Source: Tethya wilhelma (taxonomy: Eukaryota > Porifera > Demospongiae > Tethyida > Tethyidae). Taken from it: 64,000 bases of DNA. Numbering within the stretch: the first letter of the stretch is position 1; the number at the start of each line of letters is the position of its first letter. Shown here one piece after another: positions 1-64,000 of the stretch. The stretch is taken from assembly GCA_964030475.1 (NCBI GenBank), contig CAXIPT010000008.1, forward strand, positions 1,014,420 to 1,078,419, in the 5' to 3' direction. The notes under the pieces are model-generated. The model was not told the DNA's origin. It did no database searches and worked only from the letters and a program-made list of their open reading frames with translations. A program made the translations under genes and the position numbers.

Positions 1-72
<72 letters not shown>
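1..72. repeat. (CA)n microsatellite at window edge
   Basis: The window opens inside an uninterrupted CA dinucleotide tract. It lies in, or just beyond, the last visible intron of RTK-A. The two C-terminal kinase exons expected for that gene are not found between here and position 286. Confidence 0.95.
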
Positions 73-75
<3 letters not shown>

Positions 76-285
76 CCTTCTTACCTACTAGTAGCAATAC
101 AATCAATATACAGTAGTACATGCTCTTTTATATCTATGGTCAAAGATTTATTAGTACTTGTAGGACAACAAATTGTTCAGGCAGCCCTATTCCCAGACTC
201 TCCCACGAGAGATGTGTCGTTTGGTACTACAATTAAGATTAAAGAGATTTGATACTAAATAAATTGAATAACTATAGTTATGTAC

Positions 286-3200
286 CACATCTGATTTCTC
301 AGAGAAGACTCCCAGTTTGAGACTCTCCAGAGCCATCCACTTGATGGGTAGCTTCACAGAGGAGCCTTCATCCTGACGGAAGTAGTTTCTCATGTAAACA
401 TCTTCAGCTAGACCAAAGTCAGCCACCTTGATGTTACCATTGTAACCAATCCTGAGTTAGTCTGAAAAACAATGCCATCATCACTAAAGAAAACGTTAAT
501 AAGTAGAAGTGCTATACTCACATGCAATTCCTTGCTGCCAGATCTCTGTGTACAAACTTCAACCCAGCTAGATACTCCATTCCATTCCCAATTTGCAGAC
601 AAATTTGCAACAACAGTTTTTGTACAGCACCAATCTTAAGCCATGTACAAAATGAAGAATATAAGTAACTATTTTTGTTTTAAAAAATGTTATTCATACC
701 TGTGTGATATCATCCTGACTGGTTGGTTTGATGGAGCTTGCCTCTTTCCTCAAGTAGTTCAGCAGGCTTCCCTGGGACATGTAGGGCATGACAATGGAAG
801 GCCCTCCACTCCCTCCCACCTCTCCACTCACACACACTCCAATCAGTGTCATCACATTGGGATGATTGAAACTCTGCATCTTGAGTATCTCCTCTGAGGC
901 ACTCTTAACATCAGCATCAGTAGCAAATATACCTGCACAGAGAGAAGGAGGAGACTCAGTAAGTAGTAAAGTAAAAAAACTGTCATTGTAGGAAATCAAT
1001 AATAGCAGGATCATCTAAAGTTGTGATTGGACTTGAAGAAATGTCTATCTAATAATATTATTATGTTAACTGTTTTATTATATAAAGATTGAACCTTTCA
1101 ATGTTTTGACAGCAACCAGCTCACGAGTGTTTCCAGTGGTCAGAGTTCCCTTGTACACCACACCAAACTCACCTACAGTGCAACCATTGTTAAACATAAC
1201 TATTAATAATATTTCTAGTTTATTTCCAGGCGTGAATATTATCCGTCGAAAAATAGGATGGGTGAAAGTCAGGTGAAGGATGGGCCAGCAGTGAGACTGA
1301 CTGTATGTGGTGATTGTACAATATTGTTGGAGACTACATCATTGACATTATTTTTTTTGTACCAGGCTCATAATATTCACAGAAAGAGAGCCTGGGAACA
1401 AGGCTATAGTGTTTTCATACCACCCTATAAACACTCACATACATAAGGCTCACATTTAGGTCATGAACATACCTTGACCTATGACCTTTGAGAGCTTGAT
1501 GTTGCTGCTGGGTATGATCTTATCTTTGTCTATGGCCAAAAAGAAACTATCTAAGACAAAAAATTTGAATTAATTTATGCTCAAACTGGTGACCAATTTT
1601 CAGTGAATTACCATTTTTACTCTGAATATCCTTTGAATTGAAATAATCATTGGATTTGGGCCTGTAGAAGTGTTAGACACAAGTGCAAGCTATTTACATA
1701 GAGCAATGTCCATACATGTACATATATACACAGAGAGAGATTGCTGGTACACAGAAACCACCAAAATACAGAGCACAAACCATATCAACACCCCCAGCTG
1801 TCAACCATTACATAGCCTTATTTGAGTTGTGGTATTTGAACCAGAGGATGTGTGTCATCACTAGACAAGTCATATCATGGAAACAACAGGAAGTCCAATA
1901 AGTAGTCAGCATGCAGGAAGCATGTGGTTGAATTGAAAGGCCAGAGAGGCCATGTGAAATCATTGCATGCAAGGTATTTCCATGACAGTTGTGTGGGCTA
2001 AAGACTTTATTCAAATGACCATGCATAGCAAATTGAGATATATATACCTTCAGTAAACTTGACTCTTGTCAACAGATAATTGTTACCAAAGCATGCCTTG
2101 CTAATCATTATCTTAAAACAACCAAGTGGCTTCTCCTTATACTTCAACCATATCACTAACACTTAATTCATGTTCATTCGTAATGAGAACTTAATTGTCA
2201 GTTTTGTGTCTACAATTTGCCAACTTACTTGTCGATACGTGCTAGCTCAATTGAAGAGTCAGAAGCTCTTGTAGCTTTCTTGAGACGACGATACTTTATG
2301 GTCACCAAGAGACACACCACTGTCATGGTGATTGCTAGAGCCACAATGGCCACCACTATCACTGCTATGGCCCAGGCAGGTAGGGAGACAGTGGTGTTAA
2401 GATTGCCTGTAAAGATAGGATCTGTTGTCGTCATTTCATTTGAGTCTGTTGGTGTTTCATCCTCTGTGTGTGTGTGTGAGTGTGTGTGTTATTGTAGTTG
2501 CTGCATTAACATGACATATGTATTAACATAGTTGCATTTCTACGTGCCAATCATAATAAGTATGTTTGTTACAATACACTGTGGTGTTGGACTTACCTTC
2601 AATGAATCTCTCAGCCTCTGCTATGTCTCGTATAAATCCATTACTAGCCATGCAACTAATTTCACCAGTATTCAACAAGTCTCGATCTGTTGGTGCCTCT
2701 AATACACTCAATCGACCATTTCCAATTAAATTTCGCTCAGTGATATTGATCCCTCCTTCACCACTAGTGAGCTGGACTCTCTCACCAGTCTCTGGGTCTA
2801 TAGCTGTCCATGTTATTCTGTTAGGACGAGGCTCTCCAAATGCTTCACATTCAAAGACATCAGACATGTCTCCTTCCACATGTGAAACTTCAGTGATTTC
2901 TAATTCGGCCGTCCGTGTTGACTGACAAGTGGAGCAGTAGCCACACTGCCTGAGCAGCAGAGGCTCTTCAGATTCAGAGAGAAGTGATTCGTTGACATTT
3001 GGCCGACAGATGGCAATCAAATACGATGTTGTGTTCCAGTCCTTCAAGACGAAATGATTCTCTGCCAGATATCTGAATAAATCAACAGAATAATATTCAG
3101 TGACTGTACAAATATATTATGTAGAAGCTATTAGCAAAATTTAAACTGAGCAATGTATGTACAAACATGTATTCTTTGTTGAAAAATATTTTAAGCACAC

Positions 3201-3653
3201 GACAACTACCTTCGTGCCATCTCTTCCCCTTTTAGGTGGAGGGCGACTTACTCGCATTGAGAGCATGTAACGGCTGTCTACAGTATTCAAGGCTCTGTAG
3301 GCAATGACATAGTCCCTGGGGGAGTTCATAATTTGATTCCAGGACAGGTTCACTGCTGAGTATCCACTACCACCTGGAGACCTTGTTGCACTGACACGAG
3401 AGAACCATCCCATGACTCGAGGTGCACACTGATTCATTGCAAGCTCACACTAGGGTGTAGGGAATTGTATGAAGCAGTACACAGAATAAACTTAATTGTT
3501 TGGTATTCATAATTTTCAGGTATCTATAGTTGTAATAACCATTTGAAGACTTACCTCTTCATCGGTTGTTTGGGCGATTACTATTGTACTTACTGACAAA
3601 CAAATCAATGTAGCAAAGAAAATGGTGGAACTTCTTCGCATAAGCAAGTCCAT
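286..3653 (-). CDS. Receptor tyrosine kinase A, 3' end missing, frameshift in ectodomain exon
   Basis: Single-pass receptor tyrosine kinase. Exons read from high to low coordinate: 3653-3555 (start [10 protein letters not shown] plus hydrophobic signal peptide), 3449-3252, 3072-2597, 2463-2229 (transmembrane), 1661-1612, 1550-1473, 1172-1095 (GEFGVVYK loop and VAVK lysine), 932-700, 634-522 (HRDLAARNC), 451-286 ([16 protein letters not shown] activation loop). The ectodomain has an FN3-like part (exons 2-3) and an Ig-like part ([11 protein letters not shown]...W...C). The final kinase exons (WSYGVTCW and the C-tail) are absent because the window ends in an intron. Exon 3 is 476 nt, against 484 and 487 nt in paralogs E and B. 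It loses frame near 3030, where 'GLEH' is followed by 'A ACA TCG' instead of 'GGN ACA TCN', so two bases are missing. This is either a real lesion or a sequencing error. The cytosolic role would be tyrosine phosphorylation in signalling; the ligand is unknown. Confidence 0.85.
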
Positions 3654-3955
3654 GATTATTTAGTTCTGCTGGAAATGAAATTTTCACACTGCGAAATTAG
3701 AATGTGACCATGACAATGATATGCACGATGAGCTCAGTAGTACACGTGCGCTACTGCGCATGCGTAGTTGTGGAACAACGCACCCCGCGGCGGCAGAATT
3801 GAAATGAGTTCCAAAACAAAATCGGATTATATAGTCGCACAAGATAATCCTCTATATAAAAATTATAATTAATGAGACAGTTTTTATGACTTTTAGGTTA
3901 AAAATAATAAATGCAACATTTATATATGAGAATTAAATTGTATGGGCCATTAACA
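3654..3955. promoter_or_regulatory. Intergenic promoter region of RTK-A with NRF1-like palindrome
   Basis: This 302-bp spacer lies between the start of RTK-A and the stop of RTK-B. TGCGCATGCGTA at 3755-3766 matches the NRF1-type consensus, and the same motif in reverse orientation (TACGCATGCGCA, 10045-10056) lies about 85 bp upstream of the RTK-B start. A shared promoter element between tandem paralogs is inferred. No TATA box is evident. Confidence 0.4.
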
Positions 3956-6030
3956 TTACATGGCCTCCTCAATATCATGGGGTTCGTTCAAATTGATGCT
4001 GAGAGTAAGGTAATCACTGAGGCCTAGCAGCTGGGACTCAAGAGAGGAGACTAGTTCAGAGAATGCAGGTCGATTATCAGGTTCTGATGCCCAGCAAGAT
4101 GACATGAGACCATACCTAGTTTATAATATCATTGCACTTGATCAGTTTAGCTTACAAAATTATTAATGGTAATTGAATGGGCCCAGACTTACATGTCGTC
4201 TGAGCAAGCTGTATTTTTTGGTTTGTCCATTCTTTCTCCGTCTTCAATGTACTTGATGACCTCACGAGGATGGAGTCCAGGGTAGGGGATTTCCCCAGCT
4301 GTGAACACCTCCCAACACGTCACTCCATAAGACCACTGTAAAATGGTAGAGGTAGTTATCATAATACAATAATTGTTAAACAAAAATTAAGTTACTATTT
4401 GCATACAACATCAGTTTTCTCAGAGAAGACTCCCAGTTTAAGACTCTCCAGAGCCATCCACTTGATGGGCAGCTTCACAGAGGAGCCTTCATCCTGACGG
4501 AAGTAGTTTCTCAAGTAGACATCTTCAGCTAGACCAAAGTCAGCCACCCTGATGTTACCATTGAAACCAATCCTAAATTGGAGAAAAAAATTCATCTAGT
4601 TGCCAAATGAAGACAACAATATGCTTTAAAAATTAATACCATCATCACTAGGAAAGACTGAATGAAAACCAAAAAAACAATAGACTATTATAGCAGGCTA
4701 CTTACATGCAGTTCCTTGCTGCTAGATCTCTGTGTACAAACTTCAATCCAGCTAGATACTCCATCCCTTTGGCAACTTGAAGACAAATTTGCATCAGTAA
4801 CTTTTCTACAGAACAAATCTGAAGGTGTATGTGTGAATTGACAAGGACTAACAGCTAGCTGCATATCACCGTTCCATCAATGATACTTTTGAACTATAAT
4901 GGTACAGCCAGGCCCTGGGTGTACCTGTGTGATATCATCCTGACTGGTTGGTTTGATGGAGCTCCCCTCTTTCCTCAAGTAGTTCAGCAGGCTTCCCTGG
5001 GACATGTAGGGCATGACAATGGAAGGCCCTCCACTCCCTCCCACCTCTCCACTCACACACACTCCAATCAGTGTCATCACATTGGGATGATTGAAACTCT
5101 GCATCTTGAGAATCTCCTCTGAGGCACTCTTCACATCAGCATCAGTAGCAAATATACCTGCACAGATTAAGAGGAGAGGATCGATGACTAAAATCAGACT
5201 TGACAATTCATGATCAAGGTCAATACTATAGCTTTATACTGATGCATGTGTGGTAGTAATAAAATGTACGTACCTTTCAATGTTTTTACAGCAACCAATT
5301 CTTCTGATTTACCATTGTTCAGAGTTCCCTTGTACACTACACCAAATTCACCTTGTGTTCGAATACAAAATAATGTTCAAGAGAGTTAGTAATAATGTTC
5401 CAAACCTCAATAACAGTTTCTAACCTTGACCTATGACCTTTGAGATTTTAATCTTGTCACTAGGTATGATCTTGTCCTTGTCTATGGCCACTGAAAAATC
5501 TGAACCAAGAATATCAAATAATTGAAATTTGGTGTTCAGCATACCACGAGAATAACATTGCAATAATAATTTATTATTATTCTAGCTATATCTATTATGT
5601 ATAGATTATTTGTAGTTGATTACAAAACCCACTTTTTGAACCTTTGAGTTCAGCTGCACGCCAATAATTATTATTAGTCTTATGCCTACAAAATAGGTAG
5701 AATAGTTAGTTCCATTAAAAGCTATAAATATTGATCATTTTGAAAGTCATCGGTCTCAACTATAATAATTCAACTCTAACCTTTTTAGTGTGTACTTCAC
5801 TATTGACCGAAAATCTTTTCCAGTTCTTTTCTTGAGGCAACGATACTTTATGGTCATCACAATGCACACGATTGTCATGGTGATTGCTAGAGGAAGAGCC
5901 ACAAAGACTCCCACCATCACTGCTATAGCCCAGACAGGTAGGGAGAAGGTGATGTTATCAGTGGGGATAAAGTCTGATGTAGTTGCTCCAGTCTCTTCTG
6001 TTGCTTCTGTTTGAGTTTCAGTAGTAGTCT
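3956..6030 (-). CDS. Receptor tyrosine kinase B, transmembrane exon to stop (3' half)
   Basis: Exons high to low: 6030-5781 (mucin-like Thr-rich stem and transmembrane helix [20 protein letters not shown]), 5685-5642, 5499-5425, 5351-5274 (GEFGVVYK loop, VAVK), 5157-4925, 4818-4706 ([10 protein letters not shown]), 4572-4407 ([15 protein letters not shown]), 4335-4193 ([11 protein letters not shown]), 4115-3956 (C-tail, stop TAA 3956-3958). All catalytic motifs are intact. The acceptor of the 4115 exon completes the split Met codon of the previous exon. Just upstream of the TM exon an n (6052) marks a join to unrelated 3' sequence of another RTK. The TM-to-kinase part (about 4938-6050) is repeated almost identically at 7663-8771, where the ectodomain exons follow. 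Taking the 5' half from there gives exactly 683 codons including the stop, so the two pieces probably form one gene. Confidence 0.85.
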
Positions 6031-6051
6031 CTTTAGATGTACATGACATTG

Positions 6052-6052
6052 N
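6052..6052. other. Contig join (single n)
   Basis: A single n separates the RTK-B transmembrane exon region from sequence homologous to the 3' flank of RTK-D. To the right of the duplicate copy (8771 onward) the natural sequence is a (GT)n tract, so the break sits at a microsatellite. Confidence 0.9.
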
Positions 6053-6282
6053 AATGATTATTGCCCAAATTGGACATCTATTACCAAGAAGAAGTAGGTA
6101 TGAATGAACGTAGTCTCTATTATCTATGGACTGAAGGATATCCAAAGAAATGTTTCACGCACGTGCATAATGATGTTTCAACCAAGCAATGTAAAACAAA
6201 ACACAAAATTAAGTCAAGATGGACTCAAACAATCCTATATCAACATCTATTGTGTATTATTGTTATCCAAACATGCAACCAG

Positions 6283-7658
6283 CTATTCCACGCCATGATC
6301 CTGATCATTGTTCACACCAATGCTGAGGGTTAGATAGTCACCAAGATGCATCAACCTTGTTTCAATAGAGGACACCAATTCAGAGAATGTGGGCCGATCT
6401 TCAGGTTCAAAAGCCCAGCATGAAGTTATGAGTCCATACCTATAATATATATGATATATAAAGTGACAATACACACTATGTAATCACACTAACATCAGAG
6501 AATGTCGATCGGAAGTACGTAGTTTTTGCACTCATCCGGTTGATACGTGAACGTACCTTGTACTTCTAAACAGACTATAAATGGACAACATTGTAACTTG
6601 AGACTATATCATGTGACTTACAGTGAGATCTTGTTTAATTTGTTCACTAGAGACTACAAACAGAACCCCCATCAAGTGTATATAATGAACATTTGGCCTA
6701 GTTGTGAATGACTTAACAACTCATGTGGACACACACAAATCAACTACCATAACAATGCCAGTGATCTCACCACAGGTAAAATATTCTTTACACAAAGAAA
6801 TCCAAATTTTGATAATGACCATTAACTTACATATCATCTGAGCAAGCTGCATTCTTTGGTTTGTCCATTCTTTCTCCATCTTCAATGTACTTGATGACCT
6901 CACGAGGATGGAGTCCAGGGTAGGGGATTTCCCCAGCTGTGAACACCTCCCAACATGTCACTCCATAGGACCACTGTATAATGGTAGTTAGATACGTACA
7001 TTATATGCAAATATCAGGAGTACATTATGGTACGTACCACATCAGTTTTCTCAGAGAAGACTCCCAGTTTAAGACTCTCCAGAGCCATCCACTTGATGGG
7101 TAGCTTCACAGAGGAGCCTTCATCCTGACGGAAGTAGTTTCTCATGTAGACATCTTCAGCTAGACCAAAGTCAGCCACCTTGATGTTACCATTGTAACCA
7201 ATCCTGAATTTGAGAACAAAGATCCATTAATCATTAATGAAGAACAATGCTGTTAAAATGCCATCATCACTAGAAAACAATAGTCTATACTCACATGCAG
7301 TTCCTTGCTGCTAGATCTCTGTGTATAAACTTCAATCCAGCTAGATACTCCATCCCTTTGGCAACTTGAAGACAAATTTGCATAAGCAACTTTTCTACAG
7401 ATCCAACCTGTGTTAGAACACTGCATAAATACACGTTGCATGTTCAGCTGGAATAATTTTGCTACACTCTACCTGTGTGATGTCATCTTGACTGGTTGGT
7501 TTGATGGAGCTCCCCTCTTTCCTCAAGTAGTTCAGCAGGCTTCCCTGGGACATGTAGGGCATGACAATGGAAGGCCCTCCACTCCCTCCCACCTCTCCAC
7601 TCACACACACTCCAATCAGTGTCATCACATTGGGATGATTGAAACTCTGCATCTTGAG
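6283..7658 (-). CDS. Receptor tyrosine kinase C, kinase C-terminal fragment
   Basis: Fragment of a further RTK paralog. Exons high to low: 7658-7473 (truncated by the N gap inside the alpha-C/hinge exon), 7407-7295 ([10 protein letters not shown]), 7203-7038 ([15 protein letters not shown]), 6973-6831 (WSYGVTCW), 6439-6283 ([16 protein letters not shown]..., stop TAG). The intron 6440-6830 is long and is shared with paralogs D and E but not B (77 bp there), so C belongs to the D/E branch. Positions about 6279-6976 look identical to 10137-10834 of RTK-D, including the intron, while the next exon and intron differ. No 5' half is present. The fragment sits between two halves of RTK-B and is probably a misplaced contig or an unresolved recent paralog. 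Confidence 0.75.
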
Positions 7659-7662
7659 NNNN
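7659..7662. other. Assembly gap NNNN inside a conserved kinase exon
   Basis: Four N split two copies of the same kinase exon. The left part ends at 'catcttgag' and the right part begins earlier within the homologous exon. A single transcript across it would contain the exon twice, which argues for a join made in repeated sequence. Confidence 0.9.
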
Positions 7663-9963
7663 TGACTGGTTGGTTTGATGGAGCTTGCCTCTTTCCTCAA
7701 GTAGTTCAGCAGGCTTCCCTGGGACATGTAGGGCATGACAATGGAAGGCCCTCCACTCCCTCCCACCTCTCCACTCACACACACTCCAATCAGTGTCATC
7801 ACATTGGGATGATTGAAACTCTGCATCTTGAGAATCTCCTCTGAGGCACTCTTCACATCAGCATCAGTAGCAAATATACCTGCACAGATTAAGAGGAGAG
7901 GATCGATGACTAAAATCAGACTTGACAATTCATGATCAAGGTCAATACTATAGCTTTATACTGATGCATGTGTGGTAGTAATAAAATGTACGTACCTTTC
8001 AATGTTTTTACAGCAACCAATTCTTCTGATTTACCATTGTTCAGAGTTCCCTTGTACACTACACCAAATTCACCTTGTGTTCGAATACAAAATAATGTTC
8101 AAGAGAGTTAGTAATAATGTTCCAAACCTCAATAACAGTTTCTAACCTTGACCTATGACCTTTGAGATTTTAATCTTGTCACTAGGTATGATCTTGTCCT
8201 TGTCTATGGCCACTGAAAAATCTGAACCAAGAATATCAAATAATTGAAATTTGGTGTTCAGCATACCACGAGAATAACATTGCAATAATAATTTATTATT
8301 ATTCTAGCTATATCTATTATGTATAGATTATTTGTAGTTGATTACAAAACCCACTTTTTGAACCTTTGAGTTCAGCTGCACGCCAATAATTATTATTAGT
8401 CTTATGCCTACAAAATAGGTAGAATAGTTAGTTCCATTAAAAGCTATAAATATTGATCATTTTGAAAGTCATCGGTCTCAACTATAATAATTCAACTCTA
8501 ACCTTTTTAGTGTGTACTTCACTATTGACCGAAAATCTTTTCCAGTTCTTTTCTTGAGGCAACGATACTTTATGGTCATCACAATGCACACGATTGTCAT
8601 GGTGATTGCTAGAGGAAGAGCCACAAAGACTCCCACCATCACTGCTATAGCCCAGACAGGTAGGGAGAAGGTGATGTTATCAGTGGGGATAAAGTCTGAT
8701 GTAGTTGCTCCAGTCTCTTCTGTTGCTTCTGTTTGAGTTTCAGTAGTAGTCTCTTTAGATGTACATGACATTGTGTGTGTGTGTGTGTGTGTGTGTGTGA
8801 CTCTGTATGTGTGTGTGTGTGTGTGTGTGTATGTGTGTGCATGTGTGTTTTTGATACTAGCTGTCAATTGGATGTACTGTGTTTAAATTCCTACAAGTGC
8901 CTGGCAGTTATAAACATTCCTATCATGACAATTGTATTATCATCAGTAGCAAAAAATTCTTAACTGCATACCTTCAATGAATTCAAAGCTCCCAGTGTCC
9001 ACTACAGTCTGAACAAAAGCGTTGCTTGCAATACAATTTATTTCCCGATCACCCACCAAATCCTGATCAGCTGGAGCCTCTAATTCACTCAATCTTCCAT
9101 TCCCGCTTAAACCCTCTACAGAGATTCTTATTCCTCCTTTACCATCAGTGAGTTGTTCTCTCTCACCAGTGTCTGGATTAATAGCTGTCCATGTTATGTT
9201 GTTAGGACGAGGCACTCCAAATGCTGCACACTCAAAGATTTCAGTGTCTTCAATAATATAGTGTAAGACTGTTGCTTCTATTTCCGCTTCTCGTGTTGTT
9301 CGGCAAGTGGAGCAATGACCACAATGCATACTCAGTTCAGAGAATGACGCAATAGGTTGAATAGCCAAAATGCCTTCCACTATAGGTTGACAGACTGCAA
9401 AGATGTAAGATGTGCCATGCTCTAGTCCCTCAAGACGGTATGACTCTCTGTCTTCAATCTGCAGACATAGCATTTTTTATAAATAGCCGTGCATTATGTT
9501 ATTGTCTCAATTATTTCACAAGACTACAATCATGCAGATCAACTGACTCTTTCTGATGAGACTTGGAAACTGCTGCCCACAGTATTTAAAGGACTATAGA
9601 TGACAACATACACCCTGGGAGCAATTGTAATCCGGTCCCAGGATATGTCCACTGCTGTGAAACTACTGATACCAGAAGGCCTCTCTGTTCTGATATTAGA
9701 GACCCACGTTGAAGGAAATGGTATTGTTGGAAGACACTGGTCTTCTGCAATCTCGCACTAGGTGGCACATAGAGATATTTGAAAACAAGACAATGTCTAT
9801 AATTATTATATAATATTCTACTGATCTAAAAAAAATGCTACACAGTAACTGAGGAACAAGTCTATATATTTACCTCATTAGTTTGAGCCAGTACTGATGA
9901 AGTGCTTGCTATTGAATAGATGAGCAAAAAGGTAAAGAAACTTCTCTGCCAACGTAGGTCCAT
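7663..9963 (-). CDS. Receptor tyrosine kinase B, signal peptide to kinase N-lobe (5' half)
   Basis: Exons high to low: 9963-9874 (start MDLRWQRSFFTF, signal peptide), 9757-9548, 9458-8972 (end of FN3-like domain, CGHCSTC motif, Ig-like domain FECAAFGVPRP...W...C), 8752-8503 (stem and transmembrane helix), 8407-8364, 8221-8147, 8073-7996 ([12 protein letters not shown]), 7879-7663 (truncated by N). The first four exons plus the 3' half at 3956-5685 sum to 2049 nt with no stop, giving 682 aa. The donor of exon 2 is the weaker GTCAGT. The duplicated 1.1 kb differs from 4938-6050 at few sites (for example LRKEASS here, LRKEGSS there), so it could be allelic, paralogous or partly chimeric. Confidence 0.8.
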
Positions 9964-10044
9964 TTTTCATTCTTGCTAATTAACATGAAACTAACACAGC
10001 CAGAATCTGAACAAAAATCATGCAAGTTGCAGCCAATGAAGTTT

Positions 10045-10056
10045 TACGCATGCGCA
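10045..10056. promoter_or_regulatory. NRF1-like palindrome upstream of RTK-B
   Basis: TACGCATGCGCA lies 82 bp upstream of the RTK-B ATG, in the 177-bp spacer between RTK-B and RTK-D. It is the reverse complement of the motif in front of RTK-A. Confidence 0.35.
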
Positions 10057-10140
10057 TCCCATACTTCCAGCGCGCGGGAATTTCAACAAAATAATCAACA
10101 ACATTTATTGTGTATTATTGCTATCCAGCCATGAAACCAG

Positions 10141-11786
10141 CTATTCCACGCCATGATCCTGATCATTGTTCACACCAATGCTGAGGGTTAGATAGTCACC
10201 AAGATGCATCAACCTTGTTTCAATAGAGGACACCAATTCAGAGAATGTGGGCCGATCTTCAGGTTCAAAAGCCCAGCATGAAGTTATGAGTCCATACCTA
10301 TAATATATATGATATATAAAGTGACAATACACACTATGTAATCACACTAACATCAGAGAATGTCGATCGGAAGTACGTAGTTTTTGCACTCATCCGGTTG
10401 ATACGTGAACGTACCTTGTACTTCTAAACAGACTATAAATGGACAACATTGTAACTTGAGACTATATCATGTGACTTACAGTGAGATCTTGTTTAATTTG
10501 TTCACTAGAGACTACAAACAGAACCCCCATCAAGTGTATATAATGAACATTTGGCCTAGTTGTGAATGACTTAACAACTCATGTGGACACACACAAATCA
10601 ACTACCATAACAATGCCAGTGATCTCACCACAGGTAAAATATTCTTTACACAAAGAAATCCAAATTTTGATAATGACCATTAACTTACATATCATCTGAG
10701 CAAGCTGCATTCTTTGGTTTGTCCATTCTTTCTCCATCTTCAATGTACTTGATGACCTCACGAGGATGGAGTCCAGGGTAGGGGATTTCCCCAGCTGTGA
10801 ACACCTCCCAACATGTCACTCCATAGGACCACTGAATTATCACAATAGTACGAGTAACAAAGAGAGTGATGATGGGAAAGTTAAGAGTGTACATACGTAC
10901 CACATCTGATTTCTCTGAGAAGACTCCCAGTTTTAGACTCTCCAGAGCCATCCACTTGATGGGTAGCTTCACAGAGGAGCCTTCATCCTGACGGAAGTAG
11001 TTCCTCATGTAGACATCTTCAGCTAGACCAAAGTCAGCCACCTTGATGTTACCATTGTAACCAATCCTGAATTGGAGAAGAGAATCCATTACATATCAGC
11101 TTTAAATCATTAGTGGCCTCATTGAAACTCCTCACATGCAGTTCCTTGCTGCTAGATCTCTGTGCACAAACTTCAATCCAGCTAGATACTCCATCCCTTT
11201 GGCAACTTGAGAACAAATTTGTATAAGTGTTTTTTCTACAGACCCAACCTGTGTTATGAATAAAACAATAAAGGTTAATTTGTTTGGCTGTAATGTTAAT
11301 TATTATTGCCCTTCAAGTATATATACCTGTGTGATATCATCCTGACAGGTTGGTTTGATGGAGCTCCCCTCTTTCCTCAAGTAGTTCAGCAGGCTTCCCT
11401 GGGACATGTAGGGCATGACAATGGAAGGCCCTCCACTCCCTCCCACCTCTCCACTCACACACACTCCAATCAGTGTCATCACATTGGGATGATTGAATCT
11501 CTGCATCTTGAGTAGCTCCTCTGAGGCACTCTTAACATCAGCATCAGTAGCAAATATACCTGCACAGAGACAAGGAGGAGATAAGGTCTGAATACAAAAA
11601 TACCATGTTACTTCAAAACTACGTTGGTACATAGAATGATGGGGAAAAATTACCAAATTTTATACTTTAATAACAACCAGCGAACAATAAAAATAATTAT
11701 AATTATACCTTTCAGTGTTTTGACAGCAACCAACTCTTGTGATTTTCCACTCGTCAGAATGGCCTTGTACACCACACCCAACTCAC
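10141..11786 (-). CDS. Receptor tyrosine kinase D, kinase domain (5' half missing)
   Basis: Exons high to low: 11786-11709 (GELGVVYK glycine loop, VAVK), 11559-11327, 11248-11136 ([10 protein letters not shown]), 11066-10901 ([15 protein letters not shown]), 10831-10689 (WSYGVTCW), 10297-10141 (C-tail ending DHGVE, stop TAG 10141-10143). The reading frame is open throughout. The glycine-loop exon starts right after a (CA)n acceptor tract that runs into an n at 11834, beyond which lies the 3' flank of RTK-E. Juxtamembrane, transmembrane and ectodomain exons are therefore lost from the assembly. In the loop D has GELG where the paralogs have GEFG. The C-terminal two exons and the intron between them look identical to those of fragment C. 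Confidence 0.85.
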
Positions 11787-11788
11787 CT

Positions 11789-11833
<45 letters not shown>

Positions 11834-11834
11834 N
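11789..11834. repeat. (CA)n microsatellite ending in an n join
   Basis: A CA tract follows the RTK-D glycine-loop exon and ends at a single n. The sequence after the n (gcgggaatttcaacaaaa) resembles 10075-10095, the spacer upstream of RTK-D's stop, so the join links two equivalent intergenic/intron ends. Confidence 0.9.
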
Positions 11835-11942
11835 GCGGGAATTTCAACAAAATAATCAACAATGAGCATGTAAACAGGACTATAATAAATTATTCTATAT
11901 CAACATTTATTGTGTATTATTGCTATCCAGCCATGAAACAAG

Positions 11943-14512
11943 CTATTCCACACCCTCATGATCCTGATCATTGTCCACACCAATGTTGAGGGTTAGATAG
12001 TCACCAAGATGCATCAGCCTTGTTTCAATAGAGGACACCAATTCAGAGAATGTGGGCCGATCTTCAGGTTCAAAAGCCCAGCATGAAGTTATGAGTCCAT
12101 ACCTACATGATATACCAAGTGATAGTACACACTATACAATCACACTAACATCAGAGAATGTCAACCGGAAGTACGTAGTTTTTGCACTCATCCGGTTGAT
12201 ACGTGAACGTACCTTGTACTTCTAAACAGACTATAAATGGACAACATTGTAACTTGAGACAATATTATGTGACTTACAATGAGATCTTGTTTAATTTGTA
12301 CACTAGAGACTACAAACAGAACCCCCATCAAGTGTATAATGAACAATTGGCCTAGTTGTATGACTTAACAACTCATGTGGACACACACAAATCAACTATA
12401 CCATAACAATGCTAGTGATCTCACCACAGGTATAATATTTTTACACAAAGAAATTCAAATTTTGATAATGATCATGAGCTTACATGTCGTCTGAGCAAGC
12501 TGCATTCTTTGGTTTGTCCATTCTTTCTCCATCTTCAATGTACTTGATGACCTCACGAGGATGGAGTCCAGGGTAGGGGATTTCACCAGCTGTGAACACC
12601 TCCCAACATGTCACACCATAGGACCACTGAATCATACATATACAATAGTATAAGTAACAATAAAAGTAATGATGGGAAATTAAGAGGGTACATACGTACC
12701 ACATCTGATTTCTCTGAGAAGACTCCCAGTTTGAGACTCTCCAGAGCCATCCACTTGATGGGTAGCTTCACAGAGGAGCCTTCATCCTGACGGAAGTAGT
12801 TTCTCATGTAGACATCTTCTGCTAGACCAAAGTCAGCCACCTTGATGTTACCGTTGAAACCAATCCTGAATTGCAGAAGAGAATCCATTACATATCAGCT
12901 TTAAAAATCATTAGCGGCCTCATGCATTGAAATTCCTCACATGCAGTTCCTTGCTGCTAGATCTCTATGCACAAACATCAATCCAGCTAGATACTCCATC
13001 CCTTTGGCAACTTGAAGACAAATTTGCATAAGTGTTTTTTCGACAGACCCAACCTGTGTTATAAATGAAACTATAAAGATTTGTTTGGCTGCAGTGTTAA
13101 TCACAATTGTCCTGCAAGTACCTGTGTGATATCATCGTGACTGGTTGGTTTGATGGTGCTTGCCTCTTTCCTCAAGTAGTTCAGCAGGCTTCCCTGGGAC
13201 ATGTAGGGCATGACAATGGAAGGCCCTCCACTCCCTCCCACCTCTCCACTCACACACACTCCAATCAGTGTCATCACGTTGGGATGATTGAATCTCTGCA
13301 TCTTGAGTATCTCCTCTGAGGCACTCTTAACATCAGCATCAGTAGCAAATATACCTGCACAGAGAGAAGGAGAATTAAGATAAGGTCTGAAAATATAAAT
13401 ACCATGTTACTTCAAAACTATACACTGGTACATAGAATGATGGGGGAAAATTACCAAATTTATTATACTTTAGTGACAAAAATTGAAAAAATACAATAAT
13501 TATTATACCTTTCAGCGTTTTGACAGCAACTAACTCTTGTGATTTCCCGCTCATCAGAATGGCCTTGTACACCACACCAAATTCACCTACACACACACAC
13601 ACACACATACACATACACAGTTCATTACGTTACAAAATTGTACACACTTTCAGATCGAGTTCTAACCTTGACCTACTACATTTGAGAGCTTGATACAGTC
13701 ACTGGGTATGATCTTGTCAGCTCCTATTGCTATTGAATGGGAGCCCTCTGAATATGGACAAGAATTGAATACAATATTTCACACTTAATTCCACACATTA
13801 AAATCAAGTTTAGTTAATTTCAGAGAACAGATCATGATTCATGGAATCTACGTAAGAAAGTTTTGCTCTGTGCAGTATACAGTAACTGTCTACCTACAGT
13901 TGTACCTGTGTTGTCTTTGAGCTCCCTTGCCTTGTAGTAATCATTTGACTTGTGTCTGCGGCTGTAATAATGAGGTATTGTGAACTTAGGTTCTTCATGA
14001 AGTTCAATATTTCACATGAAATAGCAATGGAAGAAGTCTTGAGATTTAGCTGGGATTTTGAAACCTGTTGGTCTTTCAAATTCTAGTCCAATGCTCTTGC
14101 CACTGAGCTACTTGAACTCATGGATATTGATACGCTACTATTTATAGACATCAGTTGACTTCTGAACCAGAACTCAAGGCCTAGTGTAACAGCATGACTA
14201 GCATGTTCTTCCCAACACGATAAAGCAAGTGTACCATCCCAAAATCCAACATGACTTGTATAGCTAGATAATTGGCAAACTCACTGCTTCAAGTCATTCA
14301 ATGGTAAGCCAACATCCTTCCCAGCTCTTTTCTTGAGGTGACGGTACTTTATGGTCACAATGAGACACACCACTGTCATGGTGATTGCTAGAGCCACAAT
14401 GGCCACCACTATCACTGCTATGGCCCAGGCGGGTAGGGGGATGGTGGTGTTGATAGGGATAAAGTCTTCTGTTGTGTTTACTTCATTAGTAGGAGTTTGG
14501 TCATCCACATCC

Positions 14513-14556
<44 letters not shown>

Positions 14557-15620
14557 TGTGTGTATGTATGGCCAATCAAGCAGCAATATATCACTATTAA
14601 CAATCAATCACTGTATGTATAGCTACCTTGAATGAACCTCCTTGTGTCCGCTATAGCTTCAAGAAATTCATTACTAGCAATGCAATTGATTTGTCCAGAA
14701 ATCAGTAAGTCATTCTCCAACGGTGCTTCCAATAAACTGGCCAAACGATTCCCCGTCAACCTCTCTTGACTGATACTAACTTCTCCTTCACCATCAGTCA
14801 GCTGGACTCTCTCACCAGTCTCTGGATCAATAGCTGTCCATGTAATATTCTTAGGACGAGGCTCTCCAAATGCTTCACACTCAAAGATGTCGATGTCTCC
14901 ATTAATCCCAACCTCATGTGAAGCTTCAGTTATCGTTAATTCGGCCGTCCGTGTAGTGAAACAAGTGGAGCAGTAGCCACACTCTCTGAAGAGTAGAGGC
15001 TCTTCAGATTCAGAGAGAAGAGATTCGTTAACGTTTGGCCGACAAACTACAACGTAGTAAGATGTCCCTTGTTCCAGTCCCTCAAGAAGAAACGATTCCA
15101 TGTCTCGAATCTATAAATATATATGGGTGGTTTATGAAAACAAAGCTAGGTGATTATAATTTGCTACAATCATTCCACTTCTGCTCTCTAGTGTTTGCCA
15201 CTTCAAATCCAGCCTGTAGCTAGGTACATGCTCTAGACTTACTCTCATTGAGAACATATAGCTGCTGTTTGTTGTATTCAAGGCTCTATAGGCAATCATA
15301 TAGTCTCTTTGGACATTCATAATCTGATTCCAGGTCAAGTTGACACCAGTGAATCCATCTACACCAGAAAGTCTCTCTGCAGTGACATGAGAGAACCACC
15401 CATTGGTTGGTGGAGCACACACATCTACTGCTAGTTCACACTATATGAGTGAAGAAATAGTTATATACAATCATGCATAGATGCATAGCTATACTAGATT
15501 TAGCTGACTATTAATTATTCCTACCTCATCATCATCATCTTGAGCCAGTACTGAATTGCTTGCTGCAATACAAATGAAGAAGACAAAGAAGTACCAACTT
15601 CTCACCCAACACAAGTTCAT
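11943..15620 (-). CDS. Receptor tyrosine kinase E, complete 12-exon gene (676 aa)
   Basis: Exons high to low: 15620-15525, 15440-15243, 15110-14627, 14513-14285, 13955-13906, 13747-13667, 13586-13509, 13354-13122, 13053-12941, 12865-12700, 12626-12484, 12102-11943; total 2031 nt = 676 codons plus stop. Signal peptide about residues 1-26 (ends SVLAQ). FN3-like domain about 34-135 ([16 protein letters not shown]). CGYCSTC cysteine motif. Ig-like domain about 165-245 ([13 protein letters not shown]). Transmembrane helix about 287-315. Kinase about 372-650 with [15 protein letters not shown] lysine, [13 protein letters not shown], paired activation-loop tyrosines (VYMRNYF) and [11 protein letters not shown]. 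The loop and P+1 sequences resemble Met/Axl/FGFR-type RTKs. Ig-bearing RTKs are known in sponges, but this ectodomain combination is not one I can name. It serves as the reference for its damaged neighbours. Confidence 0.92.
14047..14119 (-). repeat. tRNA-derived (SINE-like) remnant in an RTK-E intron
   Basis: On the minus strand the sequence GTAGCTCAGTGGCAAGAGC resembles a Pol III A box, and GGTTTCAAAATCC about 30 bp further resembles a B box, with tRNA-like spacing. The anticodon stem pairs poorly, so this is a SINE head or a decayed tRNA rather than a functional tRNA gene. Confidence 0.45.
14515..14567. repeat. (GT)n microsatellite forming the splice acceptor of the RTK-E TM exon
   Basis: Read on the minus strand, a long (CA)n tract ends directly in CACAG, the acceptor of exon 14513-14285. 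The same arrangement is seen in RTK-A at 2464-2490. Confidence 0.85.
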
Positions 15621-16121
15621 ATCTTGCTTCAGCTTTCACTTTTCAGTGTCACTACTCTAGCTAAACTTCAGAGGCTATTATTACAGCAGTTGGAGATGAA
15701 AATCTTAGTTAGAAATGACAATACTATTTTAAGCCAAAGTCTTCTATAGAATTCTCCTTTGTGCTGAGTCTGACATATATATGAAAACTGATATGTCTAG
15801 CATTTACAGGAAATTTAAGCTGTTAATTGCAAACGTGCATGGCTTCCTCAAAGCTGGATTGTTTGCTGATAAATTGTAAGAATGCTATTGGAAGACATTC
15901 AACATTCACACGTGCTTTAGTATGACCTACAATCACATTTACACGTTGTGGTCACAAACAACCATGAAGAATGTCAACAAAAATCATCAATAGAGGGGTG
16001 AACAGATGAAAGGCAACTGTATCTAATTGCAATAATATAGCATTGGCTAGTAATTTATGGAAAGTCTACAAATTTAGAATAATAAAAAAACTAATGGAAC
16101 CAGCTGTTAGTCATGTGATCA
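15621..16121. other. Intergenic spacer between RTK-E and MAP3K
   Basis: This is AT-rich sequence upstream of the RTK-E start and downstream of the MAP3K stop. I see no ORF, RNA gene or clear repeat. It should hold the RTK-E promoter and the MAP3K 3' UTR. Confidence 0.6.
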
Positions 16122-17952
16122 CTACGAAGTCCTAGATGCGGTGATTTTTGCCCATATTCGACATCTAGGACCAATTCTGAAGTATAAACAGAATTATGAT
16201 AATACAATGAAACTTATTAACATTGAAACTTGCTCCAGAAAGAGTTGCACAACATTACCTTAGTCTCATATCCACTAGGTCTTCTCTCAGCAAGTGGTGT
16301 AATACATCCTTATGAGTGATGCCTTCGACTGCAAACTAACAGACAGACAAAGAAACCACAAACATCAACAACAATATTGATTGGAACTGACACAATACAA
16401 GAGACTAAACTTGTGACCAACTGTGAGTTAGCCTCATTCCCAGGCTCCTCCCTCGTGAATATTTCCTTCAAAAACAAGGAAATATTCACGAGGGAGGAGC
16501 CTGGGAATGACTGTGAGTATGAGTGAAATAGTTGGTGGTTAATTCACCTTTCTTTTAGTGTGCTCATCCACTTCACAATCCTCTAGCCACGCCTCAAGGT
16601 CAGGATCAAGAGACACTAGATCATCTTCATCCTCTTCTTCAGTGCCATCACCAGTTCTCCCTGGAGAGGTAGAAAAAAAGTATACAGGCAACATCAACAG
16701 CCATGATGATGACTATTAGTATGTAGTGTACGTGCACCAAACAGGGAGGTGAGGAGTTGCTTAAAATTCTCTGAAAATTAGTAGTTTTATATGTATTTGT
16801 ATGGGGAGGAGGTAGCTGAAAGGAGGGGGGAGCACCCCCCGACCCCACTTTGGGGGAAATATTGATTTGAAGCCTGTGAGGCTGATTAGTTACCTAGCTC
16901 ATGTACAGACTATAGTATGCACTGTGACGATACCTTTTAGATGATGTAATGTCCATTCTTGTTGTTGAACACTGCTCTTCAGTAGTCCGTTCATTTCCTG
17001 GTTCACCTCTAACAACTTACGCACCAAGCTGAACAGAAACAAAATAACATCAGTTCTAAAAACTAAATACAAAAAACTTCTAACAAAGAACTATGCCATT
17101 CTACAATGTAGAGTGGCAATGAACCTCAACAATGTCAAAGTTTAGTATCACAGAAGCACCAACTCACTCCGCATTCTCTCTCTTGATCTCCCTCAGCTCA
17201 CTCCTGGCCTCCTCATCGCCGTCAATACTCTCAATGGAAGTAAAACTGTCAATGGAGGAAACAGAAGAGGCAAACGACACAGACTTGACCGGCGGGTGTC
17301 TGCTAGGGGGAGAGACCCGTCCCGTCCCCACTGGGGACATTTTGCCGGGACTAGAGGGCTCCTCCATGCTACCAATCTTCCGAGCTGTGTCTGTGTAGTA
17401 TGGATGTGTGCACATGCAAGCATAATTGCAGCGACAATTTATCACTATAATCAATGCAGCTGTATACACCATAAATTCAGAAATTTTTGCAGTAAAAAAT
17501 GTTTCACACAGAGCTGTGGAGTATGAAAATAAAACGTGCAAAAATTTAAAAAAGTGGGTAGGGGGATATAATATCATGTGATAGTACGAAAATTATAATA
17601 ATAGTCCATGGAAATCATTACCACAAAAATTTCTGGATTTATGTTGATTAGCATTTATACTATAGAGGTAGGTTTGATACTGACTCTCACCTGGTATGAG
17701 GATGGTAAGTAGTCCATTCACTGCTCTCCGTACCAAGTTATCAATGGCAAAGATACAATGAGGAGGTGTGTCTCTGCGCTTGCTGGCAGCTGCTATGACG
17801 TTGGGAATGTGAAAGATGACTTGTTCCACTTCAGATGAGATTTGAGGATTCTTGCAGTTCTCAGACAACTCAACTTGAAAAAAAGAAAAGAAAACAAAAA
17901 GGGTGATCACTGGAGAATGGTTTTGAGAGGAGACAAAGCTAATATGCTAATA

Positions 17953-18011
<59 letters not shown>

Positions 18012-18075
18012 NNNNNNNNNTCTCTCTCTCTCTCTCTCTCTCACTCAGGTCCTCACTGCTTCCTCAGTGGTAGAC

Positions 18076-18125
<50 letters not shown>

Positions 18126-21100
18126 AAAGCTCACAAAGTATTGATTCCATCTTGTCTTCATTCTCATGCTTGGTGTAGTCCATCACTGCCTCTAGTATCA
18201 ACTCCAGCTGTTCTCTTGTGATGTGGAGCTTTGTGTACTCACACTCCTCTTGGATATGTTCAATTATGTCATCGCATATCTACATTGACAGCAGGATACA
18301 CATTCTAATTCACAAATATGTCATAATGACATCACAATGACATCATTATTCATTACTACATCACAACATCATCACTCTAATTCTCTATTACATCATAATG
18401 ACATCATTATACAGTGGACCAACCACTGCACCAACAGCTAAGAGAGAGGCAACAAAATGTGACATCCATGAGCTGTGTACACTGTACCTGTTCCTTCTCT
18501 TGTGTGAGCACCTGTGTCAGGATGATCTGATTGTGGGCGTGCATCTTGACCTGTTTGAACTCTGTCCGCACCCCAGCTATAGTCTCTCCCTCACTGCTAC
18601 TGGTGTTGGCCTCAGGGATGGCAGGGAGATCCTCATCACCTCTAGAGGGGGGACAATAAGAATGAAAGTTTTCTGTTGAATAGTCTATTAGAGCTGAACA
18701 ATTATTATATCAAAACTATCTGTTCTGCCGATATTCAGTGGATGTTCAGTTGGTTGTGATAACTAAAAAGTCACATAAATTAACTTACTTTGGTGACAGT
18801 GACAACTCTCGATATTTCTTGCCAACAGGAGAAGCAGAACTGCAAACAAAGAGAGAGATTGTGGGCGCTGGGTGAAACTGCAGAAAAGATGATGGCTCCT
18901 AGCAACTTACGAAGGAGGAACTGTGACAGCTGGTGAATGTTTGACAGAGTCTTGAGCTACGGGAGAGAAGCTAGAGGGAGCAAGAGCTACAGAAGAGAGA
19001 GAAGGAACAAGATAGAGTCACGATGGACGGCACATGTGTCCGTGTGTCCTAACTTCCTTACATTTGCTCCGAATTAGATCTGGAGGTGGCTTGGCCTGTT
19101 TCTTGATCCTGTGCATAGAGGTGACAAACAGTACACAATCTGACCCATCACAATGGCACAGAATGGGGAGGGGGGGGGGGGACCTACTTTAAAAGGAAGT
19201 CATGCTCCAACAGCTCCTTTGCTGTGGCTCTTAGTTCAGGCTTCGGCTCAAAACACCTTTAAGGTAGAAAATATGGCAAAGGATACAATTTCAAGTGAAT
19301 AATGAAGGGGTTAATGTTGTCTAGCTGCGACACAGGGCTACAAAAAAAGGGTCTAGCTCAATAGACTAATGTTAGATAATGAACACAGTAGATGTGAAAT
19401 CATAGATATATTATATACATGGTTGTGCAGTACAAAATATCTATGGTGAAACAGAGTTACTAACCTAAGTAAGAAGTGGTTGCAGGTTGTTGACAGGGAG
19501 TCTGGAATGTCTGGGTGCTCCATATACATGCCAACTTTGAACACAGCAGCTTCTGGAGCACCCAGCTCCACAAATGGAGGTTTAGCAGTGGCCATCTCGA
19601 TGATGGTGCAACCCAGAGACCAGATGTCAGCCTAGAGGGGGGAGACAGTGGATGAGGAGGGAGGGAGTGAGGGGTACAAAATAATTTCTTACCGGGGGTC
19701 CATAGCCTCTTTGCCCCCCTTGAATGACCTCGGGGGCCATATACTGCATTGTACCTACAGAAAACACATATATACCATGGTTACACAGGGCTCACTATGC
19801 TACCACTTTACCATGCATGAATCTGGAAGATTTCACGCTAATGCTTTTCACAGTTCATATTGTTTACAAAATAGTACAAACGGAGCAGCTCTAGAGACCT
19901 ATTCTTACATGTATGTGTATTTCTTTCACTAAACCTTGAATCCTTTCAATATAACCATGCTCCATACCTTTGAAAGACCTGGTTTGACTGTGAATTCCTA
20001 CAAGCCTCTTTGAGGTGCCAAAGTCTGATATCTTCAGCTCCCCAGTGTACATGTTGACGAGGACATTGTCCCCCTTGATGTCTCGGTGGACGATCTTCTG
20101 GTCGTGGAGGTACTTGATGCCGCGAGTGATCTGTCGGGTGTAGTGCTGGATGGTGCTCTCCGTGAGAGCCCCCCACTTGAATGAGAGGAGCTTTGACAGG
20201 CTACCTGTGAGCACAAGGGAGGGGGAGTGGTTTCAATCATGATCAGCAATGGTTATAGACATAATAGGACCTAAAAACAGCTAAGGATCATTTGAATGCT
20301 CTTTAAACACTGAATGTAAAGGTAAAGGTCCCAGTTACAACTGACCTTCCCACATGTAAATAATCAAGGTGTTTTTAGGTATTTTCTTCATAACTACACA
20401 ATTTTCTTAAACCAACTGCATATTTTTAACTATTATCAGTCAATGGTTTGTTGTATGATAGTCAAACTTGTACTAATGTAACCAGCACAAAATGAGCGTC
20501 TAATGATATAATATATATTGCCATCCTTTAGGTACAATAAATTGATACAGAGTTGGTTCCATTCATAACCCTGTACAATTCCTATGGGCCCACTATCACA
20601 CTCATATTCGGCATGTATGGATGAAGACCTAATTTAGCCTACGTTTAGCAAAACATAACAAAATGGATATCATTTGAAAGCTCTTATCGCACTGAATGCA
20701 ATGGTAAATGTCCCAGTTTCATAAGACCTTCCTACTCCTAAATATACACAAGGTGTTTTTAAGTGCTTTTCTTAAATCAACTACATATTTTAAACTTTTA
20801 TCATGCAGTCAATGGTTTGTTGTATGAAAATGGAACTTGTACCAATGTAACCAGCACAAAATGAGCCTTCAAATGATATATAGATTGCCATCCTTTAGGT
20901 AAAATATATTGATACAGAGTTGGTTCAATTCATAACCCTGTACAATTCCTATGGGCACACTATCACACTCATATTCGGCACATATGGATGAAAAGCTAAT
21001 TTAGCCTACGTTTAGCAAAACATAACAAAATGGATATCATTTGAAAGCTCTTATCACACTGAATGCAATGGTAAATGTCCCAGTTTCATACAACCTTCCT

Positions 21101-22805
21101 ACCCTTAGATATACACAAGGTGTTTTTAGGTGCTTTTCTTAAAGGTGCTATTGCACGGAAGTTGTACGCGTAGTAATTTACACCGCGTAGTGAAGCCATA
21201 ATGTGCGTAGAACAATATGCGTGTATTAAAATGTGCGACCAGGTGCAGTTTGAATTTGAACGCTTACAAGACATTATGAGCAGTAGAAGCACACCAAGAG
21301 AAGGAACGGGGAAGAAAGAAGCTAAATGAGTGTAAGTCTAAGTGTATAAGTATGTCAAATAGCTACAGCTTGCCACGTGGTCACAAAGAAAAATTATGCG
21401 TACGTTGGACTCAACGCGAAAATAGGAGCGCAAATTGCATTCCAATGACGTATTTTCAACCAATGAAATTTCAGTATTGATTTTTGGGCCATTTTTTCAA
21501 AAAGTTGCCGCTTCCGTGCAATAGCACCTTTAAACCAACTACATATTTTAAACTTTTATCAGTCGATGGTTTGTTGTATGAAAATGGAACTTGCACCAAT
21601 GTAACCACCACAAAAAGAGCTTTCAAATGATATGTAGATTGCCATCTTTTGGGTAAAATCTGACAATACACAGTTGGTTCCATTCATAATTATCTTGTAC
21701 ATTTCCTATGGGAACACTATCACACTCATATTTAGCACGTATGGATGAAGAGCTAATTTAGCCTACGTTTAGCAAAACATAACAAAATGGATGCCATTTG
21801 AAAGCTCTTATCGCAATGAATGCAATGGTAAATGTCCCAGTTTCATACGACCTTCCTACTCATAAAAATGTGTAAAAAGGTAATTTGGCCTATGTGTAGC
21901 AAAACAATTTAAGTGCATGCAAATAGAAAGACAATATATCTAGTCAGTATGAGCTTCAGTTTGAACAAGACATCGATAATTTGAGATAATGATATTGCAC
22001 ACTTTCCACTTCCCTTCACAGAAGCACCTCAGTTACATTACAGCCTAAATCATACAATGGCAATACACTCTTGAATACCTCACCTCCGGGCACCAACTCC
22101 ATGAAGATCTTGAGCACTCCACTCTCGGACTTGGCTCCGTAATACTGCACTATGTTCTTGTGGTGTAAGTGACGATGGAGCTGAATCTCTTCCTGTGTAG
22201 CTTGCACTTGACTGAAACACAAAACACATCACATAAATTGATACCAAGCTATTACTATTCCATACTCATTATAGGAGTCAGTCAGTCGGTCAGTCAGTCA
22301 GTCAGTCAGTATTGTATAGGATACCCTCACACATGCACTCATACATAAAAGTCTATTTGTGTTCACTGGATCTCTGGAAGTATTGATGTGGTCACAATAC
22401 TTAATGTATAGCAAAATGCAGAGATTTTGACTGGTAAAGGATGGTTAGATACTATCTGTGAAATTTGCTATTTAATGGTGTTTGTAACACACAGGCAAGT
22501 TACAACAAGAAAGAGAAGGCTTAAGTGAATGCAAATAAACTGTAACAGATGAATATATGTGTACCCGGAATCTGCTTCCTCTGAAGACACTATTTCTTTG
22601 ACGGCCATCTTCTTCTTGGTGACTCTGTCAATGGCTGAATAGACGGTTCCAAATGATCCTCTGCCCAAGATCAGTGGATTACCCTTATCGTCCATCTCAT
22701 AGTCCACTTGGAGGTCTGTCTCCTCCATGGCGTCTGAGCTGAGAGAGAGGGGCTGGCTCTCTTTGGAAGCAGCAGTGAGACTGGCAAACAATATCTCGTA
22801 GAACC

Positions 22806-22847
<42 letters not shown>

Positions 22848-24090
22848 ACAGGTAAAGGGTCATCACATTGAAATTGTCTGACAAGAGTGCATAATGATAG
22901 ACAAAGGGATTTCATCTTACTTTTTGCAGAGTGCTTCCGAAGAGAAGTAAATATGAAAGTCCTCGCTATACTTGTCCACCACGTAGAGAAAGACACCTCT
23001 CTCATCTCTCTTGTTGATGGAACAGTTCCTTACTGAAGACAAATCATACTTCCACTCATGAGCCACCTGGCAAGAGAGAGTCAGAAAACATAAATTAAAG
23101 CACTACTAACTAAACACAAATAAAAACACTGTTACAGTAGCTGGGAAGACCTGGTATACAAAGCTAAGTACAAATAATATCCTCCCCCCTAAATAAAAAT
23201 AAATGCAATTGAGGAAGGCCTGGTTTAGTTGCCATGCAATCTGCTAACATGTCTGCATACCCCATCATCTCCTTTTGCACAATGCCAGATTTGAATCTCC
23301 TGCATCAACACAATCAAAACAATAAGCATTTTGAAAATGAAATCTTGAGAATCAGTGACAAACCTCTTCAATGTCTTCAATGTCGTCAATGTCTTCATCA
23401 TTGTCCACTGGTTCTATTACATGGAAGGCAATGTAGCTGGGAAGATAGATAAACTCATTTGCCTTCTTCTTGTGTGGCTCAAATAACAGCACCTGAGAGA
23501 AATGGACACACAAAATTCATGTCATAATTCAAAAATTTCAGCAGCTGACAGTCATATCATGTGACTATTTACTGTATAATCATGTGACAAGTTTATGTGG
23601 TCATGGGACTGTCATGTGACTCACAGGGAATCGTGTCATAGTGTCCTCCGGTTCCTTCGAAGCCTCGATGAAGAACTCCATCCAGAAGGCAAAGAGAACT
23701 TCATCCGTGGTCAGTGGAATGTCTTCATTCTTGGTCCTGTGGGAGTTGATCAGCTGGATGTTGTTAACAGTAGAGGTGAGGTACCTTTCAGGGGTAGAGT
23801 CAGATTTTAGTTTAAAAAATGGTTCAAACAAGATAACAGTTTAGTGTATATTGCACGCTTTAGCCTGAAATAGAATGAAAATTCATTCTGATTCTTGTAG
23901 ATCTATGACGTACCATATTGGTGGTTTTAGTTTGAACATGCACTTGGCAGCTTCACAGGCCTTTTGGTAGTCCTCTGCTAGGACCATCACTTCAAAGTAG
24001 GTGGCAACGATCCAGTAGTCCTGCTGTGTGGCTAGGTTACCCTTTTGACCGATCAGTACGTTAAGGGTATTACCTTCAGTAAAGTGATAG

Positions 24091-24163
<73 letters not shown>

Positions 24164-24810
24164 TGAGCGAGTGTGCATTGAATGTCATAGATAACCTGGT
24201 GTTGCTGTGAACACAAAATGCATTGTACATGTGACATACCAATTTGTCTCAGTTCAGCACATTTGGAGAACTCCTTGCCCGAGATCACCAACAGCGTAGC
24301 CAGATTGATCCCGGCATACTCATTCGGTTGGACTTCAAATCCTTTGCGATACCAGTGGATGGCCTTGTCCCTCGAGGCAGCATCCTTGTAGTCGGAGTCC
24401 TTGAACTTGTCTTTGTAGATACGACCACACAGACAGAGATTGTCAGGGACATGGTTCTCCTTGGACTCAAGAACCTAACTCAAGACCATTAACGTGTGTG
24501 CACCGTTATAAAATCATGTTAAGGAGTAATATACTCTAATGGTCACCATGGAAGCATGTAACATGTGCATCAATCAGTTTCCATGGCAACCATTAGTAGT
24601 CGTGTAGTAGAGGAGTAGAGTTTGGTTTCTATGGTAGTTAACAAGCAGATCACATGACCCACCTTCTCCAGTATATCCAATGCTTTGTCTCTGTAGCCTG
24701 GTTTGTTGCTCCTGTTGAGAGCAAAGGCATACTGGACCTGAATGGGAGCCTTCTGGATCTGTTCATGCTCTGGGACACTCTCAGCCAATCCTATCATAGA
24801 GTCATAGTCC

Positions 24811-24883
<73 letters not shown>

Positions 24884-26362
24884 CACGACATCATCACGGG
24901 ACAATTTCATTTTACAATGAATGATGTACAAACATAAACTTTAATGTTCATCTCACTTGAACATCTCTGTAAGTCAACATCAATCGGAGAATAACATCGG
25001 CAGAAAACAGTTTAGGGTCATCATCAATCAAACGGCGAAGCTCTTTCAGCTCCTACAAGTGTTTGGACAAATCAGGAAGATGTTCAAGGATTCATACAAG
25101 CAGGAGACAATACAACATCCACACACACACAGTGACTTACTTTTTTCAGTTCATCACCTGATTTTCCTTCTCTAACTTGTTGCAGTTTCTTGAAAAATAT
25201 CTCCTTGTAGTTCTCTCTACAAAAGAACACAAGAAAATAATTCAAACAGTCTTATCTTTATGAAGAATCACACAGCTAAACTAACCCTCCCAATGGCTGC
25301 TCAGGCAAGTGTCTATAATTGCAGTAAATGGCTGTGCCACTCAGAAAACCCAAACATTAGGCTTAGAGTACTACCATAACACACTTGGGAGCAACTATCG
25401 ATTTCATTCACATTCCCACATTCTCTATCTAAATACAGTACAAATATAACACAGTACCACTGGTCAACACTCACCTCACAGAAGTATGCATGTACTCAAG
25501 GACATTCTTGAATTTCTTCTTCAGTGAGACTGGTCTCATGGTGTGAGGGTCTGCCCCTTCGTTAGCACAGCACTTACCATCAGGGTCCAAGTAATACGGA
25601 ATGTAATCAAAGCAACCACAGAGATGCTGTACAAGAAAGGAAAATTAAACATTGGCATGTGAAGACTCCAGTTCACTCAAGCAAAAAGGATATAAGAAAA
25701 GACCCTAATATATTGAGTAGACGTACTGCATACCATAGGTACTCTATGCATAAAACAAACAAATACAATGCTTGTTTTGTATTTCACAGCATACATAGTA
25801 GGAAAGCTATCGTATCTTCCTTGCTTACACACAGAATGGCTTAAATATCAGCAGGCACTTCATCTTCAACAAAACACCTCGAAAATAAACACACTACAGA
25901 AATCGTTATCTAACAGAAACCAAAACTCACACCAAAGTTTGAAGTGCCACTGAGCTGATCGGTGATGATGTTGCCCTTCCTACCAGCATTGTAGGAGCTC
26001 TCCTGGTCCACACACGTCACCACGTTGTGCTTCATTCCAAACGACTCCCTCAGTCCTAGCTGGTAGAAGAGACAGGCCTCGTACTTCCTCAGGGTCACAT
26101 CCACCACCACCACTGGAGCACTGTAGAACTTCTCCAGAGCCTCCGTCTCACCAAAGTCTAGTTTCTCAAATGGAAGGCTTTCAATTTTGGTGAGTTTGAG
26201 CTTTGCAGCGGCTTCTTGAAGGGCTGTGAGTGCTTTCTTTCCCTCTTTGGAATCTGGGAAGACAGCCAGAACAGCCTCTGGAGGTCTCTTTGGCTTGATA
26301 GGGGGTGTTGAGGTGTTATTAAAGGAGGCAGACCTCTTCAGCACACCTTTCTGTTTGGACAT
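16122..26362 (-). CDS. MAP3K5-like: ASK-type MAP kinase kinase kinase (MAP3K5/ASK1-like), 27 exons, 1280 aa
   Basis: Stress-activated MAP3K that in other animals phosphorylates MKK4/7 and MKK3/6. Exon 1 is 26362-25931. Then 25626-25475, 25216-25141, 25052-24957, 24809-24663, 24474-24240, 24073-23914, 23784-23625, 23492-23364, 23066-22921, 22804-22565, 22212-22084, 20204-19968, 19754-19693, 19631-19465, 19256-19188, 19108-19062, 18986-18911, 18839-18789, 18641-18488, 18279-18135, 17873-17691, 17384-17168, 17028-16934, 16660-16548, 16328-16259, 16176-16122; total 3843 nt. The N-terminal thioredoxin-binding-like region has [20 protein letters not shown]. The central helical TRAF-binding region has [15 protein letters not shown] and [17 protein letters not shown]-like region follows. 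The kinase spans about 615-875 ([34 protein letters not shown]). A coiled coil ([13 protein letters not shown]) and a C-terminal SAM-like domain ([12 protein letters not shown]) follow. Domain order and length match ASK1. The activation segment reads [14 protein letters not shown]. Confidence 0.93.
16435..16509. repeat. Near-perfect 34-bp-arm hairpin (foldback element)
   Basis: Arms 16435-16468 and 16476-16509 are complementary around a 7-nt loop. The element lies in the MAP3K intron between exons 25 and 26. Its outer sequence (cccaggctcctccctcg) matches the arms of the larger foldback at 43027-43670, so it is a minimal member of that family. Confidence 0.9.
17955..18121. repeat. Compound microsatellite (GT)n-N9-(TC)n...(GA)n
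   Basis: A GT tract runs to a 9-base N gap (18012-18020), then a TC tract, a short unique stretch, and a GA tract. All lie inside MAP3K intron 17874-18134. The true length is unresolved. Confidence 0.9.
20275..21900. repeat. Tandem repeat, period 367 bp, in MAP3K intron
   Basis: The phrase 'acgtttagcaaaacataac' recurs at about 20641, 21008 and 21765. The first interval is 367 bp; the second is 757 bp, i.e. one period plus a 390-bp insertion. Each unit includes 'ggatatcatttgaaagctct' or a close variant (20 nt shown). A diverged first unit starts near 20275 and a partial last unit ends near 21900. The array fills most of the intron separating the kinase N-lobe exon (22212-22084) from the HRDIKGDN exon (20204-19968). 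Confidence 0.85.
21139..21533. mobile_element. MITE with 19-bp terminal inverted repeats and TTAA target duplication
   Basis: The element 21143-21529 begins aggtgctattgcacggaag and ends with its exact reverse complement. It is flanked by TTAA at 21139-21142 and 21530-21533. The empty site is visible in the neighbouring tandem-repeat unit (cttttcttaaatcaactac near 20771), so the insertion and duplicated TTAA can be read directly. TTAA duplication is typical of piggyBac-type transposases. The 387-bp element has no coding capacity. Confidence 0.92.
22810..22845. repeat. (GT)n tract next to the MAP3K exon 11 acceptor
   Basis: On the coding strand this reads (CA)n followed by CTGCAG, the acceptor of the exon carrying the kinase glycine loop. 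Confidence 0.85.
24092..24160. repeat. (GT)n microsatellite upstream of MAP3K exon 7
   Basis: A long GT tract, CA on the coding strand, lies about 20 nt before the acceptor CTGAAG of exon 24073-23914. Confidence 0.9.
24812..24878. repeat. (GA)n microsatellite serving as a polypyrimidine tract
   Basis: On the coding strand this is (CT)n ending in CCAG at the acceptor of MAP3K exon 24809-24663. The repeat itself is therefore the polypyrimidine tract of the splice site. Confidence 0.85.
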
Positions 26363-26735
26363 CCTTCAAGCTATAAAGATATTTTTGTTATTCTTCATAG
26401 CTATATGCACTCAGTTCAGCCATTTTATCAGTATCTACATTGACAAGCTTACGTTCAGCCTTCACCTTTATGCTGCTCTGCTTCCACAATAAAAGAAGAA
26501 GGGGGTTTTCCTTAAACTGAGATCATTGGAGTACTCTGTACTCTTGCAAGCACATGCGAGTCGCAAATTAATCTTTAATAAATTTTCCAGTTACGGATAA
26601 TTAGCTCCAATTTGCACGTGACTGCACGTGATATCTTTCGATAAAAAAGCCAAGAAAGGAAAGATCTGGAAGTCAAACTCTACTTTTGAGATATTTGCCT
26701 AACGAAACGTTCTTCAAAGCAAACTAACCGTCAAT
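26363..26735. promoter_or_regulatory. Bidirectional promoter between MAP3K and perilipin, with paired CACGTG E-boxes
   Basis: The two start codons diverge across 373 bp. Two CACGTG E-boxes at 26615-26620 and 26625-26630 are spaced 10 bp apart, one helical turn, and could bind bHLH-ZIP factors (USF, MYC/MAX or MiT/TFE classes). No TATA box is obvious. Coregulation of the two genes is inferred from geometry only. Confidence 0.5.
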
Positions 26736-29286
26736 ATGACTACAGCCGAAGCTGTGCCACCTGGCACCACCTACGAGTGGTTGTCCAGCTTGCCGTTAGC
26801 GTCGTCCGCGGGGAGTCAGGTCTACTCGTGGTACGAGAGCTCCAAGAATTGCTGCCGTCTCTCCCAGTATGCTCTGGGCACCGTGGAGAGCTCTGTCAAG
26901 TATGCTTCTAGCACCGCTGCCCCTCTGGTCAAGAAACTGGACGGACCAAGTAAGCAAAAAAAAAAAAGTTTGAAAATACTTAACATTCTTTTTCAAGTGT
27001 CTTGAATATTTTTTTTATCTGTCCACCCATAGTTCAAGTTGTTGACTCTTTTGCCGTAAAGCAGCTGGTAAAACTGGAAGAGAAAGTGCCTGCTATCAAA
27101 TCCCAACCAGATGAAGTGGTCACTTATCTCACCGAGAGCAAAGAAGCCATCTCGAATCGCATCACCCAAACCAAGGACTCCCTCAACAGTCGCATTGCTG
27201 ATGGCAGGGAGGCTATCTCCACCAGAGTGACCAGTGGCAAGGATGCCGTCTACACTCGTATCCAAGCTGGCAGCGATGCCATTGCCAATTCTCGTGCCGG
27301 TCTTCTTGTTAGCGATGGCAAACAAGCCCTCACTGCCGGTTTGGTCAAAGGAAAGGACACAGTTTCAAGCACTCTGGCCAGTGGACGTGACATGGTGTAC
27401 GACAAGGTGCAGAACGGAGCCGAAGCCATTGCCAACACTCGCGCTGGCACTCTAGTCGGGTGTGGTGTGGACCGCACCCTGTCTGCCACCGAGGGGGTCA
27501 TTGACTACCTCCTCCCACCGGAAGAGAACGAAAAGGAGCTGCTCTCTGAGTACGAGAAGGTTAAAGAAGACGTTGAAATGACCACCATCAGCACCGAGCA
27601 GCTTGTCACTCCAGAGCCAAGTGAAGCTGAGACTATCGAAGAGGAAGAAGAAGCGGAGAAGGCGGTAGCTGTTGTGGAGTGTTCCCCAGGACGAGTCTAC
27701 CGTGTCAAGACCCTCTCTCGCAAGGTCAAGCTGCGCATGTACTACCGCTCGATGCGTCATCTCCATGGTGTCCAGCAGCAGTGCAAGTCGACCCTGGAGC
27801 AGCTGAGAGCCACTGTGGACGTGGTAGGTTTGTGTGTGTTGCATTTGTGTGTTGTTGTGTGATCTGATCCAAAGGTGACCTTTTGTTGTGGCGGTGTTGT
27901 GTAAACTTGTGTGTGATGTGTTTTGTAGTACTACACATACTTTAGTTGTGTACTTCCCATTGTATGGTACATTAGAGGGCACACATGATCAGCATGTGCT
28001 CAGTGTGGAGAATGTGTTCTGCACCATTAGCGAATTCATTATGTCATTCAATTAGGTCAATCCTTAGAACAAGGTTCTCATGTGCACTACAGTAAAACCT
28101 AATCTAAGAGCCACCTGAGTACTAAGATCACCTCTATTGCAGCTATATTCCAGCCACCTCCAAATCAGGCCAGTTCAACTTGGCCCAAGGGTGATTAGAC
28201 CCTTTTTACTGCATTTGCTTCAAGCTAGACTCTGGCATGTTGCTATTTATTTTAACTCTATACTATCATATATCCAATGTTTCTAACTCTTTATTCCCAT
28301 GCACTGTTTATTTTAACTCTTTTGTAGCTGAAAGCTGCTCAAGCTGCTCGTGAGGGAGTACAGAAGCAGTATGAGACTCTGACCACTGCCATCAAAGACC
28401 TAGAGGGGCAAATGAAGAAGGTCCTCACTCGTCACGCAAAAGGAGAGGAGAAGATCAGCTGGCTACCGGAAGAGAACCAGGAGGAAGAGGAGATACAATG
28501 GCTGACTCCCAAACCAAAGAGCCGTCTTCAAGCCTCTCTGGATTACGCCAAGCAACTCAGTGAGCGTGTGTTCACTGCTTCTAAATCGGTGGCTGGAGCT
28601 GCTGGCTACCTGCCTCACCAGTTGAAGGATGGTGCCACTCACGTCTATGAATATGCCCAGGAACTGTACACAACACTCAAACCAGTATGTCTTTTAAACT
28701 GTCACATTATTCATTGGTTTGTGATTTAAATAAGCTTATTCACATCTTGATACATGTGTGTTATGTATTTTAGCATTGTGTACATGTTCTAACAATGCGA
28801 TATTTTTCTATTGCCACAGGCTAAAGTACCTACTGATATACCGGCCAATGCTTTGAACAGGATTTCTGAACTTTTGGACACCCAACTTGGATACATTCGT
28901 CAACTTGGATCATACATCAGCTCTGTCTTGCAGGTGAGGGTGAGAATAGTATGGGTACTGAGCATTATAAGCATGTATATTGTGGTTCCCCAGCCCTCCT
29001 ATTGTGGTTCTAGGATCTAGGACAATGCTTTTGTGATGCAGTATGTGTACTATTGTATGGTGGACACAATTGATTTTGGGAAGGTACTGTTGTGATGGCT
29101 GAAGGGTCACCTCTGATACACTAAGGTTGCTTGGTGAGAATTTAGTGGTTATTGTGGCTTTGTTTTGATAATGGTTTTTGTCCTTTTTTATACACACTAT
29201 GGGGTGGGTATTTGTTGTGTGCAGCATCTTTTTGGCTTATAAGCATGGCTACATGGGTAAAAAGGTCACCTAGTGTATGTGATATC

Positions 29287-29322
<36 letters not shown>

Positions 29323-29511
29323 CCAGAGGCGTCCCGGTGAGTCTCCTGCTGAGGACACCCTCTCTGAGGGCTCCAGGAGTGAGGATGGGGAGAACAGTCA
29401 GGATGAAGATGAGGACGACCTCACCTCTGACCCTTCCACTTCACAACCTCCTGGATCAGGTGAGTATTGCAGAGTCACAAAGATACTGATGCTACATGTT
29501 TTTTTTTTGTT

Positions 29512-29551
<40 letters not shown>

Positions 29552-29558
29552 TTTTGTT

Positions 29559-29617
<59 letters not shown>

Positions 29618-29725
29618 TGTGTGTGTTGTGTGTTTACCTGAGTTAAATTCACTTTTTCCTCTCATGTACCCACAGAGAGTGGTACTGATGATGACCCAGG
29701 CAGTGAGGAGGAAGGAGACAACTGA
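26736..29725 (+). CDS. PLIN-like: Perilipin (lipid-droplet coat protein), 6 exons, 552 aa
   Basis: Perilipins coat intracellular lipid droplets and control lipase access. Exons: 26736-26949, 27033-27823, 28328-28684, 28820-28933, 29327-29459, 29676-29725 (stop TGA); total 1659 nt. The N-terminal PAT-type region includes LPLASSAGSQVYSWYESSK and AAPLVKKLDGP, followed by a short KQLVKLEEKVPAI segment typical of the family. Residues about 115-210 form 11-mer amphipathic repeats (AISNRITQTKD, AISTRVTSGKD, AVYTRIQAGSD), the lipid-droplet binding element. A helical C-terminal part follows (LQASLDYAKQLSERVF), and then an acidic Ser/Asp/Glu tail in place of the vertebrate C-terminus. It is transcribed divergently from the MAP3K. 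Parts of its 3' end are duplicated at 46339 and 57553. Confidence 0.92.
29499..29627. repeat. Poly(T) tract followed by (GT)n in perilipin intron 5
   Basis: About 100 T residues with a few G interruptions are followed by a GT tract just upstream of the acceptor region of the last exon. Homopolymer length is likely unreliable. Translations of this tract (poly-F or poly-K) are not genes. Confidence 0.95.
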
Positions 29726-30317
29726 TGTAATAATTGTTAAAATATAGACAGTAATGATCGAGCTTGTATCATTGTTACATGCATTGTTTTAAATTTTGTA
29801 TTGTCTGTATCCCTTTAATCAATTGAAAAATTTTCATAAACATTAAAAGTGGGGAGTAATTTACAAAACGGTATTAGGTCTATATACTACATACTGTGAC
29901 ATGACAGTTGCTACTATATGTATGCAAATCATGGGGCAAAAATGGCCAGGGAACTACGTATACGTATATAATTTTACAGTATACAAGGTATATGAACTAC
30001 ATAAACTATCATGTACGTTAACAAATTATTGCTAGAGTTGTGTCAGCTTTATGAAGTGAGGCATCACCTTGCACCGTTTATGATGGCATTTCTTCCAGTC
30101 AGTTGCCTGGCATTCCTTTGAACAATAGTGAGCAACTTTGCATCCACCACACCTCTTCAAAGTCTCTGCAGTCGCTGAAGCATCCCTACTCTTGCCACAG
30201 GACCAACACTTAGTGTCTTTGCTTTTGTAGTAGACTGCTGAAAGGTCAAACAATTCTTTCATGCTGCAAGGAATGACCAGTAGAGTGGATAGGAGTTCAA
30301 TATAAAGGCCAATGGTT
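29634..30317. repeat. Segmental duplication, copy 1 (perilipin last exon plus MYND gene end)
   Basis: These 684 bp look identical to 46297-46980 (constant offset 16663). The block covers the end of perilipin intron 5, its last exon, the 3' spacer and the last ~285 coding bases of the MYND gene. Identity stops abruptly within the coding sequence at 30317. The 306-bp spacer between the two stop codons (29726-30031) holds the convergent 3' ends and nothing else I can recognise. Confidence 0.9.
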
Positions 30318-30695
30318 CCATCACGAAAGTAGTGTTGTGTGGCTTGTTGTACAATTAGTGTGTGACCTTTCTGTAAAGTTGTAAAATCAAAGTTTCTATC
30401 AGTGGGATCGTGATGAAAATAGATGGGGATATTGTCCTTTCCTGATCGATCACAGACAATAGTTTCATTTCGATAGCCAAATCCATATTTTTGTGAATTA
30501 TCACTGTTGGTGATTTCTGCCATGAAGACCCAATTAACACCATCCCTTTGTTTGTAATATTTCTCAAACTCTCCCTCTTTTGGGAGTTTACTGAACATTG
30601 GGAAGTAAAGGGTGTTTTCAAGTGGGACATCACCTTGTTTTAAGGTGGAAGAGATCAGTGTTTTGGGTGGAAAATCAACATCAGTGCTCATGAAC
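30032..30695 (-). CDS. Gene F: C-terminal exon of a Death/ankyrin/MYND protein (truncated by gap)
   Basis: Single visible exon of 664 nt with an acceptor CTTTCAG at 30696. It encodes the uncharacterised pre-MYND domain (FMAEITNSDNSQKYGF, CDRSGKDNIPIYFHHD, KGHTLIVQQATQHYF) and a complete MYND zinc finger (CWSCG...CGGC...YCSKEC...HHKRC), ending at TAG 30032-30034. MYND fingers usually mediate protein-protein contacts. The upstream intron begins with (CA)n and runs into 524 N, so the ankyrin exon is missing. It overlaps the duplicated block and converges on perilipin. In paralog I this exon is likewise separate from the ankyrin exon, while in H they are fused. Confidence 0.8.
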
Positions 30696-30702
30696 CTGAA
30701 AG

Positions 30703-30710
30703 CACACACG

Positions 30711-30760
<50 letters not shown>

Positions 30761-31284
30761 NNNNNNNNNNNNNNNNNNNNNNNNNNNNNNNNNNNNNNNN
30801 NNNNNNNNNNNNNNNNNNNNNNNNNNNNNNNNNNNNNNNNNNNNNNNNNNNNNNNNNNNNNNNNNNNNNNNNNNNNNNNNNNNNNNNNNNNNNNNNNNNN
30901 NNNNNNNNNNNNNNNNNNNNNNNNNNNNNNNNNNNNNNNNNNNNNNNNNNNNNNNNNNNNNNNNNNNNNNNNNNNNNNNNNNNNNNNNNNNNNNNNNNNN
31001 NNNNNNNNNNNNNNNNNNNNNNNNNNNNNNNNNNNNNNNNNNNNNNNNNNNNNNNNNNNNNNNNNNNNNNNNNNNNNNNNNNNNNNNNNNNNNNNNNNNN
31101 NNNNNNNNNNNNNNNNNNNNNNNNNNNNNNNNNNNNNNNNNNNNNNNNNNNNNNNNNNNNNNNNNNNNNNNNNNNNNNNNNNNNNNNNNNNNNNNNNNNN
31201 NNNNNNNNNNNNNNNNNNNNNNNNNNNNNNNNNNNNNNNNNNNNNNNNNNNNNNNNNNNNNNNNNNNNNNNNNNNNNNNNNNNN
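30703..31284. other. (CA)n tract followed by a 524-base N gap
   Basis: The intron of gene F becomes a CA microsatellite and then N from 30761 to 31284. The N length is probably nominal. Any open frame drawn through it is an artefact. Confidence 0.95.
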
Positions 31285-32554
31285 GGGGGGGGGGCAAAAG
31301 AGTTTCGGACACCATGCCATCTAGGGGGGTCTGGGGGCATGCCCCCCTCCAGGAAATTTTTCAATTTTAGACCGCCTGAGATCACTTATGGTGTATTTTC
31401 AGACCATTTTTTTGGCTTTCAAGTCTGCTGCTGATACAACACTAATACCCTGCAGTACTGACCTAGCAATAGTTATTGGGGCGAGCCTGAGCAACTCCAG
31501 ATAGCGAGTAGTACATCGGAAGCGTCTGTCTGTCATAGTTTGGCTTTGTGTGTTCACCTACTAATTTCTAGAAACAAGATAGATGCTAAGCATATCTTAT
31601 GACAGAAAGGCACAGAAACAGTTCAACAGCAGTGCCCAACAGAAAGATAGGCAGATACAAGGGGAAAAACGTGATGCCAGGCTTGCTCAACATACAGTGT
31701 CAGAGGGTAAGACTCTAAGAGATACCAAGTTTGAAAATAACCCTAGACTTTACATCTCATTCGCAATCCTGAGTTGTGTAAGCTAACTTCTGACGTTCAT
31801 ACCACAGTCATTTGAACACTGTCAGTTTTGTACTCACACTGACAGCCAGAGCTATACCATAGTTTGGCATTCTGACAAATATTCTCCATACACTCGCTGT
31901 AATAACTCTTACATCCCGTTTCTATGTTGTTACTAAGTAAATTATTTTCCATATTGCACTAACCGCAAACTCATATTGCACTAACCACAATTGCTTCAGG
32001 CATGATTCATGATGATTGCACAAGAGGTTAAAAATGAACAGTTCATAATAGACTTTCAGTGTTTTTTGGCACAAATGGTTTAGACAGGGCCTCCAACTCT
32101 TGATCATTCAGCGTTCCAAAACGTCTCTTCTTTCTTCAAGTTTCTTGGTGGCTTAGCTTGACATGGGGCGGAGCTGCTTTACTGCATAACGATGACTGCA
32201 AAGGGGTGGGTCACTAAAGAGGAGGGGCCAGGTTGAGTTCTTGAACCGAGGCTTGCTTCGTTGTCAGGGAGCAGGCCAGGTCAGAGAGCGGTGGTTTTAG
32301 AGATACAAAAGAAGCTACTAGTTCATTCTACCATTCCCAAGCTAAACTGAGCTGGCACAGAGTGTATTCTAACGTTTTCTAGCAACGAAGGAGAAATAGT
32401 TACGAGTTCAGAAGTCGGCGAAGTTGCCACTGAATTTGTCTTGGCAAAGGTTTGTTATACTAAGCATGAACCCTTGTTGATAAGTCTCTTAGAAAGCTCT
32501 ATAGCAACGAGCATAAATGTAGCCATGGTAAAAATACCTGGGGATGTAAATTAC

Positions 32555-32668
32555 TTATATCACGGGCACGAGGGATGCATGGCATTTATTGACCTCAGCC
32601 CTCGGGCGCTGCGCGCCCTCGGGATTCGGTGCAATAAATGCCATACATCCCTCGTGCCCGTGATATAA
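32555..32668. repeat. Foldback (hairpin) element, ~36-bp arms
   Basis: The left arm (ttatatcacgggcacgaggg onward) and right arm (ending ccctcgtgcccgtgatataa) are reverse complements. They flank a GC-rich, partly palindromic centre (gggcgctgcgcgccc). Confidence 0.9.
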
Positions 32669-32837
32669 CTATTACATACAAAATGCTGCGCTCGCTCAGG
32701 CTCGCCCCATAATGCCTTGCATTCTTCTAGTTATCTTGAAGACATTGTACACATATAAATTATATGGAACAAAATGGGTAGAAGAATAGTGTGTACATCA
32801 TAACCTGTTAAATCCTTGCTTGTGTTATATATAATTA

Positions 32838-33118
32838 AGCCTCAGCACATGCGTAGCACGTGCAGAGGGTTACGGTAGTCGTTTTGTGTGTGTGTGTGTG
32901 TCCGTCTGTTACTAAGTTATCTGAAGAACGGCAGCTATATAGTCCAAATAGAAGGTACTTACGTTCATGAATCAAAATTATCTTGAAATTTGTCGTGTAG
33001 GATCTTGCAGAACGCTGTAGTTTCTGAGATCTGAGGCTTTTGTGCATCTCTGAGCGCTTAGGCTTCAAAATCGCACCCATCGATCACGCCCCATGTGATG
33101 TGCGTTATCTAGAAATAC
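32838..33118 (+). repeat. Dispersed repeat family R, copy 1
   Basis: About 280 bp beginning gcctcagcacatgcgtagca and containing gggttacggtagtcgttttg, then a decayed stretch ending gcgttatctagaaat. Related copies lie at 40050-40341 (plus) and 45536-45813 (minus). It has no coding capacity and looks like a non-autonomous element. Confidence 0.8.
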
Positions 33119-33717
33119 AGTTGAGCTTGCATAGAGTGGATATAGAGTGCTGGGCCAGGCCAGTTCACTATAAAATCAGATAGCTGCTTGGTCAGGTAAG
33201 TAACTCAAATGAGATAACACTTTGTAGAACTGTGAATATATGATATAGTACTTTTCTTACTGTTGCTTGGTCAGAGCCTGCAAATGATGAGCAGATAAGC
33301 ATGACTGAACCGTGCTGTGTCATAATGTGATCTAGTACTGAGGTTAGATGTGTGTTAATGTTGTTTGTATCAGTGAATTTCACTACATGCCTGACTGGCT
33401 ACTAAGCTGAGGAGCCTGGGGACTATAGGCTAACTTGGGCCTACTATGATTGGTAGATTAGTTTTGTTGATATATACACCTGGGCCATACATGTAGGTAT
33501 AATACACTCTTTTACACAGTGTATGCATAAGTGTGCTAGCTAGGGTGCTGAGGCTTGTGCACCACACAGTGGTGCTTTCATTTTAAATAGAAACTAACCC
33601 CCCCCCCCCCAAAAAAATCTAGCTTATAAGTAAATTTTGGGGAGGGGGGGGGGAATGAAACTCTGTAATAATAGTATTACAATATTTATTGTATAATCAA
33701 ATCCCATTACAGTATGA

Positions 33718-36700
33718 TTAATTATGATACCTTTCCATTCCATTATGATCTATAGTGGTATCTTCTTGTTGAGATAATATTATGTTTCCTTTATTATGTG
33801 CAGTTTGTGGCTGTTTGTCTTCAAGTGTAGTTTCTTGTGAGTCACCAACCCCTGAGTTCTCAGCGGCATTTTTGAGAGTTTTAATAATTTCTTTGAGATT
33901 ATTTAAAACTTGATGTGGAGTTTCCCCATTTTTATTTTTAACATTTGGATCACAATTTAGTACTGAGATTAAAAACATAGCAATATCTTCATGTCCATAC
34001 ATTGCAGCTCGATGGAGAGGAGTGTTTTCATTTTGATCTCTACAACATGGATCACATCTTCTATCTTCAGTTAATCCAAGAGTTAAAAATTTAACTGCTT
34101 CAAGATGTCCATATTCTGCAGCATAGTGAAGAGACGTGGATGACATGACGTCTACTTGAGACGGATTGCATTTTCTATCAATAACTAGGTATTTCATAAC
34201 TTGTACATGACCACCCATAGCAGCAGTATGAAGAGGAGTCATGCCACAGTCATTACAACAATTGGGATCACATTCATATTCCAAGATTAGAAGCTGCACT
34301 ATATTAAGATGGCCATTATGAGAAGCAAAATGGAGTGGAGTTGTACCATCACTGTCTATCCAAGACTTACTAGTACTAAGTGAACATTTTCTATTTTTCA
34401 AAAGGACTTTGATTGTGTCCACATATCCTCTTTTTGCAGCATAATGAAGTGATATTAAGCCATTCTTGGCTGCTGTATCTGGATCACACTTAAGCTTTGG
34501 GTCCGAAATAAAGAATTCAACAATTATATTGTGATGTTCTTTTACAGCATAGTGAAGAGGTGTTTCTTCTCTATTATCTCTGCAGTTAGGATCACAATTA
34601 TTGTCCACAGTGAGAAGTTTAACTGCATCTAAATTACCACCCATGGCAGCAAAATGAAGAGGGGTTGCGCCAGATTCATCTTTTGGTGAACATAAACAAT
34701 TGCAATCGTTAATCAAGAACTTCATGACCTGCACATGACCATTCAGCGCAGCAAAATGTAAAGAAGTTGCTTTATTTGGACCAAGAAGATTAGGATCATA
34801 TCCTACCTCAGTGATGAAAAATTTGACTTGATCAACATTGCCATTGGCAGCTGCTTCATGAAGAAGTACACTTTTGTTGGTTGCTGCCTCCAATGCATTG
34901 GATTCTGTTTTAGAATTAATAAGATACTTTACAACTTTTACATGTCCAGGATCACTTTTACGTGCATCAGTAAAAAAGGGAGTTATTCCATAATTCGTTT
35001 CTATTGAAGAAGTGAGTGTTTCTTTGTTGAAAACAAATTCTAATGTATGCGAAACATTGCCTTCTTTGGCAGCAACTTCAATCGGGGTTAACCCATATTT
35101 GTTTTTTGCATTTGGGTTACACTTTAACTCAGATACAAGGTATTTAACTAAGTCTACCTCTCCTGAATATGCAGCACAATGTAAAGGTGTGTCACCATTG
35201 ATATCACTATGCAAAAGATTTGCAACAGATGCTTTCTTTGATTTGCTAAGAAGTTTGACTGTTTCTAGATTTTTGCTTTCAACAGCATGAAAGAGAGCTG
35301 AACGATTCCAATTATCTGCTAATGATACATCACATTCTGGGGTACTTATCAAGCACTTGACAATGTCAGTGTGACCATTGAGGGAAGCATAATGAAGAGG
35401 AGTCATTCCATATTTGCCACGAACATTTGGATCACATCTTAACTCGGACAAAAGATACTTTACAAGTGTGAAGTGTCCTTTGATAGAAGCAAAATGTAGT
35501 GGAGCATAGCCAGCCTTTGTATTTCTTTCAGCAATCTCTTTAGTTGAGAAGAAAGTATGCATTTCTTTAACCAATAGACGAACTACATCAGTGTTGCCTC
35601 CAATACAAGCAGCATGCAATGGTAAAATTCCATATTTTTTATCTTCCCACAAAAAACCAACTTTCTGCTCCACTAATAGGTATTTTACTATTTCCAGATT
35701 TCCCACTCTACAAGCTATATGTAGTGGTGTCTCTCCATATGCTCCAAAGTCTGAAGGATTACATTTATACCGCTCAACATAATATTTCACAACAGCAAGC
35801 TGACCATCACGAACGGCATAGTGAACAGCTGTATTTCCAATATTATCTTTAGCTGAAGGTTGGCAAACTCGCAGCATCCCATCCAAAAGTTTCAAATCAA
35901 CAAAGTTTCTAGGATACTGTATTATATGTTGTACTAGTGTGTATATATAGACGAACTCTTGGCCAGTGGTTTGGTCATTGCCATTCCGATTCCCATCTTC
36001 ATGATAGCTAGCATAAGGATCAGGGTATGGTTCTTCCTACAAATGAATTCAATCATGATTATGCCATATCATATTATACATTACAAGCAAAGTTTTGTGT
36101 GTCCACCCATGTGTAGTCTAGTGAGCCTACACCCTCCTCTCTGTCACGCTAGGCTTGCTAGACTACTCCATGTGTTATGCACTGGAAGTGATGCAACCTT
36201 GAACTAAAAGCTTTCTTTGAACTGTAGAAAAATTAATGCAGGCTAGAAAAAGACTGCCCAGAAGGCTTGCCTATAGGATAGAATGACAGATTCTACAAAT
36301 GAGGCTAGCTGTTTTGAGATCGATCCAACAATTCTAAGAGTTTGCTTCTCTGTTGCTTTACACGAAACACAGCTAGCTAGATAAAAATTGCTGTATGTGA
36401 TATCACATGGTATAATTTGGCTAGCTGAGCTGAGCTGGGCTGATGAAGGTGCAATTAAAAAGACAAACCCACTAATGTGTATCTGGTTTGAGAATGCCGG
36501 TAGAATAACTTTCTAAATATCCAACTGATTTCAAAATTTCAAGCACCAATGGAAAGCACTCGTTCTCCCCGTATTAGAAATGGTCATCGTGATTTGCCAA
36601 TTTATCATTTCATGCAGGCAGAGAAACACAATTGCAATGCAGGAAGGTGACAGGAAACTATTATAACAGAGATTGGGAATTTTTGCTGTTAAAAATTTCG

Positions 36701-39700
36701 CCACTCGTGCCACACACGCAAGTGGCAAAAATTAAACGAGCAAAAATTAAAATGCATGGCAATTTTTACTGAATCGGTTGAAGTGGGGAAATTAAACAAT
36801 TAAGTGAACATTTATAGCAGCGAAAATTTTCCAATCTGCTGTAACATGGTGGCCTTAAGTAGCTGATTGTTGATTTCACACCTGCATGAACACTTTATTT
36901 TGAGGCTCCATGAAACGGGCTCAAATAATTGATTGCTTATACTTAATAATTAAAAGGAGTGTGGCTCGCTTTGCTCGCCATGCTTCTTGATTATGTATGA
37001 AGTTTAACTTTGTACCTTACCAATGTACGATGCATGCACATGTACATGTAGGTATATTAAGCAATTCATGAAGTGAAAAGGAATTAAGCATACATGCATA
37101 GAAGACCACTATCCTACTACTGCAATCTGAAAGCTCGCAAGATGTTGTTTGTATAGCATATTTTTATGCAACAGGAAGCAAGAATTCTATTAAGCATAAC
37201 CACCTATTATGTGAATATTTATGTATACATAATACTAATAATAATTACTAGTCATATGGAAACATCGTGGCGTGACCATGCAAACTGTTGAGATCTTCAT
37301 GGATAGAGATTCATGATCAATGCCAGCTATAGCCTGGCTGATACAACCAGTCAGGGAATTTTACACAAGGGCATGCACAAGGCGTATTGATGTGAGTTAC
37401 ACATGGCTCAATGCAGCTATCTCACCTGGGAATGAGACTGAATTATGCAAGAAAAAGAAAAGTTAACTCAACTTTACTGGCCAAATGCAGTGTGCTTTAT
37501 TTGGCATTTGCCGCTAGTTTTGATGAATTAAAAACCTAGCTGGAACCATAATTATTGCAGAACTCATTCTGTAGTTTTCATTAAGTGTTTACAGCTTATT
37601 TTATAGTCTACAAGTAGTAAAAAAAAAAAAACAAGCAGTGTAGGAATGGGCAGTGCATGAATTAAAAAGTATTCCATGGAACAAGACGTGCAGGTCCCAT
37701 TTTTGGCAAATGGTCAACTACTTCATTTTTATTCTTGATCCCACATAAGGTGTCGCAAATCCAATGATCTGTACCCGTAGCTTATTACCGTATAGCACAA
37801 AAATTTGGCGGATATTAATATTGGCGGATTGGCGGTTTTGGTAAGGACTGCCAATATTAAATCCGCCAAACCCAAACAGTAATTTTTGCGCATACACATA
37901 CGGAATATCAATCATGAAATTTTTGACAACCTGCCAAATTTTATTCCCGCCAATATTTTGTGCTATACGGTATTGCATTGGTTCAAACTAGCATTGTGTA
38001 CTGTAGCATTAATTCAGCATTGGTTCAAATTCCTACTAATCAGTAGGCTAGGTGCGGCAGTGGAGCAAACTATATATAATAGACATTGAACTTAAACTGG
38101 ACTGCCAGCCAAAAGTTGGGTATAAAAAATGAAGTAGTCATGTGCCGAAAATGGGACATGCATGCCTTGTTCCAATAGTTTTAATGCACTGCCCATTCCT
38201 ATACTGCTTATTTTTTTGAAATTTTTACTACTCGTTCATTCACTTTTTTCAACACTACAGTGTAACTATTAGAGACTGGTTAGTCTCTACAAAAAACTAG
38301 AGTAGCAGCTACATGCACTACATTAACTGTTGGAGGCTAATGAGCATGCGCATAATAATGCCACGTGGATAGATAATGACCTTTGAACTCTACCTGCGAA
38401 GATGGCTGCACGGTAGTAAATGAATTAATATACTAAGTTTTAAAGCTTTCTAATTTTTGTTTATATAGGCCCATTTATGATTAAAAAATGAGTATCAAGG
38501 AATGTAGTACCCATGAAAAGAACTTACTTAGTGCTGTCAAAGTTAGCTCAACACGTTCTGGTTCTCTGGAAATCCTTTTCAAGTAGCTAAGTTGATCAGT
38601 TAGGAAGTACATATTAAGTACGTTAGATGAACAACAATGGCACTATTGTGACTTCCCACTAGCGCTCGCTACGAGTGTTGAGGAAACTTTTTGCGAGTTT
38701 GAGGCCTTGCATGCTGTTGGTAATCTGTCAGTGAGAGTCTCTGACTACCTTTGAAGGTTTAATTTTGTTTAACTAGATTTTTATAGTGACCAAAGAACAC
38801 GGAAAGAGCTGTGCGCTATATCATACGTACAGTAGGAATGGGTCGACTGTAACATAGTCAAAATACAAAATGTTGATTTAATTGTGCGTTGTTGAAATCT
38901 ACGTAGCCTCATGAATTTTGTTTCCCAAAATTCCAATCCCACATTAACGTGTAAATGGAATTAAGTCTTCGCACATCCACACCCTATGGCTAGGGCCTAG
39001 GTGTTTAATTCTTTTGCAGTTTTTTTTTTATTCAATTTGAATATCCTATAGCTATAATATATTTCCGGTTTGGTCAATGCTGTTATGGTTGCTCAATTTT
39101 TCAACATTCCAATGGGTCTCACTCAGGCTTGCCCAATTGTGGGCCACCTGTACTTGTAGTTAATTACACATGTATATAACTGTTATAATAATTAAAGTCT
39201 ATATGAAGATATTCACAACTTACTCCAAACTCCCCAAAAACGAATATAGGAATGGTGCCAGTTGCTGCACCTGGTTCACTCTCTTGAGAAGGTGGTGGGT
39301 ACTGATAATCACCAGCTGATATCTTGGTCACTCCAAGAGCTGCTAGAGCTCCCTCTTGTTTACTTGAGAGAGGAAATATTGTCTGGACTACAAACAGAGG
39401 AGCTTGTAAAGTGAACTCCAAACACTGTCCTTTTTTCATATCCTTAAGTAGAAGTGTTCCTTCTAACAACTGTAAAATATTTGAGAGTCTGTTAATGAAT
39501 ACTTCCAAATGACTTAAGGGGCAAGTTTCTAAAGAATCAACTTTCACCAAAATATCTTGTTGTAATTGAGAGTCTGCTCCTGATCTTTGAAATGGTATAG
39601 TGCACTCGTACACTTGTGTTTCCTCCATAAATTCATTGTATAGCTTTTCATATTCTGCCAGTGCTTTGTGATCTTCATTGGTACCCATTGATATAATCAC

Positions 39701-41171
39701 ACATTTAATCAAATAATAGTTGAAGTATGAGCTGTAGCCACGAACAATAGACATGACAATATCAATCGACTTTGCATTCCTTAACTCAGTCATTTGGTCC
39801 TCAAGAATTGACCTAGAATCATCAATTGGATAGTCTGGAGCAAACACTTGACAAGTTCTAATTATTGATACAATCTTGCTAACAGGAATTTCTCTTTTCT
39901 TTAAGGATGTACAAATACTATTGAAAAGGTTTTGAAATTCCTCCAACAGTTTTTTATGAGTATCAGTTGATGAAGGATTGTGAAGGGTACCTATATACAC
40001 GCATATACCAAATTACATCATTGATTTGGTTTCAATCCAGGTTTATTAACCCTTGGCGCGCGCATGCGCAGCAAGGGTTACGGTAGTCGTTTTGTATGTC
40101 GGTCTGTCTGTCTGTCTGACAGATTTTTTCTGCACTCTATATCTCAAGAACGGAAGGCCCAGTCTTCAAAAGCGGTACACCAAGGTAAAATAATCGATAT
40201 TATCTAAAAAAATTACACGTAGCATTCAACAAAACCTTGTAGTTCCTCAGTGAGATCTGAGGCTTTTCAGCCTCTCTAAGCGTTAAGCTTCGAGGCCACA
40301 CCTGCTATTCACGCCCATTTCTTAGTGTGCGTTATTTAGAATAGACTAGTTTTCACTTGGCAGAAGCACATGAAGGAGTTGAGAGGCAACTAACTTACTT
40401 TGTAGGCAAGTTTAGCACGCAATAATACTATACTCTTATTAATCACGCTGTTTTGGCATATTATAAGCATGTTTTTAATGAATCCAAGGCATGACAGAGC
40501 TGATGATAGGCTGATCGATGGATCAGTGAACAATCACTGAGTCATGTTTATATTATGTGAACTTGCCAGCTAGTACAGTGCTAGTACTCTAACTATGTTC
40601 ATTGTTAGTGACCAAGTATTCTCAGTGTAGCCGGTCAGGCTGCCACTACTACCCTCCTGGTCCGGCAGGGCATGCATCCGTCCTCATCAGTGGTTAAAAA
40701 TACTGAATAGTAATTGTAGCTAGTATCCTCTGCTGGCTCCACTGTTACTGTACTGGAAGCTAGATCGTCATGTGTGACAATGTATTCTATTGCTAGGGCG
40801 CCAAGGGTTAAGCACCTTGGTGCCTTCATGTTTACATGCACTGTTGATCACAAGCTAGGTACATGGTGTACAAATGCTCCCAATCTGGATTCTAACTATG
40901 CAATCGAGATTGGCATAATTATGTAAATGAGGTTTCTGGATGTCTAGCTTAGTCACACCAACAACAAAGATGTAGTCAGAACCTACCAGCCGCTGAGTAC
41001 TAGTGGCAAGTTACATTAACACAGAACTGAAGCCAGTCAGTTACTTTTCTGCTCTTCTGTCAAAAGGAAATGTTCACTTTTACTACATGCACCAAGAAAA
41101 TCAGCATTGTGGCTTAAAAACTTAGTGCTCAGAGACCTCAAATTTCAGGAACTATACACAAATTTTACACA

Positions 41172-41203
<32 letters not shown>

Positions 41204-41204
41204 N

Positions 41205-41296
<92 letters not shown>

Positions 41297-44200
41297 CAGA
41301 CAGAAGACAGACAAAATGGCTACAGTAACTGTTGTGCGTGCATGCACGTGCCAAGGAGCCCATAATAAAATAGTGCATATACCTTTACTGTTCAATATTT
41401 CGTCAGAACAGTATTCCTTTATCAATTCCTCAGCCAGTCTTTCTTCGCCCACTTGTACCAAAACATCAACAATGGATTTCCAGCAAACTTCGACACTAGT
41501 TTTTCCTTGCAACCAGTACTGCAGCACCTCAGTTAGTTGCCTCTTAAAATTTCGAGGATGATTCTGTTCAATGGTACGAAGGTTGTTTTTTCCAATTCCC
41601 AGGTGAATTCCAATTTCAAAGCATTTATCCATCACTGATGTTAGTTCATTCATCAATATTGTAATATTTAAACCTGAAAATATATTAATATGTTTGATTT
41701 AGTGTATGCAATGGAAGTGTTAAAGGAACTGTACATGTGTCACTATATAAGCAGTGTTTTGTTACTAAAAATAAAATCAATATGACATTTTTGCCGTTTT
41801 GTGCATTTTTGTTTATACGTCCTACCATTTCTGGCAACATTCTGCATACTACTCCGTATATTGCGTATTTTACTGTTACTCGTGTAATAGTCCTTCATGG
41901 TCAGCTGTTATTACAAGCCTAAGTAGCTCGTGTAATGCGCACTTAAAACTGTAAGGTTTTAGGTCATGTTCATTTATAGTAACAAAACACCGCTTATAAT
42001 AGTGACATTAAAGAGAAAAAAAAATTCGACTCCATGGCATTTTCATATGCTATGGAGCTACTACTGTAGAGTGAACTTGTCAGCTCAGTCAATACCACCC
42101 ATGCATTCAAATTCCCCACAAAATCAATTCTTATTTCAGGCCAAATCTTATAGCCTCGCCCTGCACGAGTAATTCCGGCAAGCATATGCAAGGTGAATGA
42201 GTTCAGAAAGTGCACAGGCTGTGCTCCTAGATTCACATAATAGTCAGTCTATCTATGCAGCCTACAGCAGATATACATTGATAGAGCCTTGAAATTCATA
42301 AAGCTATACTCCAAAGGGTTTGAATAGACCACAGACAAACTCACTCTATAAAACAAGGTCACGGGTGTTTTATAAAATAAAATAATTATATAAAATCACA
42401 TTCAAGTCATCATGGTACTTAACTTCTCAACTTATTAGCACATATTGTATACAGTCGAAACTCTGATAAAGGAGCCTCTGAGAAGCGGACAATTTCAACT
42501 TCTCTAGAGCAGACATAAGTCTATGGCATGGATTTAAATCATTGTCATAGTACTTAGGCAACCTCAGAGAAGTGGACGCTTCTCGATTCCGGACAGCAGA
42601 CGAAAGCTGTGCTCCCAATGTGTCCTTGCCATACAAATTTGCCTCCAAATAACGGACACTCAGGAAACCACACCCCAAAAATTGTACTTTGTACATAAAA
42701 TCGCAAGTAGATACTTAGAGTGAGCAATGATGAAAACATTGGTAAAAGCCTTTCAAAAGCAACTAGAAGAAGAAACTAAACACAGACTGCTCTCTATTTA
42801 CTTTTAGATAGCTAGCAACTAGCTCTTCACTCTCTAGTTGAGTAACAGAGAGCATTTTTACACCAATTCTTCTATTACTGTGCAAATCCTTGTCCTCTCA
42901 GGCCTGGCATTTGATCTGTGCATAAATTTTGTACTAAATTCCACACACAAGTTGGTGGTTACTAGCCTCGTACCCAGGCCACTCCCTCGTGAAACACTAA
43001 AAAGAGGGAGTGGCCTGGGTACGAGGTAGCCTCGTTCCCAGGCTCCTCCTTCGCGAATATTTTCTTCGAAACTAAGGAAGGAGAGAGCCTGGTACCAGTA
43101 GTCACGTGAGTGACGGACAGGGTAGACGTCTGGTAGACGTGGGTCTACTCAGCATTACGCGCTTTATCTAAAATGCGTCACGCCGTGTTCCAGTCAGTTG
43201 ATGTGAGCAAAATTTTTTTTTCGTATCTACGAGCTCTGAGAGAGCTAGACGTAGAAGACGATGGAAATAGACAAGGAAAAAGCAGCCAGTAGCCTCCAAC
43301 TAAGATAGTCCAAGAAGCAACAGATAAATGGCAGTCTCTCTGAATCAGCATTTTGGTTCTGTGTCCAGTCTCGATCTTTCAGTCTGACCAAACCAAGGTA
43401 CAAAACAAAAGCGACGATCACAAACGCTGTTTGGAAAGTACATCTTAACTCTTGGCTCACAAGAAAAGACTTTGAACAAGCAAATGGTAGTTTTTTTCAA
43501 GCATTTTTTTGTTCTGTTCTGTTCGCGGTCGCTCCCAGGAAACTTTCTCTTGCTAACTAACTTGAATTACGTAAAACAGTACGTCACTCACGTGACTACT
43601 GGTACCAGGCTCTCTCCTTCCTTATTTTCGAAGAAAATATTCGCGAAGGAGGAGCCTGGGAACGAGGCTAGGTACGAGGCTAGGTGGTTACTATAATAAC
43701 AGTTGGTGTGATAGGATATAGTAGTTGTAGCTGTGGTTACTACTAGAGCTACAAATTACAAAGTGATGGTTAGCCAGTGATACATGTATACATGGGATAG
43801 CTATGTAAACTTAGGTTTTGCATAATTATAACCAGTAGTGCATGATGTGCCTCACACAGGCCTGTTCTTCAGCTTTGGTGGATAGCTAGATAGATCTAGA
43901 TAATTATCGTAAATAAAAATTCATATTACTGACATGTGGGTGTGGCACAGAGTGCAAGTGCAAGTGCAAGATCGATCTCAGAGCTAGAGGGCCCAATTCA
44001 TGCTTATGAAGAGTATACGATATTTTCGTTGATTCTTTGTGCCATCACTTCAAGTTATGAAAGTTATTATGATTGGTTTTATGCGAATTATCTTGGTTTT
44101 CTCCAAGTGATGCCTCGTGCTAATGCGCTCGGCAATTATGGTGGCCAAAATATTGGCAGATTATAATTGCCACCAATATTTTTGGCAATATATACAGTAC

Positions 44201-44902
44201 ATGTACACCTCTCAAGAAGAAAAATGTACCCGCCCCACACACTGAAAATACCAAAGCTCCCTTTTTGGAAATTGAAGTGGAACTTCCACAGCCCTCCTTT
44301 CTGTGAGTAAAAGGTCAAAGGGGAATCTGCAGCTGGGGACAAGGCCTAATGCATGCAGCGCTCTTCAAAAACATACCAAATCATTACATAGGCCTCCATA
44401 AAAATGTATCCCTCACAAAACATATCCTTTCACTTATAAAAGTTACACCTCACAAAATATTTATAGATATCCTCCAAAAAATTGCACTCCAGACCTAGCC
44501 ATTTAATTTCAAAAGTACTACTTAATGGAAACAGTTGGAGAGAATCACTATACCTATAAACAGTAATGAATGATTCTCCTTGTATATAGTATTAGTGGAA
44601 TGCCAATACTGAAGATCATCACATTGAACAGAAGCTTATAAATTGATATAAGACTATAGTATACACATTACAGAACTATAGATTTGGAATTTATTAGATT
44701 TATAGAGCAGACTTACTCTCAGAGTGTGTAGGACCAGGGTTTCTCTCTACATCTCCACTTAGTAACAGAAGCATTGTTAACACTAGAGTTGATAGCTGTA
44801 TGATGGAGGAGACCACTACAGCTACACTCCTGATACCATTACTAGTGGGCTTTCCTTTCTCTGCTCCTTTGTCTGCCATATTATGCACACATTGCAAAGT
44901 AC
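33718..44902 (-). CDS. Gene G: 2A-exon, Death domain, ankyrin protein without MYND (5' exons missing)
   Basis: Exons high to low: 44902-44717 (hydrophobic segment plus 2A motif), 41673-41383 (Death domain: MDKCFEIGIHLGIGKNNLRTIE...VLQYWLQG), 39990-39224 (uncharacterised middle domain ending SAGDYQYPPPSQ), 36036-33718 (about 19 ankyrin repeats). Joined length is 3563 nt from a phase-1 acceptor with no internal stop, about 1187 codons. Unlike H, I and J it ends after the ankyrins with a polar tail (stop at 33718) and has no pre-MYND or MYND region. The Death/middle exon that is single in H and J is split here by an intron carrying repeat R and a CA tract. No membrane exons are found upstream; sequence breaks at an n (46296). 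An in-frame Met at 44879 (MADKGAEKG) could start a shorter form. Likely a signalling adaptor; function unproven. Confidence 0.8.
36037..39223. other. Large intron of gene G with nested foldback elements
   Basis: The 3.2-kb intron separates the ankyrin exon from the middle-domain exon. It holds an outer inverted pair around 37640 and 38200 (gtgtaggaatgggcagtgca and its complement), the MITE 37786-37972 nested in it, and a sequence at about 38830 (agtaggaatgggtcgactgt) that recurs at 48897 in the equivalent intron of gene H. I see no exon in it. Confidence 0.65.
37786..37972. mobile_element. MITE with TACCGTATAGC-type inverted termini, copy 1
   Basis: The 17-bp ends taccgtatagcacaaaa are perfect inverted repeats around 150 bp of AT-rich sequence containing further palindromes of 'ggcggatt'. 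Related termini occur at 51465-51847 and, in degraded form, at 48963-49188. Confidence 0.85.
40050..40341 (+). repeat. Dispersed repeat family R, copy 2
   Basis: It shares gggttacggtagtcgttttg and the gcgttattta end with copy 1. It lies in the gene G intron that splits the Death domain exon from the middle-domain exon. Confidence 0.8.
41164..41294. repeat. Long (CA)n microsatellite containing an n
   Basis: More than 100 bp of CA with an n at 41204, in the gene G intron just downstream of the Death domain exon. Confidence 0.95.
42966..43027. repeat. Small foldback, cctcgtacccaggcc family
   Basis: Arms cctcgtacccaggccactcc and its complement flank a short loop. It directly abuts the larger foldback that follows. 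Confidence 0.85.
43027..43670. mobile_element. 644-bp foldback element with ~88-bp inverted termini
   Basis: The left end (tagcctcgttcccaggctcc, running to about 43115) and the right end (about 43582 to 43670) are inverted copies with small differences. The interior has no ORF of note. Its arm sequence matches the short hairpin at 16435-16509, so solo and long forms coexist. It lies in the 3-kb gene G intron between the 2A exon and the Death exon. Confidence 0.85.
44730..44753 (-). other. 2A-type ribosome-skipping motif in gene G
   Basis: Encodes DVERNPGP preceded by LVLTMLLLLSG, matching the canonical D-V/I-E-X-N-P-G-P consensus in every fixed position. The skip would fall between Gly (44733-44735) and Pro (44730-44732). 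It is in frame with the downstream Death domain exon through a phase-1 junction. Confidence 0.85.
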
Positions 44903-46296
44903 CTGCAATGTTTGTATGTATTATATCCCATATTTCCATAATATATAGTCTTAGCACAAAAACAACTGCAGTTTAACATACAGTGTAGATATTTTCTCTC
45001 TCTCAGGACTACAAGGGAAAGTATGAGCCATATTTCTCCTCCCCTGGGCTATTACTCGTAGTACAAGACCAATAAAAATATATATAGCTCAGTATACTAA
45101 CAACAGGAAAGAATGAAAGCACCAATGGTGCATAAGCCTCGGCACACTCAACTAGCATGCACAACTAAATATGCATACATACTGAGAAAAGACCATCAGT
45201 ACTGAGACTTCAGTATGCAACAAAGTTCACTGCCCGGCTGAGTCACAGCACTGAGCCTGAGCCTAGCACGGTTTAAAATCAAGCTGCTGCAATCAAGGAT
45301 GTGCTGAGCTAGTTATAATAACCTCTGTTAAGAAACTCACTGGATCAGACAGTGGTACCGCACTGAAGGCCATGCAGTCAGGCACTGATACAAAACACAC
45401 AACTAACCTATTTCAACACAACTATTATCAGAGTCTCACTATATTCAACTTGCAATCATTGAGTTACTTACCTGTCCAAGCAGCCAAGCCAGCCAAGCTC
45501 AAGTCCATCTATGAGGCCATGATCCAAGTTTTACAGTATTTCTAGATAACGCACACTATACAGGGTGTGATCAATGGGTGTGGTTTCGAAGCCTAAGCGT
45601 CCAGAGAAGCAAACCCTCAGATCTCAGAAACTACAGCGTTTTGCAAGATTCTACACGTCAAATTTCAAGATAATATCGATTCATGAATGTAAGTACCTTC
45701 CATTTTGACTCTGGAGCTGCTGTTCTTCAGATAATTTAGTAACAGACAGACACACAAACACACAAAACGACTACCGTAATCCTCTGCACGTGCTACGCAC
45801 GCGCCGAGGCTTAATAATGTTACTATCTAATTTGCATATTGTTTCCAAAAGGATGAAGCAACATCAAGTTTAGAATCTGTCTGAAATAAGCAGCTTTAAT
45901 TTAGTTTAAATTTCGGGATATGCTGAATTTTGTTTGTGTAGTTTGAGCACGTTTTCTGAACAAAGGAGAATGTGGGACAAAAACTCTGACCACTGTAGAA
46001 ACCAGGTGAAGCAGCAGAAGAGAAACTCAAAATGTTTTTGCTTCTGGATGCTCTTTCTAAAAGATTGTAACAACTGAAAACTGAGTAAAGCAGTTACTAT
46101 TAAAGTGATTTTGAAGCATGTCAAAAAATTAGAAACAGGATATATAACAGTCAATGATGTGCCCTCGGGCATCGGACGCCGTTTACTACGATAATTCCCT
46201 ACTAGGTGCATTCTAGAACTTAGTGTCTCATTTCTGTAGAGAGTGTTTGTTCTCGGTTTAAGGTTCAAACTTTAGTGTAGAAACTGCAAGTTTATN
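44903..46296. other. Region upstream of gene G ending in a contig join
   Basis: The membrane exons expected upstream of the 2A exon are not present. The region contains repeat R copy 3 and an AT-rich stretch without a recognisable gene, and stops at the n at 46296. Confidence 0.6.
45536..45813 (-). repeat. Dispersed repeat family R, copy 3 (inverted)
   Basis: Reverse complement of the family: starts tctagataacgcacac and ends cgtgctacgcacgcgccgag. It retains the ctcagatctcagaaactaca segment matching copy 1. Confidence 0.8.
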
Positions 46297-46980
46297 TTAC
46301 CTGAGTTAAATTCACTTTTTCCTCTCATGTACCCACAGAGAGTGGTACTGATGATGACCCAGGCAGTGAGGAGGAAGGAGACAACTGATGTAATAATTGT
46401 TAAAATATAGACAGTAATGATCGAGCTTGTATCATTGTTACATGCATTGTTTTAAATTTTGTATTGTCTGTATCCCTTTAATCAATTGAAAAATTTTCAT
46501 AAACATTAAAAGTGGGGAGTAATTTACAAAACGGTATTAGGTCTATATACTACATACTGTGACATGACAGTTGCTACTATATGTATGCAAATCATGGGGC
46601 AAAAATGGCCAGGGAACTACGTATACGTATATAATTTTACAGTATACAAGGTATATGAACTACATAAACTATCATGTACGTTAACAAATTATTGCTAGAG
46701 TTGTGTCAGCTTTATGAAGTGAGGCATCACCTTGCACCGTTTATGATGGCATTTCTTCCAGTCAGTTGCCTGGCATTCCTTTGAACAATAGTGAGCAACT
46801 TTGCATCCACCACACCTCTTCAAAGTCTCTGCAGTCGCTGAAGCATCCCTACTCTTGCCACAGGACCAACACTTAGTGTCTTTGCTTTTGTAGTAGACTG
46901 CTGAAAGGTCAAACAATTCTTTCATGCTGCAAGGAATGACCAGTAGAGTGGATAGGAGTTCAATATAAAGGCCAATGGTT
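46297..46980. repeat. Segmental duplication, copy 2
   Basis: Begins at the n join and matches 29634-30317 base for base as far as I can see. It brings a perilipin last exon next to the end of gene H. The sharp right edge at 46980 is inside the MYND-gene coding sequence. Confidence 0.9.
46339..46388 (+). pseudogene. Isolated copy of the last perilipin exon
   Basis: This is the 50-nt exon encoding the acidic end (SGTDDDPGSEEEGDN, stop TGA) with its acceptor CCACAG, but no upstream perilipin exons precede it. It is a by-product of the duplicated block or an assembly duplicate. Confidence 0.8.
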
Positions 46981-49900
46981 ACGTTATTAAAGCAATGCTG
47001 TGCAGGTTCTCGTACAATAAGTGTGTGACCTTTCTTGAGTGTTGTAAAATCTAAACTTGTGTCATTTGGATCATGGTAGAAGCGGATGGGGATACTATCC
47101 TTTCCTGATCGATCACAGACTTGGACCTCCTTTTGATAGCTAAAACCAGATTTTTGCAAATTATGGTTAGCAATTTCTGCCATAAACAGCCAAGTAACTC
47201 CATCTCTTATTTTGTTGAATTCACAAAACTCACTCTCGTTTGGAAGCTGCATGAAGGGTGGGAAGTAATATGTGCTTTCCAATGGATTTTCACCTTCCTT
47301 CAACATGGAAGATATGGTTTTTGGAGGATGATTGGTGCAGAGGGTGTACACTTTTTCTGCTGTATCAAGAATCATAGCAATTTGTGTGTGTCCATGTGCT
47401 GTAGCCAATTGACGAGGAGTTGATCCATCCATATTAGTAACACTAGGATTGCATTGCAATTCTATAATGAATCTAACAACATCCATATTGCCATGTTGTG
47501 CAGCTAGGTGAAGAGGAGTGTTTTTGTTTGCATCGCTACAAGATGGATTAAATTTCCCATTTTTAGTCAATACTTTAACTGCTTCTAGATACCCTAGTCT
47601 TGCAGCATGGTGAAGAGGAGTAGATTTAGCATTGTCCAATTGTAAAAGTCGATTAAATCTCTCTAGGGAAACAAGGTATTTCAAAACTTGAAGTTGATTC
47701 TTCATTACAGCAATGTGCAGAGGAGTAAAGCCTTGTTTTTCAGTGTGAGCATTGGGATCACAGCCACAATCTGAAATTAAGACTTTTGCTATATCAACAT
47801 AGCCTTCTTGGGCAGCAGCATGAAGAGGTGTTGCTCCATCTTTGTTCTTGGCATTAGGGTCACATTTCAAATTAAATATCAAATATTTTACAATCTCTAC
47901 ATCTCCTTTGCCAGCAGACATGTGCAATGGTGTATCATCTTTGTAGTCTCTATGCATTGCATTCGAGCCTTTCTTTTGCATACTAAGAAATTTGACTGTC
48001 TCCAAGTTTTTACTTGCAGCAGCCAAAAAGAGAGGAGTACGATTCCTGTTGTCTGTTAGTGAGGGATCACACTTTATGAAGTTTATTAAGTACTTCACAA
48101 TCGCTACATGACCTTTCAATGCAGCAAGATGGAGAGGAGTCATTCCTTTGTCCCCACGCACATTGGGATCACTCTTTAGCTCAGAAATAAGATATTCAAC
48201 AATTTCTAAATCTCCTTTCAATGAGGCAATATGTATGGCTGAAAAATGGGTGACTTTTGTTCTTTCTTCAATGATTTCTTTGATGGAAATGTAAGTTGAC
48301 ATTTCTTTCAATAATAACTGAATTATATCAATGTTACCTCCAGCACAGGCACAATGAAATGGTGCGACACCATATTTAACATCTTCACACAATACCATAG
48401 GATCAATCTTTTGGTCCACTACTAAATATTTCACTATTTCAAAATCTCCATTCCAACAAGCAATATGTAGTGGTCCTTCTCCAAACACATTGAATTCAGG
48501 AATACATACTAGGTCTTCAACAAAATATTTCACAACATCTATTTGTCTACCACGAACGGCATAGTGCAAAGCCGTGTTTCCTCTTTGGTCTTTTTCGGAG
48601 AGATTGAACCTTCCAGAATTGATAAGAATTTTTACATAATCAAGTTGTCCGATGCATGCTGCAACATGCAATGCTGTGACTCCTTGGTGGGATGATTGTC
48701 CAGTTTTAGAGTGCATACTATTATTGTGGTCATAACTGGAAGAAATATCGAAATCATAACCTATACTAAAAGGCCTTAAATGTGCAATTTCCTGTATTAA
48801 TACAAACACATGCAAAGATCGAAGATAAAGGATCATGAGGTATACAAGTATAGATCGTGCACAGTGTAAAATTATCATACGTACGGTAGTATGTATAGTA
48901 GGAATGGGCCGACTGTCCCATAGACACAATACAAAATGTTTATCATCATAAAAATCTAGCAATACCGTAAACGTGGAAATATTGGTGATACATTAAATTT
49001 GGCGATTTGGCGATCGTGTCAGAAATCGCCAAATTTAATGTACCGCCAATATTTTGTCATACATATAATTCTGCGAGTGTTCAGTCAATGACCGCCAAAT
49101 TTAAAAGCGCCAATATTTTTGTTGGAGGCCGCCAGACCAAAATCGCCAAATTAAATTACCGCCAATATTTCCACGTTTTAATATGGTACAAAGCTAAACC
49201 TTCAAATTTGCTCAGAAGCTCTCTTATAGACAGATTACTACAGCTTGTAAGGCCTAAAGCTCACAGAAACTTTCCTATAGCACTCGTTGAGAGCGCTAGT
49301 CAGAAGCTACACCCACGCATTTTTGTTCTCACTTACTTACTTACTTACTTCCTGACTTACTTGAACACCACTTCCAGAGAAACAAAATCCATTGAGCTAG
49401 TTTTGACTACACAAAGTAACTTGGATCTTTTGCATGCACTAGTTTACTGCCTAAATGTGTCAAAACAAGAGCTAGAAAGCTTAAAACTTAGTATATAAAT
49501 TCATACACTTGAATGCAGCCATCTTTTGGAGGTAGAGTTCAAAGGTCATTATCTATTCACATGGCATTAAATGTGCGTGCACATTAGCAAACTCTGACTT
49601 ACTGCTACTCAAGTTTTTTGTAGAGACTAACCAGTCTCTGATAGCCTCCAGACTTCACTGTTTAAAAAAGTGAATGAATAAGTATAGTAAAATTTCATAA
49701 AAAAGAGCAGTGTAGGAATGGGCAGTGCTGTAAAAAGTAAGGAAACAAGGCATGTATGTCGCAATTTCGGCACATGACACTGATAGAGCGGTTGCAGGTA
49801 TATCACTTCCGTGTGGCAAAATGTACAGAGCAAAAGGGAAAAACGGGCAGCTGTCATTTACTTCTGTGTGGCAAAAAATAACTATTTCTAGTATCACTTT

Positions 49901-52464
49901 GAAATACTTTCGTTTTTGATGACATCACTTGCAACTGCTCTATTACAAAAATGGCAGAAGTCAGAAGTCGAAAAAGGGTCGATCGTCTGTGACGTCATGT
50001 AACAAGGTAAATTGCTGAGCTGACCAAATTGCAAAGAGGAGCAGTGCATGCAAGCCTTTCAGTGCTTTTACTGCCCAGTTATTACTATGCAGATGCCTGC
50101 ATTTGCATGCATTTGCATGCATTTAGCAGTAAACATCAGTATACTTCATACACAAGCAAGGAGCGTTGCAAGCGAAGCAAGCCACACTCCTTGTAATAAT
50201 AATTATAATAATAATTAACATTACACGATATTTGCCATTAATCTTACATCAGAATGTTCCGATAATTCAGAGAGTATTGTAGAAAGAGTGTCAATCCCTG
50301 AGTCACCTTGTCCTCCACCTGGGCCAGACCCATCATCTGGTTTATCCCCATGGTCATCACTATCACCCTCCTCTTGGGAAGGTGGTGGGTATTGATAGTC
50401 ACCAGCCGATATCTTGATCACTCCAAGAGCTGCTAGAGCTCTCTCTTGATCACTTGAAAGAGGAAACACACCCTGGAAGACAAACAGTGGAGATTGCAGG
50501 GTAAGTTCCAAACACCCTCGTCTGATGGACTCAAGTGATAGTGTTCCTTCTGACAATTTCAGAACCTCAGAGAGCTTGTTGATAAATCGTTTCAAATGAC
50601 TCAGTGTACAGTGTTCAAAAGTATCATCGACTTTCACAATAAAATTCTGTTGTGTTTGTACATCTACTGGCTGTTGAAATGTAGTTGGGCACTCATATAC
50701 CATACACTTAGCAAAGAGTCTATATTGTTCCTCATATTCTGATAGCATCTTTTTATCATTGTCAGTTCCAAGCTTATTAATTATCCGTTCCACTAGGTGA
50801 TAGTTGAAAAACGAACTGTAGGTACCAACAATAAACATGACATCATCAATGGACTTAGCATTCCTCAACTCTCTCATTCGATGTTCAAGAATTGACCTAG
50901 AATCAATAGTTCTATACACAGGCTCGAAAGCTTGAAAAGCTCTGATCTTTGCTACAATCTTACTAATGGGAATTTCTCTCTTTTCTAATGAAGCACTGAT
51001 GCCATCAATAAGGTCTTGAAACTTCTCAGACAGTTTATCCACGTCAGCACTCAGTTTTTGGCAACGTTGCTTCTGAGTATCATCAAGAGAACTTGTGTCA
51101 AAGTTAGGGAAGAAAATCTTATTACTTTGTGCTGTATTAGCCACTATTCCTGCAGAATCTTTTTTGTTAGGACAATTATACTTTTCTACGAGACCACTAG
51201 CCAGATCATTTCTGTCAACTTGTATCAGAGCATCAATAATAGATTCCCAACTGCAAACATCAGTGCTTGATTGCAACCAATGTAGCAGTACCTCATACAA
51301 TCGTCTTTCAGTAGAGTGAGGGTGATCCAATTCAATGGTACGAAGACTGGCTGGCTCAATACCCAGCTGAACTCCAATTTCATGGTACTTATCCATCGCT
51401 GGCTTTAGTTCAGTCACCAAGGTCTTAATATCGAATACTACAACAATAGAATGTATTCTCAGTATACCGTATAGCTCCAAATTTTTGTGGTACAATATTT
51501 TCATGAATTTCGTGATTTGACCGTATATCATGAAAATTTTCTCCACGAAAATTTAGAAAACCGTTGTAGTAGCTGTACTATTAGAAATGTTCACTAGACT
51601 TGACAGTTAAATAATTTATCTTTCAAAATGCACGCTGCTCAAAAGTTAGGCAAATCCTTTTTCCTATAGTTACAACTCAAAGTTACTTACTAATATGAAT
51701 GTCCAACTAATTAATACAGTCTCTACAACTGTATATATCGGCAATACAATTTCAGAGATCGTGATTCACGAAAATTAGCTCAAAACGGCAGACAGACTTT
51801 TCACGAACTTTTTGAACCACGAAAATTTGTCATGGAGCTATACGGTAGTACTGGGTAAACACGAATGGCACGGATGCATGACGATTAGTGCAATACAAAT
51901 ATTCACTCAAATAATTCTACAAAAACTGCATGAGCGCTTGGTACTACAAGTCTTCTAAAGTTACTATTTAGCTCGTTCTCTTTCTAACAAGCCTAAAAAC
52001 ATACAGCCTAAAACCATAGCTAAAGTAAAATATGCCAAATCTCCAATTTTCTCCATCTTCTGAGGCTTCTTCTTCTTCTTAGTCTTCTATGTTGGCAAGA
52101 CTTTTCTCAGAGACCGCTTGCTTTTAGAAGCTGATTCATGAATGAATAAACATAGTATCTTTGTCTTTAGTTGCTTTTGGCATCAGTTTTTCATGTCTCT
52201 TGTCCACTTACTAGATATAAGACAAAAAGCGCTTTCTCTGTATGGCTGCCATTAATTTCTAAACTCATCCATTGGGCTACTTGGGAATTCAACTTGACAA
52301 CCCTTTCCCAGATACTAGACAAGTATGCAGCGTTATTTGGAATCCACAGCTTACCTGGCCAGTGCTGAACTCTTTGCTAAGACTGCTTTTCTTTGATAAT
52401 TATGATCTTGCTACTATTGAATAAGCAAGTTACCAATGAAGGCACTAGATTTTATTAATATGCC

Positions 52465-52503
<39 letters not shown>

Positions 52504-54057
52504 TCAAATAATGTGATTCATTGAATTATGAAACTAAGTAACAAAATAAAAATGTAATGAGACACAGGAATGGCCAAATGGTAAAAAAAAAAAAAAAAAA
52601 AGTCAACAAGTGGAATGGCTGCTATAGAGTGTGTAGAGAATTCTTCCTGTGGGCAAACTGAAGAACTCAATATAGTAAAAGTGTATTACATGAAGTCCAT
52701 AGAAGGATTCTGCACACACTCTATAACAGCCATTCAACTTGTTTGCTTTCTTTTTTCCAACGTTACATTTTCAATGTTTTTTTTATTACTTGTAAGCCTT
52801 TACGTAGAGTGACCACAAACAAACTTTGAGCTTACTCTGTGTAGGACCAGGGTTTCTCTCTACATCTCCACTCAGTAACAGGAGCATTGTCAAAACTATA
52901 GTAGACAGCTGTATGATGGATGAAACCAAGGCAACACCACGACTAACAATCCTTCTTATTCTTTTGTCTGCCATACTCGTTTGTACACATTGCAAAGGGC
53001 CTGTAATGTAACATCAAAATTAATATGAATAATTGGAACTGTGTCAGTATAAGCATGCACTGTTTTGTTACTATGGATGAATTCACAACCAGAAACCTTA
53101 CAATTCATTACATGAGCTATTTAGGCTGAAATAACAGCTGACTAGTCACGTACCCAGGCCACACCCAGTTTTTGCTGTGTTGCACGCAGAAAATTGTGAT
53201 TTTACCTCCCAGGCCCTCCCAATTTTCTGCGTGCAACACAGCAAAAACTGGGAGTGGCCTGGGTACGAGGCTAACAGCTGACCACATATAGATACTACTA
53301 TGCAAGTAACAGCAAAATGCAGACACAAATATGGTACCCAGAAAAAAACAAAAAATATCACAAAATTTAATGTTAATTTTAATAACAAAACATCGCATAC
53401 GTACTAACATAGTTCCGTTAAGGCTCTGGTTTAGTTTCTACTCACTTTGTTGCTCCATCGTGAAGGTAGTATAGACACAGCTACTGTACACCTTTGGGAC
53501 TATCTTCAAGCCACAAGCTACACCACCCTCTGCATCAAACCATAGGAACTTCTGACAATGTAATGGCAGGAGAAACATGAACTGACGTTTGTTTCGTTCA
53601 GTGTACTCGTGAACACCCATGAAGAATACTGCCATCATGACAACTAAAAAGGAGGCAATGAAGATTACAACTGTGACAATCAGTAGACCACTCCAATGAT
53701 GATAGCGGAATTGAGGACCCATGAAACCTGCAGATTTATTTAGCAAGCGGAGCTAACCCATAGCAGTCAAGTTGTACAAAAAAATCGTGTCAAATTATGG
53801 TCCAAAGACTCACCATATGAGTCTTCAATGTCCAATCTATGATTCTCTCCTCTAACTAAACCCACCAAGACAGCAACTCCAAGTTCATAGACCTTGTAGA
53901 GTAGAGGTAGCCAGACTAGAGTGAGGGCCAGGATGTATCCTCTCCAGTCACTAGGACTCCGGGAGGAGGGGGGAGGCTTCATGGAGAGTGGCCTCAACCC
54001 TCTACTGGCATTTATCATTCCAGTCTTGGCTCTCCACTGCTCAGCACTGATTGGCAT
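46695..54057 (-). CDS. Gene H: complete membrane-2A-Death-ankyrin-MYND gene, 5 exons, 1325 aa
   Basis: Exons: 54057-53814 (start MPISAEQWRAKTG; membrane segment GYILALTLVWLPLLYKVYEL), 53727-53446 (membrane segment LLIVTVVIFIASFLVVMMAV), 53000-52836 (hydrophobic segment and DVERNPGP), 51437-50248 (Death domain about residues 233-318, then the uncharacterised middle domain to SAGDYQYPPPSQ and an acidic/Gly linker), 48791-46695 (about 13 ankyrin repeats, pre-MYND domain, MYND finger about 1268-1313). Total 3978 nt, junction phases 1,1,1,0. If the 2A works, products are 227 aa (membrane) and 1098 aa (soluble, starting at Pro). Ankyrin and MYND share one exon, while F and I have an intron there. 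The last ~285 bases equal those of gene F. Death and ankyrin modules suggest innate-immune or cell-death signalling, which is inference. Confidence 0.88.
48963..49188. mobile_element. Degraded MITE, TACCGTA family
   Basis: Starts taccgtaaacgtggaaatat and ends with the imperfect complement atttccacgttttaatatgg, with internal inverted 'cgccaaattt' motifs. It lies in the gene H intron between the ankyrin and Death/middle exons. Confidence 0.7.
51465..51847. mobile_element. MITE with TACCGTATAGC-type inverted termini, copy 2
   Basis: Perfect 15-bp ends (taccgtatagctcca and complement) bound 383 bp that include the palindromic phrase atgaaaattttc. It lies in the gene H intron just upstream of the Death domain exon. 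Confidence 0.85.
52471..52600. repeat. (CA)n and poly(A) tracts in gene H intron
   Basis: A CA tract (52471-52499) and a run of A (52580-52600) lie in the 1.4-kb intron between the Death exon and the 2A exon. Just after them a short inverted duplication (ggctgctatagagtgtgtag near 52616 and its complement near 52715) is visible. Confidence 0.8.
52843..52866 (-). other. 2A-type ribosome-skipping motif in gene H
   Basis: Encodes DVERNPGP after IVLTMLLLLSG. The Gly-Pro skip point is residue 227/228 of the spliced protein. The exon is 165 nt with phase 1 at both ends. Confidence 0.88.
53149..53267. mobile_element. Foldback with ~47-bp arms and 11-bp target duplication
   Basis: Arms 53149-53195 and 53221-53267 are near-perfect inverted repeats (cgtacccaggcc at the tip). 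They are flanked by direct repeats taacagctgac at 53132-53142 and 53272-53282. It lies in the gene H intron between the second membrane exon and the 2A exon. Confidence 0.85.
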
Positions 54058-54392
54058 CTTCTGTTTGTATAACGCGGTGCCTCGAGGCCCGCAAAGGAGA
54101 GAGCCTGGGTATATCCCCGGTACGAGGCTATTCCTAATTGATGATCAGCAGAGGATATCCCGGATATCCGCGGATCTATATAGGATCTAGGATCTAGGAT
54201 CTATACTACAGTAACATAGACTATTACAAGATAATTCCTACAACACAAAGTTTAATTATTACTCTAAACTCGAGTCAAGGTGAAAATAATAATAACTGCA
54301 TGGTGACAGTTATAATTATTATAATTATTAGTACCGTAGTAAGCCATGCATATTGGATGACCTATAATAATAATAAACAAATTCCCATACTT
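54058..54392. other. Spacer between gene H start and gene I stop
   Basis: 335 bp with the gene H promoter by position, a decayed end of the cccaggctc foldback family (about 54085-54128) and a short tandem 'ggatcta' repeat near 54170-54203. No gene seen. Confidence 0.6.
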
Positions 54393-56923
54393 TTACATTT
54401 CAGTCAGCTTCATAAAGTGAGGCATCACCTTACACCATTTACGATGGCATTTCTTCCAGTCTGTTGCCTGGCAATCTTTTGAACAATAATGAGCAACTTT
54501 ACAAGTAGTACACTTCTTCAAAATCAATGAAGCATTCCCAGTCTTGCCACAGGACCAACATTTAGTGTCTTTGTTCTTGTAGTAGAGTGCTGAAAGGTCA
54601 AACAAGTCTTTCATGCTGCATGGAATGATGAGCACAGACTGAGTAGACGGGAGTTCAATATAAAGGCCAATGGTTCCATCAGGAAAGTAGTGTTGTGTGG
54701 CTTGTTGTACGATAAGTGTGTGACCTTTCTTCAACGATGTAAAATCAAAATTTTTGTTAGTTGTGTCAGGACAGAAGAGTATAGGGATACTATCCTTTCC
54801 TGATCGATCACGGACAAATGTTTGATTTCCAGAAATCCTTGATTTGTCGCTGCTAGTGATTTCCGTCATGAATATCCAATTAACGCCACCTCTTTGTTTG
54901 TAGTATTCCTCAAACTCTCTCTCTTCTGGGAGTTGCCTAAATGTTGGAAAGTATCGAACACTTTGAAGTGGGTGATCACCTTCTTTCAAGTTGGATGAGA
55001 TTGGTTTAGGAGGGTGATTATCTCTGCAGGTAGAAATAGAGAGTAATGTGTATTTGCTACATGATAATATCATCATCTTATAAGTGTATATCAGCTCAAT
55101 TTAAGGCGATTGCTGACATATCATGAACATTGTATGTACTGTACAGATATAACTTGTACACTCTCCTTTACGTTAAAATAAAAGCAAAAAAACATGACAT
55201 TGTACCCAACTTGCCTTTGATATATTGTTTCCAATTTGAATGTGATGGTAGATTCTATATCAGACACTTTTTTAAGGTACTCTGTTACATATTTATGGTG
55301 CTCAGACTCTGCTAGTTGAAGAGGTGTTTCACCACAATTATTTCTAATATTTGGATTGGAATTTAAATCAGAAATCAAGAATTTCACTGTTTCAAAATAG
55401 CCTAAGCTAGCAGCAAAATGTAGCGGGGTCATTCCATCACTGTTTTGAATATTTTGATCAAAGCCAACCTCCTTGATAAACAACTCTAAAAACTTTATCT
55501 GCCTTGCAATAGCAGCAAGATGAACAGGTGTAACATTCATAGAATTTACAGCTACCATTTGACTTTTAGCCTTGTATTTTAAGAGAACTTTGGCCATGTC
55601 AAGATGCCCAGACTTGATAGCAACATGAAGAGGAGTATCTTGGTACATTCCCGGTATGCAAGGATCACAATTTAACTCAGCAATATAGAAATCCACAATC
55701 TCACTTTGTTGCTTCTGAACTGCTGCATGAAGAGGAGTGTTTCCTTGGACTGTTGGGTAAGGATCACAGCCTTTTTCCAATATAAGGTACTTGACAGAAT
55801 CCAATTTTCCACTGATAGCTGCAAGATGAAGAGGCGTAGATCCGGAATTGTTTGTTTGCGATGGGTTTAATTCGTGAACATCAATCAAATATTTCATGAT
55901 TTCCAGATGACCATTTTGAGCTGCTACGTGCAATAAGGTTGCTCCATGTTGACATCGAATATTTTTTGGATTACACTTCAACTCAGAAACATAGAATTTT
56001 AGAACTTCTATGTGTCCATTGAAAACAGCCAGGTGAAGAGGAGTGTCACCATCAACACTTGCACACATGTGAGAGCACTTCTTTGTTACGATAAAAAATT
56101 TTACACAATCCAAATGGCCACACTCTGCAGCATAATGAAGAGGGGTTCTGTTGAAATCATCGAGTATAGTAGGATCACAATGTTTCTCATCAGTCAAATA
56201 CTTTATTATTTGAAGATTTCCTCCTTGAGCAGCTGCATGAAGAAGTGAAGCCTTGTGTTCACCACGTGTGTCTAGATTACAATGTAAAGTGTCAAGGAAG
56301 TATTTAACTATTTTGATTGGACCAATAATTGCTGAAAACTGTAGGGGAGTGTTTCCATTGGAATCTACATGCACAGGGTTACAATTTTTATCTTCAACCA
56401 GGTACTTGACAGTTTCTAAACTTTTACTGCCAGCTGCTAGGGTTAAGGGTGTACGTCTCTTTTCATCCAAATGAGAGGGATTGCATTTCATGGTATCAAT
56501 CNTGTTAAACAGGAGGAGCACTATACCACTCCAATGGTGACAGTGGACTTGAGGATCCATGAAACCTGAAGCAATTTAATTTAACGGTGATCTAATTTGA
56601 ATGTATGAAGTGATCAGTTTGACCTAGACCGACTAATTAAATTTTGACAATGACTCACCATATGATGAATCTCCAATGTCCAACACATGGCTCTCTCCTC
56701 TGACTAAACCCACCAAGACAGCAGCTCCAAGCTCATAGATCTTGTAGAGTAGAGGTAGCCAGAGTAGAGTGAGGGCTAGGATGTATCCTCTCCAGTCACT
56801 AGGAGGAGGAGGGGGGAGACCACCAAGGAGGAGGGGAGGAGGCTTCATGGAGAGTTGCCTCAACCCTCTACAGGCATTTATCATGCCAGTCTTCACTCGC
56901 CACTGCTCAGCACTGATTGGCAT
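54393..56923 (-). CDS. Gene I: membrane exons joined across an n to ankyrin-MYND exons
   Basis: Exon 1 56923-56659 (MPISAEQWRVKTG..., membrane segment), then the start of exon 2 56565-56503 (GFMDPQVHCHHWSGIV) until an n at 56502. Immediately beyond it is an ankyrin exon, 56501-55215, with about 12 repeats, then the pre-MYND/MYND exon 55023-54393 (CWSCG...CTTC...YCSKDC...HRKWC, stop TAA). The rest of exon 2, the 2A exon and the Death/middle exon are missing, so the n hides a real gap of several kb or a false join. The intron 55214-55024 uses a GC donor: exon end CAAAG followed by GCAAGT, phase 2, joins in frame to GATAATCACCC. No GT donor gives this frame. Confidence 0.7.
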
Positions 56924-57552
56924 CTCTGCTGTATCATTGCTAGAAGTCTTCTAAGAAAATTAATCTATAGTCATTAGTGGTTGAAGAGGTGTGTCGAAAT
57001 TGGAATGCCTTCTGGTCGGTCAGGTACAATGCTTGATGATATTCATGACTCAAGTATTGCAAACCATGTCATGCAGTTCTAGCCTATAAAAAAAAGTCAT
57101 TATTTCTGCATGCATAACAGTCTAAGAGAAAGAAGAAAAATCAGTAGTTCTACCTATATTCATGCATGTGTGCAGGTGATGAAGCACCAAGGTTTATATT
57201 ATACAGTGGTAGCATTCCCTACCCTTGTGCAAGTATAGGAGTGGTTAAATGTAGGCATTAAGTATCATATTAGATCTATTATTTTAGTACTTAGGTTAAT
57301 TAAAGAAGGCCATTAGACATCACAACAATATACTACATGATTTTTATCTATTCTACAATTATTATTTTGATAGTGTACCTCACATAAATTATGGCACTCT
57401 ACTACTGTAACAGTTAAAGGTCATTTTGGGGTTGCATTGTGATCTCTGTCCATGACACTTGCAGGATCCTAAATGGCTACAGCAATCAATAGCTCTCTAT
57501 ATGATTGGTCAATGAAGTATGGGCTTATTGGCCTTCAAGAGCCATGTGGTGG
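56924..57552. other. Spacer between gene I and the perilipin pseudogene
   Basis: AT-rich, about 630 bp. It should contain the gene I promoter. I see no coding region, RNA gene or clear repeat. Confidence 0.5.
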
Positions 57553-58753
57553 ATAAAGATAGAGGGGTACATGAAGAAGGTCCTCACTCGTCACGCTAAA
57601 GGAGAGGAGAAGATCAGCTGGCTACCGGAAGAGAACCAGGAGGAAGAGGAGATACAATGGCTGACTCCCAAACCAAAGAGCTGTCTTCAAGCCTCTCTGG
57701 ATTACGCCAAGCAACTCAGTGAGCGTGTGTTCACTGCTTCTAAATCGGTGGCTGGAGCTGCTGGCTACCTGCCTCACCAGTTGAAGGATGGTGCCACTCA
57801 CGTCTATGAATATGCCCAGGAACTCTACACAACAAACTAGTATGTCCTTTGTACTCTCACCTTATTCATTGGTTTATGATTTAAATAAGCTTATTCACAT
57901 CCTGGCACATGTGTGTTTATGTATTCTAACGTTTTGTACATATTTTGTGTTGCTTTCGACAGGCTAAAGTACCTACTGATGTACCGGCCAATTCTTTGAA
58001 CAGGATTTCTGAACTTTTGGACACCCAACTTGAATACATTCATCAACTTGGATCATACATTAGCTCTGTCTTGCAGGTGAGATTGAGAATAGTCATAGAT
58101 CCATGACTTTTTCTGTACATTGTGGTTCCCCATGTGGCCTAGCTCCTATTATGGCCTTCCTTGTATTGTGGTTCAGGCGATGTTTTTGTGGTACTATTGT
58201 ATGATGGACACAATTTTATGTGGGAAGGTTTTGTTGATTGGTGAAGAGTCACCTCTGAAACACTAAGGTTGCTTGGTAAGAATTTAGTGGTTATTGTGGC
58301 TTTGCTCAGATAATGATGGTTATTGTCCTTTTTTTGTATGATCCAGGAGGTTGTGAGGTGGAAGGATCAGAGGTGAGGTCGTGCTCATCTTCATCCTGAC
58401 TGTTCTCCCCATCCTCACTCCTGGAGCCCTCAGAGAGGGTGTCCTCAGTAGGAGACTCACCGGGACGCCTCTGGAGGTGTGTGTGTGTGTGTGCATGCAT
58501 GATCACATACATAAGGTGACCTTTTACCCAGCCATGCTTAGAAGCCAAACAGATGCTGCACACAAACAAATACCCTCTAGATAATGTGAGAATCATACAG
58601 TCACTCAAATTCTTAGCAGCTGTGTAGTTTATCATCTGTCTTAGTTACTCTTACTCATCATTATTTATTTTAACTGTTGTTGTTTTGTGTTGTATACACG
58701 CAGAGAGTGGTACTGATGATGACCCAGGCAGTGAGGAGGAAGGAGACAACTGA
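57553..58753 (+). pseudogene. Perilipin 3'-half pseudogene with an inverted exon
   Basis: Duplicated part of the perilipin gene at 26736. It has an exon 3 piece (57553-57840, from MKKVLTRHAKGEEK to HVYEYAQELYTT), then a 4-nt deletion that creates TAG at the exon end. Exon 4 is 57963-58076 (VPANSLNRISELLDTQLEYI) with intact splice sites. The exon 5 equivalent is on the opposite strand (58470-58339). The last exon 58704-58753 (SGTDDDPGSEEEGDN, stop) is again on the plus strand. Exons 1, 2 and half of 3 are absent. It cannot make perilipin. It lies tail-to-tail with gene J, the same arrangement as perilipin with gene F. Confidence 0.88.
58339..58578 (-). other. Local inversion carrying perilipin exon 5
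   Basis: The reverse complement of this block follows the functional gene from about 29206 to 29459: the intron tail (gcagcatctgtttggctt), a shortened CA tract, the CTCCAG acceptor and exon 5 (RRPGESPTEDTLSEGS). Flanking intron sequence on both sides is in the normal orientation. Confidence 0.88.
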
Positions 58754-59223
58754 TATTTTTGATTGTATAATTTTTGCTAATGGACAGTAATGATATTGTA
58801 CATGCATTGCCTGTATCCCTTTATAATCAATTGAAAATTTTTCCTAAACTTTTATAGGAGGTATACACAATAAAGGTGGAGGATAATATTTACAAAGTGG
58901 TATTATATATAATATACTGTTTACTGTGATGTGAGGACAAATATCATAATCAAGGGTATCTAATATTATGCATGTAAACTGAGTTTCAATCCAGTTACTT
59001 TGTCAACTTTATTTTTTGGGAGTCTAGAAAAATTTAGTGGTCCATGGACTACTAATTAACACCCCTTAGAGTAAACACTGGTTAACTGCTACATTATTAT
59101 ACATATACAAATTATGGGGCGAAAAAGGGCCAGGGAAATAATTTTACAAAAAAGTTTCAGGATATAAGGTATGTGAACTATAAATTATAAACTATCATGT
59201 ATGGCAACATGCATTAATTATTG
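58754..59223. other. 3' spacer between perilipin pseudogene and gene J
   Basis: A 470-bp diverged version of the 306-bp spacer at 29726-30031, recognisable by phrases such as 'ttgaaaatttttc' and 'atggggc.aaaa.ggccagggaa' and expanded by about 160 bp. No gene. Confidence 0.65.
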
Positions 59224-62200
59224 CTAGAGTTGTGTCAGCTTCCTAAAGTGAGGCATCACCTTGCACCATTTACGGTGGCGTTTCTTCCAGTCAGTTGCCT
59301 GGCATTCCTTTGAACAATATCGAGCAACTTTGCATCCACCACACCACTTCAAAGTCTCTGCAGTATCCCTACTCTTGCCACAGGACCAACATTTAGTGTC
59401 TTTGTTCTTGTAGTAGACTGCTGAAAGGTCAAACAAGTCTTTCATGGAGCAAGGAATGACCAGTAGAGTGGACAGGATTTCAATACGAAGGCCAATAGTT
59501 CCATTATAAAAGTGATGTTGTGTAGCTTGTTGTACAATAAGTGTGTGTCCTCTCTTCAATGTTGTAAAGTCAAAGTTTCTATCAGTGGGATCGTGATGAA
59601 AATAGATGGGGATATTGTCCTTTCCTGATCGATCACAGACAATAGTTTCATTTCGATAGTCAAATCCATATTTTTGCGAATTATCACTGTTGGTGATTTC
59701 TGCCATGAAGAGCCAATTGACACCATCCCTTTGTTGGTAGTATTTCTCAAAGTCTCTCTCCTCTGGGAGTTTCCTAAATGTTAGAAAGTATTGAATATTT
59801 TGAAGTGGGTCATCACCTTCCTTCAACATGGAGTGGAGATGGATCTTCCTGTAACCCAGTAGGAGAACATTCTTTATTTTTTAGTAGGACTTTGGCCGTG
59901 TCTAGATGTCCATATTGAGCTGCAATGAGAAGAGGAGTTAAGGAGCCTCCAAAGCCTACAATATTTGGATCACATTTTAACTCATTAATGAAGAACTCAA
60001 CTACTTCATTTTGCTGAGCACGTACAGCATAATGAAGGGGTGTGCTTTGCTTGCTGTCTCTGTAGTTAGGATCACAATGATTGTCCACAGTGAGAAGTTT
60101 AACAGCATCTAGATGGCCCTCTCTTGCAGCATAGTGGAGGGGAATCAGTCCGTTGTAATTTGGTAAACATGCACACTTGCAATCATACATAAGAAACTTA
60201 ATGATCTTCAAGTGACCTTTGAGAGCAGCTATATGTAGAGGAGTTGCTCCCTCTTGGCCTGGGAGATTAGGGTTGCAGTTCACTTCAACTATAAGATACT
60301 TCACAATGTCAAAATGGCCATTGGCAATTGATAGGTGAAGGGCAGTGTTTCCTTTTGCTGTTTTTTCATTAGCAATCTCTTTGATGGAAATATAGGTGCT
60401 CATTTCTTTACTCAGTAAATGAACTATATCAATGTTTCCTCCAATGCAGGCCGAATGAAATGGACTAACGTGCCATTCTTCATCTTCATACATAGGGTCA
60501 ACCTTTTGATCTACTACTAAATATTTCACCATTTCAAAATCTCGGTATCTACAAGCAATGTGCAGTGGTGTCTCTCCAAATGCACCAAAGACTAAGGAAC
60601 TGCATTCCTTTTCTTCAATGAAATATTTTGCAACAGCTAGCTGACTGTTAAGAGCAGCATAATGAAGGGGTGTGTTTCCCATTTTGTCTCTTTGTGAAAC
60701 TTTAAATACTCCAGAATTTACAATTGTCTTCACATACTCAAGCTGTCCATTATAAGCTGCAATATGAAGTGGTGTGAGATCGTGATGGCTAGGTGTTTGT
60801 GTAGTCATTGCTCCTTTATTGTCATAATCAATATCATAAGGATCAGAAGAGTTTACACGTGCAACTTCCTGCAAGATTTCAAAAAGGAATATGAATATTC
60901 ATAACAGTTATACCACTGAAATGTTACAGGACTTACTTCTGATTGTTCTGATAACTCAGAGAGTATAGTAGAAAGAGTGTCAATCCCTGAGTCTCCTCGC
61001 CCTCCTGGGCCAGACCCATCATCTGGTTTATCGCCATGGTCATCACTATCACCATCCTCATCTTGGGAAGGTGGTGGGTACTGATAATCACCAGCTGATA
61101 TTTTGACCACTCCAAGAGCTGCTAGAGCTCTCTCTTGATCACTTGAAAGAGGAAATATACGTTGAAAGACAAATAGTGGAGATTGCAGGGTAAGTTCCAA
61201 ACACCCTCGTCTGATGGACTCAAGTAATAGTGTTCCTTCTGACAATTTCAGAACCTCAGAGAGCTTGTTTATAAATCGCTCTAAATTACTCAGGGTACAC
61301 TTTTCAAAAGTATGATCAACTTTCACCATAAACTGTCGTTGTGTGTTTGTATCTGCTGGTCCTTGAAATGTAGTTGGACACTCATACACCATGCGCTCAG
61401 CAAAGAGTCTATATTGTTCTTCATATTCTGATAGCATCTTGCGATCTTCGTCAGTTCCTAGTTTGTTTATTATACGCCCCACTAGGTGATAGTTGAAAAA
61501 TGAACTGTAGGTACCGACAATAAACATAACATCATCAATTGACTTGGCATTCATTAACTCTGTCATTCGCTCTGCAAGAATTGACGTAGAGTCACTCTCA
61601 GCGTACACTGGCTCATACGCTTTAAAGGTTAGAATTTTTAAAGCGATTTTTTTAGCTGGAATTTTTCTCTCCTCCAAGGATTCACTGATACTATCAAAAA
61701 GGTCTTGGAATTTCTCAGATATTTTTTCCATGTCAGCACTCAGTTTCTGGCAGCGTTGCTTCTGATCATCATCAAGAGAACTAGTGTCTAGAGTAGGGAA
61801 GGAAATCTTGCCGTGTCCATATGCTGGAATAGCCATTGCTTCAGTAATTTTGCTAGGACAATATTTTATAGCAAGTTCTCTAGCCAGAATTATTCTGTCC
61901 ACTTTTATCAGAGCATCAATGACAGATTCCCAATGAACTTTAACATCAGTATTTCCTCGTAACCAATGTAGCAGTACCTCAGTCAGTCGCCTTTCAGCAT
62001 CGCAATCATTTGGATGATTCTGTTCAATAATTTCCATCTTTGCTGGATTTATGCCAAACCGAATTCCAATCTTATAGTATTCTGACGTTACAGATTTCAA
62101 TTCTGTGACCAATGTCATAATATCACCTTCACCTATATGTATAATAGCGTAATGTAGCTTACAACTGAATGGGATACTACGAGTGTAGCAACACTATCAC

Positions 62201-63386
62201 CAATGTGGACATTTAACAAAACATGTCATTGAAATAGTAGAGTCTTACTCAGTATAGGACCAGGGTTTCTCTCTACATCTCCACTCAGTAACAGAAGCAT
62301 TGCCAAAGCTATAGTAGACAGTTGTACAACAAATGAGACCATTGTAGTGTTTCTGCTATCAACCCTTCTTGTTCCTTCGACTGACAGCCTCGGTACTCGT
62401 ACACATTGCAAGGTGCCTGCAATGTCAAATCATGTCAAAAAATTGAGTCATATATGCATTGCACTTAATCCCCCTAGCTGGTTTAGTTTAGACTCACTTT
62501 GTTGCTCTATTGTGAAGGTAGCATAAACACAGCTACTAAACACCTTTGGGACTTCTCTCAAGCCACCAGCTACTCCATCCTCCACATCAAACCACAGGAA
62601 TTTCTGATAACATAATGGCTGAAGGAATATGAACTGATGTTTGTTTTGTTCTGTGCACTCATGATTACCCGTCAAGAATATTGCCATCACCACAACTAAA
62701 TAGGAGGCAGTGTTGATCAGGACAAGTACTAGACCACTCCAAGAGTGACAGTGGAGTTGAGGATCCATGAAACCTGGTGAATATAGAGGAACTTAGTACT
62801 ACAAAAATATTATAATGCAAACCAACTATTAAAGCTTTTGCAGGTCCTATCCAGGATTCTTGAAAAGGGCATACATTTTTGATCAGTCAGAGGTGTCCAT
62901 AAAAAAGCAGAAAATCTAGAGAGGTCTGCCGGGGGCATGCTCCCCCAAAAAATTTTAAAAATTTAGGGTAATAGGTGCATTTTAGTGCATTCTAGAACAC
63001 CTTTTATCATCTACTTAAAACGTTTTATGATTATGCCAGTCTTAGTTTTTCTTTTTGCTTCAAAAAGAGGGTGCACTTGCCCCCTCCCTCCCTACGGGCC
63101 TGCTTTGACCATGGTTCTCACCATAATGTGAATCTTCAATGTCCAACACATGGCTCTCTCCTCGGACTAAACCCATCAAGACAGCAACTCCAAGCTCATA
63201 GACCTTGTAGAGTAGAGGTAGCCAGAGTAGAGTGAGGGCCAGGATGTATCCTCTCCAGTCACTAGGAGGAGGAGGAGGGAGACCACCAAGGAGGAGGGGA
63301 GGAGGCTTCATAGAGAGTTGCCTCAACCCTCTACTGGCATTGATCATACCAGTCTTCACTCGCCATTGCTCAGCACTGATTGGCAT
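59224..63386 (-). CDS. Gene J: membrane-2A-Death-ankyrin-MYND gene with a frame break before the MYND part
   Basis: Exons: 63386-63122 (MPISAEQWRVKTG, proline-rich stretch, membrane segment), 62773-62498 (membrane segment LVLVLINTASYLVVVMAIFL), 62416-62249 (hydrophobic segment plus DVERNPGP), 62132-60937 (Death domain IGIRFGINPAKMEIIEQ...LLHWLRG, then the middle domain to SAGDYQYPPPSQ), 60868 onward (about nine ankyrin repeats, then pre-MYND/MYND to 59224). The first four exons give 635 codons in frame. The ankyrin frame stops at 59813 (about 986 aa), while the pre-MYND/MYND frame (MLKEGDDPLQ... CWSCG...CGGC...YCSKEC...HRKWC) is shifted and starts near 59830. The two look joined by a deletion that removed later ankyrin repeats. 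The MYND half may be untranslated unless there is a sequencing error or recoding. Confidence 0.8.
62256..62279 (-). other. 2A-type ribosome-skipping motif in gene J
   Basis: Encodes DVERNPGP after IALAMLLLLSG. The skip would release a 233-aa upstream product. The exon is 168 nt, phase 1-1. Unlike G and H, this exon lacks the internal MADK start. Confidence 0.87.
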
Positions 63387-63798
63387 CTTCTGTTTGTAAA
63401 GGAAGGTTGGTTGCCTCGTTATCTAGTCACTAGGGGAGAAAAAAATGCTATCTGTTTACGTATAGAACGTCTTCTATGTAGACTACGTGGGAGTGTAGAC
63501 AGTTGTAAATATTCATAGTATGACGTTTACTTCATTATCAGCAGAGGATCTACACTATGGACTATATAATTCCTACACAAAAACATAAAAGGGAAATAGA
63601 TGCAATACAGGGATTGCATGTGCATGGTACACGTAATTTTCCAAACAAAGAGAAAGTCAAAGAACAACACAAAGTTAATTATTTACTCTAAACTCAGACT
63701 CAAGGTGAAAATTAATGATAAGCCAAACAAATAATAAGTATATAGTAGTAGCATATTGGATAATAATTAAAATTTAATACCATACAAATACCCAGTCC
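63387..63798. other. Spacer between gene J start and gene K stop
   Basis: 412 bp holding the gene J promoter by position. It is partly similar to 54130-54390 upstream of gene H (tcagcagaggat and ttatt.actctaaactc phrases), which suggests a conserved promoter-containing spacer in the family. Confidence 0.55.
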
Positions 63799-64000
63799 TT
63801 TACATTTGACTCAGCTTCGTGAAGTGAGGCATCACCTTACACAATTTACGGTGGCATTTCTTCCAGTCTTTTGCCTGGCAATCTTTTGAACAATAATGAG
63901 CAACTTTACAAGCAGTACACTTCTTCAAAATCAATAAAGCATCCCTAGTCTTGCCACATGACCAACATTTAGTGTCTTTGTTCTTGTAGTAGAGTGCTGA
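63799..64000 (-). CDS. Gene K: C-terminal MYND end of a further family member (runs off window)
   Basis: Open frame from the window edge to TAA at 63799-63801. It encodes SALYYKNKDTKCWSCGK, a CTAC pair, HYCSKDCQAKDWKKC and the terminal KVMPHFTKLSQM, that is, a complete MYND finger. It is closest to gene I in the finger and tail sequence. The ankyrin, Death and membrane exons would lie beyond the window. Confidence 0.85.

Follow-up and report, generated by a model that had tools for sequence, protein, structure and literature searches.

A putative 2A (StopGo) element between a membrane module and a Death/ankyrin/MYND protein in a multigene family of the sponge Tethya wilhelma

Results

Gene H and its 2A core

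The window, that is, the whole stretch of 64,000 nucleotides of Tethya wilhelma DNA analysed here, carries on its minus strand a gene, H, that was rebuilt from the DNA as a five-exon model with predicted splicing (Table 1). All introns of the model begin with GT and end with AG, their phases are 1, 1, 1 and 0, and the product comprises 1325 aa plus a stop codon. The translation of window positions 53001-52842 (-) ends in LTMLLLLSGDVERNPGP. Eight codons within it encode the 2A core DVERNPGP, and the hexapeptide LLLLSG (52884-52867, minus strand) stands directly before the core. An earlier note on this DNA had reported a 2A motif with all fixed residues at this place in a model open over 1326 codons. 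The motif proved exact by translation, and the same model length was obtained, with the NPG end at residue 227 and 1098 aa remaining downstream.

The hydropathy of gene H shows two strong segments, at residues 97-115 (3.04) and 200-218 (2.27), and a weaker one at residues 50-68 (1.75). Segment 200-218 lies just before the 2A and ends about nine residues ahead of the NPG end. Pfam families assigned to gene H were Death (3.6e-6), Ank (5.3e-88) and zf-MYND (3.8e-8). No family was found at E 0.1 in the first 228 aa, NACHT was not found in exons 4 and 5, and no RVT family or other reverse transcriptase was found in gene H. Exon 3 contains an internal Met. In intron 2, a long inverted repeat with arms of roughly 50 bases (by eye) at window positions 53150-53266 resembles a small transposon.

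Table 1. Features of gene H, of the other copies in the window and of frames downstream of 2A sites elsewhere in the genome
Feature	Window position	Strand	Remarks
Gene H exon 1	53814..54057	-	translation start (ATG), basic N-terminus and the first of the hydrophobic segments, a weaker one; donor ATG/gtgagt, phase 1; paralogs
Gene H exon 2	53446..53727	-	strongest hydrophobic segment LIVTVVIFIASFLVVMMAV (KD 3.04) and conserved tail motif
Gene H exon 3	52836..53000	-	hydrophobic stretch and 2A
Gene H 2A core DVERNPGP	52843..52866	-	upstream LLLLSG; class as in PMC12846837
Gene H exon 4	50248..51437	-	Death domain and conserved middle region without Pfam family
Gene H exon 5	46695..48791	-	ankyrin repeats and zf-MYND, stop codon
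Second copy, membrane/2A exons	62249..63386	-	exon 1 63386-63122, exon 2 62773-62498, exon 3 62416-62249, core 62279-62256
Second copy, downstream part	59224..62132	-	Death exon starting near 62132, followed by ANK-like and MYND-like frames (by eye)
Third copy, 2A exon	44730..44903	-	core 44753-44730; a Death exon follows after about 3 kb (41671)
L014, L018, L029		same as 2A	downstream of 2A; NACHT and a Death match below the Pfam cut-off; LRR in L018 and L029
L020, L021, L022, L027, L028			same-strand frames downstream of 2A; ankyrin arrays; Death/middle region of gene H also matches there
L023		same as 2A	downstream of 2A; ankyrin-Death-COR
L015		same as 2A	downstream of 2A; TPR and CHAT
L025		same as 2A	downstream of 2A; AIG1/MMR-type GTPase and fn3
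L024		same as 2A	downstream of 2A; fn3 and a Roc match below cut-off
L009			RIG-I C-terminal domain frame on the strand of the exact 2A, 3.8 kb downstream of it
L011			RVT_1 and phage-integrase SAM-like frames about 5-7 kb downstream of 2A

Copies within the window

Three exact 2A sites lie in the window (44753-44730, 52866-52843 and 62279-62256), all on the minus strand. Upstream of the third copy, neither exon 1 nor exon 2 was detected, and this copy may start within or near its 2A exon. At 56923-56657 (-), an orphan exon 1 and part of an exon 2 lead into an ankyrin frame beside an unknown base (N) near 56502, which has the appearance of an assembly join or a damaged copy.

2A sites in the genome

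The genome searched comprised 124.6 Mb in 204 contigs. The exact codon pattern for DVExNPGP was present at 65 sites and that for DIExNPGP at 12, against none for either reversed pattern, so that D(V/I)ExNPGP occurs at 77 sites in total. A chance match for the gene H motif was ruled out by these reversed-pattern controls. Allowing one DNA mismatch added just 16 sites (reversed control 3), far fewer than the exact ones, which is the opposite of what is expected for a decaying repeat. The one-mismatch sites may be rare functional variants of the core, as 11 of the 16 align to a 2A-exon query. Four of the 16 lie within 20 kb on one contig (G000:C1:21408949-21428415).

This query, 32 aa of protein from one 2A exon of the family, gave 73 genome matches, made up of 62 exact cores and the 11 with one DNA mismatch. 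All 37 matches at E < 1e-5 have an exact core, a figure to be read with the fact that the query includes the core and the search therefore favours intact copies to some degree. Gene H had been taken for a single case. It belongs to a large set, and searches of the genome with the 2A exon, the Death exon and exon 2 rule out a single-gene oddity.

A Death-exon family and its upstream membrane module

The Death part of exon 4 was used as a query without the 2A (150 of 429 candidates scored, 148 matches listed). All 19 top matches had an exact 2A on their own strand no more than 6 kb upstream; two of them, on C15, share one 2A. The same held for 22 of the top 23 and 29 of the top 50. Across the 148 matches listed the count was 32, with three among the lowest 98. 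As controls, 3/148 matches had a 2A downstream on the same strand and 0/148 had one upstream on the opposite strand. One Death-exon family is thus tied to the 2A, and distant Death domains are mostly free of it.

Of the 26 genome matches to exon 1 (MPISAEQW...), 21 have an exact 2A no more than 6 kb downstream and five have none; one of the 21, the orphan in the window, reaches only the 2A of the next gene. Exon 2 had 21 matches, with an exact 2A within 4 kb downstream in 17 and none nearby in four, and its homologue was present in all nine examined loci that have exon 1. Exon 1 or exon 2 precedes the 2A at L015, L020, L022-L025 and L027-L029, among others. Copies of exon 1, exon 2 or both with no exact 2A nearby were seen at G000:C77:27878-30978, C2:2227193-2229105, C3:2209795 and C2:728823; these could represent a version of the membrane protein that lacks the 2A. 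In a homologue search with the first 627 aa of gene H (8000 best candidates scored), the one match, P0002, was to the middle region after the Death domain. For the exon-1/2 module, public contigs gave three matches (P0003-P0005).

Frames downstream of the 2A sites

A Pfam scan covered 38 downstream frames of at least 150 aa, drawn from 16 of the 22 non-retrotransposon-like 10-kb loci examined (Table 1). Six loci (L010, L013, L016, L019, L026 and L031) had no downstream frame of at least 150 aa, and the frames of L032 and L033 matched no Pfam family. Partner frames were linked to the 2A by position and strand, and their membership in the same gene is a prediction made per locus. By position, the membrane module recurs before Death-ANK-MYND, Death-ANK, NACHT-LRR, TPR-CHAT, ROCO and GTPase-fn3 partners.

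NLRs as the main 2A class were not supported, as an exact 2A accompanied 6/102 NACHT matches (about 0.3 by chance; 102 scored of 176 candidates). Support was likewise lacking for RIG-I-like receptors as a general 2A class, the domain match at L009 being the one of 11 C-RD matches with an exact 2A. The ten other C-RD matches sit in a cluster on C5 that has no 2A. For AIG1 GTPases, 85 matches were listed in the genome.

Three sites, L012, L017 and L030, carry retrotransposon-like 2As with a Cys-rich tail. RVT_1 lies about 1.7 kb downstream of the 2A at L012 and L017, as judged from six of 150 RVT_1 matches that were picked by eye as near and compared. A 2A motif reportedly occurs in APE-type non-LTR retrotransposons in the genomes of multicellular organisms, a finding ascribed to Odon et al. 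2013, and these three sites are like it. Gene H, unlike them, has Death, ANK and MYND domains in place of a reverse transcriptase. A retrotransposon origin was therefore rejected for gene H and retained for L012, L017 and L030. The frames at L011 resemble those of a DIRS-like element.

Candidate splice phases

Candidate splice sites were compared in nine loci with exons 1-3, two in the window and seven elsewhere. In all nine, the 2A exon is flanked by a candidate acceptor, in phase 1 and 116-161 bases ahead of the core, and by a phase-1 donor at +31. With the same filter, a phase-1 donor was found for exon 1 in seven loci and a donor for exon 2 in six. An exon-2 acceptor was found in five; the filter misses the one used in the gene H model, and that of L024 precedes its exon-1 donor and is incompatible with it. 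Use of these candidate joints would make exons 2 and 3 symmetric (1-1), a module type that can be shuffled with the frame intact.

Among 46 sites examined, a GTRAG donor within 13 bases past the end of the core was present at 29, in phase 1 at every one. Fifteen of the others have no GTRAG within reach, and two retrotransposon-like sites have one about 60 bases on. At the other side of the intron, a candidate acceptor in phase 1 and in frame lies close to the start of the Death region in 19 of 24 Death matches; in 14 it falls on one shared alignment position (+1 or -2). No such acceptor was found near the Death start at L051, L043, L038, L032 and L024. By the splice model and the agreeing candidate phases of its paralogs, the 2A of gene H is predicted to lie in frame between two coding regions.

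Selection on the module and conservation of the 2A exon

Values of dN/dS were calculated by NG86 with no significance test. Between gene H and the second window copy they were 0.20 for exon 1, 0.39 for exon 2 and 0.48 for exon 3. In the other pairs printed, which are those with dS < 1.5, the ranges were 0.23-0.52 for exon 1, 0.30-0.91 for exon 2 and 0.27-1.2 for exon 3. The exon 3 value exceeded 0.7 in some close pairs and reached 1.2 in one. The earlier note had also placed membrane exons, 2A and Death-ANK-MYND in one frame; this arrangement is borne out by paralogs, by agreeing candidate intron phases and by dN/dS below 1 in the upstream exons.

These results bear on whether translation could instead start inside or just before exon 3. 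The 2A would then be part of a signal sequence, as in sea urchin NLRs, with skipping deciding whether the Death protein is cytosolic or else secreted or membrane-bound, and with exons 1 and 2 belonging to another isoform. There is published precedent for such an element (PMC4981915). Six sites (L013, L014, L016, L034, L035 and L048) have an open frame of 42-81 aa around the core with a Met upstream, and some short-frame sites precede Death-like or NACHT frames. The internal Met in exon 3 of gene H and the third window copy, with its missing exons 1 and 2, agree with this too. Nevertheless, we consider such a start quite unlikely for gene H, given that exon 2 precedes an exact 2A in most of its genome matches, that all nine loci have the phase-1 candidate acceptor for exon 3, and that exons 1 and 2 show dN/dS < 1 in every pair printed. 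In addition, the Mets within exon 3 show no conserved placement (by eye).

Conservation was sampled in 27 2A exons of the 46 sites examined, chosen by the motif QL(S/F)(S/T)(L/I). In the sequence MLLLLxGDVExNPGP, three of 15 residues vary, namely p9 (L in 25, Q and V in one each), p10 (A in 24, S in three) and the x of ExN (R in 25, S and K in one each). The core is fixed partly by construction because the loci were chosen by an exact core, while MLLLLxG was no selection criterion. Silent change was seen in eight of the 12 fixed codons; ATG cannot vary, and GGA, GAT and GAG show none.

In one pair, L023 and L027, the 2A exon (-68 to +35) is 98% identical in DNA, compared with about 75% for exons 1 and 2, and its dS is 0.105 compared with 1.28 and 1.00. 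This suggests gene conversion at the level of the exon, a recent exon copy or silent sites under constraint. Exon copying or gene conversion thus adds to the apparent conservation, part of which may not be selection. Between the window copies and seven other loci, on the other hand, exon-3 dS is 0.68-1.31 with the core unchanged except for x in L022, so recent copying is no explanation there.

That the motif is a functionless remnant in these genes, left by decay or by a mobile element, is very improbable in our judgement. The retrotransposon-like sites, two of them with RVT_1 nearby, and the likely recent copying of the 2A exon in at least the pair L023/L027 fit such an origin. Against it stand the excess of exact over one-mismatch sites, the silent codon changes beside fixed residues, and the close link to a single Death-exon family and to an upstream protein that is conserved.

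An intronless array with the same layout

Four tandem intronless genes at G000:C13:183060-201300 (L044-L047) each hold a membrane part, a 2A and a downstream part in one frame. Their upstream part is about 245 aa long with four hydrophobic segments (computed for L045), and 883-1010 codons are open. As these genes need no splicing, the order membrane part, 2A, downstream part is a real layout in the Tethya wilhelma genome. A query with the upstream part without the core gave four genome matches, all four with a 2A. No Pfam family scored above the cut-offs in the first 500 or so codons of each gene, and the N-module had no homologue at 1e-3 in a set of 5.8 billion proteins.

For all six pairs, dN/dS of the upstream part was 0.36-0.56 at dS 0.25-0.38, and the downstream part had dN 0.34-1.14 and dS 0.53-1.99. 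Amino acid identity was followed in 20-residue bins in four of the six pairs. It fell from 0.60-0.95 to 0.10-0.35 at the 2A in L044/L046, while in L044/L045 it dropped at the 2A to about 0.5 and, around 60 residues further on, to 0.1-0.3. In L045/L047 it was 0.4 in the 80 residues before the 2A, 0.7 at the 2A and 0.1-0.2 beyond, and in L046/L047 it stayed at 0.65-0.8 for about 60 residues and then dropped. Divergence thus rises at or near the 2A, though not always exactly there.

Discussion

Judged by its sequence and frame, the candidate splice phases, paralogy and the pattern of selection, the motif in gene H is probably a genuine, selected StopGo/2A element that yields a membrane protein and a cytosolic immune-type protein, with splicing, skipping, topology and immune role as predicted parts of the proposal. 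One spliced mRNA would first give a membrane protein of about 227 aa, with hydrophobic segments from exons 1 and 2 and a hydrophobic tail ending in the 2A. At NPG/P the ribosome would free this chain without a stop codon and resume, making a separate cytosolic Death/ankyrin/MYND protein of about 1098 aa that starts with proline. The three upstream exons would form a reusable phase-1 cassette ahead of different immune-type proteins, and so a constant membrane protein would be made together with a variable sensor or adaptor. Failure of skipping, or its inhibition during ER insertion, would leave a membrane-tethered fusion, and the 2A may also set the partition between these products.

In the established StopGo mechanism (PMC12846837), the nascent chain blocks peptide bond formation at NPG/P, the chain is released and translation resumes. 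LLLLSG-like sequences (motifs 2/6) are one of the four major upstream classes of viral StopGo described there, and all four assayed motifs, one of them L-rich, were active (Li et al. 2026, PMC12846837), with efficiencies of 93 to about 100% in reticulocyte lysate. The viral survey permits A, S or C at p10 and any residue at x. The core D(V/I)ExNPGP, D at p12 and an L-rich hexapeptide ending in (A/S/C)G are all present in gene H, as in the viral L-rich elements of that text. By analogy, we infer that skipping is highly efficient in the gene H family. The family differs from the viral cases in that it is an intron-containing genomic multigene family and no viral polyprotein.

Skipping could also be incomplete by design, with a fixed or regulated mix of membrane-anchored fusion and free Death protein and with ER insertion lowering the efficiency of the 2A. 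ER-inserted upstream proteins can inhibit a 2A (PMC2978324). The closeness of segment 200-218 to the NPG end is consistent with such an effect, and dual targeting has been reported for an N-terminal 2A (Roulston 2016, PMC4981915). We regard deliberate incompleteness as possible but rather unlikely, since gene H has the canonical core and belongs to the L-rich class whose representative was efficient in lysate. It differs from efficient production of two proteins in degree only.

The nearest known system is SpNLR2A, an N-terminal element of about 26 aa on sea urchin NACHT-LRR proteins (Roulston et al. 2016, PMC4981915). The tested example is active in recoding and serves as a signal sequence; the paper puts the frequency of such elements at 85/241 in its introduction and at 14/87 NCBI entries in its results. 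Like these elements, the gene H motif is a cellular D(V/I)ExNPGP placed towards the N-terminus of an immune-type protein with a DEATH domain, and a hydrophobic stretch precedes the core, as judged there by signal-sequence predictions and here by hydropathy. Both systems are invertebrate multigene families with retrotransposon 2As in the same genome, and short N-terminal-type 2As occur in Tethya wilhelma as well. In contrast to SpNLR2A as described there, the 2A of gene H is internal and follows a conserved three-exon membrane module, and few NACHT matches in the sponge carry a 2A. The statement in the earlier note that no description was known for this architecture was too strong as to kind, since sea urchin NLRs have a 2A directly upstream of DEATH (PMC4981915).

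StopGo is described as widespread among RNA viruses and seldom found in cellular genes (PMC12846837), and a 2024 paper names, in its available text, NLRs alone as cellular 2A examples (PMC11512398). No description of a cellular 2A in sponges or with these domains was found among the 1-20 titles and abstract beginnings listed per search of an open-licence library. A survey of eukaryotic 2As has been published (Rao et al. 2025, Cell Rep 44:115822), and it may already list relatives of these genes. The internal position, the membrane module and the non-NLR partners look new, an assessment made apart from the content of Rao et al. 2025. As that survey may overlap with these findings, we make no claim of first description.

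A wider reading, to which we give about an even chance, is that these genes belong to an exon-shuffled, genome-wide cassette. A constant membrane protein and 2A would stand before many innate-immunity-type proteins (Death-ANK-MYND, NLR, TPR-CHAT, ROCO and GTPase-fn3) on an operon-like message yielding, in a fixed ratio, a partner in the membrane and a sensor or adaptor in the cytosol, and the unrelated intronless array would have evolved the same layout independently. If this is true, StopGo would be a regular gene-pairing device in animals and no rare oddity. With 77 exact sites in a single genome, many of them within one family of exons whose upstream protein is conserved, cellular recoding would become directly testable. 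So would the role of the upstream membrane protein, the possible regulation of skipping and the question of why immune-type genes would want two proteins per message.
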